Made by a program: the position numbers and the translations under genes. 64,000 nucleotides of DNA. Source: an uncultured Bacteroidia bacterium (GTDB taxonomy: Bacteria > Bacteroidota > Bacteroidia > Bacteroidales > UBA932). Positions 1 through 64,000 of this stretch are shown here, piece after piece. The notes under the pieces were generated by a model that did no database searches, was not told the origin of the DNA, and saw nothing but the letters and a program-made list of their open reading frames with translations. Position 1 is the stretch's first letter. Every line of letters starts with the position of its first letter. Location: positions 1-64,000 of the forward strand of contig CADCHE010000011.1 in assembly GCA_902801205.1 (NCBI GenBank), in the 5' to 3' direction.

Positions 1-1
1 G

Positions 2-367
2 CTGTTCTCCCTGCTGGCGGTGCTGCTGTCGCTGGTGGGCATCTGGGGCCAGGTGCTGATGGACGTGCAGTACAAGCGGATGGAGATTTCCGTGAAGCGT
101 GTATTCGGGGCCGATATGGGGCAGATCACGTCGGAGGGCCTGATACTGTATCTGCGGACGGTGGCCATCTGTTATGTGATTGCGGCGCCCGTCGGCTGGC
201 TGGTGGTGAGGTATTACCTGCAGCAGTTCGCGCACCGGGTGGGCTTTATGCCGTCGGTGTTCCTGCTGGCGCTGATGATTGTGGGGCTGCTATGCGCCGC
301 CGTGGTGCTGTATCACTACCTCAAGACCGCCAGGATGAATCCAGCGGAGACGCTGAAGAACGAGTAG
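2..367 (+). CDS. ABC transporter permease, FtsX/MacB-like, C-terminal part
   Basis: This is the last 121 codons of a membrane protein whose start lies before the window; the frame is open from base 2. The visible part has a hydrophobic segment at the window edge, the stretch VQYKRMEISVKRVFGAD, then two more membrane helices and the tail NPAETLKNE. A cytoplasmic loop with EI..KRV.GA, two final helices and a P-A-E-x-L-(K/R) tail is the usual end of FtsX-domain permeases of MacB/LolC-type exporters. In Bacteroidota these often export antimicrobial peptides or lipoproteins, but the substrate cannot be told here. A short hairpin follows about 75 bases downstream. Confidence 0.8.
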   Translation: MFSLLAVLLSLVGIWGQVLMDVQYKRMEISVKRVFGADMGQITSEGLILYLRTVAICYVIAAPVGWLVVRYYLQQFAHRVGFMPSVFLLALMIVGLLCAAVVLYHYLKTARMNPAETLKNE

Positions 368-401
368 GCTTCATAAGCGGCTAACCGACGCCAAGCCGAG
401 C

Positions 402-425
402 GCAATCAAGCTTTGCTTGAATTGC
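402..425. repeat. small palindrome in the gap after the permease gene
   Basis: CAATCAAGC, a three-base loop and GCTTGAATTG form a hairpin with one bulged base. It is flanked by similar GCCGAG(G)CGC-like stretches on both sides. No coding potential is seen between 368 and 587; the rest of that gap holds a terminator-like hairpin and a promoter. Confidence 0.45.
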
Positions 426-443
426 CGAGGCGCGAAGGAGGAA

Positions 444-459
444 AAGCCCGTCAGGGCTT
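444..459 (+). terminator. short hairpin after the permease gene
   Basis: AAGCCC-gtca-GGGCTT forms a perfect 6-bp stem with a 4-base loop. There is no T run behind it, so termination is only a suggestion. Confidence 0.35.
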
Positions 460-531
460 AACCATAAATACTTTCTATCCTGATGCCGGGCGGGGCCATG
501 GAAGGTTCCGCCCGTCGGATGGAGGAAATAA

Positions 532-562
532 TTGACTTTTGAAGCAGTCTTTTGTACTTTTG
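532..562 (+). promoter_or_regulatory. Bacteroidota-type promoter of the small lipoprotein gene
   Basis: TTG at 532-534 and TACTTTTG (TAnnTTTG) at 555-562 are 20 bases apart. The start codon follows 25 bases after the -7 element. Confidence 0.7.
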
Positions 563-587
563 TGTGTTTAGTAAGAAAAAGACAATA

Positions 588-941
588 ATGAAGATATTGA
601 GAACATTGATTTGCACGGCGCTGCTGGTGGCAGGGCTGAGCGGTTGTGAGAAGATCGACGTGAACAAGCTGGAAGGCACTTGGACCGAACAGTATGACCC
701 CACAGTTTTCGTGATGGATGGATCTGTGACGTTCACCTTCGACGGAAACAATGGCTACCAGCTTCACGTATATGATGCCCTGAGCGGCGAATCTCACGAC
801 TATAGCGGCCACTATGCCATCGACTTGATTAACAAGGGCACTATTACCATCAACCCTGCGATGTCGGACTTCAGCAATGTCACGACCTATTCTGTCGGGA
901 CCTGGGGCTCTGATTACCGGCACTTTGTGAGGGGAAAGTAG
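588..941 (+). CDS. small putative lipoprotein, function unknown
   Basis: The product has 117 residues. The start was set at the ATG that begins MKILRTLICTALLVAG, because the 12 codons before it overlap the promoter. The N-terminus is a lipoprotein signal: a lysine, a hydrophobic core and the lipobox LSGC, so Cys19 should be lipidated. The mature part is rich in Thr, Asp, Tyr and Gly (LEGTWTEQYD, VTFTFDGNNGYQLHVYD, GTITINPA). That pattern of short beta strands starting with L-x-G-T-W resembles the small lipocalin-like lipoproteins common in Bacteroidota. I recognise no family with certainty. It has its own promoter and a strong hairpin behind it, so it is probably a single-gene unit. Confidence 0.75.
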   Translation: MKILRTLICTALLVAGLSGCEKIDVNKLEGTWTEQYDPTVFVMDGSVTFTFDGNNGYQLHVYDALSGESHDYSGHYAIDLINKGTITINPAMSDFSNVTTYSVGTWGSDYRHFVRGK

Positions 942-982
942 ATCCTTCGGCTTCGCCTCAGGAGGACATTCCTTAGAAAGAC

Positions 983-1016
983 AGAACTGCCGTCACGTTG
1001 AGGTGGCGGCAGTTCT
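983..1016 (+). terminator. long hairpin after the lipoprotein gene
   Basis: AGAACTGCCG at 983-992 pairs with CGGCAGTTCT at 1007-1016. Three more pairs and a G-T pair extend the stem to about 14 bp with a 6-base loop. It is followed by a T-containing but not pure T stretch. Confidence 0.65.
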
Positions 1017-1047
1017 CTTATGTGGATGGGTTTATTTCTTGAAAAAG

Positions 1048-1083
1048 AAAAACCGCATCTGAAGTATCTCAGATGCGGTTTTT
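1048..1083. terminator. bidirectional terminator between lipoprotein gene and tRNA-Arg
   Basis: AAAAACCGCATCTGA at 1048-1062 and its exact reverse complement at 1069-1083 enclose a 6-base loop. There are T runs on both strands. On the minus strand it lies directly behind tRNA-Arg. Confidence 0.85.
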
Positions 1084-1086
1084 AAG

Positions 1087-1160
1087 TGACTCCCACAGGA
1101 TTCAAACCTGTAACCTTCTGATCCGTAGTCAGATGCTCTATTCAGTTGAGCTAGGGAGCC
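1087..1160 (-). tRNA. tRNA-Arg (anticodon ACG)
   Basis: The minus strand folds into a complete 74-base cloverleaf. The acceptor stem is GGCTCCC with GGGAGTC (one G-T pair) and the discriminator base is A. The anticodon stem is TCTGA/TCAGA around the loop CTACGGA, and the T loop is GTTTGAATC. CCA is not encoded. The gene starts 24 bases after the rplS stop on the same strand with no hairpin between, so it is probably transcribed with rplS and ends at the terminator at 1048-1083. Confidence 0.95.
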
Positions 1161-1184
1161 GGAATTTCGGATCGCTCCGAAATG

Positions 1185-1577
1185 TTATTCTGCGTCGGCC
1201 TCGGCTTTGGCCTTGGGAGCGGAGAACTTCTTTTCCTTGATTCTCGCCTTCTTACCGGAGAGCTCGCGGAGGTAGAAGATCCTGGCCCGACGTACCTTAC
1301 CGACCTTGTTCAGCTCAATGCTGTCGATGAAGGGGGACTGGAAGGGGAAAATCCTCTCGACTCCGATGCCGCCGGAAACCTTGCGGACCGTGAAGGTACG
1401 CGTCTGCGGGGTGGCACCCCTCATCTGGATCACAACACCTCTGAACTTCTGGAGGCGATCCTTGTCGCCTTCTTTGATGCGGTAGGTGACCGTCACCGTG
1501 TCACCGGCCTTGAAGTCCGGGTAGGAAGCAACTTTCTCGTTAGCGAAAGACTGCTCAACAACTTTCAATAAATCCAT
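1185..1577 (-). CDS. rplS: 50S ribosomal protein L19
   Basis: This 130-residue protein is at the usual length of L19 plus a short Lys/Ala/Glu-rich tail. The family core is easy to read: [24 protein letters not shown], then [32 protein letters not shown], and [27 protein letters not shown]19 sits at the 30S-50S interface of the ribosome. The gene is not beside trmD or rpsP, its common partners elsewhere. It has its own phylum-type promoter about 75 bases upstream and tRNA-Arg just downstream. Confidence 0.97.
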
Positions 1578-1651
1578 CTCTCAATCACTTTTACGCAACA
1601 TTACGCACATTTGATAACGACCCGTAAGCGGTTGCTTTCATTTTCGGACTG

Positions 1652-1681
1652 CAAAAGTACGAAATTTTTTTATATCGCAAA
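1652..1681 (-). promoter_or_regulatory. promoter of rplS
   Basis: On the minus strand TTTG (1678-1681) and TACTTTTG (1652-1659) are separated by 18 A/T-rich bases. The -7 element is followed by GCAGTCC, and the leader to the ATG is about 74 bases. Confidence 0.8.
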
Positions 1682-1727
1682 ACTTTTTTCGAAATTATTT
1701 GAAATATTTTTCCTGCCCGGGCCTCTC

Positions 1728-2648
1728 CTAGCGCATTTCCGTGTAGGGAATCTTGTCCATGTCGCCATAGTCGAGGTTCTCGCCGGCCATGCCCCAGATG
1801 AACATGTAGTTGCTGGTGCCCGCCGCCGCGTGGATCGACCACTCGGGCGACATCACCGCCTGTTCGTTGGACAGCCAGAGCAGTCGTTCTTCCTGCGGTT
1901 CGCCCATCAGGTGGCAGATCCGGTTGCCCTGCGGGACATTGAAATAGAAGTAGGCTTCCACGCGTCGTCCGTGCGTGTGCGCCGGCATGGTGTTCCAGAC
2001 GCTGCCCGGTTTCAGTTCCGTGAGGCCCATCTGCAGCTGGCAGGGGCCCTCTTCCAGGACATTGTTGACGATCAGCTGGTTGATGACGCGGTCGTTGCTC
2101 TCTTCCATCTTTCCGGCCGGGAAGGAGTTGGCCTTCAGGCTGCCGTCGCGTCCATCGATGGTGATCAGCTGGGTCTTGTATTCCTTGTGTGCCGTGGCGG
2201 AGTTGAGGTAGAACTTCGCCGGTTTCGCGGCGTTCTTGCTCTGGAAGGTCACGTCCTTGTGGCCGCGGCCGACATAGAGCGCGTCCTTGAAGTGCAGTTC
2301 GTAAGACTGTCCGTCCACGGTGACGATGCCGTCACCGCCCACGTTGATGATGCCCAATTCCCTGGAGAACAGGAAATAAGGGGCTTTGAGCGCGTCGATG
2401 GACTCGAGTTTCAGGGCCTTGCCTACAGGCATGGCACCGCCGAAGATGAGACGGTCGTACATCGAATACGTCAGCAGGATCTTGCCCGGGGCCATCACTT
2501 TTTCCATGATGAAGCTGTCGCGGAGACGCTGCGTGTCGTAGTTTTTGACATCATCGGGGTGGCAGGCCCGCTGGATGGTCCAGGATGTTTGCGCGCCTGC
2601 GGACACGATGCACAGCAGTGCGACGGCGGTAGTGAGGATTCTTTTCAT
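1728..2648 (-). CDS. kduI: 5-keto-4-deoxyuronate isomerase with a signal peptide
   Basis: KduI converts 5-keto-4-deoxyuronate to 2,5-diketo-3-deoxygluconate (DK-II) in the breakdown of pectin, alginate-like or glycosaminoglycan uronates. The family is recognised by [21 protein letters not shown] near the start and by the cupin metal site H224, H226, E231 and H273. As I recall, the zinc ligands of the E. coli enzyme are H196, H198, E203 and H245, so every ligand is shifted by exactly 28. The 306-residue length is also 28 more than the usual 278. The extra 28 residues begin with [20 protein letters not shown], a convincing signal peptide with a likely cut at A-G-A-Q. KduI is normally cytosolic, so this version is probably exported to the periplasm. 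The start overlaps the end of the EIIC gene by 4 bases (ATGA), so the two are translationally coupled. Confidence 0.93.
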
Positions 2649-4054
2649 ATTCCGTTTTCTTTTGTTGCTTGCATGAGAAGGGTTTCCTTGATGATGCGCC
2701 GGCGGTTGATGACGGCCAGCACGGTGGTCAGGATGACGAGCAGGGCGCTCCCGACGATCTTGAGGTCATGGACGCAGTGGAAGATGATCCAGGAGAAGAT
2801 GCTGGAGGCGAAGTCCAGCGAACCGCCCAGGAATCCTTCCGGAATCTGCACCGCGGCGTCGCCCGTCCGGGCGAATACGTCCTGCGCCGCCTGTGTGAAG
2901 AAGGGGGCGAGGTCGGTGACGAAATACAGGCCCACCACCAGGGCGACGAGGCCGATAAGGAAGGTCTTGACGACATTGCCCTTCGTGTAGGGGAGTACCA
3001 CCGGGAAGAGGTAGAACAAGCCCGCGAGCGAGGCCAGCGGCAGGAATTCGTTGCCGGGCAGGATCACGGACAGGAAGAGGATCACGGGGATCAGCAGCAG
3101 GGAGACGACCAGGGTGGTCGGATGGCCGATCACCAGGGCCGGACTCATGCCGATGTTGAAGCCCGCGGAATGCTTGAACTTCCTTTCTACCAGGCTCTTG
3201 GTCGCTTCTGCGATGGGTTTCAGCCCTTCGATGAAGAGGGTCGTGATCCGGGGAATCAGCTCCATCACCGCGCCCATCTTGATGCCCAGGCCGAGGATCT
3301 TCGGGATGCTCTGCACGACCTCGCTCCAACTGCGGCAGGAAAGTCCGCCGATCAGGCAGCCGACGAGGACGCCCAGGAAGAGCGGCTCGCCCAGGATGCC
3401 GAATTTCTTCTTCATCCCTTCCGCGTCGATGTCGAGACGGTCCATGCCGGGAATCTTGTCCATCGCCTTGCCGAGCACGACGGCGAAGGGGACGAATCCC
3501 TGGCAGAACGGCTGCGGGATCGAGATCCCGTCGACATCTTTATAGAAGGCCTGGAAATCCTTGGTCGTCAGGTCGGCCATCACGAGCGTGATGATGAAGC
3601 AGATGACGGCGGCGAAGAAGCCCCACCAGATGCTGTCCGTCGCGAAGTACACCACGGCGCCGATGAAGGCGTAATGCCAGTAGTTCCACAAGTCGATGTT
3701 CACGGTCTTGGTCGCGCGCAGGAGCAGCAGAAGGATGTTGATGCCCAGGCAGACCGGGATGATGAAGGCGCCCACGGTGGTGTTGTAGGCGACGGCCGCG
3801 GCCGCGGGCCAACCCATGTCGAAGATGCCGAGGTTGAGGTGGTAGATGTCCGCCATCGCCGCCAGGGGAGCGCCCAGGCTGCTGGTCAGCAGGGCCGTCA
3901 CGACGGAGAGACCGACGAAACCGACGCCCACCTTCAGGCCGCTGCCGAGGGCTTTCCCGGGTTTGATGCCGATGCAGATGCCGAGGATCGTGAAGATGAC
4001 CGGCATCATGACCGCGGCGCCCAGTCCGATGATATAGCTGAATACTTTTTCCAT
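2645..4054 (-). CDS. galactitol-type PTS EIIC membrane transporter, without EIIA/EIIB
   Basis: This 469-residue protein is nearly all membrane helices, about a dozen. The start [25 protein letters not shown] and the phrases [20 protein letters not shown] and [20 protein letters not shown] are typical of the EIIC of galactitol systems (GatC family). In a normal PTS an EIIB domain phosphorylates the sugar during uptake. No EIIA, EIIB, HPr or enzyme I gene is near, and most Bacteroidota lack a full sugar PTS. It sits between kduD (21 bases upstream) and kduI (4-base overlap), which points to a deoxy-keto-uronate as substrate. Transport without phosphorylation is inferred, not shown. Confidence 0.85.
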
Positions 4055-4075
4055 ATGTCGTCCGATTTCAGGATG

Positions 4076-4882
4076 TTACGGCTGTTTGCCGATGTAGGCG
4101 AGGATTCCGCCGTCCACGTAGAGGATCTGTCCGTTCACGGCGTCGGATGCCTTTGAGGCGAGGAACACCGCAGCCCCTCCCAGTTCATCCGGATTGAGCC
4201 AGCGGCCCGCAGGCGTCTTCGCGCAGATGAATGCGTCGAAAGGATGCCGGCTGCCGTCCGGCTGCTTCTCGCGCAGGGGAGCGGTCTGCTGGGTGGCGAT
4301 GTAGCCGGGGCCCAGGCCGTTGCACTGGATGTTGTAACCGCCGTATTCGGAACAGATGTTCCGGGTCAGCATCTTGAGCCCGCCCTTCGCCGCAGCGTAG
4401 GCCGACACCGTCTCGCGGCCCAGTTCGGACATCATCGAGCAGATGTTGATGATCTTCCCTTCACGGCGCTCCATCATCTCGGGCACCACGGCGGCGGAAG
4501 CGATGTACGGTCCCACCAGGTCGATGTCGATGACCTGCTGGAACTGGGCGCGTGTCATCTCATGCATCGGGATGCGCTTGATGATGCCGGCGTTGTTCAC
4601 GAGGATGTGGATGGGGCCGATCTCGGCGTGGATTTTCTCGACCAGCGAGGCGACGGCCTTCTCGTCGGTGACATCGCAGATGAAGCCGCTGACGTTCTCG
4701 ATGCCGGCCTTCCGGTAGTTTTCCAGACCCACTTGGAGGTTCTTCTCCGTACGGCAGTTGAAGATGATGTGGTCCGCGCCGGCAAGGGCGTACGCCTTGC
4801 CGATTTCGAAACCGATGCCGTATGCGCCGCCTGTGATCCAGGCATTTTTCCCTTTCAAGGAAAACAGATTCAAGTAATTCAT
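4076..4882 (-). CDS. kduD: 2-dehydro-3-deoxy-D-gluconate 5-dehydrogenase, SDR family
   Basis: This is a classical short-chain dehydrogenase of 268 residues. The NAD(P) motif is TGGAYGIGFEIG near residue 16, NNAG comes near residue 95, and the catalytic Ser, Tyr and Lys are in CSMMSELGRETVSAYAAAKGG. The start was set at the ATG giving MNYLNLFSLKGKNAWITGG; an in-frame upstream codon would run through the promoter. KduD reduces DK-II to 2-keto-3-deoxygluconate, the step after KduI. No signal peptide is present, so it should act in the cytosol. The closely related gluconate 5-dehydrogenases cannot be excluded by sequence alone, but the kduI neighbour supports KduD. It is the first gene of the operon. 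Confidence 0.88.
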   Translation of the reverse strand: MNYLNLFSLKGKNAWITGGAYGIGFEIGKAYALAGADHIIFNCRTEKNLQVGLENYRKAGIENVSGFICDVTDEKAVASLVEKIHAEIGPIHILVNNAGIIKRIPMHEMTRAQFQQVIDIDLVGPYIASAAVVPEMMERREGKIINICSMMSELGRETVSAYAAAKGGLKMLTRNICSEYGGYNIQCNGLGPGYIATQQTAPLREKQPDGSRHPFDAFICAKTPAGRWLNPDELGGAAVFLASKASDAVNGQILYVDGGILAYIGKQP

Positions 4883-4900
4883 TCCGTATCGTTTTGTTTT

Positions 4901-4932
4901 CAAATATACAATCGTTTGCATTAATTTGCAAA
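4901..4932 (-). promoter_or_regulatory. promoter of the kduD operon with overlapping palindrome
   Basis: On the minus strand TTTG (4929-4932) and TATATTTG (4901-4908) are 20 bases apart. The palindrome TTTGCA-N6-TGCAAA at 4915-4932 covers the -33 element. This is a good place for a repressor to bind, but the regulator is not identified. Confidence 0.75.
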
Positions 4933-4960
4933 TGAATCTGGAGGGCAGGCCGTCAGGCCC

Positions 4961-5509
4961 TCAGCAAACCTCCTGCAGGGCGCCCGTCGCGGAGTCGATG
5001 ATGAATCCGCGGACCGTGACGTCGCGGGCCATCAGCGGATGCTCCCGGATGGTGGCCACCGTACGGCGGACCGAGTCCTCCGTGTCATGGAATCCTTCCA
5101 GCCAGGCGTCCAGGTCGACGTCGCTGCGCTGCAGCGCCTCTTCCGGGATGCCCCGCCGGCGCATCTCCTCCCGGAAGTGCCCGAAGGACATGTGGCAGGC
5201 CCCGCACGCGGTGTGCGCCACGACCATGATTTCCTCCACGCCGAGCTCGTAGACGGCCACGATGAGGCTGCGCATCGCCGAATCCCATGGGGAGGGGACG
5301 AGCGCGCCCGCGTTCTTGATGATCTTGGCATCGCCGTTCTGCAAACCCAGCGCCTCCTGCAGCAGGACGGACAGCCGGGTGTCCATGCAGCTGAGAACCG
5401 CCAGTTTCTTGTCGGGGAACTTGTCCGTCAGGTGCGCCTCGTATCCCTTCGAAGCGACAAATCCGCGGTTGAACGCGAGTACATCATCGATATTGCTCAT
5501 GGGGGTCAT
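4961..5509 (-). CDS. beta-class carbonic anhydrase
   Basis: The protein has 182 residues and interconverts CO2 and bicarbonate in the cytosol. The beta-class zinc site is intact: Cys41 in SCMDTR with the Asp43/Arg45 dyad, then His99 and Cys102 in AHTACGAC. The motif KIIKNAGALVPSPWDSAMRSL is also typical. Length and layout match the short, clade-C-like bacterial enzymes. A second in-frame ATG (MSNIDD) lies three codons in and could be the true start. It is read away from the exported glycosidase gene and looks like its own unit. It may serve fermentative bicarbonate supply, but nothing here ties it to the kdu operon. Confidence 0.92.
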   Translation of the reverse strand: MTPMSNIDDVLAFNRGFVASKGYEAHLTDKFPDKKLAVLSCMDTRLSVLLQEALGLQNGDAKIIKNAGALVPSPWDSAMRSLIVAVYELGVEEIMVVAHTACGACHMSFGHFREEMRRRGIPEEALQRSDVDLDAWLEGFHDTEDSVRRTVATIREHPLMARDVTVRGFIIDSATGALQEVC

Positions 5510-5586
5510 ATTGTTACTTTACAAAAATAATGATTTCTTCCGATATGGCCACCATCCGTTCTTTTCCCCCGGCCACCCTTCGGAAG

Positions 5587-5620
5587 CCATTCGCCCGGAG
5601 GGGGATGCGCGCAGCGCAAG
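5587..5620. repeat. dispersed 34-bp intergenic repeat, copy 1
   Basis: The stretch CCATTCGCCCGGA, two variable bases, then GGGATGCGCGCAGCGCAA recurs at 29827-29860 with three differences. It contains the inner palindrome TGCGC-gca-GCGCA. In this copy I see no long flanking inverted repeat. Confidence 0.7.
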
Positions 5621-5630
5621 TCGGGCCTGC

Positions 5631-5660
5631 TTTGATATTCGCCTGGAATTGTTATATTTG
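5631..5660 (+). promoter_or_regulatory. promoter of the DUF6067-type gene
   Basis: TTTG at 5631-5634 and TATATTTG at 5653-5660 are 18 bases apart. The ATG follows 29 bases downstream. Confidence 0.75.
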
Positions 5661-5689
5661 TAAAAAGTTGATCCCTTGCTCCTTCGCAT

Positions 5690-8600
5690 ATGAAAAAGAC
5701 GTTCCTCCTGCCGGCGATCCTGCCGGCGCTCCTCCTCATCCTCGCCGCAGGCACCGTCCCGCTCCGCCCCGAATACGGCGCATCCCCTGACATCTGGCCC
5801 GGGAAGGGCGCCGGCACGGAGAAGGGCGTGGAATACACATACGGCTGCCCCGATGCGCCCTGGGAAGAATCCCTTGGCAACCACCGCGCCGTGATCCGCG
5901 TTCCCCGCGCCGCCCGGTCTGCGCATCTGGTCTATCACTGGAGAAGACACGGAGAAAGCGTCGCCGACCACCGCTTCCTGCTCATCGACGCCGCCAGCGG
6001 AGACACCGTCCGGAACGTCCTCCGGCAGCGGGTAGACAACGAAGTGTGCGACATCGTCTTCGGACCGGTGGAAAAAGGGACCTATTATTTCTATTATCTG
6101 CCCTATACCGTGCACCAGGGATTCGGGTATTGCCAGAACCAGTACCTGCCCGCGGAACCGGCGCCAGCCCCTGAATGGGACGCCGGAACCCCTGTCCCGG
6201 CGAAAGTCCGCCGCGTCGAGTCACGGACGGTCTCGGACTCCTTCTTCCCGATGGAACTGCCCGCCTCGCCCGCCGAGCGGGAGCGCTACCTCGCCGCACA
6301 GGGAGGCAGGGAAGGCCGCCTGCTCGTCTTCCCGGAAGACCGGAAATACCCCGCTGCGATGCGGACGGAGATTCCCGTGCGCTGGCTGCGGACAAAGCAG
6401 GGGAGCGGATTCCGCGGAACGGCGGCGCCTGAGGAATACTATGCCTTCCAGGTGTGCGTATGGGCCCCGGATGCCCCGGTCGGAAAACTCTCTTACCGCA
6501 TGACGGATCTGCGCCGGGGCGACGACGTCATCCGCGCCTCGGCCGTCACCTGTTTCAATACCGAAGGCATCGGCCCGTACGGGGATCCCGTTACGTTCGA
6601 TGTTACCGTGCCGCAGGGAAGCGTGCAGCCCCTCTGGTTCGGCGTCGATCTCCCGGCCGGCCTGCATAAGGGTACTTACAAAGGCACGTTGACCCTGCAG
6701 GACGATGCCGGCCGGACGGCCGAAGTGCCCGTTGCCTTGAAAGTGAAAGGGAAGCCCCTCGTGGCGCGCGGCGATGACGAGCCCTGGCGGCACAGCCGCC
6801 TGCGCTGGCTCAATTCCCGCCTCGGGCTCGGCGACAAGCCGACCGCTCCCTATGTACCGATGTCCTATTCCGGCGACACGGTCCGCTGCCTGGGCAGGGA
6901 GGTCGCCTTCGACCGCGCTTCCGGCGCGCCGCGCCAGATCCGCGCCTGGGGACGTGACATCCTCTCCGCACCGCTGCGTTTCTCGGTCGTCACCGGCGGG
7001 AAAGAATGCTTCGCCCCGGCCGAGATCAGCGGTCTCGACCTGACGGCAGGAGCCCTTACCGGTCAGGGTATCAGCCATTTCCAGGACTTCGACCTCCGTT
7101 TCGACGTCCGTTTCGAGTTCGACGGATGGCTCTGCACCCGCTATACGATCGAACCCCGGAAAGAACTCTCCATCGATGATGTCCGTCTGGAGATCCCCGT
7201 CAAGGAAGACATTGGACGGTATTTCATGGGCCTCGGCCTGCACGGGCAGGAGACGCCCCGGTCCTTCACCGGCGGTTGGGACGGTCCTGTGACAACGGTC
7301 GACGCCGCCGGACGGAATGTCCCGAAGCCGGAGGGCGACGATCTTCTCTGGCCCTTCGACGGCTGCTGGATCGGCCGGGCCGAAGCGGGGCTCCAAATCG
7401 ATTTCCGGGGGGCATCCTACACCGGACCGCTGCTGAATGTCTATCATCCGGCCTATCCCGACAGCTGGTACAACGGCGGGAAGGGCCGCTTCTCGATCCG
7501 CAGGACTCCCGGGACCGTCCGGCTGACTGCCAGCGGCGGCGCGCGCACCCTGGCTGCCGGTCAGCCGCTCTCGTTCGAATATGCAATGGTCATCACTCCG
7601 GTGAAGGAAGTGCCGGCCGCGGCGCGTTTCACCGACCGCTATTACCATACCGGCGATCCGGCTACGCTCAAACCCTCCGACGACGTGATCGCTTCCGGCG
7701 TACGGGTCGTGAACGTCCATCACGGCACGCCGGTCAACCCCTTCATCAACTATCCTTTCCTGACCCAGGATACCCTCAGCCGCTTCACGGCCGACCTGCA
7801 TGCGAAGGACGTCAAGGTGAAGATCTATTATACCGCCCGCGAACTGAGCAATGCGCTGCTCGAGATCTGGGCGCTCCGCAGCCTGGGTCACGAAGTGCTC
7901 AGTGCCGACAACGGCCTCGCCCCGGGCAAAGGCCATCCCTGGCTGCAGGAACACCTGGAAGGAGACTATACCCACCAGTGGTACCACCATTTCGACTACG
8001 ATGTGCCGGGGCACCGCAGCGCCGACGCCGCCCTGCTGACGGCGGAAGGGAATTCCCGGTGGTTCAATTACTACGTGGAGGGCCTGGCCTGGGTGATCCG
8101 CAACCTTGACGTGGACGGCCTGTACATCGACGATGTCACCTTCGACCGTCGCATTCTCAAGCGGATGCGCCGGGCGATGGAAAGCGTGAAGCCCGGCTGC
8201 CTGATCGACCTGCACTCCAATACCTGGTTCTCCAAGGGGCCGGCCGTTCAGTACACGGAGATCTTCCCGTATATCGACAAGATCTGGTTCGGCGAGTCAT
8301 TCCAGTACAATGCGATGAGCCCGGCCTGCTGGCTGGTCGAGTGCTCCGGCGTGCCCTTCGGCCTGCCGGGCGAAATGCTTCAGGACGGTGGAAACCGTTG
8401 GCTGGGCATGCAATACGCGATGACCGCCCGTCTGCCGTGGAGCGGCGACAGCGATCCGCGTCCCGTCTGGAAGGTCTGGGATTCCTTCGGTATCGCCGAT
8501 GCCCGGATCCGCGGCTTCTGGGAAGACGCTCCCGTGGCACAGGCCTCCGACCCTGACGTGAAGGTGACGGCGTATGTCAAAAACGGCCGGACGCTCCTTT

Positions 8601-8797
8601 CCATCGGCAATTATGCCGATACGCCCCGGACGGTCTCGCTCCGTCTCGACTGGGCGCAGCTGGGGCTGGATCCTTCCCGCTGCGTGTTGCGCGCTCCCGA
8701 GGTGGACCGGTTCCAGCCGGAGGCCTCCTGGCAAGTCGGAGACCGCATCACCGTGGCTCCGAAACGGGGATGGTTGATCTATGTCGAACCTAGATAA
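5690..8797 (+). CDS. large exported glycoside-hydrolase-like protein (DUF6067 type)
   Basis: The product has 1035 residues and starts with a signal peptide (MKKTFLLPAILPALLLILAAG). The N-terminal half is beta-rich, with a segment around 270-360 that reads like the immunoglobulin-like part of DUF4091/DUF6067 proteins (FNTEGIGPYGDP, WFGVDLP, LHKGTYKGTLTL). The C-terminal half looks like a TIM-barrel glycosidase. It contains VKIYYTARELSN, then DVDGLYIDDVTFDR near residue 807, with Asp residues placed like catalytic acids at the end of a barrel strand, and DLHSNTWFSKGP. A small beta domain closes the protein. Such proteins resemble GH123-like enzymes and probably cut a complex glycan in the periplasm or on the surface. 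The substrate is unknown. It lies 12 bases before the phosphodiesterase gene and is likely co-transcribed with it. Confidence 0.75.
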   Translation: MKKTFLLPAILPALLLILAAGTVPLRPEYGASPDIWPGKGAGTEKGVEYTYGCPDAPWEESLGNHRAVIRVPRAARSAHLVYHWRRHGESVADHRFLLIDAASGDTVRNVLRQRVDNEVCDIVFGPVEKGTYYFYYLPYTVHQGFGYCQNQYLPAEPAPAPEWDAGTPVPAKVRRVESRTVSDSFFPMELPASPAERERYLAAQGGREGRLLVFPEDRKYPAAMRTEIPVRWLRTKQGSGFRGTAAPEEYYAFQVCVWAPDAPVGKLSYRMTDLRRGDDVIRASAVTCFNTEGIGPYGDPVTFDVTVPQGSVQPLWFGVDLPAGLHKGTYKGTLTLQDDAGRTAEVPVALKVKGKPLVARGDDEPWRHSRLRWLNSRLGLGDKPTAPYVPMSYSGDTVRCLGREVAFDRASGAPRQIRAWGRDILSAPLRFSVVTGGKECFAPAEISGLDLTAGALTGQGISHFQDFDLRFDVRFEFDGWLCTRYTIEPRKELSIDDVRLEIPVKEDIGRYFMGLGLHGQETPRSFTGGWDGPVTTVDAAGRNVPKPEGDDLLWPFDGCWIGRAEAGLQIDFRGASYTGPLLNVYHPAYPDSWYNGGKGRFSIRRTPGTVRLTASGGARTLAAGQPLSFEYAMVITPVKEVPAAARFTDRYYHTGDPATLKPSDDVIASGVRVVNVHHGTPVNPFINYPFLTQDTLSRFTADLHAKDVKVKIYYTARELSNALLEIWALRSLGHEVLSADNGLAPGKGHPWLQEHLEGDYTHQWYHHFDYDVPGHRSADAALLTAEGNSRWFNYYVEGLAWVIRNLDVDGLYIDDVTFDRRILKRMRRAMESVKPGCLIDLHSNTWFSKGPAVQYTEIFPYIDKIWFGESFQYNAMSPACWLVECSGVPFGLPGEMLQDGGNRWLGMQYAMTARLPWSGDSDPRPVWKVWDSFGIADARIRGFWEDAPVAQASDPDVKVTAYVKNGRTLLSIGNYADTPRTVSLRLDWAQLGLDPSRCVLRAPEVDRFQPEASWQVGDRITVAPKRGWLIYVEPR

Positions 8798-8809
8798 TAC
8801 GAAAGAAAA

Positions 8810-9748
8810 ATGACTGTTTCCAGACGAAACTTCTGCAAGATCGCAAGCGGTCTTGCGCTGGGGGCGATGGTTGCGCCCGTCCCCCTGGAGGCCAAGCGGA
8901 GAAAACGGCGGGGCCGTCCTGCCAAACGCGTCTTGATCATTGCTTTCGACGGCATCCGCGTGGACGGCCTGGCCCAGGCGGAGACCCCCAACATCGATGC
9001 CCTGATCCGCAGCGGAGCCGCCTCCATGTCGACCCGCGACGTGATGCCGTCCGTCACCCTGCCCAACTTTACGAGTCACCTGACCGGCGCCGGCCCCGAA
9101 GTGCATGGGGTGACGGACAACGGCTGGGCGACCGCCCATGCCCTTCCTGCCGTCGTGACGGACGAAGACGGCTATTTCCCGTCGGTCTACCAGGCCTTGA
9201 AGACATCCGTGCCGAACATCAAGACGGCCTATTACTGGAACTGGAAGCCCCTGATCGGCCCGATCAACCCGCGTTACATCGACGATGCGCTTTTTGGCGA
9301 AAAAGATGCATTTATCCCCTTGTATGACAGGGCGATGTCTTTTCTCTCCGAGAACCGCGACGTCCCTACGTTCACCTTCCTGTACACCGTCCACACCGAT
9401 CACGCGGGGCACAAATACAAGTGGATGTCCCCGGAATACATCGCGGCCATCGAGGCAGGCGACGTACAGGTGGGAAGGTTGGTCGCCTTCCTGAAGGAGG
9501 AAGGCTTGTATGACGATGCGCATATCTTCTTCATCACGGACCATGGTGGCATCGGCAATGGCCACGGGGGGGTCAGTACGGAAGAGATGATCGTCCCGTG
9601 GGTCGTCTCCGGCCCCGGCATCAAAGAAGGCTTCACCATCAGCGAACCGAACAATACGGTAAATACAGCAGCGACTGTCCTGCGCTTGTTTGGCGTGGAA
9701 CAGCCCCTGTGCTGGACCGGCGAAGTGCCGGAATCCATCTTCCTGTAG
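8810..9748 (+). CDS. Tat-exported alkaline phosphatase/phosphodiesterase superfamily protein
   Basis: This is a 312-residue enzyme of the type I phosphodiesterase/nucleotide pyrophosphatase fold. The N-terminus MTVSRRNFCKIASGLALGAM is a twin-arginine signal, so the protein is exported folded. Metal and catalytic residues are visible: Asp in IIAFDGIRVDG, the Thr nucleophile in MPSVTLPNFTSHLTG, Asp and His in VHTDHAGHKY, and DHGG in FFITDHGGIGNGHGG. These would hold two zinc ions. The family hydrolyses phosphodiesters or phosphomonoesters; sulfate esters are less likely because no sulfatase C-x-P-x-R motif is present. Given its partner gene, phosphorylated glycans or phospholipid headgroups are possible substrates (inference). 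Confidence 0.87.
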   Translation: MTVSRRNFCKIASGLALGAMVAPVPLEAKRRKRRGRPAKRVLIIAFDGIRVDGLAQAETPNIDALIRSGAASMSTRDVMPSVTLPNFTSHLTGAGPEVHGVTDNGWATAHALPAVVTDEDGYFPSVYQALKTSVPNIKTAYYWNWKPLIGPINPRYIDDALFGEKDAFIPLYDRAMSFLSENRDVPTFTFLYTVHTDHAGHKYKWMSPEYIAAIEAGDVQVGRLVAFLKEEGLYDDAHIFFITDHGGIGNGHGGVSTEEMIVPWVVSGPGIKEGFTISEPNNTVNTAATVLRLFGVEQPLCWTGEVPESIFL

Positions 9749-9755
9749 CTTTCGG

Positions 9756-10940
9756 CTAGAAGATATTCTTCAGTTTGTCGAAGAGGTTCTTGTCGTCGCG
9801 GTTGAGGTCCGGCGTGAAGGATTTGCTGGACCGGATGCGTTCAAGAGCCTCTTTTTCCTCGCGTCCGAGCTTGCGCGGAATCCAGACGAGGATCTTGACG
9901 TAGAGGTCGCCCGTGCCGCTGCCGTAGCCGCTGACGGCGGGAAGACCCTTCCCGCGGAGTTTGATGACGGCGCCGGACTGGGTGCCGGCATCGATCTTCA
10001 CCCTGTAGTTGCCGTCCAGGCAGGGGACCGTGATCTCCGTGCCGAGGATGGCGTCCGTCACCGAGATGGTGGTGGAATAGAAGAGGTTGTTGCCGTCGCG
10101 TTTCAGGGCGCTGTGCGGGATCTCCTCGATGAGGACGAGCAGGTCTCCGTTGACGCCGTTGTGCGGCGCGGCGTGCCCTTCTCCGCGCAGGGTCAGCTGC
10201 ATGCCGTCTTCCACACCGGCGGGAATCTTCACCTTGACCGTCTCCTTCCGGCGGACGAGGCCGGTTCCTCCGCAGGTGCGGCAGGGGTTCGTAACGACCT
10301 TGCCTTCACCGCCGCACTGCGGGCAGGTCGTGTAAGTCATCGTACGTCCGAAGAGTGTCGAGGCGACATGCTGCACCTGGCCGCTGCCGTTGCAGTTGGG
10401 GCAGGTCTTGATGTCGGAAGCGTTCTTGGCGCCTTTTCCTCCGCAGTCCGGGCAGGGACGGTTGCGTTCGATGGAAATCTCCTTCTCAACCCCCCTGGCG
10501 ATTTCCTCGAGGGTGAGCCGGACCCGGGTCCGGATGTCGCGGCCGCGGTAGACCTTCTGCCGGGCCTGGCCCTGTCCGCCGCCGAATCCGCCGAATCCGC
10601 TGAATCCGCCGAAGCCTCCGAATCCACCGCCGAAGAGATCGCGCAGCAGGTCATCCAGGTTCCCGAATCCGCCGCTGAAATCCGGGCCGGCCTGGCCGTC
10701 CACGCCGGCGAAGCCGAACTGGTCGTACTTGGCCTTCTTGTCCGGGTCGCTGAGCACGGAATAGGCTTCAGAAGCTTCCTTGAACTTCTCCTCGGCTGTC
10801 TTCTTCTCCGCGTCGGTGCCTGACACCCAGCGGTCGGGGTGCCACTTCATCGCGGCTTTCCGGTAGGCGAGCTTGATCTCGTCCACCGTCGCGTTCCTGC
10901 CGACGCCCAGTACTTCGTAATAATCTCTTTTTTCAGCCAT
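9756..10940 (-). CDS. dnaJ: chaperone protein DnaJ
   Basis: This 394-residue protein is a full-length type I DnaJ. The J domain spans residues 1-70 with HPD at 34-36. A Gly/Phe-rich linker follows (GGFGGFGG repeats). The zinc domain has four C-x-x-C-x-G-x-G units (CPDCGGKG, CPNCNGSG, CPQCGGEG, CRTCGGTG). The C-terminal substrate-binding domains end the chain. It stimulates the ATPase of DnaK and hands it unfolded proteins; dnaK is not in the window. It follows grpE by 12 bases. No CIRCE element or hrcA gene is seen nearby. Confidence 0.98.
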   Translation of the reverse strand: MAEKRDYYEVLGVGRNATVDEIKLAYRKAAMKWHPDRWVSGTDAEKKTAEEKFKEASEAYSVLSDPDKKAKYDQFGFAGVDGQAGPDFSGGFGNLDDLLRDLFGGGFGGFGGFSGFGGFGGGQGQARQKVYRGRDIRTRVRLTLEEIARGVEKEISIERNRPCPDCGGKGAKNASDIKTCPNCNGSGQVQHVASTLFGRTMTYTTCPQCGGEGKVVTNPCRTCGGTGLVRRKETVKVKIPAGVEDGMQLTLRGEGHAAPHNGVNGDLLVLIEEIPHSALKRDGNNLFYSTTISVTDAILGTEITVPCLDGNYRVKIDAGTQSGAVIKLRGKGLPAVSGYGSGTGDLYVKILVWIPRKLGREEKEALERIRSSKSFTPDLNRDDKNLFDKLKNIF

Positions 10941-10952
10941 TTCGATATCCTC

Positions 10953-11525
10953 CTAGTTGCCGACGACCACCTTGGCGTAGCGCATCACCTTCCCGGCGAA
11001 TCTGTAGCCGGTCTGGGCGACTTCGATGACCTTGCCTTTCCCTTCCTCGCCGGCCGGGATCTGCGCCACGGCCTCATGCAGGTCGGTGTCGAAGGGCTCG
11101 CCCAAAGCGGGGATGACCTCGAGCCCCTTGGACTTGAGGTACCCCATCAACTTGGTATAGATGAGCTGGGTGCCTTCGAGCGCGGCTTCGTCGCCGGTTT
11201 CCTGCAGGACGTGGATCGCCCGCTCGCAGTCGTCCAGTACGGGGAGCAGCCCCTTGATGGTGTCGGCCGCGGCGGAGGCCACGAGGTTCAGCCGGTCTTC
11301 GGCCGAACGCCGGCGGAAGGTCTCGAACTCGGCCATCAGGCGGACATAGTCGGCCTTCTCCTTGGCGACCTGCTCTTTCTGCCGGGCCACTTCCTGCTTC
11401 AGATCTTCGATTGCATTATCTTGTTTTTCAGCAGTTTCTTGAGTCTGCTGCGCATCGTTTTCCGGGGCGGTCTCCTGCTTCACTTCCGGTTTCTCGACCG
11501 TTTTCTTTTCGTTTTTCTTTGCCAT
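10953..11525 (-). CDS. grpE: nucleotide exchange factor GrpE
   Basis: The product has 190 residues. The N-terminal third is Lys/Glu/Gln-rich and should form the long paired helix. The family core is plain: YVRLMAEFETFRRRSAEDR, LLPVLDDCERAI, GLEVIPALGEPFDTDLHEAVAQIP, GYRFAGKVMRYAKVVVGN. GrpE releases ADP from DnaK. It is the first gene of a grpE-dnaJ operon. On its upstream side TATCTTTG at 11546-11553 is the likely -7 element. Confidence 0.97.
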   Translation of the reverse strand: MAKKNEKKTVEKPEVKQETAPENDAQQTQETAEKQDNAIEDLKQEVARQKEQVAKEKADYVRLMAEFETFRRRSAEDRLNLVASAAADTIKGLLPVLDDCERAIHVLQETGDEAALEGTQLIYTKLMGYLKSKGLEVIPALGEPFDTDLHEAVAQIPAGEEGKGKVIEVAQTGYRFAGKVMRYAKVVVGN

Positions 11526-11545
11526 GTTTCTGTCGGTTTAGACGG

Positions 11546-11553
11546 CAAAGATA
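11546..11553 (-). promoter_or_regulatory. -7 element of the grpE-dnaJ operon
   Basis: TATCTTTG on the minus strand matches TAnnTTTG and lies 20 bases before the grpE ATG. No clear TTTG is seen at the -33 distance. Confidence 0.55.
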
Positions 11554-11594
11554 GGAACAAATAATCTGCCAGCCATGGGCAGGGTGACAGAATG

Positions 11595-12980
11595 TCAGCC
11601 GTTTTTGCGGACAAGGTACTGTTCTGCCTTGTAGGTGAGCCCCATCAAGAGGATCGAGGCGGCGCAGGCGCCCAGGAGCAGCAGGAACGTCAGCTGCAGC
11701 CCGGCGTTCTTCATGGCGAAGCCCAGGACGATGTTGGCCAGCACGGCGGTGCCCAGCACGTAGCCGAGGAAGCCGGTGAGGCCGGCTGCGGTGCCGGCGG
11801 CGTTCTTCGGCGCGAGGTCGAGGGCTTGTACGCCGATCAGCATCACCGGTCCGTAGATGAAGAAACCGATGGCAATCAGGCAGCCGATCACGACGGGCAG
11901 GTTGTCCAGGTTGCGCCAGTAGATGAACAGCGCGACGCCCACCAGCGCCATGAACAGCATCGTGGGCAAGGCCCGGCGGCCATGGAAGACTTTGTCGGAC
12001 AGCCAGCCGCAGAACAGGGTGCCGGGAATCGCGGCGAACTCATAGGCGAAATAGGCCCATCCGGTGCTCTGCAGGTCGATGCCCCGGTCGGTGAGGATCT
12101 TCGGCGCCCAGTCCAGGCAGCCGTAACGGACCATGTAGACGAAGGCGTTTGCGAAAGCGATGTACCAGAGCAGGCGGTTGGAGAGCACGGTGCGGAAGAT
12201 TTCCTTTACGGAAAGGACGTGCTCGCTTTTTTCCGAATACGTGCTGGCGGCGACACCGGTCCATTTTTCAACGGAGGGCAGGCCGCACGACTGCGGCGTG
12301 TCGCGGATGAGGAGCCAGGCGACCAGGGCGACGAGGATGGCGGTGGCCGCGGGGAAGAGGTAGGTGCCGGCCAGGAAGTACAGTTCGCTGTGCGCCCCGT
12401 AGAGCCACGACCCGAACCAGGCGGCGCCGTAGGTGGCCATCGGGCCGACGAGGGCCCCGCCGACGTTGTGGGCGCAGTTCCAGACCGACATCCATGTGCC
12501 GCGCTCCCGGATCGAGAACCAGTGCGTCATCACCCGGCCGCAGGGCGGCCATCCCATGCCGTTCCACCAGCCGACCAGGAAGTTCAGCGCAGCCATCAGG
12601 AAGATCGCCCAGCCCTTGTGCTCCGGACCGATCCACTGCACCGGAACGATCATGAAGGCCATGGAAACGGCGGCGAGGACCAGCCCCAGGGGCAGGAACT
12701 TCCGGGCGTCGGAACGGTCGCTGATGCTGGCCATCAGGAACTTCGAGAACCCGTAGGCAATGGCGTTCATCGACAGGACGATGGCCAGGTCTTCGGTGTG
12801 GAAGCCCAGCACTTCGAGCCCGGGAATCGCCATCGAGAAGTTCTTGCGGACGATGTAGAATCCGGCGTATCCGATGAAGATGCCCAGGAATACCTGGGCG
12901 CGGAGCCGGCGGTAGCGGCTGTCGATACCGTCACCGGTCATCTCTTCTTTGAAGGGCGGGGGAGCGAGGAATTTACCCAT
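11595..12980 (-). CDS. MFS organophosphate:phosphate antiporter, GlpT/UhpT family
   Basis: This is a 461-residue transporter with 12 predicted membrane helices. The organophosphate:Pi antiporter family is shown by YAGFYIVRKNFSMA in helix 1, SDRSDARKFLP after helix 2, NGMGWPPCGRVMTHWF and RGTWMSVWNCAHNVGGALVGP. The Arg in VRKN and the WN-x-AHN motif are typical of glycerol-3-phosphate and hexose-phosphate transporters. GlpT is my first guess, but UhpT or a phosphoglycerate carrier cannot be ruled out. It stands alone with its own promoter. Periplasmic phosphodiesterases nearby could supply sn-glycerol 3-phosphate, though this is only inference. Confidence 0.87.
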   Translation of the reverse strand: MGKFLAPPPFKEEMTGDGIDSRYRRLRAQVFLGIFIGYAGFYIVRKNFSMAIPGLEVLGFHTEDLAIVLSMNAIAYGFSKFLMASISDRSDARKFLPLGLVLAAVSMAFMIVPVQWIGPEHKGWAIFLMAALNFLVGWWNGMGWPPCGRVMTHWFSIRERGTWMSVWNCAHNVGGALVGPMATYGAAWFGSWLYGAHSELYFLAGTYLFPAATAILVALVAWLLIRDTPQSCGLPSVEKWTGVAASTYSEKSEHVLSVKEIFRTVLSNRLLWYIAFANAFVYMVRYGCLDWAPKILTDRGIDLQSTGWAYFAYEFAAIPGTLFCGWLSDKVFHGRRALPTMLFMALVGVALFIYWRNLDNLPVVIGCLIAIGFFIYGPVMLIGVQALDLAPKNAAGTAAGLTGFLGYVLGTAVLANIVLGFAMKNAGLQLTFLLLLGACAASILLMGLTYKAEQYLVRKNG

Positions 12981-12999
12981 ATCTTACGTGGTCTTTCCA

Positions 13000-13007
13000 C
13001 AAAGATA
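13000..13007 (-). promoter_or_regulatory. -7 element of the glpT-like gene
   Basis: TATCTTTG on the minus strand lies 19 bases before the ATG. The gap is shared with the divergent phosphoesterase gene. Confidence 0.55.
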
Positions 13008-13050
13008 ACGATTATTTATGTATATTTACATTCCTAAAAGATTGACGACG

Positions 13051-14463
13051 ATGAAACGGATCATCTTCTTTTTCCTGCTTGCCGCCCTTTTTCCTGCGAC
13101 GCTGGATGCCCGCAAGGTCAAGGGAACGGTCCATTGCGCGGACGCCGCGCTGTCCGGCGTGATCGTCACCGACGGGCGGAACTTCACTACGACGGACGAA
13201 CGGGGGAACTTCAAGTTCCGCATCGATGACGACGCCCGCTTCGTCTACGTGGTCACCCCGTCGGGCTATACGGCCGACTTCTCTTCCGGTGCGCCGCAGT
13301 TCTACGCGCCTGCGAAGGGGAGGAAGAAGTTCGATTTCGATTTGATCCGCACGTACGACACCGACGACTATACGATCTTCTCCGTCTCCGACCCGCAGTT
13401 CAAGACACCGGAACAGTTCGACCTCTTCTGCGGCGACCCGCTGGAAGACCTGGTCGAACAGGCTGCCTGGTACGGTGCCTACGCCAACACCGTCGGCATC
13501 GCGCTGGGTGACATCTGCTGGGACAACCTCGACTTGCTCGAACCGTACAAGAAGGAGATCGTCCGGACGGGCATCCCGTTCTATGCCGTGATCGGCAACC
13601 ACGACCACGACAAGGACGCCGAGGGCGACCTCGCCTGCGCTGCTGCCTTCGAGTCTTCGTTCGGTCCGGCGAACTATGCTTTCTGCCTCGGTCCGGACGT
13701 CGTTATCTGCCTGGACAACATCATCTACGAGGGACGGAAGAAGTATGTGGAAGGCTACGCCGACCATGTCCTGGCTTTCGTGGAGGGGCTGCTGGCCTAT
13801 CTTCCTGCCGGAACGCACCTGTACATCGCGCAGCACAGCCCGCTGTACCACTGGACCAACCGCAAGGACATCGTCGGTGCCGGACGGCTGCTGAAGATGC
13901 TCGAGCCCTACCGGGTTGACTTCCTTTCCGGCCACACCCACTACCAGAACAATCTTACGTATACGGACGATATTGTCGAGCACAACGCCCCCAGCATCTG
14001 CGGCGCCTGGTGGGACACCCTCTTCTGCCGCGACGGCGCCCCGCGCGGATACGAGATTTTCACCCACTGGGGCGGTGAACTGCAGTGGGTGATGCATCCG
14101 ATCGATTTCGACGACGATTTCCAGGTGGAGGTCCTCCCGATCGGCGCTTCCCGCTTCCATCCCGACGTGGTCGTGGCCAACGTCTGGGATTATGACTCCG
14201 CCTGGACGGTCGAGTGGTACCAGGACGGCGTGGCGATGGGCCCGATGCGCGAGGTCCAGGACTGTTCGCCTTCCTATATCGACGAAGTCGAACGTGTCTA
14301 CGAAGGGAAAAAAATCCCGGCCTCCAGGCAACCGAAAGCCAACCTGCATTATTTCGCTGCCGATCCGGACGCCGATGCCGCCGAGGTGACGGTCGTCGTG
14401 ACCAGCCGTTTCGGAAAGCAGTGGCGTTACTCCGTCGACGTACGTGCGCAAGTGAAACCGTAA
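13051..14463 (+). CDS. exported calcineurin-like metallophosphoesterase with N- and C-terminal caps
   Basis: The product has 470 residues; the start was set at MKRIIFFFLLAALFPATLDA, a signal peptide, rather than 11 codons upstream. A carboxypeptidase-regulatory-like beta domain comes first (KVKGTVHCADAALSGVIVTDG, TTDERGNFKF). The phosphoesterase core has SVSDPQF, LGDICWDN, VIGNHDHDKDAEGD, AQHSPLYHW and LSGHTHYQNN, so the two-metal site is intact. A C-terminal domain of about 130 residues follows. This three-part layout is frequent in Bacteroidota periplasmic phosphoesterases of unknown substrate. One odd point: the first core motif reads SDPQF where D-x-H is usual, so one metal ligand is replaced by Gln, as seen in part of this subfamily. 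Confidence 0.85.
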   Translation: MKRIIFFFLLAALFPATLDARKVKGTVHCADAALSGVIVTDGRNFTTTDERGNFKFRIDDDARFVYVVTPSGYTADFSSGAPQFYAPAKGRKKFDFDLIRTYDTDDYTIFSVSDPQFKTPEQFDLFCGDPLEDLVEQAAWYGAYANTVGIALGDICWDNLDLLEPYKKEIVRTGIPFYAVIGNHDHDKDAEGDLACAAAFESSFGPANYAFCLGPDVVICLDNIIYEGRKKYVEGYADHVLAFVEGLLAYLPAGTHLYIAQHSPLYHWTNRKDIVGAGRLLKMLEPYRVDFLSGHTHYQNNLTYTDDIVEHNAPSICGAWWDTLFCRDGAPRGYEIFTHWGGELQWVMHPIDFDDDFQVEVLPIGASRFHPDVVVANVWDYDSAWTVEWYQDGVAMGPMREVQDCSPSYIDEVERVYEGKKIPASRQPKANLHYFAADPDADAAEVTVVVTSRFGKQWRYSVDVRAQVKP

Positions 14464-14479
14464 ATCCACAGACCTGTCC

Positions 14480-14839
14480 ATGGAACCGCTTGAGGACTAT
14501 AGCAAATACGAGAAACATTATTCGGACAACCAGTTCTGGGACAAAGTCCGGAAGGTCGCGCGCGCCGCAGGGATCAAAGTCATCTATGTGGCGCTGGAGC
14601 TCTACTATGTCCTCCGGAATCCCGGTACGCCGAAGGCCGACCGGGCGAAGATCCTGGGGGCGCTCGGCTATTTCATCCTGCCGCTCGATCTGATTCCGGA
14701 CGCCCTGCCGGTTGCGGGTTTCACCGACGACCTGGCTGCGCTGACCTGGGCGCTGTACTGCGTGGCGAAGAATGTCACGCCCGAAGTGAAACTCCAGGCC
14801 CGGGAAAAGATTTCGGAATGGTTTGGCGACGAATCCTGA
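14480..14839 (+). CDS. DUF1232 (YkvA-like) small membrane protein
   Basis: The product has 119 residues. The family signature is YFILPLDLIPDALPVAGFTDDLAAL around residues 75-95, inside a hydrophobic region. The role of the family is unknown. It starts 16 bases after the phosphoesterase stop and ends 6 bases before the ABC-F gene, so the three genes probably form one transcript. Confidence 0.87.
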   Translation: MEPLEDYSKYEKHYSDNQFWDKVRKVARAAGIKVIYVALELYYVLRNPGTPKADRAKILGALGYFILPLDLIPDALPVAGFTDDLAALTWALYCVAKNVTPEVKLQAREKISEWFGDES

Positions 14840-14845
14840 TGTGAA

Positions 14846-16639
14846 ATGCCCAGTTACCTCCAGATCGAACATATCTCCAAGGCCTATGGCCCCAAGGTCC
14901 TTTTCGAGGACATCAGTTTCAATGTGAATGAGGGTGACAAGATCGCCCTGATCGCCCCGAACGGTACCGGCAAGACCAGTCTGCTGCGGATCCTGGCCGG
15001 GAAAGACAGTTCCGATTCCGGCGGGAAGGTGCTTTTCCTCAAGGACATCCGTATCGCCTTCCTGGAACAGGAATATGCCTTCGACCCTGCCCGCACGGTC
15101 TGGGAACAGGTCCTGGCGGACAGCCGCGTGTGGATGGACCCGCTCGACCCCGAGCATCGTTCCGCCTATGAGTACCGGATCCGCAAGTACCTTTCCAACT
15201 TCCACCTTGCGCCTTCGCGCCGGATGCAGTCGCTCTCCGGGGGCGAGGCGAAGCGCGTGGCCATCGTGTCGATGCTTGCTTGCGAGCCGGACTTCTACAT
15301 CATGGACGAGCCGACGAACCACCTGGATATCGAGGCGATCGAACTGCTGGAGAATGAATTGAGCCATTCCCGCCGGACGATCCTGATGGTGACGCACGAC
15401 CGCTATTTCCTTGACGGGGTGGCCAACATCGTAATGGAACTCGACCGGGGAAACGTGTATGTCTACCGGGGTGACTACCAGAACTACCTGCAGAAGCGCC
15501 AGGAGCGGATCGACAACTACAACGCCGAGACGGACAAGGTCCGTAACCTGCTGCGTCGCGAGCTGGAGTGGATGCACGCCAGCCCCTGCGCACGCAGCGG
15601 AAAGGCGAAGGCGCGCAAGAACGCGTTCTATTCCTTGAAGGACCGGGCCGAGCAGGTGTACGCTGCACGGCAGGTGCGCCTGGATGAGATGGGCGGCGGC
15701 GCTGCCCGTCTGGGCACGAAGATCATCGACTGCAAGGACCTGACCTTCCATTACGACGGGGTCTGTTACCTCGACCATTTCACCTACAAGTTCCAGCGTT
15801 ACGAGCGTGTGGGCGTGGTCGGCTCCAACGGGGTGGGGAAGACGACCTTCCTCAACCTCCTCCTGGGGAGGATGGATCCGGACGACCCCGGCACGCTGTC
15901 CGGCAGCATCGAGCGGGGCGAGTCGCTCCGTATCGGCTATTACCGCCAGAGCGGCATGGACTTCACCGGCGACCAGACGGTCCTGGAGGCCGTCAGTGAC
16001 ACACACCTGCTGGGGCAGTTCCTGTTCCCGCACGACATGTTCTCCACCCGTGTCAGCCAGTTGTCGGGCGGGGAGAAACGCCGTCTTTACCTGCTGACGG
16101 TGCTGATGCAGCAGCCCAACTTCCTCGTGCTCGACGAACCGACGAATGACCTGGACATCGTCACGCTGAATGTCCTGGAGGAGTATCTGGCCGATTTCCG
16201 GGGCACGTTGATCATCGTTTCGCACGACCGCCATTTCCTGGACCGGCTGGTGGATCATCTGTTCATCCTGTCACCCGGCGGCAAAGTGAAGGATTTCGTG
16301 GGCAGCTACAGCCAGTGGCGCGAGGATACGCTTTCACGCGAAGCGGCCGAGCGTTCGCGGATGCGGCAGGAGACGGAACGTGCGGAGCCGTCCCGCCCTG
16401 CGCGTGCCGTCCCGGAACGGGATTCCGGACCGCGGAAACTCTCTTACAAGGAAACGCGGGAACTGGCGGCGCTGGAAGCGGAGATCGCTGCGCTGGGTGC
16501 GGAAAAACAGACGCTGGAAGCACTGCTGTCCGGCGGGACGGACGACTATGCCCGCCTGCAGGAGGCGACGGAGCGTTTCGCGCAAGTGTCCGCCCTGCTC
16601 GACGAAAAGGAAACCCGCTGGCTGGAACTCTCTATTTAA
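14846..16639 (+). CDS. ABC-F family ATPase, Uup-like
   Basis: This 597-residue protein has two ATP-binding cassettes and no membrane part. The first holds Walker A APNGTGKTSLL, signature LSGGEAKR and Walker B FYIMDEPTNHLD. The second holds GSNGVGKTTF, LSGGEKRR and FLVLDEPTNDLD. The linker around residues 225-275 is charged, and the last 70 residues form a Glu/Ala-rich coiled coil like the C-terminal domain of Uup. ABC-F proteins act on the ribosome or, for Uup, bind branched DNA and affect assembly factors. No antibiotic-resistance role is suggested by context. The last 8 bases overlap the end of trkA on the other strand. Confidence 0.92.
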   Translation: MPSYLQIEHISKAYGPKVLFEDISFNVNEGDKIALIAPNGTGKTSLLRILAGKDSSDSGGKVLFLKDIRIAFLEQEYAFDPARTVWEQVLADSRVWMDPLDPEHRSAYEYRIRKYLSNFHLAPSRRMQSLSGGEAKRVAIVSMLACEPDFYIMDEPTNHLDIEAIELLENELSHSRRTILMVTHDRYFLDGVANIVMELDRGNVYVYRGDYQNYLQKRQERIDNYNAETDKVRNLLRRELEWMHASPCARSGKAKARKNAFYSLKDRAEQVYAARQVRLDEMGGGAARLGTKIIDCKDLTFHYDGVCYLDHFTYKFQRYERVGVVGSNGVGKTTFLNLLLGRMDPDDPGTLSGSIERGESLRIGYYRQSGMDFTGDQTVLEAVSDTHLLGQFLFPHDMFSTRVSQLSGGEKRRLYLLTVLMQQPNFLVLDEPTNDLDIVTLNVLEEYLADFRGTLIIVSHDRHFLDRLVDHLFILSPGGKVKDFVGSYSQWREDTLSREAAERSRMRQETERAEPSRPARAVPERDSGPRKLSYKETRELAALEAEIAALGAEKQTLEALLSGGTDDYARLQEATERFAQVSALLDEKETRWLELSI

Positions 16640-17990
16640 AGAATTTGTCGACTTCCTTGACGACATCGGGCAATGCGAAGACCGCAACGCGGTCATAGGG
16701 CTCGATGACGGTTTCGCCGACGGCGATGAAGGCCTTGCCTCCCCGGATCACCCCGCCGATGACGGCGTCTTTGGGGAAGGCGAGGTCCTTCAGGGGGGCT
16801 TTCGTGATCGCGCTTTCGGGAGAGACGGTGTATTCCAGCGTCTCGGCATCGGTCCCGCTCATGTATTTGACGATGCGCGCCTTTCCGCTGAGGGTGAACT
16901 TGAACAGGCGCCCGGCCGTGATCAGTTTCTTGTTGATGACGGCGTCCACGCCCAGCTCTTCCGCCAGGCGGATGTATTCGATGTTCTCCACCTCGGCGAT
17001 GACGCGCTCGATGCCGTAGCGTTTGGCGATCACGCAGGCCAGGATGTTCGCCTCGTCGTTCCCGGTCAGGGCCACGAAGGCGTCGTAGTCACGGATCCCT
17101 TCTTCCTGCAGCAGGTCGGAGTCGCGGCCGTCACCGTTGATGACGAGCACGTTGTCGTCCAGTTTTTCGGACAGGTACATCGCGCGTTCCCGGTCTTTTT
17201 CGATGATCTTGATCTTGCTGATCTTCCCGCTCAGGTGCGCGGCCGTCAGTTCGGCGATCTGCGACCCGCCCAGGATGAGGACGCTGTCGACTTCCACACT
17301 GCTCTTTCCCAGGTAATTCATCAGGATGGGAATCCCTTCCTGCGTCGCGATGATATAGACGAGGTCGTGATACTGGAACTTCGTGTCGAAGCGGGGGATG
17401 ATCGTCTGCCCGTTCCGTGCGATGGCGATGATGCGGAATTCGAGACCGATCGTCGCGCCGATGGCGGCGAATTCCGAGACGCGCAGGTCCAGCAGGGGAG
17501 CGTCCTCCTCCAGCTTGAAGACTTCGATCTGGAGCTTTCCGTAAGCGAAGTCCATGGCGTCGTTCGCGGAGGTGTGCTTGAGCAGGTCTACGATCTCATC
17601 GGCCGCCAGTTTCTCGGGGTGGAACAGGAATTCGACGCCCATCTTCTTGAATATCAGCTTGTTCTCTGGCGTGAGGAACTCCTCGTCATCAATGCGCGCC
17701 GTCACTTTCTTGGCGCCCAGGTTCTTGGCCAGGAGCGCGCTGACGATGTTGACGTCCTGCGGGACGGAAGGCACGACGGCGATGAACAGGTCGGCCTGGT
17801 CGACGTCCGCCTCCCGCATCACGTGCAGGGAGGAAGGGGCGCCGTTCACGGTGACGACGTCCGAGGTCGCGCTGATCCGTGCCAGACGGACCGGATCGGA
17901 ATCGATGATGGTGATGTCGTTGGCTTCCTTGCTCAACATTTTCGCCAGGTGGGATCCTACCTCTCCGGCGCCTTCAATGACGATTTTCAT
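16632..17990 (-). CDS. trkA: Trk potassium uptake regulatory protein TrkA
   Basis: The product has 452 residues in two RCK halves, each with an NAD-binding domain and a TrkA-C domain. The first begins MKIVIEGAGEVGSHLAKML; the second begins near SVLILGGSQIAELTAAHLSG. TrkA binds NAD/ATP and gates the TrkH or TrkG membrane channel. No trkH gene lies beside it, so the partner must be elsewhere. The start overlaps the end of the glycosyltransferase gene by 17 bases, which places it last in the leftward run from 24829. Confidence 0.95.
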   Translation of the reverse strand: MKIVIEGAGEVGSHLAKMLSKEANDITIIDSDPVRLARISATSDVVTVNGAPSSLHVMREADVDQADLFIAVVPSVPQDVNIVSALLAKNLGAKKVTARIDDEEFLTPENKLIFKKMGVEFLFHPEKLAADEIVDLLKHTSANDAMDFAYGKLQIEVFKLEEDAPLLDLRVSEFAAIGATIGLEFRIIAIARNGQTIIPRFDTKFQYHDLVYIIATQEGIPILMNYLGKSSVEVDSVLILGGSQIAELTAAHLSGKISKIKIIEKDRERAMYLSEKLDDNVLVINGDGRDSDLLQEEGIRDYDAFVALTGNDEANILACVIAKRYGIERVIAEVENIEYIRLAEELGVDAVINKKLITAGRLFKFTLSGKARIVKYMSGTDAETLEYTVSPESAITKAPLKDLAFPKDAVIGGVIRGGKAFIAVGETVIEPYDRVAVFALPDVVKEVDKFFK

Positions 17991-19095
17991 ACCTTTTCCT
18001 TAAATAATCGAATATCCTGTTCCCTTTGCACAACGCCACCGGGACGATCCAGTACGGATCGCGCAGGGGAGCCGCGTATCCCTCGTGCGAACGGGCGTAC
18101 GAGCGGATCTCTTCAAGGATGATGCCTTTCCGTATCTTACGGAACGCCTTGTGCGCTTCCAGCACCGAACGGAAGTAAGCCGGTTTGCCGCTGAATAAGT
18201 ACACCAGTGCGGACAGGCCGTCCAGGAGGCGGCGCAGCAGCAGGGTCCTTTTCGCCCCGCGGCAGCCTTTCCGGGCGGCTTTTTCCGGTGGGAGTCCTTT
18301 CTCCATCGCTTCCAGCGCAAGGCTCTGCGCGAGGTTGTTCTCCAGCAGCAGGAGGTTGTTCCGGTAGTTCAGCCTCAGTTTCCACGGGGAGTCCGCCGGA
18401 AGGGTCCCGCCGCCCAGGTGCCAGACGGTCGCGTCGGAGACGACGGCGACCTTCCGTCCTTCCAGGAGGAACCGCCAGCAGAGGTCGATCTCCTCCATGT
18501 GGGCGAAGAACCGGTCGTCCAGTCCGCCGGCCCGCTCGAAGTCCTCCCTGCGGACAAGCAGGCATGCGCCGCTCGCCCAGAAGACGTCCGTCAGCCCGTC
18601 ATACTGGCCGGTATCGCGTTCCGTCCGCTTCAGCACGCGCCCGCGGCAGAAGGGGTAACCCAGCCGGTCGATCAGGCCGCCTGCGGCACCGGCGTACTCG
18701 AACCGGTCCCGTTCCTGCCAGGCGTGGAGTTTGGGCGCGCAGGCGGCGTACCCGGGGTGCGCATCCATCCAGGCGACCAGTGGCTCCAGCCATCCTTTCT
18801 CCACGTCGATGTCGGAGTTGATGAGGACGAAGTACTCCATCTGCTCGGCGCCGGGCAGTCCGCAAACCGCCCGGAAGGCCCGGTTGTATCCTCCGGTGAA
18901 TCCGTAGTTCGCGTCCAGCGGGATCCGTCTTACCTCCGGGAACCGGGCCGCGAGCAGTTCCATCGACCCGTCGGTCGAGCCGCTGTCCGCGACGAGTACC
19001 TCCGCATCCGGCGGCAGGGAGGCCGCCAGGCCCGGGAGGAACCGCTCCAGCAGCGGGGCGGTGTTCCAGTTCAGTATGACGACCGCTGTACGCAT
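17974..19095 (-). CDS. family 2 glycosyltransferase
   Basis: The product has 373 residues. The GT-A fold is clear from VVILNWNTAPLLERFLPGL at the start, ADSGSTDGSMELL, NYGFTGGYNRAF, the metal-binding SDID in LINSDIDVEKGW, and FAHMEEIDLCWRF. The sequence resembles rhamnosyl- and related transferases that build cell-surface polysaccharides. No other glycan-assembly gene is near. There is no clear membrane helix. It starts 3 bases after slyD. Confidence 0.9.
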   Translation of the reverse strand: MRTAVVILNWNTAPLLERFLPGLAASLPPDAEVLVADSGSTDGSMELLAARFPEVRRIPLDANYGFTGGYNRAFRAVCGLPGAEQMEYFVLINSDIDVEKGWLEPLVAWMDAHPGYAACAPKLHAWQERDRFEYAGAAGGLIDRLGYPFCRGRVLKRTERDTGQYDGLTDVFWASGACLLVRREDFERAGGLDDRFFAHMEEIDLCWRFLLEGRKVAVVSDATVWHLGGGTLPADSPWKLRLNYRNNLLLLENNLAQSLALEAMEKGLPPEKAARKGCRGAKRTLLLRRLLDGLSALVYLFSGKPAYFRSVLEAHKAFRKIRKGIILEEIRSYARSHEGYAAPLRDPYWIVPVALCKGNRIFDYLRKRYENRH

Positions 19096-19098
19096 GGC

Positions 19099-19695
19099 TT
19101 ATTCGTCTTTGCAGCAGTCTTTCCCTTCTTCTTTGCAACAGCCTTCACCCTCGCCCTTGTGGCAGCACTCACCGTTGCCGTGCTTCTTGCAGTGCTTCTT
19201 CTCCTCAGGCGGAAGGTATTCTCCGTGCAGGCCTTCCTCAAGCTCCTTGGACGTCGCCGCGCGGACGCTGACGACGGTGCCTGTGAAGTGGAGGGTCTTT
19301 CCGGCCATGGGATGGTTGAAGTCCATCGTAACGGCATCTTCCTTCACGGCGCGGACGGTCCCCTGGACCACGCCGCCGGCCTGGTTCATCATCGGGATCA
19401 CGCGTCCGACCTGCAGAAGTTCCTGGTGGATTTTCCCGTCGATGGCGAAGGCCTGGATCGGGAGGTCGATGACCATCTCTTCGTTGACGGTGCCGTAGCC
19501 TTCTTCCGGGGTGAGCGTGAAGGCGAACGACGCTCCGGGCTCCTTGCCTTCCACTTCGCTCTCGAACTTGGGAAGCAGCATGTGGGTTCCATGGATGTAT
19601 TCGAGGGGACGGTCTTCCGTCGCTTTGTCGGCGATGGCGCCGTCGACGTTCAGTTCGTAGGTCAGGGCGACCACATTGTTCTTTTCTACTTTCAT
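19099..19695 (-). CDS. slyD: FKBP-type peptidyl-prolyl isomerase, SlyD-like, metal-binding tail
   Basis: The product has 198 residues. The start was set at MKVEKNNVVALTYEL; the frame stays open upstream, but there it only overlaps tldE. Residues 1-70 and 120-150 form the FKBP fold, and the insert-in-flap domain lies between, as in SlyD. The end of the protein, from about residue 165, is a His/Cys/Lys/Glu-rich tail with repeated G-x-x-C-C and C-C-K units. In E. coli SlyD a similar tail binds nickel and serves hydrogenase maturation; no hydrogenase genes are in this window. The cytosolic protein likely acts as folding helper and metal store. Confidence 0.92.
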   Translation of the reverse strand: MKVEKNNVVALTYELNVDGAIADKATEDRPLEYIHGTHMLLPKFESEVEGKEPGASFAFTLTPEEGYGTVNEEMVIDLPIQAFAIDGKIHQELLQVGRVIPMMNQAGGVVQGTVRAVKEDAVTMDFNHPMAGKTLHFTGTVVSVRAATSKELEEGLHGEYLPPEEKKHCKKHGNGECCHKGEGEGCCKEEGKDCCKDE

Positions 19696-19730
19696 CTTAT
19701 ACGTTGTTATTGTTTGTATTCCGTTGGTTT

Positions 19731-21095
19731 TCAGGCGCTGAAGTCCACGCCTTCGAAAGCGAGCGTGGGGATTAGCCGGGTTTGTGCCCGGCGGATGTCG
19801 CTGCCGGCCAGCAGCAGGTGGTTCCACAGGTCGATGAAGTTGCCGGTGATGAGCATCTCGCGCACCGGGTGCAGGATCTCTCCGCCGCGGAAATAGAAGC
19901 CATCCACGCCGAAGGAGAAGTTGCCCGTGGCAGCATTGCTGTTGCCGCCGTTGAACCCCGTCACGAGGACGCCTTCGCCGGTTTCCCGGAGGATGGACGC
20001 GCGGTCTGCGGCAGGCCCGACGGGCAGCAGCAGGGGCCGGGTGATGTCTTCCACGGTGGGCGTCATCTGCAATTTCGCAGCCATGTAGGTGTTCAGGAAG
20101 TATTTCCGGATCACGCCGTGGTCGATGACCGGGCCTTCCTGCGTCGCGACCCCTTCGGAGTCGAACAGCCGCGATCCGCTCATGCCGGCCTGGCGGGCCG
20201 CATCGATGATGACGAGCTTGTCGGAGAAGACTTTCTCCCCCAGTTTGTCCAGGAGGAAGGAGTTTTTCTGCTGGATCGCGTACCCGTTCAGGGCATTGAT
20301 CACGGGAGAGACGAGTTTCCCGGCACATTCGGTGTCCAGGACCAGGTTGTATTTCCCGGACGCAATCCTGCGCGGCCGCTGCTGGGCCTTCGCCAGGCGG
20401 AAGGCCTTCTCGGCGCATCCGTCGGTGACGAGGTCGACACGTTGCGGTGCTGCGTCCCACCAGTAGTCGCTGTAACGGTTGCCGTCCGTGTCCTGGACGG
20501 TCGCTTCCACGCCGTATTCGAACGATGTCTCGCAGTGCCGGCAGCGCAGGCCGTTGCTGTCGAGGATGAGGGTGTCGGTGACCGAGTCGGAATACTCTCC
20601 TTCTTCGGAAATCAGCCCTTCCGTTGCGAAACGCCCGAAAACGGACGCGCCAAGGGCGGTTTCGCGTTTTTCATCACCGTCGATCTGCATGCAGGCGGGG
20701 TCGTAGAGGCCGAGTTCGGTGCCCTCCTGTGCCTGTTTTTCCGTACGGGTGGGGGCAGGCAGGGAACGGCAGGGGTCGGGGGCCATCATCCGGACCATCG
20801 CGATGGACTGTTCCAGGAAGGAGCGGATCTGCCCTTCCTGCAGCCGGTTCGTGGAGAAACTGCCGAAACGGCCGTCTGCGAAGAGGCTGACGGTCATGGC
20901 GCGGTCGACGTTCCGTGTGACTTTGTCCAGGCTTCCGTTCAGGGTACCGTAAAGGTCGGCCCGGCTCTTGTTCAAGGTGATCCTGGCATGTTGCGCGCCC
21001 AGTCGGAGCGCCTGCTCGAGGCTTGCTTGCGCGAAGTCGGTTTCCTGCGCGGTGAGCAGGGGGGAAGCGGTCTGTATGTCCTTGTTCATCTTCAT
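19731..21095 (-). CDS. tldE: TldE/PmbA metalloprotease subunit
   Basis: This 454-residue protein is the partner of TldD. The start was set at MKMNKDIQ because its ATG overlaps the tldD stop as ATGA; the longer frame upstream lies within tldD. Family features include ARITLNKSRADLYGTLNGSLDKVTRNVDRAM, the acidic middle region and the C-terminal GFNGGNSNAATGNFSFGVDGFYFRGGEI. TldE lacks the catalytic zinc site and forms a heterodimer with TldD that degrades unfolded peptides and trims leader peptides of some ribosomal natural products. The 4-base overlap implies equal expression of the two subunits. Confidence 0.94.
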   Translation of the reverse strand: MKMNKDIQTASPLLTAQETDFAQASLEQALRLGAQHARITLNKSRADLYGTLNGSLDKVTRNVDRAMTVSLFADGRFGSFSTNRLQEGQIRSFLEQSIAMVRMMAPDPCRSLPAPTRTEKQAQEGTELGLYDPACMQIDGDEKRETALGASVFGRFATEGLISEEGEYSDSVTDTLILDSNGLRCRHCETSFEYGVEATVQDTDGNRYSDYWWDAAPQRVDLVTDGCAEKAFRLAKAQQRPRRIASGKYNLVLDTECAGKLVSPVINALNGYAIQQKNSFLLDKLGEKVFSDKLVIIDAARQAGMSGSRLFDSEGVATQEGPVIDHGVIRKYFLNTYMAAKLQMTPTVEDITRPLLLPVGPAADRASILRETGEGVLVTGFNGGNSNAATGNFSFGVDGFYFRGGEILHPVREMLITGNFIDLWNHLLLAGSDIRRAQTRLIPTLAFEGVDFSA

Positions 21096-22534
21096 TCTCC
21101 TCCGACGGTCAGGTTGTTGATCAGGACGGTCGGGATCCCGCACGACACCGGGCAGCTCTGTCCCTTTCCACAGGTCCATGCGGCGTCGTCGACCTTGAGG
21201 TCGTTCCCGACGGCCGCGATGTCCGCGAGTGCCTGCGGTCCGTTCCCGATGATGTTGATGTCCTTGACGGGACGGGTCAGGCGGCCGTCTTCGATCAGGA
21301 AGCCGCTCTTTACATAAAAGGTGAAGTCGCCTTCGCCGATCTTGACCTGGCCGTTGGCGAATTCATCCACGTAGATTCCTTTCTTCACGGAGGCGACGAT
21401 CGCCTCGGGCTGCGCGTCTCCGCTTTCCATGTAGGTGGCCCGCATGCGCGGCAGCGGCATGCAGCGGAAGGATTCCCGCCGCCCGTTGCCCGTAGGGGCG
21501 ACCCCGTAGAACCGGGCGCTGATCCGGTCATGGAGGTAGGAGGTCAGTACACCGTCATCTACCATCACGGTTCGCTGCCCGGGAACGCCTTCGTCGTCGA
21601 AATTGACGGCACCGCGGTTGCCGCGGATCGTCCCGTCATCCACGACGGTGATGCCCTTGGGACAGACCTGCTGTCCCATCTTGTCCGAGAAGACAGACTG
21701 CCCTTTCCGGTTGAAATCGGCCTCGAAGGCGTGTCCCATCGCTTCGTGCAGCAGGATACCCGAGGCTCCGGCGCCCATGACGACGCTCATCTTCCCGCCT
21801 TTCGGCCGGCGGGCTTCGAAGCGGGCGTCGATGCCGGAGACGACGTCGCCGGCGAGCCGGTCCAGCAGGGATTCCGTCAGCATCTCCGCACCGCACATCC
21901 AGCTTCGCGATGCCGATTTGTTCTCGATCTTCCCGTTCTGCGTGAAGACGGCGGAGACGGCCAGCGTGGCGTACGGCCGGGTATCATATTTCATCTCGCC
22001 GTAGGCGTTGTACATCAGGATGTCGCTCACCTGGAAGGAGAGGGAAGCCATCACCTTCGCCACCCGGCTTTCTTTTTGGCGGATCTTCTCCTCGAGCCGC
22101 TCCAGCCAGGGGGCCAGGGTGGCTGACGGCACCGTCCGCCAGTCTGCTTCCATCGGGTAGCGGTCCGCGCGGGGGTTGGGCCGACCGGAAGGCTTCGGCC
22201 GTGAAGCCTCCTGCCCGGCTTCCGGGCGCAGGGTGCCCCGGGCGATGCCAGCGGCGACGCGGGCGGCGTCGCGCATGGATGCGGCGTCCGTGCTTTCGGC
22301 GTAGGCGTAGCCGGTCTTTTCACCTTTCAGCACGCGGATGCCGACGCCGTGGTCGATATGGAAACCGCCGGAGGCTACGCGCCCGTCCCGGAGGTTGAGC
22401 GTGTGGAAGGACGTGTCTTCAAAAAAGAGGTCGCAGTAGTCTCCGCCCTGCTCCAGCCCGCTTTGGGCGAGGAGGGACAGCAGGGGTTCGTCCACTTCGA
22501 ATGTGTTCAGGTAATGACTTTCTTCCTGGATCAT
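21092..22534 (-). CDS. tldD: TldD metalloprotease catalytic subunit
   Basis: The product has 480 residues. The zinc site H-E-x-x-x-H is present as HEAMGHAFEADF near residue 250. Other markers are YCDLFFEDTSFHTLNLRDGRVASGGFHIDHGVGIRVL and the cysteine pair region CGKGQSCPVSCG near the end. TldD with TldE forms a barrel-like protease that takes unstructured peptides. It starts exactly at the last base of the preceding kinase gene. Confidence 0.95.
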   Translation of the reverse strand: MIQEESHYLNTFEVDEPLLSLLAQSGLEQGGDYCDLFFEDTSFHTLNLRDGRVASGGFHIDHGVGIRVLKGEKTGYAYAESTDAASMRDAARVAAGIARGTLRPEAGQEASRPKPSGRPNPRADRYPMEADWRTVPSATLAPWLERLEEKIRQKESRVAKVMASLSFQVSDILMYNAYGEMKYDTRPYATLAVSAVFTQNGKIENKSASRSWMCGAEMLTESLLDRLAGDVVSGIDARFEARRPKGGKMSVVMGAGASGILLHEAMGHAFEADFNRKGQSVFSDKMGQQVCPKGITVVDDGTIRGNRGAVNFDDEGVPGQRTVMVDDGVLTSYLHDRISARFYGVAPTGNGRRESFRCMPLPRMRATYMESGDAQPEAIVASVKKGIYVDEFANGQVKIGEGDFTFYVKSGFLIEDGRLTRPVKDINIIGNGPQALADIAAVGNDLKVDDAAWTCGKGQSCPVSCGIPTVLINNLTVGGE

Positions 22535-23139
22535 CAGAGGGAGTTGTCGTGTCTGTGCTGGGCTTCGTACTCGGCATTCATCTGCAGGATGCGCCGGTAC
22601 TTGTCCTTGTCGAATATCGTAATATTGTCATCGCCGCCCTGGGCGATGGTCGTCTGCGGGTCGGTCGAGTTGTCGCAGAGGATCCACTTGTCGCAGAGGG
22701 GCATGAAATCCTTGAACAGGTAGTACAGCCCCATGCTGTACCGTCGCCGGATGGTCTCTTCCTTGATGTTGTGCCCGCCTGCGTCGACGCGCGCCTTCAC
22801 GCGCGATACGGCGCGTTCGGGGGAGTCCAGCCAGAAGTACAGCAGTGTGACGAAGTACCCCTCCGCCTTGGCGTCCCGGATCATCTTCTTGAGCGACCGG
22901 GTGGCCAGTGTCGTCTCGATGCAGAAGTCCTCCTTCCGCTTGAAAAGGTACCGGATCTTCAGCAGCATGTACCGGCTGGCAGCGACATAGGCGCTTTCGG
23001 GCTTGAAGGGGGCGAGGCTCTTGGCGAACTCGTCGGAGTTCACGAACTGGCTGCAACCCAACGTTTCGGGAAGGGCGGCGTAGGATGCTGTCGTCTTTCC
23101 CGAACCGTTGCAGCCGGATATGATGAAGAGCCTCGGCAT
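22534..23139 (-). CDS. zeta-toxin-like P-loop kinase, solitary
   Basis: The product has 201 residues. The Walker A motif is GCNGSGKTT near residue 9, followed by NSDEFAKSLAPF, CIETTLATRSLKKMI, and the Arg-rich SRVKARVDAGGHNIKEETIRRRY. These are the features of the zeta toxin/AAA_33 group, whose plasmid members phosphorylate UDP-N-acetylglucosamine. No epsilon-type antitoxin lies beside it. Chromosomal proteins of this length in Bacteroidota are common and may have a housekeeping role. It overlaps tldD by one base and starts 7 bases after the transporter gene. Confidence 0.8.
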   Translation of the reverse strand: MPRLFIISGCNGSGKTTASYAALPETLGCSQFVNSDEFAKSLAPFKPESAYVAASRYMLLKIRYLFKRKEDFCIETTLATRSLKKMIRDAKAEGYFVTLLYFWLDSPERAVSRVKARVDAGGHNIKEETIRRRYSMGLYYLFKDFMPLCDKWILCDNSTDPQTTIAQGGDDNITIFDKDKYRRILQMNAEYEAQHRHDNSL

Positions 23140-23146
23140 CCGCCGT

Positions 23147-24829
23147 CTAGTCCGCCGTCGCGGCCTCCAGTTTCTTGAGCATGGAGAACATCACGACGCC
23201 GGAAATGACGCAGAGGGCCATGAGGACGGTCCAGTTGACCCACAGCGGAACGCGGTCCCAGAGCATCGACGGAATCGAACTGAGGTAGTTTCCGATGGCT
23301 GTCGCGGCAAACCAGCAGCCCATCATCAGGCCTTTGTACTGAGGCGGAGCGACCTTCGAAACGAAGGAGATGCCCATCGGGGAGAGCAGCAGTTCGGCGA
23401 ACGTCAGCACGAGGTAGGTGCTGATCAGGTAGGTCGGTACCACCGGATCGGGCGACACGCCGCCGACCGCCTTGAGCGCGGAGGGCGCCGGCTGTCCGTT
23501 GGAGGCGGCGAGCATGATCAGGTAGCCGACGGCAGCGACGAACATGCCGAGTCCGATCTTCTTCGGTGCGGAAGGTTCCTTCCCCTTCGACGCAAGGGCG
23601 GAGAAGAGGGCCATGGAGATGGGCGTGAGGGCGACGACGAAGAACGGGTTGAACTGCTGGAACTGCTGCGGCAGGATGTGGAGCGTGGGCTCCATGCCGG
23701 CGTAGATGGCGTAGGCGCCGCCCCAGAGCAGGAGGGTGGCGACGGTGCAGATGCCCTTGGACTTGGCGGATTCGGACTGGAAGATGCCGAAGAGCGTGTA
23801 GACCGAAATGGCGATCAGGAACAGCGGCCAGATGTTGAAGCCGATGCGGGTGAACCCGGAGACTTCGGCCTGTGTATAGTCGCGGGCGAAGTAGGTCAGC
23901 GAGGAACCGTTCTGGTGGAAGGCCATCCAGAAGAAGATCACGACGGCGAAGACGAGGCACAGGGCGACGATGCGGTCCTTGGTCTGCTTGGGCGTGAGCG
24001 TGGCGGCCTGCTGGGCTTCGACGGCCTGCTGTTTGGGATTGACGTCGGTATGTTTGAACCAGGAACGGAAGCCGAAGTAGATGGCGATCGAGACGAGCAG
24101 CGAGACGCAGGCCACGGCGAAACCGAGGTTGTAGGCCGTGGAGAGGTTGCTGATGTAGAACTGGCTGAAATCACCGAGCGCCATGGCTTTCGCTTCGGCG
24201 CCGGGCATGGCGGCCTGGAGGTTCTGCAGCTGGGTCGGATCCTGGAGGGTGCCGTTGATGAACTGGTGTGCGAGCGCGGGAATGTCCGCTTTGTAGATGA
24301 GGCCGGCGCCGGCGAGGTGCCTGTTGGTCAGTGCGGTGGCCGCGGTGGGGGCGAACATGGCGCCGAGGTTGATGGCCATGTAGAAGAGGCTGAAGCCGGA
24401 GTCGCGTTTCGCGCTGTAGGCCGGATCATCGTACAGGTTGCCGGTCATGACCTGGAGGTTTCCCTTGAAGAGGCCGGTTCCGACAGCGATCAGCAGCAGC
24501 GCCATGATCATCAGGGCGAGCGCGAGGCCGCGGCTGGCGAAGGCGTTGGTCGGAATGGCGAGGCACAGGTAGCCGATGAACATGATGCAGATGCCGGTCA
24601 CGACACATTTTCCGAAACCGATCTTGTCCGCCAGCCAGCCGCCGAGGACGGGCATGAAATAGACCGCGGCCAGGAAGATGGCGTAGAACTGTCCGGCGGC
24701 GGAGGCGGTGAAACCGAATTTGGCCTGCAGGAAGAGCAGGAAGATGGCCAGCATCGTGTAGTAGCCGAAGCGTTCTCCGGTGTTGGCCAGGGCGAGGGCG
24801 AAGAGTCCCTTGGGTTGGTTCTTGAACAT
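23147..24829 (-). CDS. proton-dependent oligopeptide transporter, POT family
   Basis: The product has 560 residues and about 14 membrane helices. POT/PTR2 markers are ERFGYYTMLAIFLLFLQ in helix 1, GGWLADKIGFGKCVV, GTGLFKGNLQVMTGNLYDD and FSLFYMAINLGAMFAP. The E-R-F-x-Y-Y motif at helix 1 couples uptake to protons. These carriers import di- and tripeptides. It is the first gene of the leftward run that includes tldD and tldE. An extra hydrophilic insert of about 60 residues with many Ala and Gln sits near the middle, as in several Bacteroidota members. Confidence 0.92.
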   Translation of the reverse strand: MFKNQPKGLFALALANTGERFGYYTMLAIFLLFLQAKFGFTASAAGQFYAIFLAAVYFMPVLGGWLADKIGFGKCVVTGICIMFIGYLCLAIPTNAFASRGLALALMIMALLLIAVGTGLFKGNLQVMTGNLYDDPAYSAKRDSGFSLFYMAINLGAMFAPTAATALTNRHLAGAGLIYKADIPALAHQFINGTLQDPTQLQNLQAAMPGAEAKAMALGDFSQFYISNLSTAYNLGFAVACVSLLVSIAIYFGFRSWFKHTDVNPKQQAVEAQQAATLTPKQTKDRIVALCLVFAVVIFFWMAFHQNGSSLTYFARDYTQAEVSGFTRIGFNIWPLFLIAISVYTLFGIFQSESAKSKGICTVATLLLWGGAYAIYAGMEPTLHILPQQFQQFNPFFVVALTPISMALFSALASKGKEPSAPKKIGLGMFVAAVGYLIMLAASNGQPAPSALKAVGGVSPDPVVPTYLISTYLVLTFAELLLSPMGISFVSKVAPPQYKGLMMGCWFAATAIGNYLSSIPSMLWDRVPLWVNWTVLMALCVISGVVMFSMLKKLEAATAD

Positions 24830-24922
24830 TCTATTGTGTATTTTAGTTGCTTCTCAAGCGTCCGGAATGCCATCCGGGAGGTACTAAGGTACGAAAAAAG
24901 TGGCATATCTTCCAAAAATTGT

Positions 24923-24930
24923 TAAATTTG
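24923..24930 (+). promoter_or_regulatory. -7 element of the acyltransferase operon
   Basis: TAAATTTG fits TAnnTTTG and lies 31 bases before the acyltransferase ATG. The -33 part is unclear. Confidence 0.5.
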
Positions 24931-24961
24931 TCTTTTGCGAACGTCTGAAGGAACGAAGGAC

Positions 24962-25867
24962 ATGCTGATACTGCTGAACATCCTGCTGGTGCTGCTGCGC
25001 TGCCTCGCCGCCCTCCCGCTGAAGGTGCATTACGCCTTCGCGGGCGCTGTTTCCTGGCTGCTCCGCGTCGTCTTCCGGTACCGCCGCGACGTCGTCACGG
25101 TCAACCTGGCCCGTTCCTTCCCCGGCAAGGGATATGATGAAATCTGCCGGCTGACCAGGCTGTTCTACCGCCACCTCGGTGAAATCTTCGCCGAGACCCT
25201 CTGGTTCGGCGGCTGCCGCAAGGGGGAGCGCTTCCGCAGGCAGGGACTCGTCGTGGAGACCAATCCCGAACTGCTGGACGGCCTGAAAGGGGAGCGCGGC
25301 GCCCTGGTGATGACCTCCCACTGCGGCAACTGGGAACTGCTCGGCGGCATGATGGAATACGACCCGCGCGAAGGCGCTTCCCGGCCGTATGCCGCCGCCG
25401 ATGTCGTCGTCGTGTACAAGCAGCTGTCGAACCCGCTCTGGAACGAGGTCATGCGCCTGAACCGCAGCGCGCCCGCCCGCCGGCTCGGTTTCAACGGCTA
25501 TGTCTCTTCGAAGGAGATCCTCCGTTACGCGCTGACGCACCGCGGCGAAGGGAAGTGGTACTTCTTCCCCAACGACCAGTACCCGTACGCCAACGCCCGT
25601 GTCAGCGAGACGCTGACGTTCCTGCACCAGGAGACGAAGGTGATGCTGGGCGGCGCCGCGCTGGCCCGCAAGCTCGCCCTGCCCGTGGTGTACATGGGCA
25701 TGGCCCCCGTCTCGCGCGGCCGGTACGAGGTTACCTACACCCTCCTCACGCCCGACGCCTCGCAGATCGGTGAAAAGGAGTTGATGGAGAAGTACTTCTC
25801 CCTGCTGGAACGCGACCTGGACGCCCTTCCCTGGAACTACCTCTGGTCGCACAGGCGCTGGAAATGA
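24962..25867 (+). CDS. lipid A biosynthesis (lauroyl-type) acyltransferase
   Basis: The product has 301 residues; the start is the ATG of MLILLNILLVLL, because the upstream frame lies in the promoter. One N-terminal membrane helix anchors it. The LpxL/HtrB family is shown by RRDVVTVNLARSFPGKGYDEI, the catalytic H-x4-E in SHCGNWELLGG, and FFPNDQYP. It adds a secondary acyl chain to lipid A at the inner membrane. The end overlaps a possible ATG of the next gene (ATGA at 25864). Confidence 0.9.
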   Translation: MLILLNILLVLLRCLAALPLKVHYAFAGAVSWLLRVVFRYRRDVVTVNLARSFPGKGYDEICRLTRLFYRHLGEIFAETLWFGGCRKGERFRRQGLVVETNPELLDGLKGERGALVMTSHCGNWELLGGMMEYDPREGASRPYAAADVVVVYKQLSNPLWNEVMRLNRSAPARRLGFNGYVSSKEILRYALTHRGEGKWYFFPNDQYPYANARVSETLTFLHQETKVMLGGAALARKLALPVVYMGMAPVSRGRYEVTYTLLTPDASQIGEKELMEKYFSLLERDLDALPWNYLWSHRRWK

Positions 25868-25896
25868 CAGAAACAAACAAAAAACACGTTATGATC

Positions 25897-26925
25897 ATGA
25901 AAAGGATTGCGAATCTTTCATTGCTCGCCCTGGCCGCGATGCTGCTCCCGACCGGGAAGGCGGCCGCCCAGGATGCGATGGGCACCGTGACGTATGCGCT
26001 GCCGCGCACCGTCATCTCCCTCCAGGTGGAGGCGGTCAAGGAATACTTCTATGCCGGCCCGTATGCGAAATACGCTTCGAAGTACCTGGGCATCGAGGCG
26101 GCGGAAGAGGACCGTACGACCTGCACCGTCCGCAGCGTGACGATGACCCCGTGCATCGAGGCGGACCAGGACAAGCGTTACTACGTGACGCCCGGCAAGG
26201 CGTCGATGGATTTCCTCTCTCTCTCCTCGCAGGGCCTGATCGCCCTGGCGGACGGCCATTTCGGTGACGGCGCCGCCTGGCGTTTCGCTCCGCCGTCCGG
26301 GTCTGACTTCTCGGAGCGCGGCGTGGATTCCGGCCTGACTTCCGAATCCGCCACGCTGTACCGCGGCGCGGGGGAGGACGCCTCCGGCAAGGTGGCCGTG
26401 CAGCAGGACATGGTCGTCAAGAAACCGCTCGAGCAGCGTGCGCGCGAGGCGGCCGACATGATCTTCGAACTGCGCAAGAAGCGGGTCCAGATCGTCACCG
26501 GCGACACGGACGCGACCTACAGCGGGGAAGCGATGGGCGCCGCCCTGAAGGAAATCTCCGCCCTCGAGAAGGAGTACCTCTCCATGTTCATCGGCTACAG
26601 CGAGTTCCAGACCCAGACAATGAAATGCGACGTCGTCCCCGAGGCCGGCCGGAAGAACCAGACGTACATCGCCTTCCGTGTTTCGGACACCGACGGGCTC
26701 GTCCCGGCCGACAATGTCTCCGGCAAGCCGTTCATCCTGGAACTGGTGCCGCAGGAAATCTCCGACGCCGCCGGCAAGGGCGTCGCCGCGAAGGGGAACA
26801 CGGCGGTCTACCGCATCCCCTCCATCTGCACCGTCAAGCTGCTGGACGGCGTCAACCTGCTCCTGCAGGACCGTGTGGCCGTGTACCAGCTGGGCCGCGA
26901 AGCCTACTTCCCGCTTTCCAAGTAA
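25897..26925 (+). CDS. DUF4831 family exported protein
   Basis: The protein has 342 residues from the ATG of MKRIANLSLLALAAMLLP, a signal peptide cut near A-A-A-Q. The mature protein begins with GTVTYALPRTVISLQVEA, the usual start of DUF4831 proteins, which are confined to Bacteroidota. An alternative ATG 11 codons upstream overlaps the previous stop as ATGA and would also keep a working signal. Function is unknown; placement in the envelope is expected. Confidence 0.8.
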   Translation: MKRIANLSLLALAAMLLPTGKAAAQDAMGTVTYALPRTVISLQVEAVKEYFYAGPYAKYASKYLGIEAAEEDRTTCTVRSVTMTPCIEADQDKRYYVTPGKASMDFLSLSSQGLIALADGHFGDGAAWRFAPPSGSDFSERGVDSGLTSESATLYRGAGEDASGKVAVQQDMVVKKPLEQRAREAADMIFELRKKRVQIVTGDTDATYSGEAMGAALKEISALEKEYLSMFIGYSEFQTQTMKCDVVPEAGRKNQTYIAFRVSDTDGLVPADNVSGKPFILELVPQEISDAAGKGVAAKGNTAVYRIPSICTVKLLDGVNLLLQDRVAVYQLGREAYFPLSK

Positions 26926-26946
26926 CCACTTAATTGACAGAATGAT

Positions 26947-28401
26947 ATGACAATCAAAGATTTGAAACCGGCATCCGTCTGGAACAACTTCTACGGCATC
27001 ACCCGCATCCCCCGTCCGTCCAAGCACGAGGGCAAGATTCAGGAATACCTCCTCCGCTGGGGGAAGGAGCACGGCGTCGACGTGTTCCGTGACGACACCG
27101 GCAACATCATCTTCTCCGTCCCTGCCACGCCCGGCTTCGAAGACCGGAAAGGCGTGATCATGCAGGCGCACATGGACATGGTCCCGCAGAAGACGGCGGA
27201 TACGAAGCATGACTTCCTCACCGACCCGATCGAGACGGTCGTGGACGGCGAGTGGGTCAAGGCGAAGGGCACGACCCTCGGTGCCGACAACGGCATCGGC
27301 GTGGCGCTCGCCCTGTCCGTCCTCGAAGACAAGTCGCTCAAGCACGGTCCCCTGGAACTGCTCGTGACCTACGACGAGGAGACGGGCATGACCGGCGCCA
27401 ACTGCCTCAAGCCCGGTGTCCTGAAGGGCGACATCCTCCTGAACCTCGACTCCGAGGAGGAGGGCGAGCTCTGCACGGGCTGCGCCGGCGGCATCGACGG
27501 CACCGCCGACTTCGCGTACCGGACCTATGCCGCGCCGGAAGGCAGCGTCGGCTGCAAGGTTACGGTCAAGGGCATGAAGGGCGGCCATTCCGGCATGGAC
27601 ATCTCCCTGTGGCGCGCCAATGCCAACAAGGTGCTCTGCCGCATCCTCCTCCCGCTCCTCGATCCGTTCGGCGTGAAGGTGGCGTCCTTCAAGGGCGGCT
27701 CCCTGCGCAACGCCATCCCGTTCGAGGCGGAAGCGGAACTCCTGGTGCCGAAGAAGGAGTACAAGGCCTTCTCCGCCGCGGTGGAGAAGGCGTTCTCCGA
27801 GATCAAGTTCGAGTATCAGCATTCCGATCCGGACATGCTCCTGCTGGTCGACAAGGTCGCCGCTCCCGCGCGGTACATCAGCCCGAAGGTGATCGTTTCC
27901 GCCTTCAAGGCCATCCTGGCCTGCCCGCACGGCGTGAAGCGGATGAGCGACACCCTGCCCGGCCTGACCGAGACGTCCACCAACATGGCCATCGTCCGTA
28001 CGGAGAAGGGTCACCTGACGGTGCATTCCCTGACCCGCAGCTCGATCGACACCGCCAAGATGGCGCTTTCCGATTCGATCCGCCACACCTTCGAACTGGC
28101 CGGCGCGAAATACAGGACCGCCGGGGCCTACAGCGGCTGGACGCCGCTGCTCGGCACCCCGATGATCCATGTGCTCGAGGAGACGTATGAGCGTCTGTTC
28201 GGCGCCAAACTGCACATCACCGCCACCCACGGCGGCCTGGAGTGCGCGATCATGGGAGCCAAGTATCCGAACTGGGAGATGGTGTCCATCGGACCCACCA
28301 TCATGTATCCGCACTCGCCGGACGAGCGCCTGAAGATCGACACGGTCGGCAAGTGCTGGGAATTCCTGGTCGCCGTGCTGGAAAACATTCCGAAGAAATA
28401 A
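26947..28401 (+). CDS. pepD: cytosol non-specific dipeptidase (aminoacyl-histidine dipeptidase)
   Basis: The product has 484 residues, the normal length of PepD in family M20. The metal site and active site are readable in MQAHMDMVPQK, TLGADNGIGVALAL, TYDEETGMTGANC, LNLDSEEEGELCTGCAGG and THGGLECAIMG. It splits many dipeptides, including carnosine-like ones. It starts 21 bases after the DUF4831 gene. It is not linked to the POT transporter, which is read in the other direction 2 kb away. Confidence 0.96.
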   Translation: MTIKDLKPASVWNNFYGITRIPRPSKHEGKIQEYLLRWGKEHGVDVFRDDTGNIIFSVPATPGFEDRKGVIMQAHMDMVPQKTADTKHDFLTDPIETVVDGEWVKAKGTTLGADNGIGVALALSVLEDKSLKHGPLELLVTYDEETGMTGANCLKPGVLKGDILLNLDSEEEGELCTGCAGGIDGTADFAYRTYAAPEGSVGCKVTVKGMKGGHSGMDISLWRANANKVLCRILLPLLDPFGVKVASFKGGSLRNAIPFEAEAELLVPKKEYKAFSAAVEKAFSEIKFEYQHSDPDMLLLVDKVAAPARYISPKVIVSAFKAILACPHGVKRMSDTLPGLTETSTNMAIVRTEKGHLTVHSLTRSSIDTAKMALSDSIRHTFELAGAKYRTAGAYSGWTPLLGTPMIHVLEETYERLFGAKLHITATHGGLECAIMGAKYPNWEMVSIGPTIMYPHSPDERLKIDTVGKCWEFLVAVLENIPKK

Positions 28402-28412
28402 CCCCGAAATCG

Positions 28413-28442
28413 TTGGATTTCTGAGGATTATTCGTATATTTG
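28413..28442 (+). promoter_or_regulatory. promoter of the rpsF-rpsR-rplI operon
   Basis: TTG at 28413-28415 and TATATTTG at 28435-28442 are 19 bases apart. The -7 element is followed by CAGTCC, as at rplS. Confidence 0.85.
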
Positions 28443-28480
28443 CAGTCCTTTTTGGTTGGCATACGTACCAAGAAGGGCTG
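28443..28480 (+). promoter_or_regulatory. leader hairpin of the rpsF operon
   Basis: Bases 28443-28456 pair without interruption with 28467-28480 (14 bp, two G-T pairs, 10-base loop). The hairpin starts right at the expected transcription start and ends 30 bases before the rpsF ATG. S6:S18 complexes control their own operon through leader RNAs in several bacteria, so this may be such a site. The bulged CCG motif of the known S6:S18 leader is not evident, so the class is open. Confidence 0.6.
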
Positions 28481-28510
28481 CAATTTATTTATTATTAAAC
28501 ATTTACACAA

Positions 28511-28942
28511 ATGATCAAACAGTACGAGACCGTTTTCATTGCAACTCCCGTTTTGTCTGAACAGCAGATGAAGGAAGCGGTTGCCAAGTACACCCAGCTC
28601 ATCACCGACAACGGTGGCGAGGTCGTGTACGAAGAAAACTGGGGGCTCCGCCAGCTGGCTTATCCGATCCAGCACAAGACCTCCGGTTTCTATTACCTGA
28701 TCGAGTTCAAGTCGACCCCCGAGTTCGTCGACGTGCTCGAAACCCAGTATCACCGTGACGAGCGGATCATCCGCTACCTGACCGTCGCCCTCGACAAGGA
28801 CGCCGTCGCTTACGCCCAGAAGCGTCGCGAGAACCGCGGCAAGGCCGCCGAGGCCCAGGCCGAGGCTCCCGTCCAGGAGGAAGCTCCCGTCCAGGAGGCT
28901 CCCGCCGCCGAAGCGCCCGCTGAAAATGAAGAAAACGCTTAA
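28511..28942 (+). CDS. rpsF: 30S ribosomal protein S6
   Basis: The product has 143 residues. The S6 fold is shown by [49 protein letters not shown] and [20 protein letters not shown]. The last 35 residues are an Ala/Glu/Pro-rich extension built from near-repeats of APVQEE, which is longer than in most species. S6 binds S18 on the platform of the small subunit. First gene of the rpsF-rpsR-rplI operon. Confidence 0.97.
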
Positions 28943-28959
28943 TCAGGAGGAAATTGACT

Positions 28960-29238
28960 ATGGCACAGAATAATGCACAGAACGGTTCCATCCGCTACCT
29001 GAATCCTCCGACCGTAGAGGTTCGCAAGAAGAAATACTGCCGTTTCAAGAAGGCGGGTATCAAATACGTGGATTACAAAGATCCCGAGTTCCTCAAGAAG
29101 TTCCTCAACGAGCAGGGCAAGATCCTTCCCCGCCGTATCACCGGAACCTCCCTCAAGTTCCAGCGCAAAGTCGCCCAGGCCGTCAAGCGCGCCCGCTCCC
29201 TTGCGTTGCTTCCTTATGTGACCGACCTTCTTAAATAA
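28960..29238 (+). CDS. rpsR: 30S ribosomal protein S18
   Basis: The product has 92 residues. The start is the ATG of MAQNNAQNG, 6 bases past an in-frame TTG; a clear ribosome binding site, AGGAGGA, lies before it. The core [19 protein letters not shown] and [26 protein letters not shown] is typical. It binds 16S rRNA together with S6. Confidence 0.97.
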
Positions 29239-29252
29239 TAAGAGACTGCCTT

Positions 29253-29699
29253 ATGAAAATCATTTTGAAGAAAGAAGTCGCCAATCTCGGTGATCCCGGT
29301 GATGTGGTCGAGGTGAAGGCCGGCTACGGTCTGAATTATCTGATTCCTCAGGGTTTTGCTACGGCAGCCACTCCTTCCGCGCTCAAGCAGCTCGCGGAGA
29401 CGGTCCGTCAGCGCGCGCACAAGGAGGCCAAGCTGGTCGCCGACGCCGAGGCGCTGGCCGCCAAGATTGCCGCTACGCCCGTGCAGGTGGCCGTCAAGGT
29501 CAGCGAGTCCGGCAAGATCTACGGTTCCGTCACTTCCGCTGACATCGAGGCTGCGTTGAAGAACGTCGGCATCGAGGTCGAGAAGAAGAACATCACCCTC
29601 CCCGCCGACATCAAGGCGCTGGGCGAGTACGAAGGTGTCGTGAAGTGCTACAAGGCTGTCAAGGCTGCGGTGAAGTTCACCGTCGTCGCTGCCGAGTAA
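29253..29699 (+). CDS. rplI: 50S ribosomal protein L9
   Basis: The product has 148 residues. The N-terminal domain MKIILKKEVANLGDPGDVVEVKAGYGLNYLIPQGFA is the L9 signature. A long helix and the C-terminal domain (GKIYGSVTSADIEAAL) follow. L9 binds 23S rRNA domain V and projects from the ribosome. Last gene of its operon, 14 bases after rpsR. Confidence 0.97.
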   Translation: MKIILKKEVANLGDPGDVVEVKAGYGLNYLIPQGFATAATPSALKQLAETVRQRAHKEAKLVADAEALAAKIAATPVQVAVKVSESGKIYGSVTSADIEAALKNVGIEVEKKNITLPADIKALGEYEGVVKCYKAVKAAVKFTVVAAE

Positions 29700-29714
29700 T
29701 CTTTCCGACAGGAT

Positions 29715-29752
29715 AAAAAAGGAGGTCGACTCAAGAGTCGGCCTCCTTTTTT
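29715..29752. terminator. terminator after rplI
   Basis: A stem of 16 paired positions formed by AAAAAAGGAGG-t-CGACT and its near-complement around the loop CAAG ends in a T run. A-rich on the left and T-rich on the right, it can work in both directions, although the inverted repeat at 29806-29885 lies between it and the leftward gene end. Confidence 0.9.
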
Positions 29753-29805
29753 GTGCGTCTGGGTTCGCAGCGGCAGCAGTTGCCTCTGGAGAAGACTTCG
29801 AAAGT

Positions 29806-29885
29806 ATCCGGGCCTCTTTTGAATGACCATTCGCCCGGATAGGGATGCGCGCAGCGCAACTTGGTCATTCAAAAGAGGCCCGGAT
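29806..29885. repeat. long inverted-repeat element with 24-bp perfect arms
   Basis: Bases 29806-29829 are the exact reverse complement of 29862-29885. The 32-base loop holds the 34-bp dispersed repeat also found at 5587-5620 (here 29827-29860). The element lies between two convergent genes and does not code. The stem is far longer than usual terminators and has no T run. Confidence 0.85.
29827..29860. repeat. dispersed 34-bp intergenic repeat, copy 2
   Basis: It matches 5587-5620 at 31 of 34 positions by eye. In this copy it forms most of the loop of the 24-bp inverted repeat at 29806-29885. Confidence 0.7.
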
Positions 29886-29907
29886 GCCAGAAAAGCCCGG
29901 CGGAGGA

Positions 29908-31566
29908 CTATTTGTCCTGCTTTTTGTCCTTGTACTTGAACCGGCGGATCTTCTGCGTGGCGGTCTTTTCGAAATCGTCCTTGACAGCCTCCACGTCGCT
30001 GATCTTCGACTGCTTGCTGACGTGCTTGTTGACGAAATCGAGGATGGCGTCGCGGCGGGCCTGGAGCATCTCGAACAGCTTGTCCTCGGACTCCTGGTTC
30101 CAGAGCAGGATGCTGTCCTCGTACTTGACCAGGGCGACGAGCTTGCCGTCCCTTTCGATGACCAGCGACTCTCCGACACCGGAAATCCCGTTGATCACCT
30201 GCTCGATTTCTTCCGGATAAATGTTCTCGCCGGACGGCCCCACGATCATGTTGCCGAGCCGTCCCTTGATGTAGTAGCGCCCTTTGGCATCGACCGACGC
30301 CAGGTCGCCCGTGCGGAACCAGCCGTCGTCGCTCAGCACGGAACGCGTCCTTTCCGGATCACGGTAGTAGCCGAGCATCACGTTGTCGCCGCGTACGGTG
30401 ATTTCCCCTTCGCCCGTCTCGGGATTGACGTTGCTCAGTTTGACTTCTACATTATAGGCGGGAACGCCGATGGAACCGACCACGGTCTTGCCCACGCAGG
30501 CATTCGTAATCAGGGGAGCCGTTTCCGTCAGGCCGTAGCCGATGGCGTAGGGGAAGCGCGCTTTCTTCAGGAACGCTTCCACCGTGGAATCCACTTTCGC
30601 CCCGCCGATCCCGAAGAAGCGGAGCCTGCCGCCGAAGGTGGCGTACAGTTTCCGGCCGACCAGCCAGTAGAGCAGCCCCGGCATGCGCTTTTTCATCCAG
30701 GACAGGATCCGGCTGTGCTCGATCGTCGGCACGACGCTGTTTTTGTATACTTTTTCGATGATGAGCGGTACCGCGCACATGATGGTCGGGCGGATCTTCT
30801 TCATCGCATCCAGGAGGATCGAAGGGGTCGGCGGTTTGCGCAGGTAGAAGACACAGCCGCCGGCATAGAGCGGATACAGGACACTGAATGCCATCTCGTA
30901 CGTGTGCGACATCGGCAGGATCGACAACCAGCGGTCCTTCTTTCCGGCCTTCTGCGCGTGCGAGGCGGCGATGATGTTCTGACAGAAGTTGCGGTGGCTG
31001 AGCATCACGCCCTTGGCCTTTCCGGAAGTTCCGGAGGTATAGATGATCGATGCGAGGTCGTCGGCCTGCGGGTCGGCGCCATGCCCTTCACAGGTGAAGG
31101 CCCGGTCGTCTTTCTTGATGAATTCGAAGGTTTCGATGTTGATGACCAGCGTCAGGGAGTCGATCACTTCCTGTGAAAGCTTCGAAAGCTGCTGCTGCGA
31201 GACGAAGATCGCCTTGCAGGCGGAATGGTGCAGGATGTTGGCCACTTCGCTTGCCGACGAGTCGGGCAGGATCGGAACGGTGACCCGGCCGAACGGGACG
31301 CAGGAGAACATCGCGACGGTCCAGTTGGGCATGTTGCTGGACAGGATGGCCACCTTGTCGCCCGCGCCGATGCCGAAGCGGTTGAAACGGTGCGAGAGTT
31401 CCAGGCACTTGTGCTTGAAGCTTTCATAGGTATATTCCTGGCCTCCGCCGTCGACGAACCGCGAAAGCGGACGGCGGGCAAAGTTGTCCGTTGCGTATTC
31501 GAATAGTTTTGCGAGCGTTGTCACATAGTTCTCCTTGCTCGCCTTGAATAGTCTGTTTGTCGGCAT
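29908..31566 (-). CDS. AMP-forming long-chain acyl-CoA synthetase
   Basis: The product has 552 residues; the start was set at MPTNRLFKASKENYV because the 34 codons before it run back into the acyltransferase gene. The ANL-family motifs are IIYTSGTSGKAKGVMLSH, GYGLTETAPLI, DDGWFRTGDLASVDAKGRYYIKGR and a C-terminal Lys-rich end. It activates fatty acids with ATP and CoA. The upstream neighbour is an acyltransferase of the PlsC type, 13 bases away, so the pair may feed exogenous or recycled fatty acids into lipids. It ends a parE-plsC-acyl-CoA synthetase operon. Confidence 0.9.
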   Translation of the reverse strand: MPTNRLFKASKENYVTTLAKLFEYATDNFARRPLSRFVDGGGQEYTYESFKHKCLELSHRFNRFGIGAGDKVAILSSNMPNWTVAMFSCVPFGRVTVPILPDSSASEVANILHHSACKAIFVSQQQLSKLSQEVIDSLTLVINIETFEFIKKDDRAFTCEGHGADPQADDLASIIYTSGTSGKAKGVMLSHRNFCQNIIAASHAQKAGKKDRWLSILPMSHTYEMAFSVLYPLYAGGCVFYLRKPPTPSILLDAMKKIRPTIMCAVPLIIEKVYKNSVVPTIEHSRILSWMKKRMPGLLYWLVGRKLYATFGGRLRFFGIGGAKVDSTVEAFLKKARFPYAIGYGLTETAPLITNACVGKTVVGSIGVPAYNVEVKLSNVNPETGEGEITVRGDNVMLGYYRDPERTRSVLSDDGWFRTGDLASVDAKGRYYIKGRLGNMIVGPSGENIYPEEIEQVINGISGVGESLVIERDGKLVALVKYEDSILLWNQESEDKLFEMLQARRDAILDFVNKHVSKQSKISDVEAVKDDFEKTATQKIRRFKYKDKKQDK

Positions 31567-31579
31567 TTCTCGTTGTCTG

Positions 31580-32137
31580 TCAGTGGGTGATGAATCCTTC
31601 CGGATTCTTGCCGCGCAGGCCCATCTTCTCATAATGAGCCTGCAGCCGCTCCGTGTCGGCCCGGGCATCGTCGGTCAGGGGGAAGATCTCGCCGCATCCT
31701 ACTTCCTTGCGTCCCCAGTCGAAGAATCCGGCATAGACCGGGCAGCCCACCTCCTTGGCGATGAGGTGGTATCCCGTCTTCCATTTCTTCGTCGCCTTGC
31801 GCGTGCCTTCAGGGGCGATGGCGAGGTGGAAGGTATCCGCCTTCTCCATTTCGCCGATCAGGCTCTTGACCATTGCGGCGGCGCTGCTGCGGTCCACGGG
31901 GATGCAGCCGACGCTCCGGAGGAACCAGCCCACCGGCCAGAAGAAGAACTCCTTCTTGATCATCACGTGGGCTTCCTTGTCGAACTGCGTATAGAACAGG
32001 TAGGAAATGATGAAGTCCGCGGCGGACGTGTGGGGAACCCCCAGCACGATGGCCTTTTTCTCCTTCATCGGACCGCCGATGGTCTTCCAACCCATCCTGC
32101 GCAGCAGCCAGCCACAGAATTTTGCACGTAACGTCAT
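31580..32137 (-). CDS. PlsC-like 1-acylglycerol-3-phosphate acyltransferase
   Basis: The product has 185 residues, short for the family. The catalytic H-x4-D is in GVPHTSAADFIIS and the substrate motif is APEGTRKATKKWKTG. Short PlsC-like proteins of this kind with phrases such as FFFWPVGWFLRSVGCIPVDR are widespread in Bacteroidota and probably acylate a lysophospholipid or a similar lipid. It starts 5 bases after the parE stop. Confidence 0.85.
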   Translation of the reverse strand: MTLRAKFCGWLLRRMGWKTIGGPMKEKKAIVLGVPHTSAADFIISYLFYTQFDKEAHVMIKKEFFFWPVGWFLRSVGCIPVDRSSAAAMVKSLIGEMEKADTFHLAIAPEGTRKATKKWKTGYHLIAKEVGCPVYAGFFDWGRKEVGCGEIFPLTDDARADTERLQAHYEKMGLRGKNPEGFITH

Positions 32138-32142
32138 AATTG

Positions 32143-34077
32143 TTAAATATTTATATCTTCAAGTTCTTCCTCCGACTTCAGGTTGGCGCGGATGAAGTTC
32201 TGGCGGTCGATGGTGTTGTCGCCCATGTAGAATTCCATGATTTCGGAGATGGACTCTTCGTCAGCCAGCTTGACGAGGTCGAGGCGCATGTCTTCGCCGA
32301 TGAAGTCGACGAACTCTTCCGGCGAAATCTCGCCCAGGCCTTTGAACCGGGTGATCTGCACGGCGGTCTTCAGCCGGGCGATGGCCGCCTCCTTTTCCTC
32401 GGAGGTGTAGCAGTAGGCCCGCTCTTTCTTGTTCGCGACGCGGAACAGGGGCGTCTGCAGGATGTAGACGTGGCCGCGCCGGATCAGGTCGGGGTAGTAT
32501 TTCATGAAGAAGGTGAGGACAAGCATCCGGATGTGCATTCCGTCGTCATCGGCATCCGTCGCCACGATGATGTTGTTGTAGCGGAGGTCGTCCAGTTCGT
32601 CTTCCACGCCCAGGGCGGAGACAAGGAGGTTCAGCTCCTCGTTCTCGGCCACCTTGCGGCGGCTCTCCTTGTAGCAGTTGATGGGCTTTCCGCGGAGACT
32701 GAAGACCGCCTGGTACAGGGCGTTGCGGACCTTGGTGATGGTTCCGCTCGCGGAGTCGCCCTCGGTGATGAAGATGCTGGTCTGCTCGCCGAGCCCCTCC
32801 TTGTCCTTGGGCAGCTTGTCGTTGAAATGGTAACGGCAGTCGCGCAGCTTCTTGTTGTAGACGTTCGCCTTCTTGTTGCGCTCGCGGGTCTTCTTCTGGA
32901 TGCCGGAGATCTCCTCGCGCTCGGCCTGGGATGCCTTGATCTTCTCTTCGATGCGCGGGACGATGTCCAGGTGCATCCGCAGGTAGTTGTCCAGCTTCTT
33001 CGCGACGAAATCGTTGACGAAGGTGCGGATCGTCGGGCCGCGGTCGATTTCCAGCGAGCCGTCCGGGTTCTGCAGTTTCTTCCCGTTCTCGTCGGTCTTG
33101 TATTTCTCCCACATGTAGGTGGAACCGAGTTTCGTCTTGGTCTGTCCTTCGAAGTTCGGTTCCTGGATCTGGATGCTGATTGCGCCGATGATGCCCTGCC
33201 GGCAGTCCTCGGGCGCATAATTCTTCTTGAAGTACTCCTTCAGCGTCTTGGCGATCGCCTCGCGGAAGGCCGCCAGGTGCGTGCCGCCGTCGCGGGTGTT
33301 CTGTCCGTTGACGAAGGAGGCGATGTTCTCGCCGTAGGAGTTGCCGTGCGTCAGGACCACCTCGATGTCTTCGTCTTCCAGGTGGATCGGCTCGTAGATG
33401 GGCGTTTCCGACAGGTTCTCCTTGACAAGGTCGAGCAGGCCGTTCTCCGACTTGTAGGTCGTCCCGTTGAGCACGAGGGCGAGCCCCTTCTTCAAGTAGG
33501 AGTAGTTCTTGACCATCGTCTCGACGAAGTCCATGTTGAAGGCATACTGGCCGAACATCTCGCGGTCGGGCGTGAAGGTGACCAGCGTGCCGTTCTTGTC
33601 AGAGACGTGCTCCTTGCGGCCGCTGCCTTTCAGTTCGCCGCGTTCGTATTCCGCCCAGGAGCTCTCGCCGTCGCGGAAGGACTCCACGTAGAAGTGCTCG
33701 GACAACGCGTTGACGGCCTTGGTACCGACACCGTTGAGGCCGACGGACTTCTTGAAGACCTTGTCGTCGAATTTGCCGCCCGTGTTGAGTTCGCTGGTCG
33801 CCTTGACCACGGATCCGAGCGGGATGCCGCGTCCGAAGTCGCGCACCGTCACGCTGCCTTCTTCGACCGTGATCAGGACCTGCTTGCCGTATCCGGCGGA
33901 GAATTCGTCGATGCAGTTGTCGACGATCTCCTTGAGCAGTACGTAGATGCCGTCTCCTGGATTGGATCCGTTCCCGAGCCGGCCGATGTACATGCCGGGC
34001 CGCCGGCGGATGTGTTCGACGCCTTCCAGGGTCTTGATATTCTCGTCTGTGTAGTTGCTCTGAGTCTCTTTCGCCAT
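32143..34077 (-). CDS. parE: DNA topoisomerase IV subunit B
   Basis: The product has 644 residues. The GHKL ATPase part contains RRPGMYIGRLG, KEIVDNCIDEFSAG, DFGRGIPLG and KSVGLNGVGTKAVNALS. The Toprim part has FITEGDSASGT and IIVATDADDDGMHIRML. The form is nearer ParE than GyrB: the GGKFDDKVFKKSVGLNGVG motif is typical of Bacteroidota ParE. With ParC, not in this window, it separates linked daughter chromosomes. It opens the operon with the two lipid genes. Confidence 0.93.
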   Translation of the reverse strand: MAKETQSNYTDENIKTLEGVEHIRRRPGMYIGRLGNGSNPGDGIYVLLKEIVDNCIDEFSAGYGKQVLITVEEGSVTVRDFGRGIPLGSVVKATSELNTGGKFDDKVFKKSVGLNGVGTKAVNALSEHFYVESFRDGESSWAEYERGELKGSGRKEHVSDKNGTLVTFTPDREMFGQYAFNMDFVETMVKNYSYLKKGLALVLNGTTYKSENGLLDLVKENLSETPIYEPIHLEDEDIEVVLTHGNSYGENIASFVNGQNTRDGGTHLAAFREAIAKTLKEYFKKNYAPEDCRQGIIGAISIQIQEPNFEGQTKTKLGSTYMWEKYKTDENGKKLQNPDGSLEIDRGPTIRTFVNDFVAKKLDNYLRMHLDIVPRIEEKIKASQAEREEISGIQKKTRERNKKANVYNKKLRDCRYHFNDKLPKDKEGLGEQTSIFITEGDSASGTITKVRNALYQAVFSLRGKPINCYKESRRKVAENEELNLLVSALGVEDELDDLRYNNIIVATDADDDGMHIRMLVLTFFMKYYPDLIRRGHVYILQTPLFRVANKKERAYCYTSEEKEAAIARLKTAVQITRFKGLGEISPEEFVDFIGEDMRLDLVKLADEESISEIMEFYMGDNTIDRQNFIRANLKSEEELEDINI

Positions 34078-34108
34078 ATCTTTTTTCCGGACCTGACGCC
34101 CGATTCTA

Positions 34109-34116
34109 CAAATTTA
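34109..34116 (-). promoter_or_regulatory. -7 element of the parE operon
   Basis: TAAATTTG on the minus strand lies 31 bases before the parE ATG. It is back to back with the DUF1573 promoter. Confidence 0.6.
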
Positions 34117-34121
34117 CAAAT

Positions 34122-34153
34122 TTTGTGCTTGATTTGAAAATGTCCTACCTTTG
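34122..34153 (+). promoter_or_regulatory. promoter of the DUF1573 gene
   Basis: TTTG at 34122-34125 and TACCTTTG at 34146-34153 are 20 bases apart. The ATG follows 56 bases downstream. Confidence 0.75.
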
Positions 34154-34209
34154 TCCTTTGGAAAGATATTTGCATTACGCTTTTTGAACAGTCAGGAAAC
34201 TTGCTTGAT

Positions 34210-35409
34210 ATGAAAAAGATGCTGTCCATCCGTATCCTTCTCCTGTCGGCGCTGTTGTCGCTGGCCGGAGCGGCATGCACGCTAGCCCAGGACAAACCTA
34301 CGCCGGTCCGCGTGGCGGATGCGGCCGAGTTCGACCGGGTCCTTTACGACTTCGGGGATGTCATGCTGTCCGACGGACCGCTGAAGACGACGTTCCATGT
34401 GAAGAACATTGGAAAAGAAGCGATGGTGATCTACAATGTCGCCTCCTCCTGCGGTTGCACGGACGTGGACTGGACCCGCAATCCGCTCCGTCCGGGCGAG
34501 ACCGGTACCATTTCTGCGACGTACAGCAACGACGAGGGCGCCTTTCCTTTCGACAAGACGCTGACGGTCTATCTCTCCGTCCAGAAGCAGCCGGTCATCC
34601 TCCGGTTCCGCGGCATCAGTCATGCGAAGAAACTTTCCCTGGCCGAGACATATCCCGTCCGCTTCGGCCCCATCGGTTTCCGCGAAGCCGAGATCAGCGG
34701 CGGCAACCTTTCGCAGGGGGAGACGAAAAGCGGCGAAGTGACGGTCGCGAACCTGGGTGCCAAGCCGGTCCGGCTTACGTTCAAGGATGTCTCTGACGGC
34801 CTTTCTCTCCGGTTGTCTTCCGAAACGATTCCCGTGAAGGGGACTGTCAAACTGTATTATACGGTGACGGCGGACCGCTCGCGCTGGGGGAGGAACTACT
34901 ATTATGCGACACCGCTCGCTGACGGTCGGAGCTATGCTGCCGTCGTGCGTACCGTCGCCCAGGAGAAAGTGCAGGCGGGCGCCGAGGCCGTTCGGACCGA
35001 CCCGAATCCGCTGCTCGGCGCAGGCCATGCGCAGATCGGCGTCCGGGCCGTCACGAAGGAAAGTTTCTCCGGCTGGTCCAAGGAACAGGTCGAGAAGGCA
35101 TCGCGGCCCCTCCTCGACGACAGCACCGTCTCGTTCGGCCGCGTGAAGAAAGGGACGAAGACGACGTGTACTTTCAACCTGCGCAATGCCGGGAAGAGCT
35201 CCCTTACACTGTATAAGGTCGATACGGACAGCAACAGTTGCACCGTCCGCGCCGTTCCCTCTCTTGCGCCCGGCGCCAGGGGCACGCTGGAGGTCGATGT
35301 CGACACGTCGAAACTCCCGGAAGGGGAGACCCTGATCCTGCTGAACCTGTATACCAATTCTCCGCACCGTCCGCTGATCACCTTGTTCGTGACCGGATGG
35401 GTGGGATGA
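34210..35409 (+). CDS. exported protein with DUF1573 domains
   Basis: The product has 399 residues; the ATG of MKKMLSIRILLLSALLS was chosen over a TTG three codons earlier. After the signal peptide come two Ig-like DUF1573 repeats. The first, residues 40-130, has FDRVLYDFGDVMLSDGPLKTTFHVKNIGKEAMVIYNVASSCGCTDVDW with the family's S-C-G-C-T. The second, residues 305-395, repeats VSFGRVKKGTKTTCTFNLRNAGKSSLTLYKV, but its cysteine motif is degraded to SNSCTV. The role is unknown; redox or envelope scaffolding has been suggested for such domains. It lies 10 bases before the ArsP_2-like permease gene. Confidence 0.87.
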   Translation: MKKMLSIRILLLSALLSLAGAACTLAQDKPTPVRVADAAEFDRVLYDFGDVMLSDGPLKTTFHVKNIGKEAMVIYNVASSCGCTDVDWTRNPLRPGETGTISATYSNDEGAFPFDKTLTVYLSVQKQPVILRFRGISHAKKLSLAETYPVRFGPIGFREAEISGGNLSQGETKSGEVTVANLGAKPVRLTFKDVSDGLSLRLSSETIPVKGTVKLYYTVTADRSRWGRNYYYATPLADGRSYAAVVRTVAQEKVQAGAEAVRTDPNPLLGAGHAQIGVRAVTKESFSGWSKEQVEKASRPLLDDSTVSFGRVKKGTKTTCTFNLRNAGKSSLTLYKVDTDSNSCTVRAVPSLAPGARGTLEVDVDTSKLPEGETLILLNLYTNSPHRPLITLFVTGWVG

Positions 35410-35419
35410 TGTTTCCTGC

Positions 35420-36499
35420 ATGAACGCTTTCTTTACCATTCTGCTTACCGCCTTGCGGGGAGCCATCCTCATCTCCGGCCTTGTAGTCGTGATGATGATG
35501 GTTTTCGAGGGCCTGAACGTCTCGACGCGCGGCCGCCTGTTTCCGGTGCTTGCCAAGTCCGGGACCGGACAGGTGCTGCTTTCCGGTTTCCTGGGTGCAG
35601 TCCCGGGATGTGTCGGCGGATTCGCCGCCGTCTCCCTGTATACCCACCGGCTGGTCGGTTTCGGCGCACTTCTTTCGATGCTGGTCGCGACTGCCGGTGA
35701 CGAAGCTTTCCTGATGCTGGCCCTGTTCCCGTCAAAGGCGCTGCCGCTGTTTCTTTTCCTGCTCCTGCTCGGCATCGCCGCGGGTCTTGTCTGCAACCGG
35801 GTGATGGGACAGCGCGGAAACAGCCTGCCTACGCGGCTGGAAGATACGTTCGAGGTCCATCAGAGCGATATTCCCGACCTTCACCGGAAAGGAGGATGGA
35901 AGCCCTACCGGTTGGATTGGCGGCGTCTTGTTCTGGTGCTCGGCATACTTCTTTTCTTCTGGGCTTATGCGAGCGGTTTCCTGGAAGGAGAGCACGTGCC
36001 TGAAGGTGCGGTCGGAAGCGTCCTGCCGCTGCTGGTTTCCGAGCGCTGGGTCGTATGGCCGGTCTTCTTCCTGATCCTTCCCGTCCTGTGGTGGATCCGC
36101 CGTGGGGACGACCACTTCGTCCGCGAACACCTTTGGGAGCACATCGTCTGCCGGCATTTGCCCTCCATTTTCCTGTGGAGTTTCGGTGTCCTGCTCGTTG
36201 TGGAAACCGCGCTGCACTTCGCCGACGTTTCGGCGTGGATCGGCGCGCATCCGCTCCTGATGCTCCCGCTGGCCATCGGCATCGGCCTGATCCCGCAGTC
36301 CGGGCCCCACATGGCCTTCGTGACGCTTTATGCGGCCGGGATCATCCCTTTCCCGGTTCTGCTGGCCAATACCATCGTCCAGGACGGACATGCCGCCCTG
36401 CCGCTGCTTTCCGAAAGCCGTTCTTCCTTTTTCCTGGCCAAGGGGATCAAAGTGCTGCTTGCCCTCGTCATTGTCGGGGTATGGTATTTGTTTTTCTGA
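35420..36499 (+). CDS. putative 10-TM heavy-metal exporter, ArsP_2-like
   Basis: The product has 359 residues and about ten membrane helices in two halves, joined by a charged loop around residues 120-170. The halves show a matching pattern: GFLGAVPGCVGGFAAVSLYTHRLVGFGALLSMLVATAGDEAFLML in the first and GIGLIPQSGPHMAFVTLYAAGIIPFPVLLANTIVQDGHAALPLL in the second. This inverted G-x-x-P and D-(E/G) layout is that of the putative 10TM heavy-metal exporter family related to ArsP. The metal is unknown; a single Cys in GAVPGCVGG is the only obvious soft ligand. Confidence 0.8.
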   Translation: MNAFFTILLTALRGAILISGLVVVMMMVFEGLNVSTRGRLFPVLAKSGTGQVLLSGFLGAVPGCVGGFAAVSLYTHRLVGFGALLSMLVATAGDEAFLMLALFPSKALPLFLFLLLLGIAAGLVCNRVMGQRGNSLPTRLEDTFEVHQSDIPDLHRKGGWKPYRLDWRRLVLVLGILLFFWAYASGFLEGEHVPEGAVGSVLPLLVSERWVVWPVFFLILPVLWWIRRGDDHFVREHLWEHIVCRHLPSIFLWSFGVLLVVETALHFADVSAWIGAHPLLMLPLAIGIGLIPQSGPHMAFVTLYAAGIIPFPVLLANTIVQDGHAALPLLSESRSSFFLAKGIKVLLALVIVGVWYLFF

Positions 36500-36516
36500 A
36501 AAATACATTATCTTTG
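36487..36516 (+). promoter_or_regulatory. promoter of the ferredoxin gene
   Basis: TTTG at 36487-36490, inside the end of the permease gene, and TATCTTTG at 36509-36516 are 18 bases apart. The ATG follows 55 bases downstream. Confidence 0.75.
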
Positions 36517-36571
36517 TGCCGCATTCGGTTGAATGCGCGTGACACTGAAATCAATCAAAAAACTTTGCATT

Positions 36572-36742
36572 ATGGCTTACAAGATTTCTGAAGACTGCAT
36601 CGCCTGTGGCACCTGTGCCGGCGAATGCCCTCAGGGCGCGATCCACGAGGGTGATATCTATGTGATCGATCCGGACGTCTGCATCGACTGCGGCACCTGC
36701 GCCGATGCTTGCCCGATGGGCGCCATCGCTCCCGCGGAATAA
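36572..36742 (+). CDS. 2[4Fe-4S] ferredoxin
   Basis: The product has 56 residues, starting MAYKISEDCIACGTCAGECP. Two classical C-x2-C-x2-C-x3-C-P motifs are present: CIACGTCAGECP and CIDCGTCADACP. This is a clostridial-type low-potential electron carrier. It is a likely partner of the pyruvate:ferredoxin oxidoreductase at 51552-55079. It has its own promoter and terminator, as expected of a highly expressed gene. Confidence 0.96.
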   Translation: MAYKISEDCIACGTCAGECPQGAIHEGDIYVIDPDVCIDCGTCADACPMGAIAPAE

Positions 36743-36763
36743 TCCTGAGATGAAAACAGAGAG

Positions 36764-36794
36764 GAGGATGACTTAGAGGTCATCCTCTTTCTTT
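36764..36794 (+). terminator. terminator after the ferredoxin gene
   Basis: GAGGATGAC and GTCATCCTC enclose a 6-base loop (36764-36787) and are followed by TTTCTTT. Confidence 0.85.
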
Positions 36795-36802
36795 ATGTTG
36801 TT

Positions 36803-39754
36803 TCAAGTTCGCGGGCGGGTTGTCCTGCAAACCTTCCGCTTCGCTCCATCCCTTCCACCGCTTCGCGGCGGGCCCCTCCCGTTCACGAGGCCACGGGCGG
36901 CCACGGGGTTGCCAGGACAACCCGCCCGGCTCACTTTCTTTAATAAAAAAAGATGACCGGGTTCCATGACCACTTCAATGAAGTTGCCGGATTCCAGCAG
37001 CGCCTTCGCAGCCGCCTGGATGCCAGCCTTCGACAGTCCGGCGACGGCAGCCTCCGTTTCCTTGTCATTGTCCCGGCCGGTGCGGTAGAAGTTCACCAGG
37101 TTGCGGTGCCACCACGCGTTGCTGATCCGGTTCTCGGGCAGGTTCTTCTTGAAGTTCTCGACCGTCTTGGCAAACTGCTCGTCGGTCGGGCCTTCTTCGG
37201 CCAGTTTCTTCAGCCCTTCCTTGGCCAGTTCGCGGAGCTTGCCGGCCAGGGCGGGTTTGCTGTTGAAGTAGACCTCCAGCAGGTACCGGCCGTCCGGCAG
37301 CTGCCGGCTCGCCGCTGCCACGGAAGAGCCATACGTGCCGCCTTCATCCTCGCGCAGCGTTTCCGTGTAGACCTGGTCGAGGATGTATTTCAGCGCATCG
37401 AGGTCCTCCGCCTTCTGCGGATCGTACGCCTCATACACGGAGTAGACGTGGAGGACGGTGGTCATCGGAGTCTCCATATCCTGCTTGAACACGTCCTCGA
37501 TGGCGCCCTTGGCGATCTGCGGCTGGTTATTCACCCACTTGGTCGCCTTCTTCCCCTTCGGCAGCGAACCGATGTATTTCTCCACCAGCGGACGGACGGT
37601 ATCGGGCGTGACGTCGCCCGTGATCACCATCACGGCGCCGGCCGCATCGGCGAACAGTTTCCGGTAGTTCCGCTCGATCGTCTCCAGGGAAGCCTGGTCG
37701 AGGAGTTCGGGGCTGATGCTCACCTCGCGCGGGTTGTCTCCGTACAGCGCCTTGTTGAGCGCCTGCGAGAAGATGAAATTCGGCTGCTTCATGGCGTTGG
37801 GCAGGATGGTCCGCAGCTGGGAGATGGCTGTTTCATACTCCTCGGCGTCGAAGCGCGGCTCGGTGAAATACAGGTAGAGCAGCTGGAAGGCGGTTTCAAG
37901 GTCCTTGACGGTAGACGAACCGCTCACGCCGTGATAGAGGGCGTCGATGAACGGGGCTACATTCACGCGTTTGCCGGAGAGCACCTTGGTCAGTTCCGTT
38001 CCCTTGAAGCGGGAGAGACCCTGGGCGTTTTCGAAGGAACCGTAGATATTGTCTTCAAAGGAAGAAAGGTCTTCCGTGGGGATCAGGCTTTCGCCACCCT
38101 GCTTGTAGAGGGTGAAAAGGATCTGGTCTTTCTTGTGTTCCGTCGGCAGGACGACCACCTTGACGCCGTTCTTCAGCTTCCATTCGGTCGCGTCGTAGAG
38201 CGTCTGGCGCGTCTTCTTCACGGGTGCACCCTTGAGGGTGGACGGATCCATCAGCGCGACGCCGGTCTCTTCTTCAGCCGGGGCTTCGATTTCCGCTTCC
38301 TCCACTTCCTTCAGCACCTGGAGGAGCTGCGCCTCCGTCGGTGTGCTGATCCCGTCTTTCTGCGGACCCTGGTAGATGATCACCGGGTCGTCGAGGGCGC
38401 CGAGCTGCGTGACGGCCTGGTTCATGAGCGGTGCGTTGACCTGGCTGAGGATCATCTTGACCAGTTCATACTCCGCTTGCGGTTCCATGTAGGAGTAGCC
38501 GTCGAAGAAGTGACGGATCAACGGGCGGACGAACTCGGGGTTCTTCCGGGTGTCCGCCGCCTTGGCGAGCGATTCGTAGCGGGACAGGATATTCTCCTTT
38601 GCGCGGCTGACTTCCGCCTCGGTGAATCCGTAGCGCAGCATCCTCTGGATTTCCGTGACGAAGGCACGGTAGCCACCCAGGATGTTGTCTTCCTTCAGGC
38701 TGACGCTGCCTTCCGTCGTTTCGACACTCTCGCAAAGGTTGCTGATGCTGAATCCGGCACTGAGGAACGGGGCGTCGGGCTTGGAGGTGATGTCGCTGAA
38801 ACGCTCCGACATCACGACGGCCGTGATCGTCTTCAACAGGCTGACCATCTTGCCGCCAACCGTTCCGTTGAGTTCTTCTTTCTGGGCTTCCCCTTCGGAA
38901 AGGAGCATGATTTCGGGGATGGTCGCTTCCGGGTCGGTGACGATGCCCACGCGGGATTCGTGTACAGGAACCTGGATCACCTCCTTGGGCCGGGGATTGA
39001 CGGCGGCGGGGATGTCGGCGAAGGTTTCGGTGAGTTTGCGTTCGACGTAGTCCACGTCCACGTCACCCACGACGATAACGGCCTGCAGGTCGGGACGGTA
39101 CCAAGTCTCGTAGAAGTTCACGATGCTCTCGCGCTTGAAGGTTTCGAGGTTCTCCTGGCTGCCGATGAGGGTGCAGGAACCGTATTTGCTGTCGCCGTAC
39201 AGGTAGGGGAGGGACTTCTCGTACATCCTCCACTGCGCATTGCGGCGGGCACGGCGCTCTTCGATGATGACGCCGCGCTCCTTGTCGAGTTCCTCCTGCT
39301 CGTTCAGGACGAAGTGGGAGTAGTCGTGGAGGATCAGCAGGCAGGTGTCGATGACGCTCTGGCGGACCAGCGGGATGTTGTTCAGCATGTACTGGGTCTC
39401 TTCCACGCCGGTGGAAGCGTTCACGTTGCCGCCGAAGGAGGCACCGATGCTCTCCAGCCAGTTGAGGATGCCCTTCCCGGGGAAGTTCTTCGTGCCGTTG
39501 AAGCACATGTGCTCCAGGAAGTGGGCCAGGCCGTCCTGGTCCGGCGTCTCCTGGATGGCGCCGACATTGGTCGCCAGATAGAACTCGGCCCGCTGTGCGG
39601 GTTTGTCATTGTGACGGATGTAATAGGTGAGGCCATTCTCGAGTTTGCCGACTTTGACGGCCGGATCGTTCGGAAGGGCCTGCATCTGTCCCTGCGCCGC
39701 CACGGGCAGCAGGGCGGCCGCGAAGGCGGCCAGGCAGATCATCAATCTTTTCAT
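36803..39754 (-). CDS. exported M16 family zinc peptidase (insulinase-like)
   Basis: The product has 983 residues as read. A signal peptide (MKRLMICLAAFAAALLPVAAQ) is followed by two M16 halves. The inverted zinc motif H-x-x-E-H is in GLAHFLEHMCFNGTKNFPGKG near residue 80, with the distal Glu in the EERRARRNAQW region; the second half lacks it, as expected for pitrilysin-type enzymes. It likely degrades peptides in the periplasm. The last 40 or so residues (after GHLFLLKKVSRAG) are Arg/Gly/Pro-rich and unlike the family. They are read through the inverted-repeat element at 36812-36928. A run of seven T on the coding strand just before it (36945-36951) would, with one base fewer, give a stop within two codons, so the native end is probably near 36940. 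Confidence 0.9.
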   Translation of the reverse strand: MKRLMICLAAFAAALLPVAAQGQMQALPNDPAVKVGKLENGLTYYIRHNDKPAQRAEFYLATNVGAIQETPDQDGLAHFLEHMCFNGTKNFPGKGILNWLESIGASFGGNVNASTGVEETQYMLNNIPLVRQSVIDTCLLILHDYSHFVLNEQEELDKERGVIIEERRARRNAQWRMYEKSLPYLYGDSKYGSCTLIGSQENLETFKRESIVNFYETWYRPDLQAVIVVGDVDVDYVERKLTETFADIPAAVNPRPKEVIQVPVHESRVGIVTDPEATIPEIMLLSEGEAQKEELNGTVGGKMVSLLKTITAVVMSERFSDITSKPDAPFLSAGFSISNLCESVETTEGSVSLKEDNILGGYRAFVTEIQRMLRYGFTEAEVSRAKENILSRYESLAKAADTRKNPEFVRPLIRHFFDGYSYMEPQAEYELVKMILSQVNAPLMNQAVTQLGALDDPVIIYQGPQKDGISTPTEAQLLQVLKEVEEAEIEAPAEEETGVALMDPSTLKGAPVKKTRQTLYDATEWKLKNGVKVVVLPTEHKKDQILFTLYKQGGESLIPTEDLSSFEDNIYGSFENAQGLSRFKGTELTKVLSGKRVNVAPFIDALYHGVSGSSTVKDLETAFQLLYLYFTEPRFDAEEYETAISQLRTILPNAMKQPNFIFSQALNKALYGDNPREVSISPELLDQASLETIERNYRKLFADAAGAVMVITGDVTPDTVRPLVEKYIGSLPKGKKATKWVNNQPQIAKGAIEDVFKQDMETPMTTVLHVYSVYEAYDPQKAEDLDALKYILDQVYTETLREDEGGTYGSSVAAASRQLPDGRYLLEVYFNSKPALAGKLRELAKEGLKKLAEEGPTDEQFAKTVENFKKNLPENRISNAWWHRNLVNFYRTGRDNDKETEAAVAGLSKAGIQAAAKALLESGNFIEVVMEPGHLFLLKKVSRAGCPGNPVAARGLVNGRGPPRSGGRDGAKRKVCRTTRPRT
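36812..36928. repeat. inverted-repeat element with 16-bp perfect arms at the end of the M16 gene
   Basis: Bases 36812-36827 are the exact reverse complement of 36913-36928; the 85-base interior is GC-rich. Its arm sequence differs from the element at 29806. The M16 reading frame crosses it completely. Confidence 0.8.
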
Positions 39755-39771
39755 TTTGAAAGAATTATGAA

Positions 39772-40017
39772 TTATAGTTGTGTATTCGTAGTATCTGACG
39801 GGGCCCCCGGGTCGTCACCGCGGTATTCCAGCAGGTCGCCGGGCTGGCAGTGCAGGGCATGGCAGATGGCTTCCAGCGTCGAGAACCGGACGGCCTTGGC
39901 CTTGCCGGTCTTGAGGATGGACAGGTTGGACGGGGTGATCCCTATCTGTTGCGACAGTTCGCTGGAGGAGACTTTGGCCTTCGCCAGCACGATATCAAGG
40001 TTGACGATGATGGACAT
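39772..40017 (-). CDS. small XRE/Cro-type HTH regulator
   Basis: The product has 81 residues. The whole protein is one helix-turn-helix domain: MSIIVNLDIVLAKAKVSSSELSQQIGITPSNLSILKTGKAKAVRFSTLEAICHALHCQPGDLLEY, followed by a 15-residue acidic tail. It belongs to the group of YozG-like regulators. The frame stays open for hundreds of bases upstream, but that part overlaps the LysR gene on the other strand and is not coding. It ends 17 bases before the M16 peptidase gene, so the two are probably one transcript. A close paralogue is at 46774-46977. Confidence 0.9.
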   Translation of the reverse strand: MSIIVNLDIVLAKAKVSSSELSQQIGITPSNLSILKTGKAKAVRFSTLEAICHALHCQPGDLLEYRGDDPGAPSDTTNTQL

Positions 40018-40033
40018 CTTCTTTTCTTTTTTG

Positions 40034-40041
40034 CAAAGATA
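40034..40041 (-). promoter_or_regulatory. -7 element of the HTH-M16 peptidase operon
   Basis: TATCTTTG on the minus strand lies 16 bases before the HTH gene ATG. Confidence 0.55.
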
Positions 40042-40119
40042 GCTTTTTTCTTTCGGTAATAAAAGTAAAACGATAATTATTTCCCGATATTCAATAACAA
40101 AAACGCCCGGAATTCTTCC

Positions 40120-40127
40120 TATCTTTG
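40120..40127 (+). promoter_or_regulatory. -7 element of the LysR gene
   Basis: TATCTTTG fits the consensus and lies 20 bases before the LysR ATG. Confidence 0.55.
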
Positions 40128-40147
40128 TGATGGTATAAGTTTTTCTT

Positions 40148-40987
40148 ATGATTAAGGACAACCGATTGAAAGCCTTCGTCGCTGTGGCCGAACGCGGTGG
40201 CTTCACCCGCGCCGCCCGGGACTTGGGCGTGACGCAGGCCGCCGTGAGCCAGAACATCGCTGAACTGGAGAAAGAAGTCGGCGCGCTGCTGTTTGTCCGT
40301 GCACGCGGTGCCGTCCGCCTGACGCCCGCCGGAGAGGCCTTCCGCCGGTATGCGGAGCAGATCCTGCACTGGTATGACGCGGCGGAAAGGATGTTCTCCG
40401 GGGCGGCGGATCCGTACTCCCGGTTGCGTCCGCTCCGCATTGCGGCGGATCCCCTTGTCTCTTTGCAGTTGCTTCCCGATGCGCTGGCCGCTCTCCGCGG
40501 GGCCGTACCCGGCTTGACGGTGCAGGTCCTTGCCCAGGATGCGGATGGAGCCGACGTCCGGATCCTGTCCCGCAGCCGCTCCACCGGTTTTACGCTGGAG
40601 GACAGCCTTTCGCTGGTCGGGGTCTCGGAACCCGCCGTGGCTGTCAGCGGAGAATCACCTGCGGTGGACCTTCCGGAGGATGCGCCGCTCGCCGTCTGGT
40701 CCTCATACCAGACCGTGCTGCCCGACGACCTGCAGGCACGCGTCGTCTTCTCTTCGGGGGATCCATCCTCCGTCCTGGCCTTCGTCCGTGCAGTTTCGGA
40801 CGGCACGGCCGGTATCGTTCCGTCCGGCATTGCCGCAGCAGGACTCCGCCTTTTCGCCCTGCCGCTTCCTTCCCTGCGGCGCGACATCCATTTCCTCCCT
40901 TCGGAAGACTTCGCTGTGCAGCCGCTCTGCGACCGGCTCCGGCAGGTGGTGGAGATGGCATCCGGCATTGTTTCGAAAACCATCTGA
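40148..40987 (+). CDS. LysR family transcriptional regulator
   Basis: The product has 279 residues. The N-terminal winged helix is the LysR type: LKAFVAVAERGGFTRAARDLGVTQAAVSQNIAELEKEVGALLFVR, then LTPAGEAFRRYAEQIL. The C-terminal ligand-binding part is poorly conserved. LysR proteins usually control a neighbouring gene in answer to a small molecule. Here the nearest are the GDPD lipoprotein gene, 7 bases downstream on the same strand, and the divergent HTH-peptidase operon. Confidence 0.9.
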   Translation: MIKDNRLKAFVAVAERGGFTRAARDLGVTQAAVSQNIAELEKEVGALLFVRARGAVRLTPAGEAFRRYAEQILHWYDAAERMFSGAADPYSRLRPLRIAADPLVSLQLLPDALAALRGAVPGLTVQVLAQDADGADVRILSRSRSTGFTLEDSLSLVGVSEPAVAVSGESPAVDLPEDAPLAVWSSYQTVLPDDLQARVVFSSGDPSSVLAFVRAVSDGTAGIVPSGIAAAGLRLFALPLPSLRRDIHFLPSEDFAVQPLCDRLRQVVEMASGIVSKTI

Positions 40988-40994
40988 TGACACC

Positions 40995-42083
40995 ATGAAA
41001 CGAATCGTTTACCTATTCGCCGTCCTGGTCGCCGTTTCCTGCGGTTCCGCCCGGCATGCCAGCTTTCCTTACGCCGTCGCCCACCGGGGCTGCTGGCTGA
41101 TGGAAGGGAAAGCCTTCTATATCAATGAAAATTGCCCTGCCGGTGTGCGGATGGCCGCTCAATACGGGTATCCGTCCATCGAGTGCGACGTGCAATACAC
41201 GTCTGACAGCGTGATGGTCCTGATGCATGACGAAACGATCAACCGGACCATGCGCAATGCTTCGGACTATTCTGAGATCTCAACGCCGGTCAAGGTCACC
41301 GACCATACTTTCGAGGAACTCCGTTCCCGTTATGTCCTCGCTTCCACCGACCCGGCCTTGCGCGTCCCGATTCCTACGCTGGAGGAGCTGCTGGATACGT
41401 GCCTGTATTACGGGGTCGTGCCGATGCTCCATAGCGCCATCGACGCGTCCTTCCGCCTGGCATTCCAGAATCTGGGAGATGGGTTCATCGCTTTCGGAGG
41501 CCAAGGGAAGGCGCTGTCCGATGTGCGCGGTTATTCCGACTGCCTGATCCTGGTCAACCAGGGCTCCGGCAGCGTGGACCTGGCCTTCGAACGCCTCGGC
41601 CGCCTGGGCGGAAAATGCGGGATCAGTTCGATGAACCATGACATGATGGATGCTGCCTTCATCCGCACGCTTCGCGAAGCAGGATACGAAGTCCAGGCTT
41701 CGATCTTCAAAGCCCCGCACGAGCAGCGTGCCCTGCAGGACGGCGTCAGCATCCAGCTGTCTGACTTCTACTGGCACCAGACGGATGGCCGGAGGCCGGT
41801 GGCGACCTTCCGGGAAAGAAGGAAGACGCTGCCGGCAGGGGAGTCCCTTACGTGGACGGCCTCCGCACCGAAGTACTCCGGCCTGACGCTCGCGCTCGAT
41901 TTCTCCGGAACCGTGGAGGTTACCTGCTGCGGGCGGGTCTACACCCTGGTGCACGATGCGCCCGGCGAGGTCGAGCATTTCGGCGTGCGGCTTTACGGGA
42001 CGGATCCCGAGGTGTCCGTCCGGGCCGTCACCGATGCGCAGATCCGTTCGGTCCGCGCCGAGCTCTATGACTGCGGGAAGTAG
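40995..42083 (+). CDS. glycerophosphodiester phosphodiesterase-like lipoprotein
   Basis: The product has 362 residues; the start MKRIVYLFAVLVAVSCGS gives a lipobox VSCG, so Cys16 is likely lipidated. The GDPD barrel is shown by YAVAHRGCW, the E-x-D in SIECDVQYTSD and the HDE in VLMHDETINRTM. The C-terminal 100 residues form an extra beta domain with WTASAPKYSGLTLALDF. The family hydrolyses glycerophosphodiesters to sn-glycerol 3-phosphate. The frame is open further upstream, but only inside the LysR gene. Confidence 0.87.
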   Translation: MKRIVYLFAVLVAVSCGSARHASFPYAVAHRGCWLMEGKAFYINENCPAGVRMAAQYGYPSIECDVQYTSDSVMVLMHDETINRTMRNASDYSEISTPVKVTDHTFEELRSRYVLASTDPALRVPIPTLEELLDTCLYYGVVPMLHSAIDASFRLAFQNLGDGFIAFGGQGKALSDVRGYSDCLILVNQGSGSVDLAFERLGRLGGKCGISSMNHDMMDAAFIRTLREAGYEVQASIFKAPHEQRALQDGVSIQLSDFYWHQTDGRRPVATFRERRKTLPAGESLTWTASAPKYSGLTLALDFSGTVEVTCCGRVYTLVHDAPGEVEHFGVRLYGTDPEVSVRAVTDAQIRSVRAELYDCGK

Positions 42084-43727
42084 TTACCGGAGAGAAGCGA
42101 CGGCATTGAGGAGCCAGCCGGGGCGGGAATCGAACCATTCCTTGGCGACCATGTAGCACTGTTCCACAGGCACTTCGCCCCCGTGCCAGCGCTTGTTGTC
42201 CTGCACCAGGGAGGCATCGAGTGCTTTCCCCGTGTCGGAATTGGCGAAGTTCTTCAAGTAGTTGGCCGTCACCTTGCAGATCGTCCGGGCATTCCCTTCG
42301 CACACGTTGGCATAGGCTTCCCGGAATGCCGGATTCGTACTGAAAAGCAGTGTCGGAAAGTAATTCGCGCCCCAGATGTGCGCAGTGGCCCAGGTGTCTT
42401 TCCGCTGGTAGATGCCGTCGAAATCCCAGAGATTGGCCATCGCCAGTTTCGAATTGTCCGTAGCGTCGTACTTGGTCAGGTACATGTTCGATCCGGCGCC
42501 GTCCAGGCTGCCCAGGATGTCGTGTGCGGCCAGCCAGCGGGCGAAGGAGACGACATCGATACGCTGCTCGTATGTGCCGTCTACAATCGCGCTTTCCACC
42601 CGGCCGATGTATTTCCGGATATAGGCGACCTCCTCGGGCGTAACGTCGTCCGAATCGGGATATTTGAACGTATAGGCCATGCTCGGATTCCATCCGTTGG
42701 TGAACGTGACGTCCTCGTTCCACCAGTAGGCGTCGTACTCGATGACATAGCCGGCCTTGCTGACCCTCAGGCGGCAGTCCTCGTTGCGTTTTACCGATTC
42801 TGCGAGCATGTATACGCCTCGGTAGTCACCGTTGAATACGAGGTTGACGAACTGGAAGGCAGGGGTCCATGACATGCCGATCAGTTCGTTGACCTTCAAG
42901 CCGGCCAGCATTTTGAGCTGGTCGTACCGGAGCAGCAGCCATTCCTTGTCCTTGTACTTGGCGTCGTTGCCGCGGCCCAGCAGGTCCGCTTTTTTCTGCA
43001 GCTTGATCTTGAAAGGCTTTTTCGCCGGGTAGGCGCTGGTGTTGCCGCGGATCTTGACGGTCATCCCGCTCGCGTCCTTCTTGTAATTGCCGCTGGCGTA
43101 GCGGATTTCGTCTCCGGAAAGGATGGTGACCGAACCGGGCACTTTCGTGGCGTTGCGGATGCCTCCGCCCATGCAGCCGGGCGGACAGGATACATAGTCG
43201 CAGCGCGGCTCCTCGCCGTTTTCCGTGATGATCCGTACGAGCGGAAGCCCCAGGTCCAGCACGGCCCTCGTAGCCGGGTCGCAGGCACAGTTGACCTTGA
43301 ACCCGTCCGAGCGGCTTTTCCGGCCGTAGGCGTCCGTGAGCTGGAGACAGCACAGTTCTTCGTAGGTATGCTTGACGAAGGAGTCTTCCAGCCAGACACG
43401 GTATTTCCCCACGTCGGCATAGCTGTCGCTGAGCGGAGCGATGCGCTTGATGCGGAAACTGAAAGCGGCGTCGGTCCCATACTGGTTGCTCAGTGAAATG
43501 GCGCACCGGCCGTTTTCTACGTCGTAGTCGAACGCCGCCTCATAGGGATTGACCTTGAAATCCACATAGGCCTCACCGCCCGATGTCAGCGAGACGGACT
43601 TCGTAAGCATGGCCAGTTTTGCGAGGGTTGGCAGCGGTTCGTCCGGCTTCTCTTCCGCTGGATGGGAACAGGCGGACAGAAGCAGGCAGAGTGCAGCAGT
43701 CCATCGGATGACAACCCTCTTGTCCAT
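42084..43727 (-). CDS. CotH-type kinase-like lipoprotein
   Basis: The product has 547 residues. MDKRVVIRWTAALCLLLSACS is a lipoprotein signal with lipobox LSAC. After a 150-residue beta domain comes the CotH core: KIRGNTSAYPAKKPFKIKLQKK, LLRYDQLKMLAGLKVNELIGM, FNGDYRGVYMLAE and NLWDFDG. Spore-coat CotH is an atypical protein kinase, and many Bacteroidota carry exported CotH proteins of unknown target. Here it should face the periplasm or the surface. It is the last gene of the run from 49048 and lies 6 bases after the esterase gene. Confidence 0.87.
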   Translation of the reverse strand: MDKRVVIRWTAALCLLLSACSHPAEEKPDEPLPTLAKLAMLTKSVSLTSGGEAYVDFKVNPYEAAFDYDVENGRCAISLSNQYGTDAAFSFRIKRIAPLSDSYADVGKYRVWLEDSFVKHTYEELCCLQLTDAYGRKSRSDGFKVNCACDPATRAVLDLGLPLVRIITENGEEPRCDYVSCPPGCMGGGIRNATKVPGSVTILSGDEIRYASGNYKKDASGMTVKIRGNTSAYPAKKPFKIKLQKKADLLGRGNDAKYKDKEWLLLRYDQLKMLAGLKVNELIGMSWTPAFQFVNLVFNGDYRGVYMLAESVKRNEDCRLRVSKAGYVIEYDAYWWNEDVTFTNGWNPSMAYTFKYPDSDDVTPEEVAYIRKYIGRVESAIVDGTYEQRIDVVSFARWLAAHDILGSLDGAGSNMYLTKYDATDNSKLAMANLWDFDGIYQRKDTWATAHIWGANYFPTLLFSTNPAFREAYANVCEGNARTICKVTANYLKNFANSDTGKALDASLVQDNKRWHGGEVPVEQCYMVAKEWFDSRPGWLLNAVASLR

Positions 43728-43733
43728 AGCGTC

Positions 43734-45818
43734 TTACCGTTCTGATAAAAACCGCGCCATGGCCTGGAAGAACGGGTGGCGGAAGTCGCGGAACGGGTCT
43801 TCGCCGAACTGTTCCGTCCGGAAACCCCAGCCGTGCCCACCGGCGGGGAAGGCGTGCAACTCGCACGGGACACCATTCCGGTGGAGCGCTTCGTAATAGC
43901 GCAGTTCGTTTTCAGGCGGTACCATATCGTCGTCGGTGCAGAAGACGAGGAATGTCGGCGGCGTGTCGGAAGCGACCTGGAGGTACGGTGTATGCCCCGC
44001 AACGGCCGCGTCGCGGCCGGCCTTGTTCCCGGCCCATGCCGCCCGTTCGCCAATCATGTTGGACGTGCTCATCTCGTGCCCGACGCCGTCCACGCAGGAC
44101 GTGACGGGATAAATCAGCACGGCGAAGTCCGGGCGGGTGAGGGGATCCGTGTAGAGGGTGCTGGCGGTGGCGGCCAGGTGCCCGCCGGCCGAAAATCCCA
44201 GGATCCCGATCTGCTCCACACCCCACTCCGCGGCATGTGCGCGGCACCAGCGGAACGTGTTCTGCACGTCGGCGAGCGGGATTTCCAGATGTCCGTTCGG
44301 CATGCGGTAATTCAGCACGGCTGCGCCGATGCCCTTGCTGCAGAGCCACCAGGCGACCGTCTCTCCTTCGTGGCGGGCGGAAGTGAAGGCGTATCCGCCG
44401 CCCGGAAGGACGATGACCATCTTCCCGACCGGCCGTTCCGGCAGGTACAGGTCGAATCGCACGCTGTCCCCCACATTGAAGAGCACGCCGTTCTGCCGGT
44501 CGTACACTTCCGGCCCGGTAACCCCGTTCGATGCGACCGGCCCGAGGGTGATGCCGTCGATTCCTTTGTCACTCCGCTGCCCCTCAGGGTAGAGACGGAC
44601 GCTTTCCCGCGGCTTCGTCTCATCGATCCGTGGTGCACCCGGCAGGATGGCCAGCCGCTCCCGGTCGTTCCGCTGCAGGGCGAGCCAGCGGTCCAGTTCG
44701 TCGCTGAACTCGGGCCGACAGGCGCCGAGGTTGTCCTGGAAGGTGCCGGGATCGAGCCCGATGGCCGGATCTGTAAAACTCCATCCGTGCCCGCCGTACG
44801 GGTATATATGCAGTTCGGCGCTCACGCCGTTCTGCTTCAGCGCGCGGTAGAAGCAGATGGCGTTTTCCACGTCGACGTCGTTGTCGTCGGTGCTGGTGGC
44901 GATGAAGGTGGGCGGCGTCTGTGCCGTGACATTGTTCTGCGTGGAGTAGTCTTCCACCAGGGACTTCCACGTGTTCCGCATCGTAAAGATGGCGTCGACG
45001 CTTCCGGTTCCGTTCCGGCGTCCGTCCCAACGCTCTGGCGCGCCGATGAGGTTGTCCCGCGTCTCGAAGTCACCGAATGCTTCCCCGAAGGAGATGACCG
45101 GGTAGCAGAGGATGGCGAAATCCGGCCGCGTTTCCTCGCTGGTGAACAGCGTTTCCGCACAGGAAGCAAGGTGCCCGCCGGCGGAAAATCCTGCGACGCC
45201 GATCTGGCGCACCCCCCATTCCGCGGCATGGAAGCGGCAGTAGCGCAGCGCGTTCTGGACGTCCTGCAGCGGTACTTCCCACCGGCCGCCGGGCATCCTG
45301 TATTTCAGGACGGCGCAGGCGATGCCCCTGTCCCACAACCATTTGGCCATGTAGGCGCCTTCGCCCCAGGTGGAGAGTCCGGCATATCCGCCACCGGGGC
45401 AGCAGACGACCATCTGCCCGTTGCATTCGGGCGGCAGGTAGAGGTCGACCCGGGCACTGTCCGTCACATTGAGCATGAAACCGCCCGGCAAGGGGATTTC
45501 CGGCCCTTGGACCGCGCTTTCCCACATCGGCCCTCCGGTGACAGCTACGCCGTTTTCGACGATGCCCTTGCCTCCTTCCTCTCCGAGCGGATAGAGAAAA
45601 AAGGTTTTCGTGGGGGCGAAGTTCCCCAGTCCGAACGGACTCAGCGCAGTCAGGCGTTGTTCCATCGGGAGGGCCGGCGCACCGGTCTTCAGGGTAATCG
45701 TCGTACCGTCCAGGAGGTTTTTCTTTGCTTTGCGCCGCTGGGCGGAAGCAGGGGCGGCGGTGAGGATGGATGCGGCCAGCAGGGCAGCCAGCACTTGCAG
45801 GATACGGGTTCGTTTCAT
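43734..45818 (-). CDS. exported tandem alpha/beta-hydrolase (two esterase domains in one chain)
   Basis: The product has 694 residues with a signal peptide (MKRTRILQVLAALLAASILTAAPASAQ). Two complete esterase domains follow. Both carry PGGGYA, then the nucleophile elbow GFSAGGHLA (near residues 215 and 555), then an Asp in TDDNDV or TDDDMV and the catalytic His in PYGGHGWSF or PAGGHGWGF. The domains resemble acetyl-xylan and related carbohydrate esterases. The pair is an internal duplication; both active sites look intact. Substrates are probably acetylated glycans in the periplasm. It follows yihY by 4 bases. Confidence 0.87.
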   Translation of the reverse strand: MKRTRILQVLAALLAASILTAAPASAQRRKAKKNLLDGTTITLKTGAPALPMEQRLTALSPFGLGNFAPTKTFFLYPLGEEGGKGIVENGVAVTGGPMWESAVQGPEIPLPGGFMLNVTDSARVDLYLPPECNGQMVVCCPGGGYAGLSTWGEGAYMAKWLWDRGIACAVLKYRMPGGRWEVPLQDVQNALRYCRFHAAEWGVRQIGVAGFSAGGHLASCAETLFTSEETRPDFAILCYPVISFGEAFGDFETRDNLIGAPERWDGRRNGTGSVDAIFTMRNTWKSLVEDYSTQNNVTAQTPPTFIATSTDDNDVDVENAICFYRALKQNGVSAELHIYPYGGHGWSFTDPAIGLDPGTFQDNLGACRPEFSDELDRWLALQRNDRERLAILPGAPRIDETKPRESVRLYPEGQRSDKGIDGITLGPVASNGVTGPEVYDRQNGVLFNVGDSVRFDLYLPERPVGKMVIVLPGGGYAFTSARHEGETVAWWLCSKGIGAAVLNYRMPNGHLEIPLADVQNTFRWCRAHAAEWGVEQIGILGFSAGGHLAATASTLYTDPLTRPDFAVLIYPVTSCVDGVGHEMSTSNMIGERAAWAGNKAGRDAAVAGHTPYLQVASDTPPTFLVFCTDDDMVPPENELRYYEALHRNGVPCELHAFPAGGHGWGFRTEQFGEDPFRDFRHPFFQAMARFLSER

Positions 45819-45822
45819 GCGG

Positions 45823-46770
45823 TCAGGATTGTTCCGACCCCTCGGCCGGGAGCTGGTCCTGTTCGCCGATGGTCTGGAAGGAATAGGTGAATTGGACGCC
45901 GAAGATGATGATGAGCCATCCGAAGCGGAGCCACAGAAGGAAAAGCGGAATCGCGGCGATGGTGCCGTATACGGCGTTGAGCCGCGTCACCATGAGTTGC
46001 GTTTCCAGGTACAGGTACTGCAGCAGGGTGAAGGCGATACCGGAGATGAGCGCCGCCTGCAGGGCATACTTGTAATGGACGTGCGTGTTCGGGATGAACT
46101 TGTACATCGACGACAGCGTGAAGATGGTGATGACGGCGAAGATCAACCAGCCCAGCAGGGACTGGATCTTTTCCGTCACCCCGGGAATCTTCGGGAAAAT
46201 CCAGTCGAACACGTTGGTGTACACGACGGATCCCAGGAAGAAGATGACGATGATGAAGGGGATGAGGAGCGTGATGCCCATGTCCACCAGGTAACTCTTC
46301 CCCCGCGTCCGGTTCTGCGGGATTTCCCAGACGATGTTGAAGACTTTCTCGACACGGTCCATCATCCAGATGATGAGCCAGATGAACAGCAGGGCGTTGA
46401 CGATGCCGAAAACGCCCGACTGGGCCGTTGCGAGGATGTTGTCCGCCGCGTGGATGATCCATTCCACGAAAGGGTTGTCGCTTCCGAAGTTCGAATAGAG
46501 CAGGTTCTGCAGCCGGAAATCCAGCTGCAGCCCGCCGGTCAGGGCGAAGCAGACGGCCAGCAGGGGAATGGCGGCCAGCGTGCAGAAGTAGCAGAGCGAG
46601 ACGGAAAGCAATCCGACGTTGTTGCGCCCGATCTGCTGGACTGCATTCAGGCAGACCTTCAAATCATGGACAAGGCGGGCCTTCCCCTGGGAGAGGGCCC
46701 GCATGTCCAAGTGCCAGATATCCTCCGTGATGAATCGCTTTGCGATGTGGAGGGTCTCTTTGATCTTCAT
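45823..46770 (-). CDS. YihY/BrkB family membrane protein
   Basis: The product has 315 residues and six membrane helices. Family markers are NVGLLSVSLCYFCTLAAIPLLAVCFAL near helix 1, WLIIWMMDRVEKVFNIVWEIPQNR, HVHYKYALQAALISGIAFTLLQYLYL and TRLNAVYGTIAAIPLFLLWLRFGWLIIIFGVQFTYSF. The function of the family is not established; it is not the tRNA processing enzyme once proposed. It starts 3 bases after the HTH gene. Confidence 0.9.
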   Translation of the reverse strand: MKIKETLHIAKRFITEDIWHLDMRALSQGKARLVHDLKVCLNAVQQIGRNNVGLLSVSLCYFCTLAAIPLLAVCFALTGGLQLDFRLQNLLYSNFGSDNPFVEWIIHAADNILATAQSGVFGIVNALLFIWLIIWMMDRVEKVFNIVWEIPQNRTRGKSYLVDMGITLLIPFIIVIFFLGSVVYTNVFDWIFPKIPGVTEKIQSLLGWLIFAVITIFTLSSMYKFIPNTHVHYKYALQAALISGIAFTLLQYLYLETQLMVTRLNAVYGTIAAIPLFLLWLRFGWLIIIFGVQFTYSFQTIGEQDQLPAEGSEQS

Positions 46771-46773
46771 CGT

Positions 46774-46977
46774 TCACTCACGGTATTCGAGCAGGTCGCC
46801 AGGCTGGCAGTCGAGCGCCTTGCACAGGGCGTCCAGCGTCGACAGACGCACCCCTTTGGCCTTGCCTGTCTTCAGGATGGAGAGGTTGACGGCGGAGATG
46901 CCGATCTTCGAGGCAAGCTCGTTCGAGGACATTTTCCGCTTTGCCAGCATCACATCGACATTGACGATGATCGGCAT
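46774..46977 (-). CDS. small XRE/Cro-type HTH regulator, paralogue of 39772-40017
   Basis: The product has 67 residues, a single HTH domain starting MPIIVNVDVMLAKRKMSSNE. It matches the regulator at 39772-40017 over its full length, with about 70 percent identity by eye and the shared phrases NLSILKTGKAK and CQPGDLLEYR. Spacing of 3-4 bases on both sides places it inside the flotillin operon. It may regulate that operon. Confidence 0.92.
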   Translation of the reverse strand: MPIIVNVDVMLAKRKMSSNELASKIGISAVNLSILKTGKAKGVRLSTLDALCKALDCQPGDLLEYRE

Positions 46978-46981
46978 ACCG

Positions 46982-48409
46982 CTAACCCTCCTTTTCAGCC
47001 GGGGCGGCTTCCTGCTCTTCCGGAGCGTCCTTGCCCTTCAGGTAGGAAGGCAGATCGAGACCGGCCATCTTGAAGAGGTCCTGGAGCGGGGGAACGGAGC
47101 CCATCAGACCGGAGATGAAACCGGCCGTAGAGGACTTCCCGTCCTTTCCGGCTCCGTTGCCGTCCCAGACGGTGACCTTGTCGATCTTGATGCCCTTGAC
47201 GGCTTCGACCTGGGTCTTCACCAGTTCGGGCAGTTTGTCGGAAATCAGCATGGTGATGGCTTCGCGGGCGTCGCCGCCGGCCGCCTCGACCAGCTTGCCG
47301 AAACCGTCCGCTTGCTTGGTGAGGATTTCGAGGGTACCGCGGGCCTGCGCGTCCATCTTGGCGAAGATCGCGTCGGCTTCACCCTTGGCGGTGCGGCGCA
47401 GTTTCTCGGCTTCCGCCTCGGCCTCGATGATCAGGCGCTGCTTCTCGATCTCTGCGGGAACGACGATGTTCGCTTGCTGGGTCGCCTTTTCACGCTCGGC
47501 ACGGGCAAGCTCGGCGTCGCGCTCGCTCTGGTAGGCTTCCTGGAGCGCCTTCGCGGCCTGCACCTTTTCTGCGGCGACGGCCACGCGGGCCGCTTCCGCC
47601 TCCTTTTCGCGCCGGAGGGCGTCGGAATTGGCGATGGCGATCTTGGAGCTGTTCTCACCTTCCACGGCCAGGGCGTTCGCTTCCGCCGTCTTGATACGGG
47701 TATCACGGGTGGTTTCGGCAATCCGGATGTCCTTGTCCCGGTCGGCTTCCGCCTTACCGATCTCACCGAAGCGGTTCTGTTCGGCGACGCTCTTCTTCGC
47801 GTCGTTGATCGCCTTGGCGGCGGCTTCCTTACCGAGGGCTTCGATGTACCCGGACTCGTCGCGGATATCGGTGACGTTCACGTTGATGAGTTTGAGGCCG
47901 ATCTTGCGGAGTTCGGCTTCCACGTTGGTGGAGACGTTCGCCAGGAACTTGTCCCGGTCTGCGTTGATCTCCTCGATGTCCATCGTCGCGATGACCAGAC
48001 GCAGCTGGCCGAAAAGGATATCCGTTGCAATGCTCTGGATGCTGTCCACGGACAGGCCCAGCAGTCGCTCGGCGGCGTTGGTCATGTTCTCCGGGTCCGT
48101 CGAAATACCGACGGTGAACCGGCAGGGGACGTCGACACGGATGTTCTGCTTGGACAGGGCGTTGGTCAGGTTGCATTCGATGGAGATGGGCTTGAGGTCC
48201 AGGAACGCATAGTCCTGGAAGACCGGCCAGATGAAGGCGGCGCCACCGTGGATACAGCGGGCGGAGGAGATGGAACCGGAAGCGTTCTTGCCGGTCTTAC
48301 CGTAGATGACGAGGATCTTGTCGGAAGGGCAGCGGCGATAGCGCTTCAGAATGGCGGCCAGCGTGACGAACAGGACCGCTACGATAATCAGAATAAGCGT
48401 GATATCCAT
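46982..48409 (-). CDS. flotillin-like SPFH protein
   Basis: The product has 475 residues. One N-terminal membrane helix (ITLILIIVAVLFVTLAAIL) is followed by the SPFH domain (residues 30-190, with GGAAFIWPVFQDYAFLDLKPISIE). A long Ala/Glu/Lys-rich coiled coil (200-370) and a C-terminal domain come after. Flotillins form large membrane rings and organise membrane domains. The upstream gene encodes an NfeD-type protein, the usual partner. Confidence 0.93.
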   Translation of the reverse strand: MDITLILIIVAVLFVTLAAILKRYRRCPSDKILVIYGKTGKNASGSISSARCIHGGAAFIWPVFQDYAFLDLKPISIECNLTNALSKQNIRVDVPCRFTVGISTDPENMTNAAERLLGLSVDSIQSIATDILFGQLRLVIATMDIEEINADRDKFLANVSTNVEAELRKIGLKLINVNVTDIRDESGYIEALGKEAAAKAINDAKKSVAEQNRFGEIGKAEADRDKDIRIAETTRDTRIKTAEANALAVEGENSSKIAIANSDALRREKEAEAARVAVAAEKVQAAKALQEAYQSERDAELARAEREKATQQANIVVPAEIEKQRLIIEAEAEAEKLRRTAKGEADAIFAKMDAQARGTLEILTKQADGFGKLVEAAGGDAREAITMLISDKLPELVKTQVEAVKGIKIDKVTVWDGNGAGKDGKSSTAGFISGLMGSVPPLQDLFKMAGLDLPSYLKGKDAPEEQEAAPAEKEG

Positions 48410-48427
48410 AATAAAATACGATGGTTT

Positions 48428-49048
48428 TTAAATGATTCCGGACTGAAGTTCCTCCACCAGGAGGATGGTGTTGTTGATGACTTCGGTCACCTTGATGGGC
48501 GTACCGGTCTTGATGGCGTCGCCGTCGGTGACGGCTTCGTATTCACGGACGGCGCCCTGGATGGTGATCTGCACCTTGCCGGTGCCGGAGCGTTCGCCGG
48601 GAATGGTCAGGTAGGTCTGGCCCTGGCAGCCGACGGCCGACTTGTTCAGGTCGATGTTGCCGCTCTGCTGCATGCCGTAGAGCCATTTGAACATCCACAT
48701 GACGGCCGCGACGAGGGCGATGCCCACGAGACCGGCGATCAGGTAGAGGAGGGCGTTCGAGGAGATGCTGTCACGCAGCAGGATGGCCGACCAGCCGAAG
48801 CCGAGGAAGAAGTTGACGAAGTTGCGGAACGTCAGCAGGTTCATGCCAGGATCCGCGTCCAGGCCCGTGCCGTCGTGCGCGATGTCGGCGCCCACGTCGT
48901 CGGGAACGTCGAAGTCCGTGTCGGCGCCCGTGTCACCGAGCCCCATGAAGGTCAGGATGCTCTGGATGATGAAAACCAGCGTCGCCGTCAGGGTGATGCC
49001 CCACAGGATCTGCATTGTCGGGGTCAAAGATGTCCACCAGGTATTCAT
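48428..49048 (-). CDS. NfeD-like membrane protein, flotillin partner
   Basis: The product has 206 residues; the start was set at MNTWWTSLTPTMQ, because the 20 codons before it lie in the promoter. Membrane helices are at about 15-35, 80-100 and 105-130. The last 75 residues form an OB-like domain with SAVGCQGQTYLTIPGERSGTGKVQITIQGAVREYEAVTDG, as in YuaF/NfeD proteins. NfeD proteins usually act with the flotillin encoded next to them. It opens the six-gene run and has a clear promoter. Confidence 0.88.
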   Translation of the reverse strand: MNTWWTSLTPTMQILWGITLTATLVFIIQSILTFMGLGDTGADTDFDVPDDVGADIAHDGTGLDADPGMNLLTFRNFVNFFLGFGWSAILLRDSISSNALLYLIAGLVGIALVAAVMWMFKWLYGMQQSGNIDLNKSAVGCQGQTYLTIPGERSGTGKVQITIQGAVREYEAVTDGDAIKTGTPIKVTEVINNTILLVEELQSGII

Positions 49049-49076
49049 AAGCGTAATGTGTGATAGGTTTCTGTGG

Positions 49077-49106
49077 CAAATATATAAATAATTTATGAAA
49101 AACAAC
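49077..49106 (-). promoter_or_regulatory. promoter of the NfeD-flotillin operon
   Basis: On the minus strand GTTG (49103-49106) and TATATTTG (49077-49084) are 18 bases apart. The ATG follows 28 bases downstream. Confidence 0.75.
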
Positions 49107-49133
49107 AATTAATATTGAAATTTCATTAAAAAA

Positions 49134-51446
49134 TTATTTTTTCGATCTTCTGCTCCCGTCCGCTCCGGGCGGGCAGTCCCGCCGGCGGGTCCCCCAGCGC
49201 ATGTCCGGGTGGTCCTGCAGGGTGAATTCCACCGTGACATCCCCGTTGAAGAGATCCTTGCCGCGGAAGTAGTTCCGGCGGTATTTCTTCCCGTTCACTC
49301 GGATGCCGGAAATGTACGGGTGGTCCTTGTCCGCGGCGGGCGCCAGCAGCGTCAGCGTCCCTTTCGCGTGCTTGAGCGTCACTTTCCGGAACATGGGTGT
49401 GCCGATGACGAAGATGTCCTGCCCGTGCGTGACGGGGTAGAAGCCCAGGGCGCTCATCACGTACCAGGCCGACATCTGGCCGGTGTCGTCGTTCCCGCAC
49501 AGGCCGGCGGGACCGGTGTGGTACTGGGAGTACAGCACGTCGCGTACCTTCTCCTGGCACTTCCAGGGTTTCCGCGCGTAATTATACATATAGATGACGT
49601 GGTGCACCGGCTCGTTGGTATGGGCATACTGTCCCAGGTAGCCGAACTGGTCCGGGTTGGAGGCGATGTAGGCCTTCTGTCCGGGGGGCGCCGTGAGGAA
49701 GAGGGAGTCGAGCGTCCCGGTGAAGGCCTCGCGTCCGCCCATCAGTTCCATGAGCCCGTACACGTCGTGCGGGACGAAGAACGTGTACTGGTAGCTGTTC
49801 CCTTCGCAGAAGTCCGAGATCTCGCCGTATCCGCCGTCGTAGAGCGGGTCGAAGCCGGGCCGCCAGGTGCCGTCGGCGTTCCGGCCGCGCATGAAGCCGG
49901 CCTCCGGGTCGAAGACGTTGCGGAACCAGCGGGCGTACCGCATGTATTCCCTGTAGTCTTTTTTCTTGCCGAGCATCCGCGCCATCTGGGCGATGCACCA
50001 GTCGTCGTAACAGTATTCCAGCGTCTTGGACGTTGCGTGCGTTTCCAGGTCGCACGGAACGTAGCCGTACTGGCGGTAGTATTTCGCACCGCGGAATTTC
50101 CGGCAGAAGAAGCCGAAGGTATCGCGCTGGGCGGAGACTTTCATCGCTTCCAGCAGCGAATCGGCGGGGAAGTCCCGGATGCCGCGTGCGTAGGCGGAGG
50201 CGATGACAGGCATCGCGTGGAGGCCCGTCATGCACATGTTCTCCTCGCCGTTGATCGTCCAGATGGGCAGCTGTCCGCAGTGGCGCCAGTGGTCAAGGAA
50301 GGTCTTCATCAGGTCGGCCGTCACGTCCGGACGCAGGATCGACACCAGCGGGTTCTGCGCACGGAATGTGTCCCAGAGCCCCAGTACGCCGGCATAATAG
50401 CGGTAGGAGGCCTTGTGGGCCCGGAAGTCGCTGCTGCGGTAACCGCCGTCCACGTCGCTGTAGAGCTGCGGGTACATCAGCGCGAAATAGAGGCTGGTGT
50501 AGAACAGTTGCTTCTGCTCGGAGTCTCCGTCGAATACCTGGATGGCGGAGAGTTCCCTGTCCCAGGCCTCCCGCGCGCGCTGACGGATCTCGTCGAACGC
50601 GACCCCGGCCGCTTCGGCTTCCCAGTTCATCCGGGCGCCTTCCTCGCTGACGGGGGAGTAGCCGACCTGCACCTCCAGCGGAAGTCCGTCGTCCGCGAAT
50701 TCCAGTACGGCCCGTACGTCTCGGCTGGTGATGTCCCGGCTCGTCGAGGGACGCCGGTCGTTATACAGCCGTACGCCGGTGACGGGCTTGTTGAAGTGGG
50801 CGTGAAAGCAGGCATGCTCTTCCGGCGACCAGCCTTCCGTCACCCGGTAGCCGCAGACATTGTATTCGTCGATGATGCGGATCCGGCTGACCATCACGGT
50901 GTCGTGGAATTCTTCGGGTACCGTGGTGGCGCGTGAAGCGTTTCCGCGTTTCATGTCGATGCAGAAATACTGGCGCTTCGACCCGGTGGGGAAGGTATAG
51001 CGGTGGACGCCGCACCGGTCCGTTGCGGAGAGTTCCGCCCGGATGCCGAAATCCAGCAGGTCGACGCTGTAATAGCCCGGTTCGGCTTGCTCCCGCTCGT
51101 GCGAGTAGGCGCTACGGATGTCCTCGGGCCAGGTCTTCAGCGAAAGCCAGTCGCGGTCGGCGGGCAGCGGCATCACACAAATGTCCTGCATGTCGCCGCC
51201 ACCGTTCCCGCAGGCATGCGAGTGGCTGAAACTGACGATGTCCGGGTGGTCGTAGTGGTATCCGCAGCCGATGTAGTACGTGTCAGGGCCGAGTTGGACC
51301 ATGCCGAAGGGGGTGACGGCCAGGGGAATGATGCGGCCGTCCAGGCCGGTCCCCGTCATCGCGCGGACGAACGAGGTGGGGGCAGGCTGCGCGGAGGCCA
51401 GGACGCCCGCCAGGAAGACGATGAAACAGAAGAAGATCTTTTTCAT
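49134..51446 (-). CDS. exported alpha-mannosidase, glycoside hydrolase family 92
   Basis: The product has 770 residues from MKKIFFCFIVFLAGVLASAQ, a signal peptide. GH92 features are GTGLDGRIIPLAVTPFGMVQLGPDT, SFSHSHACGNGGGD, the YYAGVLGLWDTFRAQNPL motif, QLPIWTINGEENMCMTGLHAMPVIA, and the catalytic block GLCGNDDTGQMSAWYVMSALGFYPV. The enzymes are calcium-dependent exo-alpha-mannosidases that trim host or yeast mannans. No SusC/SusD pair is near, so it is not in a typical polysaccharide utilisation locus. The in-frame region upstream of this ATG lies in the promoter. Confidence 0.95.
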   Translation of the reverse strand: MKKIFFCFIVFLAGVLASAQPAPTSFVRAMTGTGLDGRIIPLAVTPFGMVQLGPDTYYIGCGYHYDHPDIVSFSHSHACGNGGGDMQDICVMPLPADRDWLSLKTWPEDIRSAYSHEREQAEPGYYSVDLLDFGIRAELSATDRCGVHRYTFPTGSKRQYFCIDMKRGNASRATTVPEEFHDTVMVSRIRIIDEYNVCGYRVTEGWSPEEHACFHAHFNKPVTGVRLYNDRRPSTSRDITSRDVRAVLEFADDGLPLEVQVGYSPVSEEGARMNWEAEAAGVAFDEIRQRAREAWDRELSAIQVFDGDSEQKQLFYTSLYFALMYPQLYSDVDGGYRSSDFRAHKASYRYYAGVLGLWDTFRAQNPLVSILRPDVTADLMKTFLDHWRHCGQLPIWTINGEENMCMTGLHAMPVIASAYARGIRDFPADSLLEAMKVSAQRDTFGFFCRKFRGAKYYRQYGYVPCDLETHATSKTLEYCYDDWCIAQMARMLGKKKDYREYMRYARWFRNVFDPEAGFMRGRNADGTWRPGFDPLYDGGYGEISDFCEGNSYQYTFFVPHDVYGLMELMGGREAFTGTLDSLFLTAPPGQKAYIASNPDQFGYLGQYAHTNEPVHHVIYMYNYARKPWKCQEKVRDVLYSQYHTGPAGLCGNDDTGQMSAWYVMSALGFYPVTHGQDIFVIGTPMFRKVTLKHAKGTLTLLAPAADKDHPYISGIRVNGKKYRRNYFRGKDLFNGDVTVEFTLQDHPDMRWGTRRRDCPPGADGSRRSKK

Positions 51447-51470
51447 CCTAAGCAAATGTTTTGGTTTCCT

Positions 51471-51478
51471 CAAACTTA
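51471..51478 (-). promoter_or_regulatory. -7 element of the GH92 gene
   Basis: TAAGTTTG on the minus strand fits TAnnTTTG and lies 24 bases before the ATG. Confidence 0.5.
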
Positions 51479-51501
51479 CACAAAAAAATACATAAAACAA
51501 A

Positions 51502-51540
51502 GAAGCCCGGCCGGAAAAGGGTCGGGCTTCTGGGAAGAGG
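51502..51540 (-). terminator. terminator after the PFOR gene
   Basis: GAAGCCCG and CGGGCTTC frame a 23-base loop. On the minus strand a TTTGTTTT stretch follows. It lies 11 bases after the PFOR stop. Confidence 0.75.
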
Positions 51541-51551
51541 TCGGAAAACCG

Positions 51552-55079
<3,528 letters not shown>

Positions 55080-55104
55080 ATCGCAGGTGGATGTATGTGG
55101 TTTT

Positions 55105-55998
55105 CTATAGAGTTGTAATACCTTCGATGAGGATGCCTTCCTTCCCGGCGGCGATGCGCTTCACAAGGCCCTGCAGCACGGTACCGGGGCCGACTTCCGT
55201 GAAGGATTCCGCACCGTCGCGGAGCATGTTCCCGACGGTCTGCGTCCATTTCACGGGAGAGGTGAGTTGCTTGAGCAGCTGCTCTTTGATGAGGACGGGA
55301 TCCGTCGTGGGTTCGCCGGTGACGTTCTGGTAGACGGGACAGACCGGGGCGACGATGGGCGTGGCTTCGATGGCCTTGCCCAGTTCCACGCGGGCCGGCT
55401 CCATGAGCGGGGAATGGAACGCGCCGCCGACGGCAAGGGGAAGGGCGCGTTTGGCACCCGCTTCCTTCGCCTTCGCGCAGGCGGCCTCGACGGCTTCACG
55501 CGCGCCGGAAATGACCACCTGGCCGTTGCAGTTGTAGTTGGCGGGGATGACGGTGCCTTCGCAGGAGGCACAGATCTCCTCCACCTGCTCGTTCGACAGG
55601 CCGATGACGGCAGCCATCGTACCGGGCACTTTCTCGCAGCATTTCTGCATTTCGGTCGCCCGCAGGTGGACGAGGCGCAACGCATCTTCAAACGCGACGG
55701 CGTCGGCCGCGGCGAGGGCGGAGAATTCGCCCAGGGAGTGGCCGGCGACCATGTCGGGCCGGAAGTCCTCCAGGCACTTGGCCAGGACGACGGAGTGCAG
55801 GAAGATGGCCGGCTGGGTGACCTGCGTTGCTTTCAGGTCTTCCGCCGTCCCTTCGAACATGATGTCGGTGATTCGGAATCCAAGGACCTCGTTGGCTCTC
55901 TCAAGCAGTTCCTTCGCCTTGGGGAGGCTATTGTAGAGATCTTTCGCCATTCCAGGGAATTGCGACCCCTGACCGGGGAAAAGATAGGCTTTCTTCAT
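55105..55998 (-). CDS. fabD: malonyl-CoA:acyl carrier protein transacylase
   Basis: The product has 297 residues from the ATG of MKKAYLFPGQGSQFPGM; a GTG four codons upstream is an alternative. The active serine is Ser88 in GHSLGEFSALAA. The catalytic His is in GGAFHSPLMEPA and the Arg in HLRATEMQ. It loads malonyl groups onto ACP for fatty acid synthesis. No other fab gene is near; it shares a strand with the PFOR gene, which supplies acetyl-CoA. Confidence 0.96.
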   Translation of the reverse strand: MKKAYLFPGQGSQFPGMAKDLYNSLPKAKELLERANEVLGFRITDIMFEGTAEDLKATQVTQPAIFLHSVVLAKCLEDFRPDMVAGHSLGEFSALAAADAVAFEDALRLVHLRATEMQKCCEKVPGTMAAVIGLSNEQVEEICASCEGTVIPANYNCNGQVVISGAREAVEAACAKAKEAGAKRALPLAVGGAFHSPLMEPARVELGKAIEATPIVAPVCPVYQNVTGEPTTDPVLIKEQLLKQLTSPVKWTQTVGNMLRDGAESFTEVGPGTVLQGLVKRIAAGKEGILIEGITTL

Positions 55999-56026
55999 AA
56001 GAAATTTCACTTTATTTCATATTAGG

Positions 56027-56034
56027 CAAAAATA
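56027..56034 (-). promoter_or_regulatory. -7 element of the fabD-PFOR unit
   Basis: TATTTTTG on the minus strand fits TAnnTTTG and lies 28 bases before the fabD ATG. Confidence 0.5.
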
Positions 56035-56089
56035 CATAAATATCCTGTAAAAACCGAATTTCTTTGTGTGTATTTTTAAAGAAAATGTT

Positions 56090-56097
56090 TACCTTTG
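56090..56097 (+). promoter_or_regulatory. -7 element of tRNA-Arg (CCG)
   Basis: TACCTTTG lies 16 bases before the tRNA. A TTTG 23 bases further up is at a longer than usual distance. Confidence 0.6.
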
Positions 56098-56113
56098 CAT
56101 CCGTATCCGATAC

Positions 56114-56185
56114 GCCCCTGTAGTTTAATGGATAGAATTTCGGATTCCGGTTCCGACGATAGGCGTTCGATTCGCCTCGGGGGTA
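56114..56185 (+). tRNA. tRNA-Arg (anticodon CCG)
   Basis: A full cloverleaf of 72 bases is present. Acceptor arms are GCCCCTG and CGGGGGT with discriminator A. The D arm contains AATGGATA. The anticodon stem TCGGA/TCCGA carries the loop TTCCGGT (anticodon CCG), and the T loop is GTTCGATTC. CCA is not encoded. Confidence 0.95.
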
Positions 56186-56189
56186 CAAG

Positions 56190-56238
56190 GAGGATGGCTG
56201 CGAAAGTCTGTGTGACATGCCGGCCATCCTCTTTTTTT
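56190..56238 (+). terminator. terminator after tRNA-Arg (CCG)
   Basis: GAGGATGGC (56190-56198) and GCCATCCTC (56223-56231) are followed by seven T. The loop is 24 bases. Confidence 0.85.
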
Positions 56239-56240
56239 GT

Positions 56241-56248
56241 TATCTTTG
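56241..56248 (+). promoter_or_regulatory. -7 element before the membrane-protein/GNAT pair
   Basis: TATCTTTG lies just behind the tRNA terminator and 21 bases before the ATG of the 566-residue protein. Confidence 0.55.
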
Positions 56249-56269
56249 CGGAAACAAAGGACATTACCC

Positions 56270-57970
56270 ATGTGCAACGCCCCGTTGAGATACCCCGGTT
56301 TCTCCATCGTCTTCATCCAGACCTTCTCCCTCCATCACGAGCGGAAGTTCTACGTGAAAGAACTGCTGGACCCGGAGCGCCCGGAAGGGCAGGAAAACTA
56401 CGCCCCCTGTTTCAACAAAGCCGGCTCCGTCTTCATTGCGCGGGCGGATGAACTGGACGTTCCCATCGCACGGAGCGGCCGCAACATTGAAGAGCAGATC
56501 TTCATCCTCCACAGCAAGAAGGACGAAGCGGTCCGGAACGTACGCCGCTGCTCGCTGCGCGGTTTCGATTTCGAGATGCCGCTGAAAGGCCAGACCTTCT
56601 CCGGACACTGTAACGTGGAAATGTCCCTGTTCTTCGGCCATGTCGTCTCGCTGACCTACCGTTTCCTGTTCGATGGCGCCTCCTGCCGGATGACCCGCAC
56701 CGCCACGACGGACGACCTGATCGCCCTGCTGTCCATCTGGCTGAGCGCCGAATTCTGGAGCAAGGACATGGCGCAGGAGGAAAACGGGAAAGACCACTGG
56801 TCCCAGACCGACATCAACTTCGAAAGCCGCTTCTCCGTCCGGAACCTCCGTTACGGCGTGGACGGCGCCTACCTTCCCGATGGCGAATCGCTGGAAATCA
56901 AGGGGAAAGGCCGCTATTTTGACCAGATTGCCTTGCGCTACAAGCTGTTCCTCTACAAGCAGTGCACGCAGGACAAGCCGGAGTATGCCCGCCGGGGCCG
57001 GCATCCGTTCAAGTTCCCCGGCACCACCGAGAACGACCTGCACTATGCGATGGCGGACATCTGGGAGAACATCGCCCACCCGGAAGGAGGGAAGGGCGGC
57101 CCCGACCTCTTCAGCCTCTCCCGGAAGCCGGCGCTCAGCGAGGCGCAGATCGTCGACCATATCCGAAACGAGCACAAGAGCGAGCTGATCGGTCTGCTTA
57201 CGCTCTATCCTTCGGAGTGGCCCTACCGCGACCCGGCCGCTTACGAGGAAGTCTGCGGGGAGAACATCGCCATCGACACGGACGACCTCGTCCTGGCCGG
57301 AAGTTCCGTTTGCATGGTGCTGGGCACCTACGGCCGCCGTGGCGCGGAATCCAAAGGCGTGGACTGGAAGAAGCACCTTGCGGAGCGGATGCGCTACCAT
57401 GTCTCGTGGCCGGAGTACCTCGTGATCCTGCAGATGGTCCTCGCGCGGAAATACGTGCTGGGCTATGTGGCGGACCGCCTGATCGAAGCGACGGACGATC
57501 ATCGGATGCGGCGCTCGCCGGACCGCCTGATCCGCGACAATGCCGAACTGAGTGTCCGCCTCTCCCGGATGCTCCTCCGGCTCGACGTGGTCAAGATGTC
57601 CAAGTTCCCTTCACATAAGGTGATGTACGACCGCACGGTGCGCCGTCTGGAACTCGATGCGGACCAGGAGAAAGTCTCCTCCTTGATGGAAACGCTGGAC
57701 AACAGCCTGCGCAACATCAGCGACTCGAAGTCGGCCCGGTCCGAGAACATGCTGAACCTGATCCTCGGTTTCATTTCCGTGGCTTCCGCCTTCCAGCTGT
57801 TCTTCATGGAGACGCGGATGCCGTTCCTCGACTATCTGGGCATTGCCGACCGGCCCGTCATTTCGACGGTCGTCATCGCCCTGGTCGCCGCCATCGCCTT
57901 CTTCGCCATCCTGTACCTGCTGGTACATGGACTGAAAGATTTTATTGTCAGACACTTGCAAGAAAAATGA
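56270..57970 (+). CDS. unrecognised protein with large soluble part and two C-terminal membrane helices
   Basis: The product has 566 residues from the ATG of MCNAPLRYPGFSIVF; the codons before it lie in the tRNA terminator and promoter. I do not recognise a family. Residues 1-470 look soluble, mixed alpha/beta, with many Arg, Asp and Trp. A predicted helical stalk (about 455-490, DQEKVSSLMETLDNSLRNISDSKSARSE, split here by eye) leads into two membrane helices (about 492-512 and 535-560) and a short basic end. This layout recalls CorA-type metal channels, in which a cytosolic domain and long helix precede two C-terminal helices, but the G-M-N motif of CorA is absent. The gene overlaps the acetyltransferase gene by 4 bases (ATGA). 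Confidence 0.8.
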   Translation: MCNAPLRYPGFSIVFIQTFSLHHERKFYVKELLDPERPEGQENYAPCFNKAGSVFIARADELDVPIARSGRNIEEQIFILHSKKDEAVRNVRRCSLRGFDFEMPLKGQTFSGHCNVEMSLFFGHVVSLTYRFLFDGASCRMTRTATTDDLIALLSIWLSAEFWSKDMAQEENGKDHWSQTDINFESRFSVRNLRYGVDGAYLPDGESLEIKGKGRYFDQIALRYKLFLYKQCTQDKPEYARRGRHPFKFPGTTENDLHYAMADIWENIAHPEGGKGGPDLFSLSRKPALSEAQIVDHIRNEHKSELIGLLTLYPSEWPYRDPAAYEEVCGENIAIDTDDLVLAGSSVCMVLGTYGRRGAESKGVDWKKHLAERMRYHVSWPEYLVILQMVLARKYVLGYVADRLIEATDDHRMRRSPDRLIRDNAELSVRLSRMLLRLDVVKMSKFPSHKVMYDRTVRRLELDADQEKVSSLMETLDNSLRNISDSKSARSENMLNLILGFISVASAFQLFFMETRMPFLDYLGIADRPVISTVVIALVAAIAFFAILYLLVHGLKDFIVRHLQEK

Positions 57971-58497
57971 AAATACTTCCCGCACAGCTTCAGGACGCAC
58001 CGGTCCTCTCGGACATGTTCTTCGCCCATCTCGATGCCGACCCTTCCTATATCTCACACGGAGAAATGCAGATGGGGGTTGGAACGGGGTGTTTTACGGA
58101 AGATGGCACCTTGCTGAGCGCTGTCGCCCCGGACGGGCGTGAAAAATGGATGCGCTACATCCTTGCCCACATGACGGCTCCGGAAGAGGCTGCGGTCTGG
58201 AAGGCCGTCGACGACGACGGAACCATCGTCGGCTTCTGTGTGGCGGACATCGAAGAAGACGGGGACGCTCCGTTCGGGGTGGTCTGCGACGTGCTGGTGA
58301 GTCCCACCTTCCGTGGCGGCGGCGCCGGCGGTGCGCTCCTGTCCACGGCCATCGGCTGGCTGCGCGGACAGGGCGTCCGGGATATCTACCTGGAATCGGG
58401 GAAGGACAACCATGCTGCCCACCGCTTCTTCGAGAAGCGGGGATTCCATCACGTCAGCAACATTTTCAAACTGGACAACAACGCGTTTCCCAAGTAG
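57967..58497 (+). CDS. GNAT family N-acetyltransferase
   Basis: The product has 176 residues. The acetyl-CoA site is in VCDVLVSPTFRGGGAGGALLSTAIGWLRGQG (R-x-x-G-x-G type, near residues 110-125), and the C-terminal part has YLESGKDNHAAHRFFEKRGFHHVSNIFKL, a classical GNAT end. The substrate is unknown. Its ATG overlaps the stop of the preceding membrane-protein gene, so both are made together. That coupling suggests a shared task. Confidence 0.9.
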   Translation: MKILPAQLQDAPVLSDMFFAHLDADPSYISHGEMQMGVGTGCFTEDGTLLSAVAPDGREKWMRYILAHMTAPEEAAVWKAVDDDGTIVGFCVADIEEDGDAPFGVVCDVLVSPTFRGGGAGGALLSTAIGWLRGQGVRDIYLESGKDNHAAHRFFEKRGFHHVSNIFKLDNNAFPK

Positions 58498-58506
58498 GAA
58501 AGCGCC

Positions 58507-60831
58507 TCAGGACTTGCACCAGCGGTCGAGCCATTCGAAGTAGCTGCGGTGCCAGAACAGTGCGTTCTGGGGCCGCAGGATCCAGTGGTTCTCCTGCGGG
58601 AAGACAATGAGTTTCGAGGGAACGCCCATCATCTGGGCGGCGTTGAAGGCGGCCATGCCCTGGTCGTAGGGGATGCGGTAGTCCATCATGCCGTGGATGC
58701 AGAGGATCGGCGTGTGCCACCGGGTGACGTTCGCCGCGGGGGAGTTGGCGTAGTGGCGGATCGCCTTCGGGGCGTCGCTCCAGGGCGATCCGGCTTGCTG
58801 CATGCCGCCGAAAGTCTTCCCGTCACCGGCGGGGCCGGTCTGTCCCGGGGTGTAGGCATATTCCGTCAGGCCGCCGTTGTCCCAGTTCGGGAACCACATT
58901 TCCTCGGTCTCGTAGTACATGTATTTCTCGTCGAAGATGCCGGCGTGCGCGATGAAACAGTCGTAGGTGTCGCCGTGGATGCCGGCCATGTAGTAGACGC
59001 TGTAGCCGCCATAGGAGGCGCCGCAGCCGGCCATCTTGCCGATCCAGGGCTCCTTCTTCAGCTCCCGGGCAGCGCTCAGGTAGTCCTGCATGTTGCGGCC
59101 GGGGTAGTCGCCGCTGATCTGTTCGCACCATTCCTGGCCGAAGGCCGTCGTGCCGCGCCGGTTGGGCAGGATGACGACATAACCCTGGGCGGCCATCAGG
59201 CGGTAGTTCCAGCGGTAGCTCCAGCCCTGGCTGAGGGTACCCTGCGGGCCTCCGAGGAAGATCTCGATGGCCGGATACTTGCGGGCGGGATCGAAGCCGG
59301 GCGGCAGGAGGACCCACGTGAGCATCTTCTTCCCGTCGACGGTGTCGATCCAGCGCGCCTGGGTCTCGTAGGGGGCGAGGGCGCCGATGATGTGCCCGTT
59401 CTCGTCGGTCAGGCGCTCGAACGTGCCTTCCGCTTCGTGTACGCAGACGAGCTCGTTCGGGAATTCCATCGAGCAGTAGGAGGCGAGCAGGTCGCCGCCG
59501 CGCAGGGCGAAGGGCGAGTTGAAATCGTACCAGGCGTCATCGGGGGTGATCCGCACCGGAACGGGCGCGATGTCGTGGTGCGCCTCCGCCGTCAGGGCGC
59601 CTGCCAGCGCGTCGACCTTGAAGATGCCTTGCAGGCCGTTGACGAGGGCGTTGAAATACAGGTAGTGTCCGTCTTCGGACCAGACGGGTCCCGCGGCGTT
59701 GTAGTCGAATCCGGTGGAGACGTCACGTGCTCCGAGAACGGCCGGCAGGGCGGTTTGCCCTTCGCCCTCCGCCTTGTACTGCAGGTCGGCCACCATCAGG
59801 CGCGTTTGGTCGGCCTCATAGCCGTTGCGCGCCATGCTCAGGAAAGCGATGTGCTTCCCGTCCGGGCTCCAGACCGGGTCGGTGTCGTAGCCTCCGCCCA
59901 TCGGGATGACGGCCGTTTCGCCGGTAATGATCTTGTAAATATAGATTTCCGTATCCGTCGAGAAGGCGTATTCCTTTCCGGTCTCCACCTTCTTGCAGGA
60001 GTAGGCGACCATCTGCCCGTCCGGGCTCCAGGAGAGTTGTTCCATCCCGCCGAACGGCTCCGTCGGGAGTTCATACTTCCCGGCATCCGCGCCCAGGATA
60101 TTGAGCGCGTTCGCTTCGGTGATGCAAGCCTCCGTTCCGCCCAGGGGCGCGACATAGGTCTGCGGGCGTTCGGTCGTCCAGTGGTCCCAGTGCCGGTACA
60201 TCAGGTCTTCGGTGACGTAGGCTTCGGCCTTGTCGAGGGCGGGGTCGAAATCCTTCGGGGTCTTGACCGCGCCGGGCACCGTGCTGCTGAAGAGCACCTG
60301 GCTCTGGTCGGGACTGAGCGAGAATTCCCCGATGCCCGCCGGGATGTCCGAGAGGCGGACGCGACCCTTCAGTGCATCCGCGTCGGGAGCATCCTGTCCG
60401 CCTTCCACGGCGCGGGCGCCGCGCAGGTCGAGGGACGCTTTCCACAGCTGGCCGCCCTGGACGTAGAAGAGACTGCTCCCGTCAAGCGACCAGCGGGCGC
60501 ACGAGAGGCTCTGCCCGTCGGCGGTGAGCTGGATCCGGTCGCCCTGCCGGAAGGATGCAGTGTCCTCCAGGCAGGAGAGGAAAAGGTTCCTGCAGGAGCG
60601 GTTTTCTTCAATGGAGGTGTAGCTGACACCGTACAGGACGAACTTGCCGTCCGGGGACAACTGCGGGTCGGAGAGACGCCCCAGGGAGAGAAGGGCTTCC
60701 GGAGTCATTTTTCCGTCCGTGATCTCGGGGCGGGCGGGCCCGATGTAGCGGGAATCGGCTTCCTGCTTGGGAGTACAGTTCGTCATCATGAGGACAGCGG
60801 CCGCAACGAGGGCCTTATAAACGGATTGCAT
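58507..60831 (-). CDS. S9 family (prolyl oligopeptidase-like) lipoprotein
   Basis: The product has 774 residues. MQSVYKALVAAAVLMMTNCT ends in a lipobox-like TNC, so it is probably a lipoprotein. The N-terminal beta-propeller has repeats such as PDGKFVLYGVSYTS, SPDGQMVAYSCKK and SPDGKHIAFLSMA. The C-terminal hydrolase has the serine in GCGASYGGYSVYYM, the Asp in HGMMDYRIPYDQG and the His in FPQENHWIL. It likely splits short peptides in the periplasm. TATCTTTG on the minus strand at 60872-60879 is its likely -7 element. Confidence 0.92.
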   Translation of the reverse strand: MQSVYKALVAAAVLMMTNCTPKQEADSRYIGPARPEITDGKMTPEALLSLGRLSDPQLSPDGKFVLYGVSYTSIEENRSCRNLFLSCLEDTASFRQGDRIQLTADGQSLSCARWSLDGSSLFYVQGGQLWKASLDLRGARAVEGGQDAPDADALKGRVRLSDIPAGIGEFSLSPDQSQVLFSSTVPGAVKTPKDFDPALDKAEAYVTEDLMYRHWDHWTTERPQTYVAPLGGTEACITEANALNILGADAGKYELPTEPFGGMEQLSWSPDGQMVAYSCKKVETGKEYAFSTDTEIYIYKIITGETAVIPMGGGYDTDPVWSPDGKHIAFLSMARNGYEADQTRLMVADLQYKAEGEGQTALPAVLGARDVSTGFDYNAAGPVWSEDGHYLYFNALVNGLQGIFKVDALAGALTAEAHHDIAPVPVRITPDDAWYDFNSPFALRGGDLLASYCSMEFPNELVCVHEAEGTFERLTDENGHIIGALAPYETQARWIDTVDGKKMLTWVLLPPGFDPARKYPAIEIFLGGPQGTLSQGWSYRWNYRLMAAQGYVVILPNRRGTTAFGQEWCEQISGDYPGRNMQDYLSAARELKKEPWIGKMAGCGASYGGYSVYYMAGIHGDTYDCFIAHAGIFDEKYMYYETEEMWFPNWDNGGLTEYAYTPGQTGPAGDGKTFGGMQQAGSPWSDAPKAIRHYANSPAANVTRWHTPILCIHGMMDYRIPYDQGMAAFNAAQMMGVPSKLIVFPQENHWILRPQNALFWHRSYFEWLDRWCKS

Positions 60832-60871
60832 AAGCTGGGTTGTTTAATCGGACGGAAAGACCATCCGGACA

Positions 60872-60879
60872 CAAAGATA
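60872..60879 (-). promoter_or_regulatory. -7 element of the S9 peptidase gene
   Basis: TATCTTTG on the minus strand lies 40 bases before the ATG, in the gap shared with recG. Confidence 0.55.
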
Positions 60880-60899
60880 GTGAAAAAGGATTTTTTTTC

Positions 60900-60907
60900 T
60901 AAATTTG
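60900..60907 (+). promoter_or_regulatory. -7 element placed directly before the recG start
   Basis: TAAATTTG ends only 4 bases before the ATG at 60912. If used, it would give a leaderless or nearly leaderless recG transcript. Confidence 0.5.
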
Positions 60908-60911
60908 TGTG

Positions 60912-63029
60912 ATGTATGTGAACGATCCATTGGAGACGGGAGTCCAGTTCCTCCCGGGCGTAGGGCCGCGGCGCGCCGCCCTGCTGGCCTCCGAACTGTC
61001 CGTCCGGACGGTGGGGGACCTGCTGCGCCTGTATCCTTTCCGGTATATCGACCGGAGTTCCATCCTGCGGATCGCGGACGTGCGGAGCGACGCCGCCTAT
61101 GTCCAGATCCTGGCGCGGGTCGTCTCTGCCGAACTGGCCGGAAAAGGCGGGAAGCGGCTCAGCGTCGTCGTCCAGGACGATTCCGGGCAGATGGAGCTGG
61201 TCTTCTTCCGTGGGGTGAAATACACTGCGGACCGGCTCAAGCCCGGCAGTGTCTTCCTTTTCTTCGGAAAGCCTGCGGTCTTCAACGGACGCCTGAACAT
61301 GGTGCATCCCGAAATCGACTTCCCGCCGGCGGAAGGGGCGCGCAGCTTCGCGGGGACACTCACCGGCGTCTATCCTTCGACGGAGAAGCTTTCCGGCGGC
61401 GGTATCACCGGCAAGGTGATGAACCGCCTGATGGCCGCGGCCATCGAGTCCGGCCTCCCGGCCGTGCAGGAAACCCTTCCGGAATATATCCTGCGGGAGA
61501 AGGGCCTTTGCAGCCTGCGTTTTGCGCTGAAACACATCCATTTTCCGGACAGCGGAGAAGCCCTGTCCCGGGCCCGCCACCGGCTCAAGTGGGAGGAACT
61601 TTTCCTGCTGCAGCTCTCCCTCCTGAAACAGAAATACGTCCTCAGCCGTTCTGAGAACGGGATCCCGATGCCCAAGGTCGGGCCGGCCTTCAATGCCTGT
61701 TTCAACGCCCTGCCCTATGCGCTGACCGGGGCCCAGAAGCGGGTGATCAAGGAAATCCGCGCCGACCTCATGAGCGGGCACCAGATGAACCGGCTCCTGC
61801 AGGGCGACGTCGGGTCCGGCAAGACGATGGTCGCCGTTCTGTCGGCCCTCATCGCCGTGGGCAACGGCTACCAGGCCTGTCTGATGGCACCTACGGAAGT
61901 CCTTGCCCGTCAGCACTATGCAAATATTTCCCGGTACCTGGCGCCGACCGGAGTCCGCTGCGAACTGTTGACCGGTTCCGTCACCGCGGCCGCCCGCCGT
62001 CCGATCCACGAGGGGTTGCGCGACGGTTCGGTCGGGATCCTGATCGGTACCCATGCCCTGCTGGAAGACCCTGTCGTCTTCCAGTCGCTCGGCCTGGCCA
62101 TCATCGACGAGCAGCACCGTTTCGGCGTGGACCAGCGCGCCCGCCTGTGGGCGAAGGGCGCCGGCGGCCGGCCGCCGCACATCCTGGTGATGACGGCGAC
62201 ACCGATCCCGCGCACCCTGGCCATGACCCTGTACGGCGACTTGGATGTCTCGGTCATCGACGAGATGCCTCCGGGGCGGAAACCGGTCAAGACCATGTGT
62301 ATCGGGGAAGGGCAGCGGCCCGCCCTCTACCGGTTCATGAAGAAGCAGATCTCCCTCGGCAGGCAGGTTTTTGTGGTGTATCCGCTGATCTTCGAGAGCG
62401 AGAAAGTCGATTACAGGAACCTGGAGGTGGGTTACGAGCAGGTCCTGTCGCATTTCCCCGAGCGGGAAGGATACAAGGTGGCGATCGTCCACGGACAGCA
62501 GACGTCCGAAGTCAAGCAGTTCAACATGAACGCTTTCGCCGCCGGCCGCGCGCAGATCCTGGTTTCAACGACGGTCATCGAAGTGGGCGTCGACGTGCCG
62601 AACGCCTCGGTGATGGTCATCGAGAGCGCCGAACGCTTCGGCCTTTCGCAGCTGCATCAGCTGCGCGGCCGCGTGGGGCGGGGCAGCGAAGCGTCTTTCT
62701 GCGTGCTGATGCACGGGGACAAGGTGTCGAAAGAATCCCGCCGCCGGCTCGACCTGATGTGTGCTACCGAGAACGGCTTCGATCTGGCGGAGGAAGACAT
62801 GAAGATGCGCGGGCCGGGTGATCTGGAGGGGACGCAGCAGAGCGGCCTTCCCGTGGCGCTGAACATCGCCTCCCTCGTTCACGACGGCGACCTGCTGGCC
62901 GATGCGCGCAGTTATGCGGGCCATGTGCTCTCGCGCGATCCGGACCTTTCTGCGCCGGAGAACGCACCCGTCGCCGCGGCGCTCCAGGCGCAGCGGATCG
63001 AAGTGCGGGATTACAGCAAGATTTCCTGA
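60912..63029 (+). CDS. recG: ATP-dependent DNA helicase RecG
   Basis: The product has 705 residues from the ATG of MYVNDPLETG (a GTG one codon earlier is possible). The N-terminal wedge domain includes LPGVGPRRAALLASE and an OB fold. The helicase core has LLQGDVGSGKTMVAV (Walker A), LAIIDEQHRFGVDQR (DEQH), MTATPIPRTLAMTLYGDLD and the motif VI region QLRGRVGRG. RecG reverses stalled replication forks and resolves branched DNA. It converges with pdxA, 8 bases apart. Confidence 0.97.
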   Translation: MYVNDPLETGVQFLPGVGPRRAALLASELSVRTVGDLLRLYPFRYIDRSSILRIADVRSDAAYVQILARVVSAELAGKGGKRLSVVVQDDSGQMELVFFRGVKYTADRLKPGSVFLFFGKPAVFNGRLNMVHPEIDFPPAEGARSFAGTLTGVYPSTEKLSGGGITGKVMNRLMAAAIESGLPAVQETLPEYILREKGLCSLRFALKHIHFPDSGEALSRARHRLKWEELFLLQLSLLKQKYVLSRSENGIPMPKVGPAFNACFNALPYALTGAQKRVIKEIRADLMSGHQMNRLLQGDVGSGKTMVAVLSALIAVGNGYQACLMAPTEVLARQHYANISRYLAPTGVRCELLTGSVTAAARRPIHEGLRDGSVGILIGTHALLEDPVVFQSLGLAIIDEQHRFGVDQRARLWAKGAGGRPPHILVMTATPIPRTLAMTLYGDLDVSVIDEMPPGRKPVKTMCIGEGQRPALYRFMKKQISLGRQVFVVYPLIFESEKVDYRNLEVGYEQVLSHFPEREGYKVAIVHGQQTSEVKQFNMNAFAAGRAQILVSTTVIEVGVDVPNASVMVIESAERFGLSQLHQLRGRVGRGSEASFCVLMHGDKVSKESRRRLDLMCATENGFDLAEEDMKMRGPGDLEGTQQSGLPVALNIASLVHDGDLLADARSYAGHVLSRDPDLSAPENAPVAAALQAQRIEVRDYSKIS

Positions 63030-63037
63030 GAAACGCG

Positions 63038-64000
63038 TCAACCGCGGTCTTTCCGCAGCTCGTCGAACGCGGCGCGCTTGCGGAAGATGTCGATGGCCGT
63101 GTAGATCGACGACATCATCGACTGCGGGTCGGCCATGTCCCGGCCGGCCAGTTCGAAGGCGGTGCCGTGGTCGGGTGACGTACGGACGATGGGCAGCCCC
63201 GCCGTGAAATTGACACCGTCCTGGAAAGCGATCGCCTTGAAGGGAACGAGCCCCTGGTCGTGGTACATCGCCAGGGTGGCGTCGAAGCGGGCGTAGGTTC
63301 CCTGCCCGAAATACCCGTCGGCGGAATAGGGACCGAACGCCAGGATGCCTTCGTCCGCAGCCGCGCGGACGGCCGGCAGGATGACCTTCTCCTCCTCATC
63401 GCCCAGCAGGCCGCCGTCGCCGCAATGCGGGTTGAGCCCGAGCACGCCGATCTTCGGCTCGATGACGCCGAAATCGCGGCGCAGCGAAGCGCTCATCAGG
63501 CGCAGCTTGCTGAGGATCTTCTCCTGCGTGATGGCGGCGGATACGTCCTTGAGCGGGATGTGCCCCGTCACGACGCCGATCTTCAGCTGGTCGGAGACCA
63601 TGAACATGGTCACGTCCTCCACGCCGAATTCCTTCTGCAGGTATTCGGTGTGTCCCGTGTTCCCGAAGCCTTCCGCGTCCATCGCCCGCTTGTTGATCGG
63701 GGCGGTGACGAGCACGTCGATGTCGCCCGCCTTGATGTCGCGGACCGCGCATTCCAGCGACCGGATGGCCGCCTGGGCAGACTCCGGCGTGGATTTCCCG
63801 GGCTCGACATAGACGTTGTCACTCAGGCAGTTGACGATGTTGACCCGGCGCTGCCGTGCGTCCTTCGCCGACTGGATGACATAGGTGTCGATGTTGTCGA
63901 TATTGTGGATCTGCTTGCGGTAGAAGCCGAAGATCTTCGAGGATCCGTAGATGACCGGCGTGAACGATTCGAGGATCCGGGCGTCCGCGAGGGCCTTGAT
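63038..64000 (-). CDS. pdxA: 4-hydroxythreonine-4-phosphate dehydrogenase, N-terminus outside the window
   Basis: The frame is open from the window edge to the stop and gives 320 residues; only the first few dozen residues are missing. Family features are LVTAPINKRAMDAEGFGNTGHTEYLQ, the metal-binding His in that motif, LGLNPHCGDGGLLGDEE, AMYHDQGLVPFK and VRTSPDHGTAFELAG. PdxA makes the pyridoxal phosphate precursor 3-amino-1-hydroxyacetone phosphate. Confidence 0.95.
   Translation of the reverse strand: MKALADARILESFTPVIYGSSKIFGFYRKQIHNIDNIDTYVIQSAKDARQRRVNIVNCLSDNVYVEPGKSTPESAQAAIRSLECAVRDIKAGDIDVLVTAPINKRAMDAEGFGNTGHTEYLQKEFGVEDVTMFMVSDQLKIGVVTGHIPLKDVSAAITQEKILSKLRLMSASLRRDFGVIEPKIGVLGLNPHCGDGGLLGDEEEKVILPAVRAAADEGILAFGPYSADGYFGQGTYARFDATLAMYHDQGLVPFKAIAFQDGVNFTAGLPIVRTSPDHGTAFELAGRDMADPQSMMSSIYTAIDIFRKRAAFDELRKDRG

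Follow-up and report, generated by a model that had tools for sequence, protein, structure and literature searches.

An EIIC without PTS partners and an apparently exported KduI suggest a uronate pathway split across the inner membrane in Bacteroidales

We consider it probable, at roughly 0.7, that the gene cluster analysed here encodes a uronate pathway that is split across the inner membrane, with isomerisation of DK-I (5-keto-4-deoxyuronate) to DK-II (2,5-diketo-3-deoxygluconate) in the periplasm, PTS-independent import of DK-II and its reduction in the cytosol. In such a pathway, periplasmic GH88/GH105-type hydrolases would free unsaturated uronates from pectin or glycosaminoglycan fragments and these would open to DK-I; an exported KduI would convert DK-I into DK-II; an orphan EIIC of the GatC/UlaA fold, deprived of its PTS partners and working as an elevator-type carrier, would import DK-II unphosphorylated; and a cytosolic SDR would reduce DK-II to KDG, with KdgK and KdgA completing the route. 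The original prediction had arrived at the same scheme, including the EIIC as a phosphorylation-independent DK-II carrier, and this reading is supported by what can be seen in sequences: a signal-like N-terminus, a conserved gene pair, the absence of PTS partners and the enzyme neighbourhood, from which we infer the location of KduI, DK-II as the cargo and the direction and energy coupling of EIIC. The features concerned lie as follows in the window, by which we mean the whole stretch of 64,000 nucleotides that was analysed:

4076 to 4882, minus strand: SDR dehydrogenase without signal peptide (268 aa; NF005488, PRK07097)
2645 to 4054, minus strand: GatC-type EIIC without EIIA/EIIB (469 aa; PF03611, fold match to GatC)
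2645 to 2648, minus strand: ATGA overlap of the EIIC stop and the KduI start (seen in the sequence)
1728 to 2648, minus strand: KduI with predicted Sec-type signal peptide (306 aa; NF002091, PF04962; predicted mature form from Q20)
2592 to 2648, minus strand: part of the KduI gene coding for the predicted signal peptide (19 residues; from the sequence)

The order on the minus strand is SDR, EIIC, KduI, with a gap of 21 bases between SDR and EIIC, whilst the ATGA overlap likely reflects translational coupling of EIIC and KduI, as had been proposed. The first gene of the operon had been described as a KduD lacking a signal: it does encode an SDR without signal, but the protein falls below the cut-off of the KduD model TIGR01832 (193 bits; cut-off 338.85) and passes that of NF005488 PRK07097, "gluconate 5-dehydrogenase" (441 bits; cut-off 369), being the only one of 11 matches in the genome to do so. 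By inference it would be a DhuD-type enzyme, a label that we take from PMC12838403. That paper describes Bacteroidota kduI-dhuD hybrid clusters of type E, in which KduI accompanies a KduD/DhuD-family reductase; unlike these, the window has a 1.4-kb EIIC gene between reductase and isomerase, and its KduI looks exported. The main text of PMC12838403, as far as it is accessible, gave no hits for "signal" or "PTS"; a phosphotransferase system is named there for disaccharide import in streptococci.

KduI is matched by PF04962 and exceeds the cut-off of the equivalog model NF002091 (389 bits; cut-off 250), and its N-terminus looks like a classical Sec signal. The signal peptide had been attributed to 28 extra residues and the zinc ligands to a shift of exactly 28: the signal-like N-terminus, the shift of 28 and the intact ligands all hold, but the N-terminal extension relative to E. 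coli KduI amounts to about 20–22 residues, and a net 6 of the shift stems from an internal insertion. Residue 24 pairs with residue 4 of the 1x8m chain and H224 with its residue 198, whilst the shift of 28 refers to the natural E. coli numbering. H224, H226, E231 and H273, which we take to be the metal ligands, align with E. coli KduI and are invariant in 11/11 aligned proteins. The closest solved chain is PDB 9kd0, B. ovatus KduI2 (E 7.9e-160), with the match starting at residue 20 of the window KduI and residue 2 of the chain; the title of 9kd0 is silent on export, and our search of the open-access literature found no paper on it. The window KduI shares fold and metal ligands with known KduI proteins (E. 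coli 1xru/1x8m; B. ovatus KduI2 9kd0 and KduI1 9kcz), but its signal-like N-terminus sets it apart from E. coli KduI and from B. ovatus KduI1, which lack a signal, the latter judging by its sequence. Lack of a signal is a property of other KduI members and not of the fold. The window's genome also encodes a second KduI, without signal, which adjoins an ExuT-like MFS gene together with kdgK and kdgA.

Comparison across KduI proteins reveals a sharp division: a signal-like N-terminus was found in 86/86 KduI at EIIC loci and in 0/81 elsewhere, the latter comprising that of locus L007 and 80 more outside EIIC pairs (a further 21 matches, partly fragments and all beginning at model residue 7 or later, were left out). 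The rule used is crude, given that 24/35 SDRs also pass it, probably through their Rossmann strand; on the control sets it selected none of the 26 KdgK, none of the 17 KdgA and 43 of the 47 proteins in an exported pectin enzyme cluster. Loss of the signal in close relatives had been named as an outcome that would count against the original prediction, and signal-like N-termini are instead kept in both close and more distant relatives, though their letters vary. Moreover, in a sample of 393 genomes from the order, the 10 genomes with EIIC are the same 10 in which KduI matches the extended model from residue 1 or 2. Together with the 86/86 versus 0/81 division, this rules out a chance signal. 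A KduI whose extension is no working signal, and which stays in the cytosol, therefore appears highly improbable, even though export is predicted by a crude rule: such N-termini would hardly be kept at every EIIC locus with KduI whilst the sequence varies, and a copy of the exported clade that lies away from EIIC (locus L072) has no signal-like N-terminus. Concerning the history of export, a careful tree of 71 of the 166 rows needs three label changes between exported and other KduI, but joining the L072 copy to the 27 exported rows in one clade was not rejected (p-AU 0.334; 0.779 for the same constraint on a quick tree). Independent origins are thus not required, and one origin with one loss stays possible.

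The EIIC scores 262.7 bits against PF03611 (cut-off 24.2; E 8e-78) and 362 bits against the GatC model TIGR00827, below the cut-off of 542. Its predicted structure (pLDDT 81) has GatC (9u82) as best PDB match, with TM scores of 0.76/0.79, and gives 0.67/0.70 against UlaA (4rp8), the fold being the same as in these EIICs of the ascorbate-galactitol PTS. Identity to seven of eight aligned GatB-partnered EIICs is 27–37%, and 25% to the eighth. Unlike GatC and UlaA, the window EIIC has no EIIA/EIIB, remains below the GatC cut-off, is accompanied by KduI rather than gatAB and carries a replacement of the HP3 Asp: this residue is present in 12/12 GatB-partnered EIICs, whereas the orphans have Ser (88/90) or Thr (2/90). 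The orphan Ser304 site corresponds to UlaA Asp314 by hhalign, with MAFFT placing it two columns off. UlaA transports an acid with the HP3 Asp in place; replacement of this residue is thus no marker of PTS independence by itself, and as proof of lost phosphorylation we regard it as only suggestive. One EIIC without adjacent IIB (locus L216) retains the Asp.

The original description of a galactitol-type EIIC without EIIA or EIIB is borne out, as neither a IIA nor a IIB gene lies beside it and no gatA or gatB was found in the window's genome. The proposed genome search for ptsH, ptsI, gatA and gatB thus returned nothing in the way of gatA/gatB, and no gatB elsewhere that could serve this EIIC, but it did reveal EI and HPr, along with one mannitol-type EIICBA, inside which all PTS_IIB and EIIA_2 matches of this genome lie (for EIIA_2, only this genome was searched). 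These components lend some substance to the view that EIIC still works within a normal PTS, with EIIB/EIIA supplied by other systems of the cell. Against this, 9/10 EIIC genomes yielded neither PTS_IIB nor Enzyme I, the one positive in each case being the window's genome with its mannitol-type PTS, and a standard PTS cannot drive EIIC in those nine unless their assemblies, 86–99% complete, miss the genes; with this proviso, borrowed partners are rejected there. GatA/GatB-like genes were also absent from the 90 EIIC loci, first at E 1e-10 and then at E 0.001, a threshold at which these queries did recover all 12 gat loci that served as a positive control. Adding the replacement of the HP3 Asp in all 90 orphans, we see next to no likelihood of borrowing. 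We rather favour the view that a Bacteroidales branch of EIIC left the PTS and became a stand-alone DK-II carrier, fed by periplasmic KduI, in bacteria without Enzyme I.

The EIIC-KduI pairing is not peculiar to the window's genome. For the survey, the best 80 of 541 confirmed EIIC stretches were taken, and 13 of 452 plasmid records with an EIIC match were fetched; as L023/L102 and L024/L045 probably represent the same genomes, the 90 loci amount to about 88 distinct ones, and they include P. vulgatus, B. xylanisolvens and B. faecis among others. KduI is present in 86/90 Bacteroidales EIIC loci examined and lies downstream of EIIC, on the same strand and within 3 kb, in 85 of the 89 fetched loci as well as in the window. 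Two fetched stretches hold EIIC without KduI (L052 and L106, the latter ending 1.4 kb past EIIC), and in two others (L098 and L099) about 1.7 kb of other sequence separates the genes. Weak EIIC matches below the cut-off were seen in G326 and G423. Neighbouring genes include SDR, KdgK, KdgA, MFS, GH88 and pectinesterase genes, which on sequence grounds place EIIC-KduI in uronate catabolism. The EIIC-KduI-MFS genes of B. faecis and P. vulgatus have a GH88-family gene with a signal and pectinesterase genes next to them, and the window's genome has three PF07470 (GH88) matches, the third of them weak, all in genes with signal-like starts. B. thetaiotaomicron has, by annotation, a PTS IIC at BT4107 and a pectate lyase at BT4119.

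An ExuT-like MFS occurs at 40/90 EIIC loci, and it could import DK-I, which speaks against the split pathway; the signal-less KduI that the window's genome encodes next to kdgK, kdgA and an MFS of this type likewise means that unisomerised DK-I may also be imported. Both observations would suit an arrangement in which KduI is exported but EIIC carries DK-I, galacturonate or some other sugar from pectin, whilst DK-II enters via the MFS and periplasmic KduI merely diverts DK-I. However, SDR, EIIC, KduI, KdgK and KdgA occur in one fetched stretch at 21/90 loci, and 16 of these stretches have no ExuT-like MFS (which may lie elsewhere in the genome); furthermore, it is the signal-bearing KduI that goes with EIIC, whilst the window's MFS sits beside the KduI without signal. 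We thus regard a different cargo as unlikely. E. coli KduI has a side activity on hexuronates, and uxaA/uxaB-like genes are found at some EIIC loci (UxaA in 6/90), so that exported KduI might mainly act on another uronate, for example converting galacturonate or glucuronate to a ketouronate that EIIC would import; we judge this quite improbable, as the metal ligands are those of E. coli KduI and DK-II suits the neighbouring SDR, KdgK and KdgA.

Periplasmic formation of DK-II followed by its import through EIIC would bear on a step for which the accessible portions of the literature name no carrier: in the Bacteroides periplasm, freed unsaturated uronate is described as feeding cytoplasmic metabolism, or monomers as being imported, and a review names the putative hexose transporter BT4653 for heparin monosaccharides. 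For B. thetaiotaomicron, PMC6994673 places GH88 in the periplasm, its product being said to feed cytoplasmic metabolism. In the open-access literature, we found neither a report of KduI export nor one assigning DK-II transport to this EIIC. The original prediction had also claimed a new use of a PTS membrane domain, which needs to be narrowed, since unphosphorylated PTS transport has precedent: PMC10989795 reports that the GatABC and GalABC PTS permeases move xylose without phosphorylation, by facilitated diffusion. Those systems retain EIIA/EIIB genes and were seen in laboratory-evolved strains, whereas many species naturally lack the partners of the orphan EIIC.

If our reading is correct, the EIIC-KduI pair offers a uronate carrier in known gut species and an example from nature of an EIIC that works without coupling to phosphorylation, and metabolic models can be led astray by the label "PTS galactitol IIC". 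Many gut Bacteroidales thus seem to perform one step of pectin/uronic-acid breakdown beyond the inner membrane and to take up its product through a sugar-PTS membrane protein without phosphorylation partners.

The predicted uronate unit of the window comprises three tightly packed genes, with a 21-base gap between SDR and EIIC and an ATGA overlap between EIIC and KduI:

4076-4882, minus strand: SDR; passes PRK07097 (gluconate 5-dehydrogenase), fails the KduD model
2645-4054, minus strand: GatC-type EIIC; passes PF03611, fails the GatC model TIGR00827
1728-2648, minus strand: KduI; 389 bits with the equivalog model, cut-off 250

The leading gene had been taken for KduD, an assignment that the model scores of the SDR do not bear out. 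Adjoining the unit are a GH123 N-terminal family protein (PF19543, 1094 bits; 5690-8797) and a carbonic anhydrase (4961-5509). KduI starts with [23 protein letters not shown]; its ligands are indeed shifted by 28 relative to the E. coli enzyme, as originally predicted, although the N-terminal extension is shorter than the 28 residues claimed, at about 20–22, with a net 6 arising from internal insertion. The closest solved chain, B. ovatus KduI2 (crystal structure 9kd0, 2025-10-29; its title names glycosaminoglycan metabolism, and our open-access literature search found no paper on it), matches the window KduI from residue 20 on.

In a sample of 393 genomes of the same order, EIIC-GAT scored above cut-off in 10 (with 1 further weak match) and KduI matched in 103. 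The ten best KduI matches cover the extended model from its first or second residue, each lies directly behind EIIC, and their genomes are exactly the ten EIIC genomes; a signal-like extension was absent from all 80 other KduI loci fetched from this survey, with 21 further matches, partly fragments, lying outside these 80. A wider scan gave at least 541 confirmed EIIC stretches, of which the best 80 were retained and, with the window and nine sample loci, form a set of 90. KduI is present in 86 of these, downstream of EIIC on the same strand and within 3 kb (L098 and L099 show a distance of ~1.7 kb). The other four are L034 and L050 (contig ends), L106, whose stretch ends 1.4 kb after EIIC with no KduI therein, and L052, with no KduI within 17 kb. 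One locus, L105, stems from a record titled Paenibacillus sp. MAG and resembles those of Bacteroidales; the record is perhaps mislabelled.

A simple signal rule was passed by KduI in 86/86 KduI-holding loci of this set (best 80 of at least 541 included), versus 0/81 other KduI, and by 0/26 KdgK and 0/17 KdgA; 24/35 SDRs also passed, and the rule is therefore not specific for Rossmann proteins. Counted by hits, 86 of 89 KduI in the set passed, the failures being a C-terminal fragment (L039), the C-terminal piece of a broken gene (L076) and a paralogue in L072 (14201-15124) that lacks a signal, falls inside the exported KduI clade and does not adjoin EIIC; we read its surrounding genes as apparently mannonate-type. 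Judged from sequence, the KduI signal is thus conserved and goes with EIIC.

The claim of an EIIC without EIIA or EIIB also held. The window's genome (2.47 Mb, 98.7% complete) does contain HPr and EI, once each, and its single PTS_IIB and EIIA_2 matches occur only beside them, in one complete EIICBA, HPr and EI cluster (contig 4, L006:3495-7005) that we read as mannitol-type. The other nine of the ten EIIC genomes, 86–99% complete, gave no PTS_IIB and no EI match; these searches scored positive for controls, E. coli among them. None of the 90 EIIC loci (best 80 of at least 541 included) contained a GatA/GatB-like gene at E 0.001, while the search succeeded in 12/12 gat loci. In a phylum sample of 395 genomes, EIIC-GAT exceeded the cut-off in three, each from the order to which the window belongs, and a fourth match was weak. 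Within the reach of these models, the EIIC is served by no PTS.

The structure model of EIIC (pLDDT 81) matches GatC 9u82 (TM 0.76/0.79) and UlaA. For comparison, 13 plasmid EIIC loci were fetched, 12 with an adjoining IIB gene and 1 without. The clearest charged-site change against the 12 lies at position 304, which is Ser in 88/90 and Thr in 2/90 orphans, the EIICs of the 90-locus set (best 80 of at least 541 included), and Asp in 12/12 GatB-partnered EIICs as well as in the one without IIB. This position pairs with UlaA Asp314 (hhalign), described as a substrate-binding residue (PMC6048161). The carrier has changed relative to GatB-partnered EIICs; loss of the Asp would fit altered substrate or lost phosphoryl transfer, and is proof of neither. 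The plasmid EIIC without IIB, an Enterobacter EIIC-GAT (L216:1965-3386), has ribokinase and rpe adjoining, no EIIA/EIIB beside it and this HP3 Asp kept; it is perhaps another EIIC operating with a kinase.

The neighbourhood is one of uronate catabolism. Within the fetched stretches of the 90 loci (best 80 of at least 541 included), many of them short, an SDR occurs in 44, an ExuT-like MFS in 40, KdgK in 28, KdgA in 26 and GH88 or pectinesterase in 19. One or more of MFS, KdgK, KdgA and SDR accompany EIIC in 76 loci, and 21 combine SDR, EIIC, KduI, KdgK and KdgA on any strand, 16 of these without MFS in the stretch. The EIIC-KduI-MFS genes of B. faecis and P. vulgatus face pectinesterases and a GH88-family gene with a signal. 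Each of the three PF07470 matches of the window's genome, the third being weak, falls in a gene whose start resembles a signal; one such gene is part of a pectin locus that also comprises GH28, pectinesterase, SusC and SusD. DUF4861 was found in 15 of the 90 loci (best 80 of at least 541 included), several times between SDR and EIIC, and in L097:6735-9401 a single 888-aa frame fuses this domain, with a signal-like start, to EIIC; because of both observations, the DUF4861 protein may be part of the same periplasmic step as KduI. A 541-aa ORF (L023:8049-9674; also L102) is a chimera ending in only the C-terminal SDR part (window residues 69-269), without the NAD-binding start; its N-terminal part is signal-like and, in our reading, beta-helix-type.

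According to the cluster survey PMC12838403, kduI-dhuD is a hybrid cluster type of Bacteroidota; its main text holds no match to 'signal' or 'PTS', and it cites the phosphotransferase system for disaccharide import of streptococci. For evolved E. coli, PMC10989795 reports transport by a GatC-type PTS independent of phosphorylation, and the mechanism therefore has precedent; our open-access literature searches found no natural, PTS-less, lineage-wide case. The window's genome also carries a second KduI, without signal, beside MFS, kdgK and kdgA, which would form a parallel, conventional entry route; only one SDR exceeds the PRK07097 cut-off and would have to supply both. Most likely, periplasmic DK-I would be isomerised on site by exported KduI, the DK-II taken in unaltered by EIIC and then reduced by the SDR, with localisation, cargo and energetics all inferred. 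According to PMC12269599, the aldehyde and keto groups of DK-I are free, so that taking it away early is one possible reason for isomerising outside.
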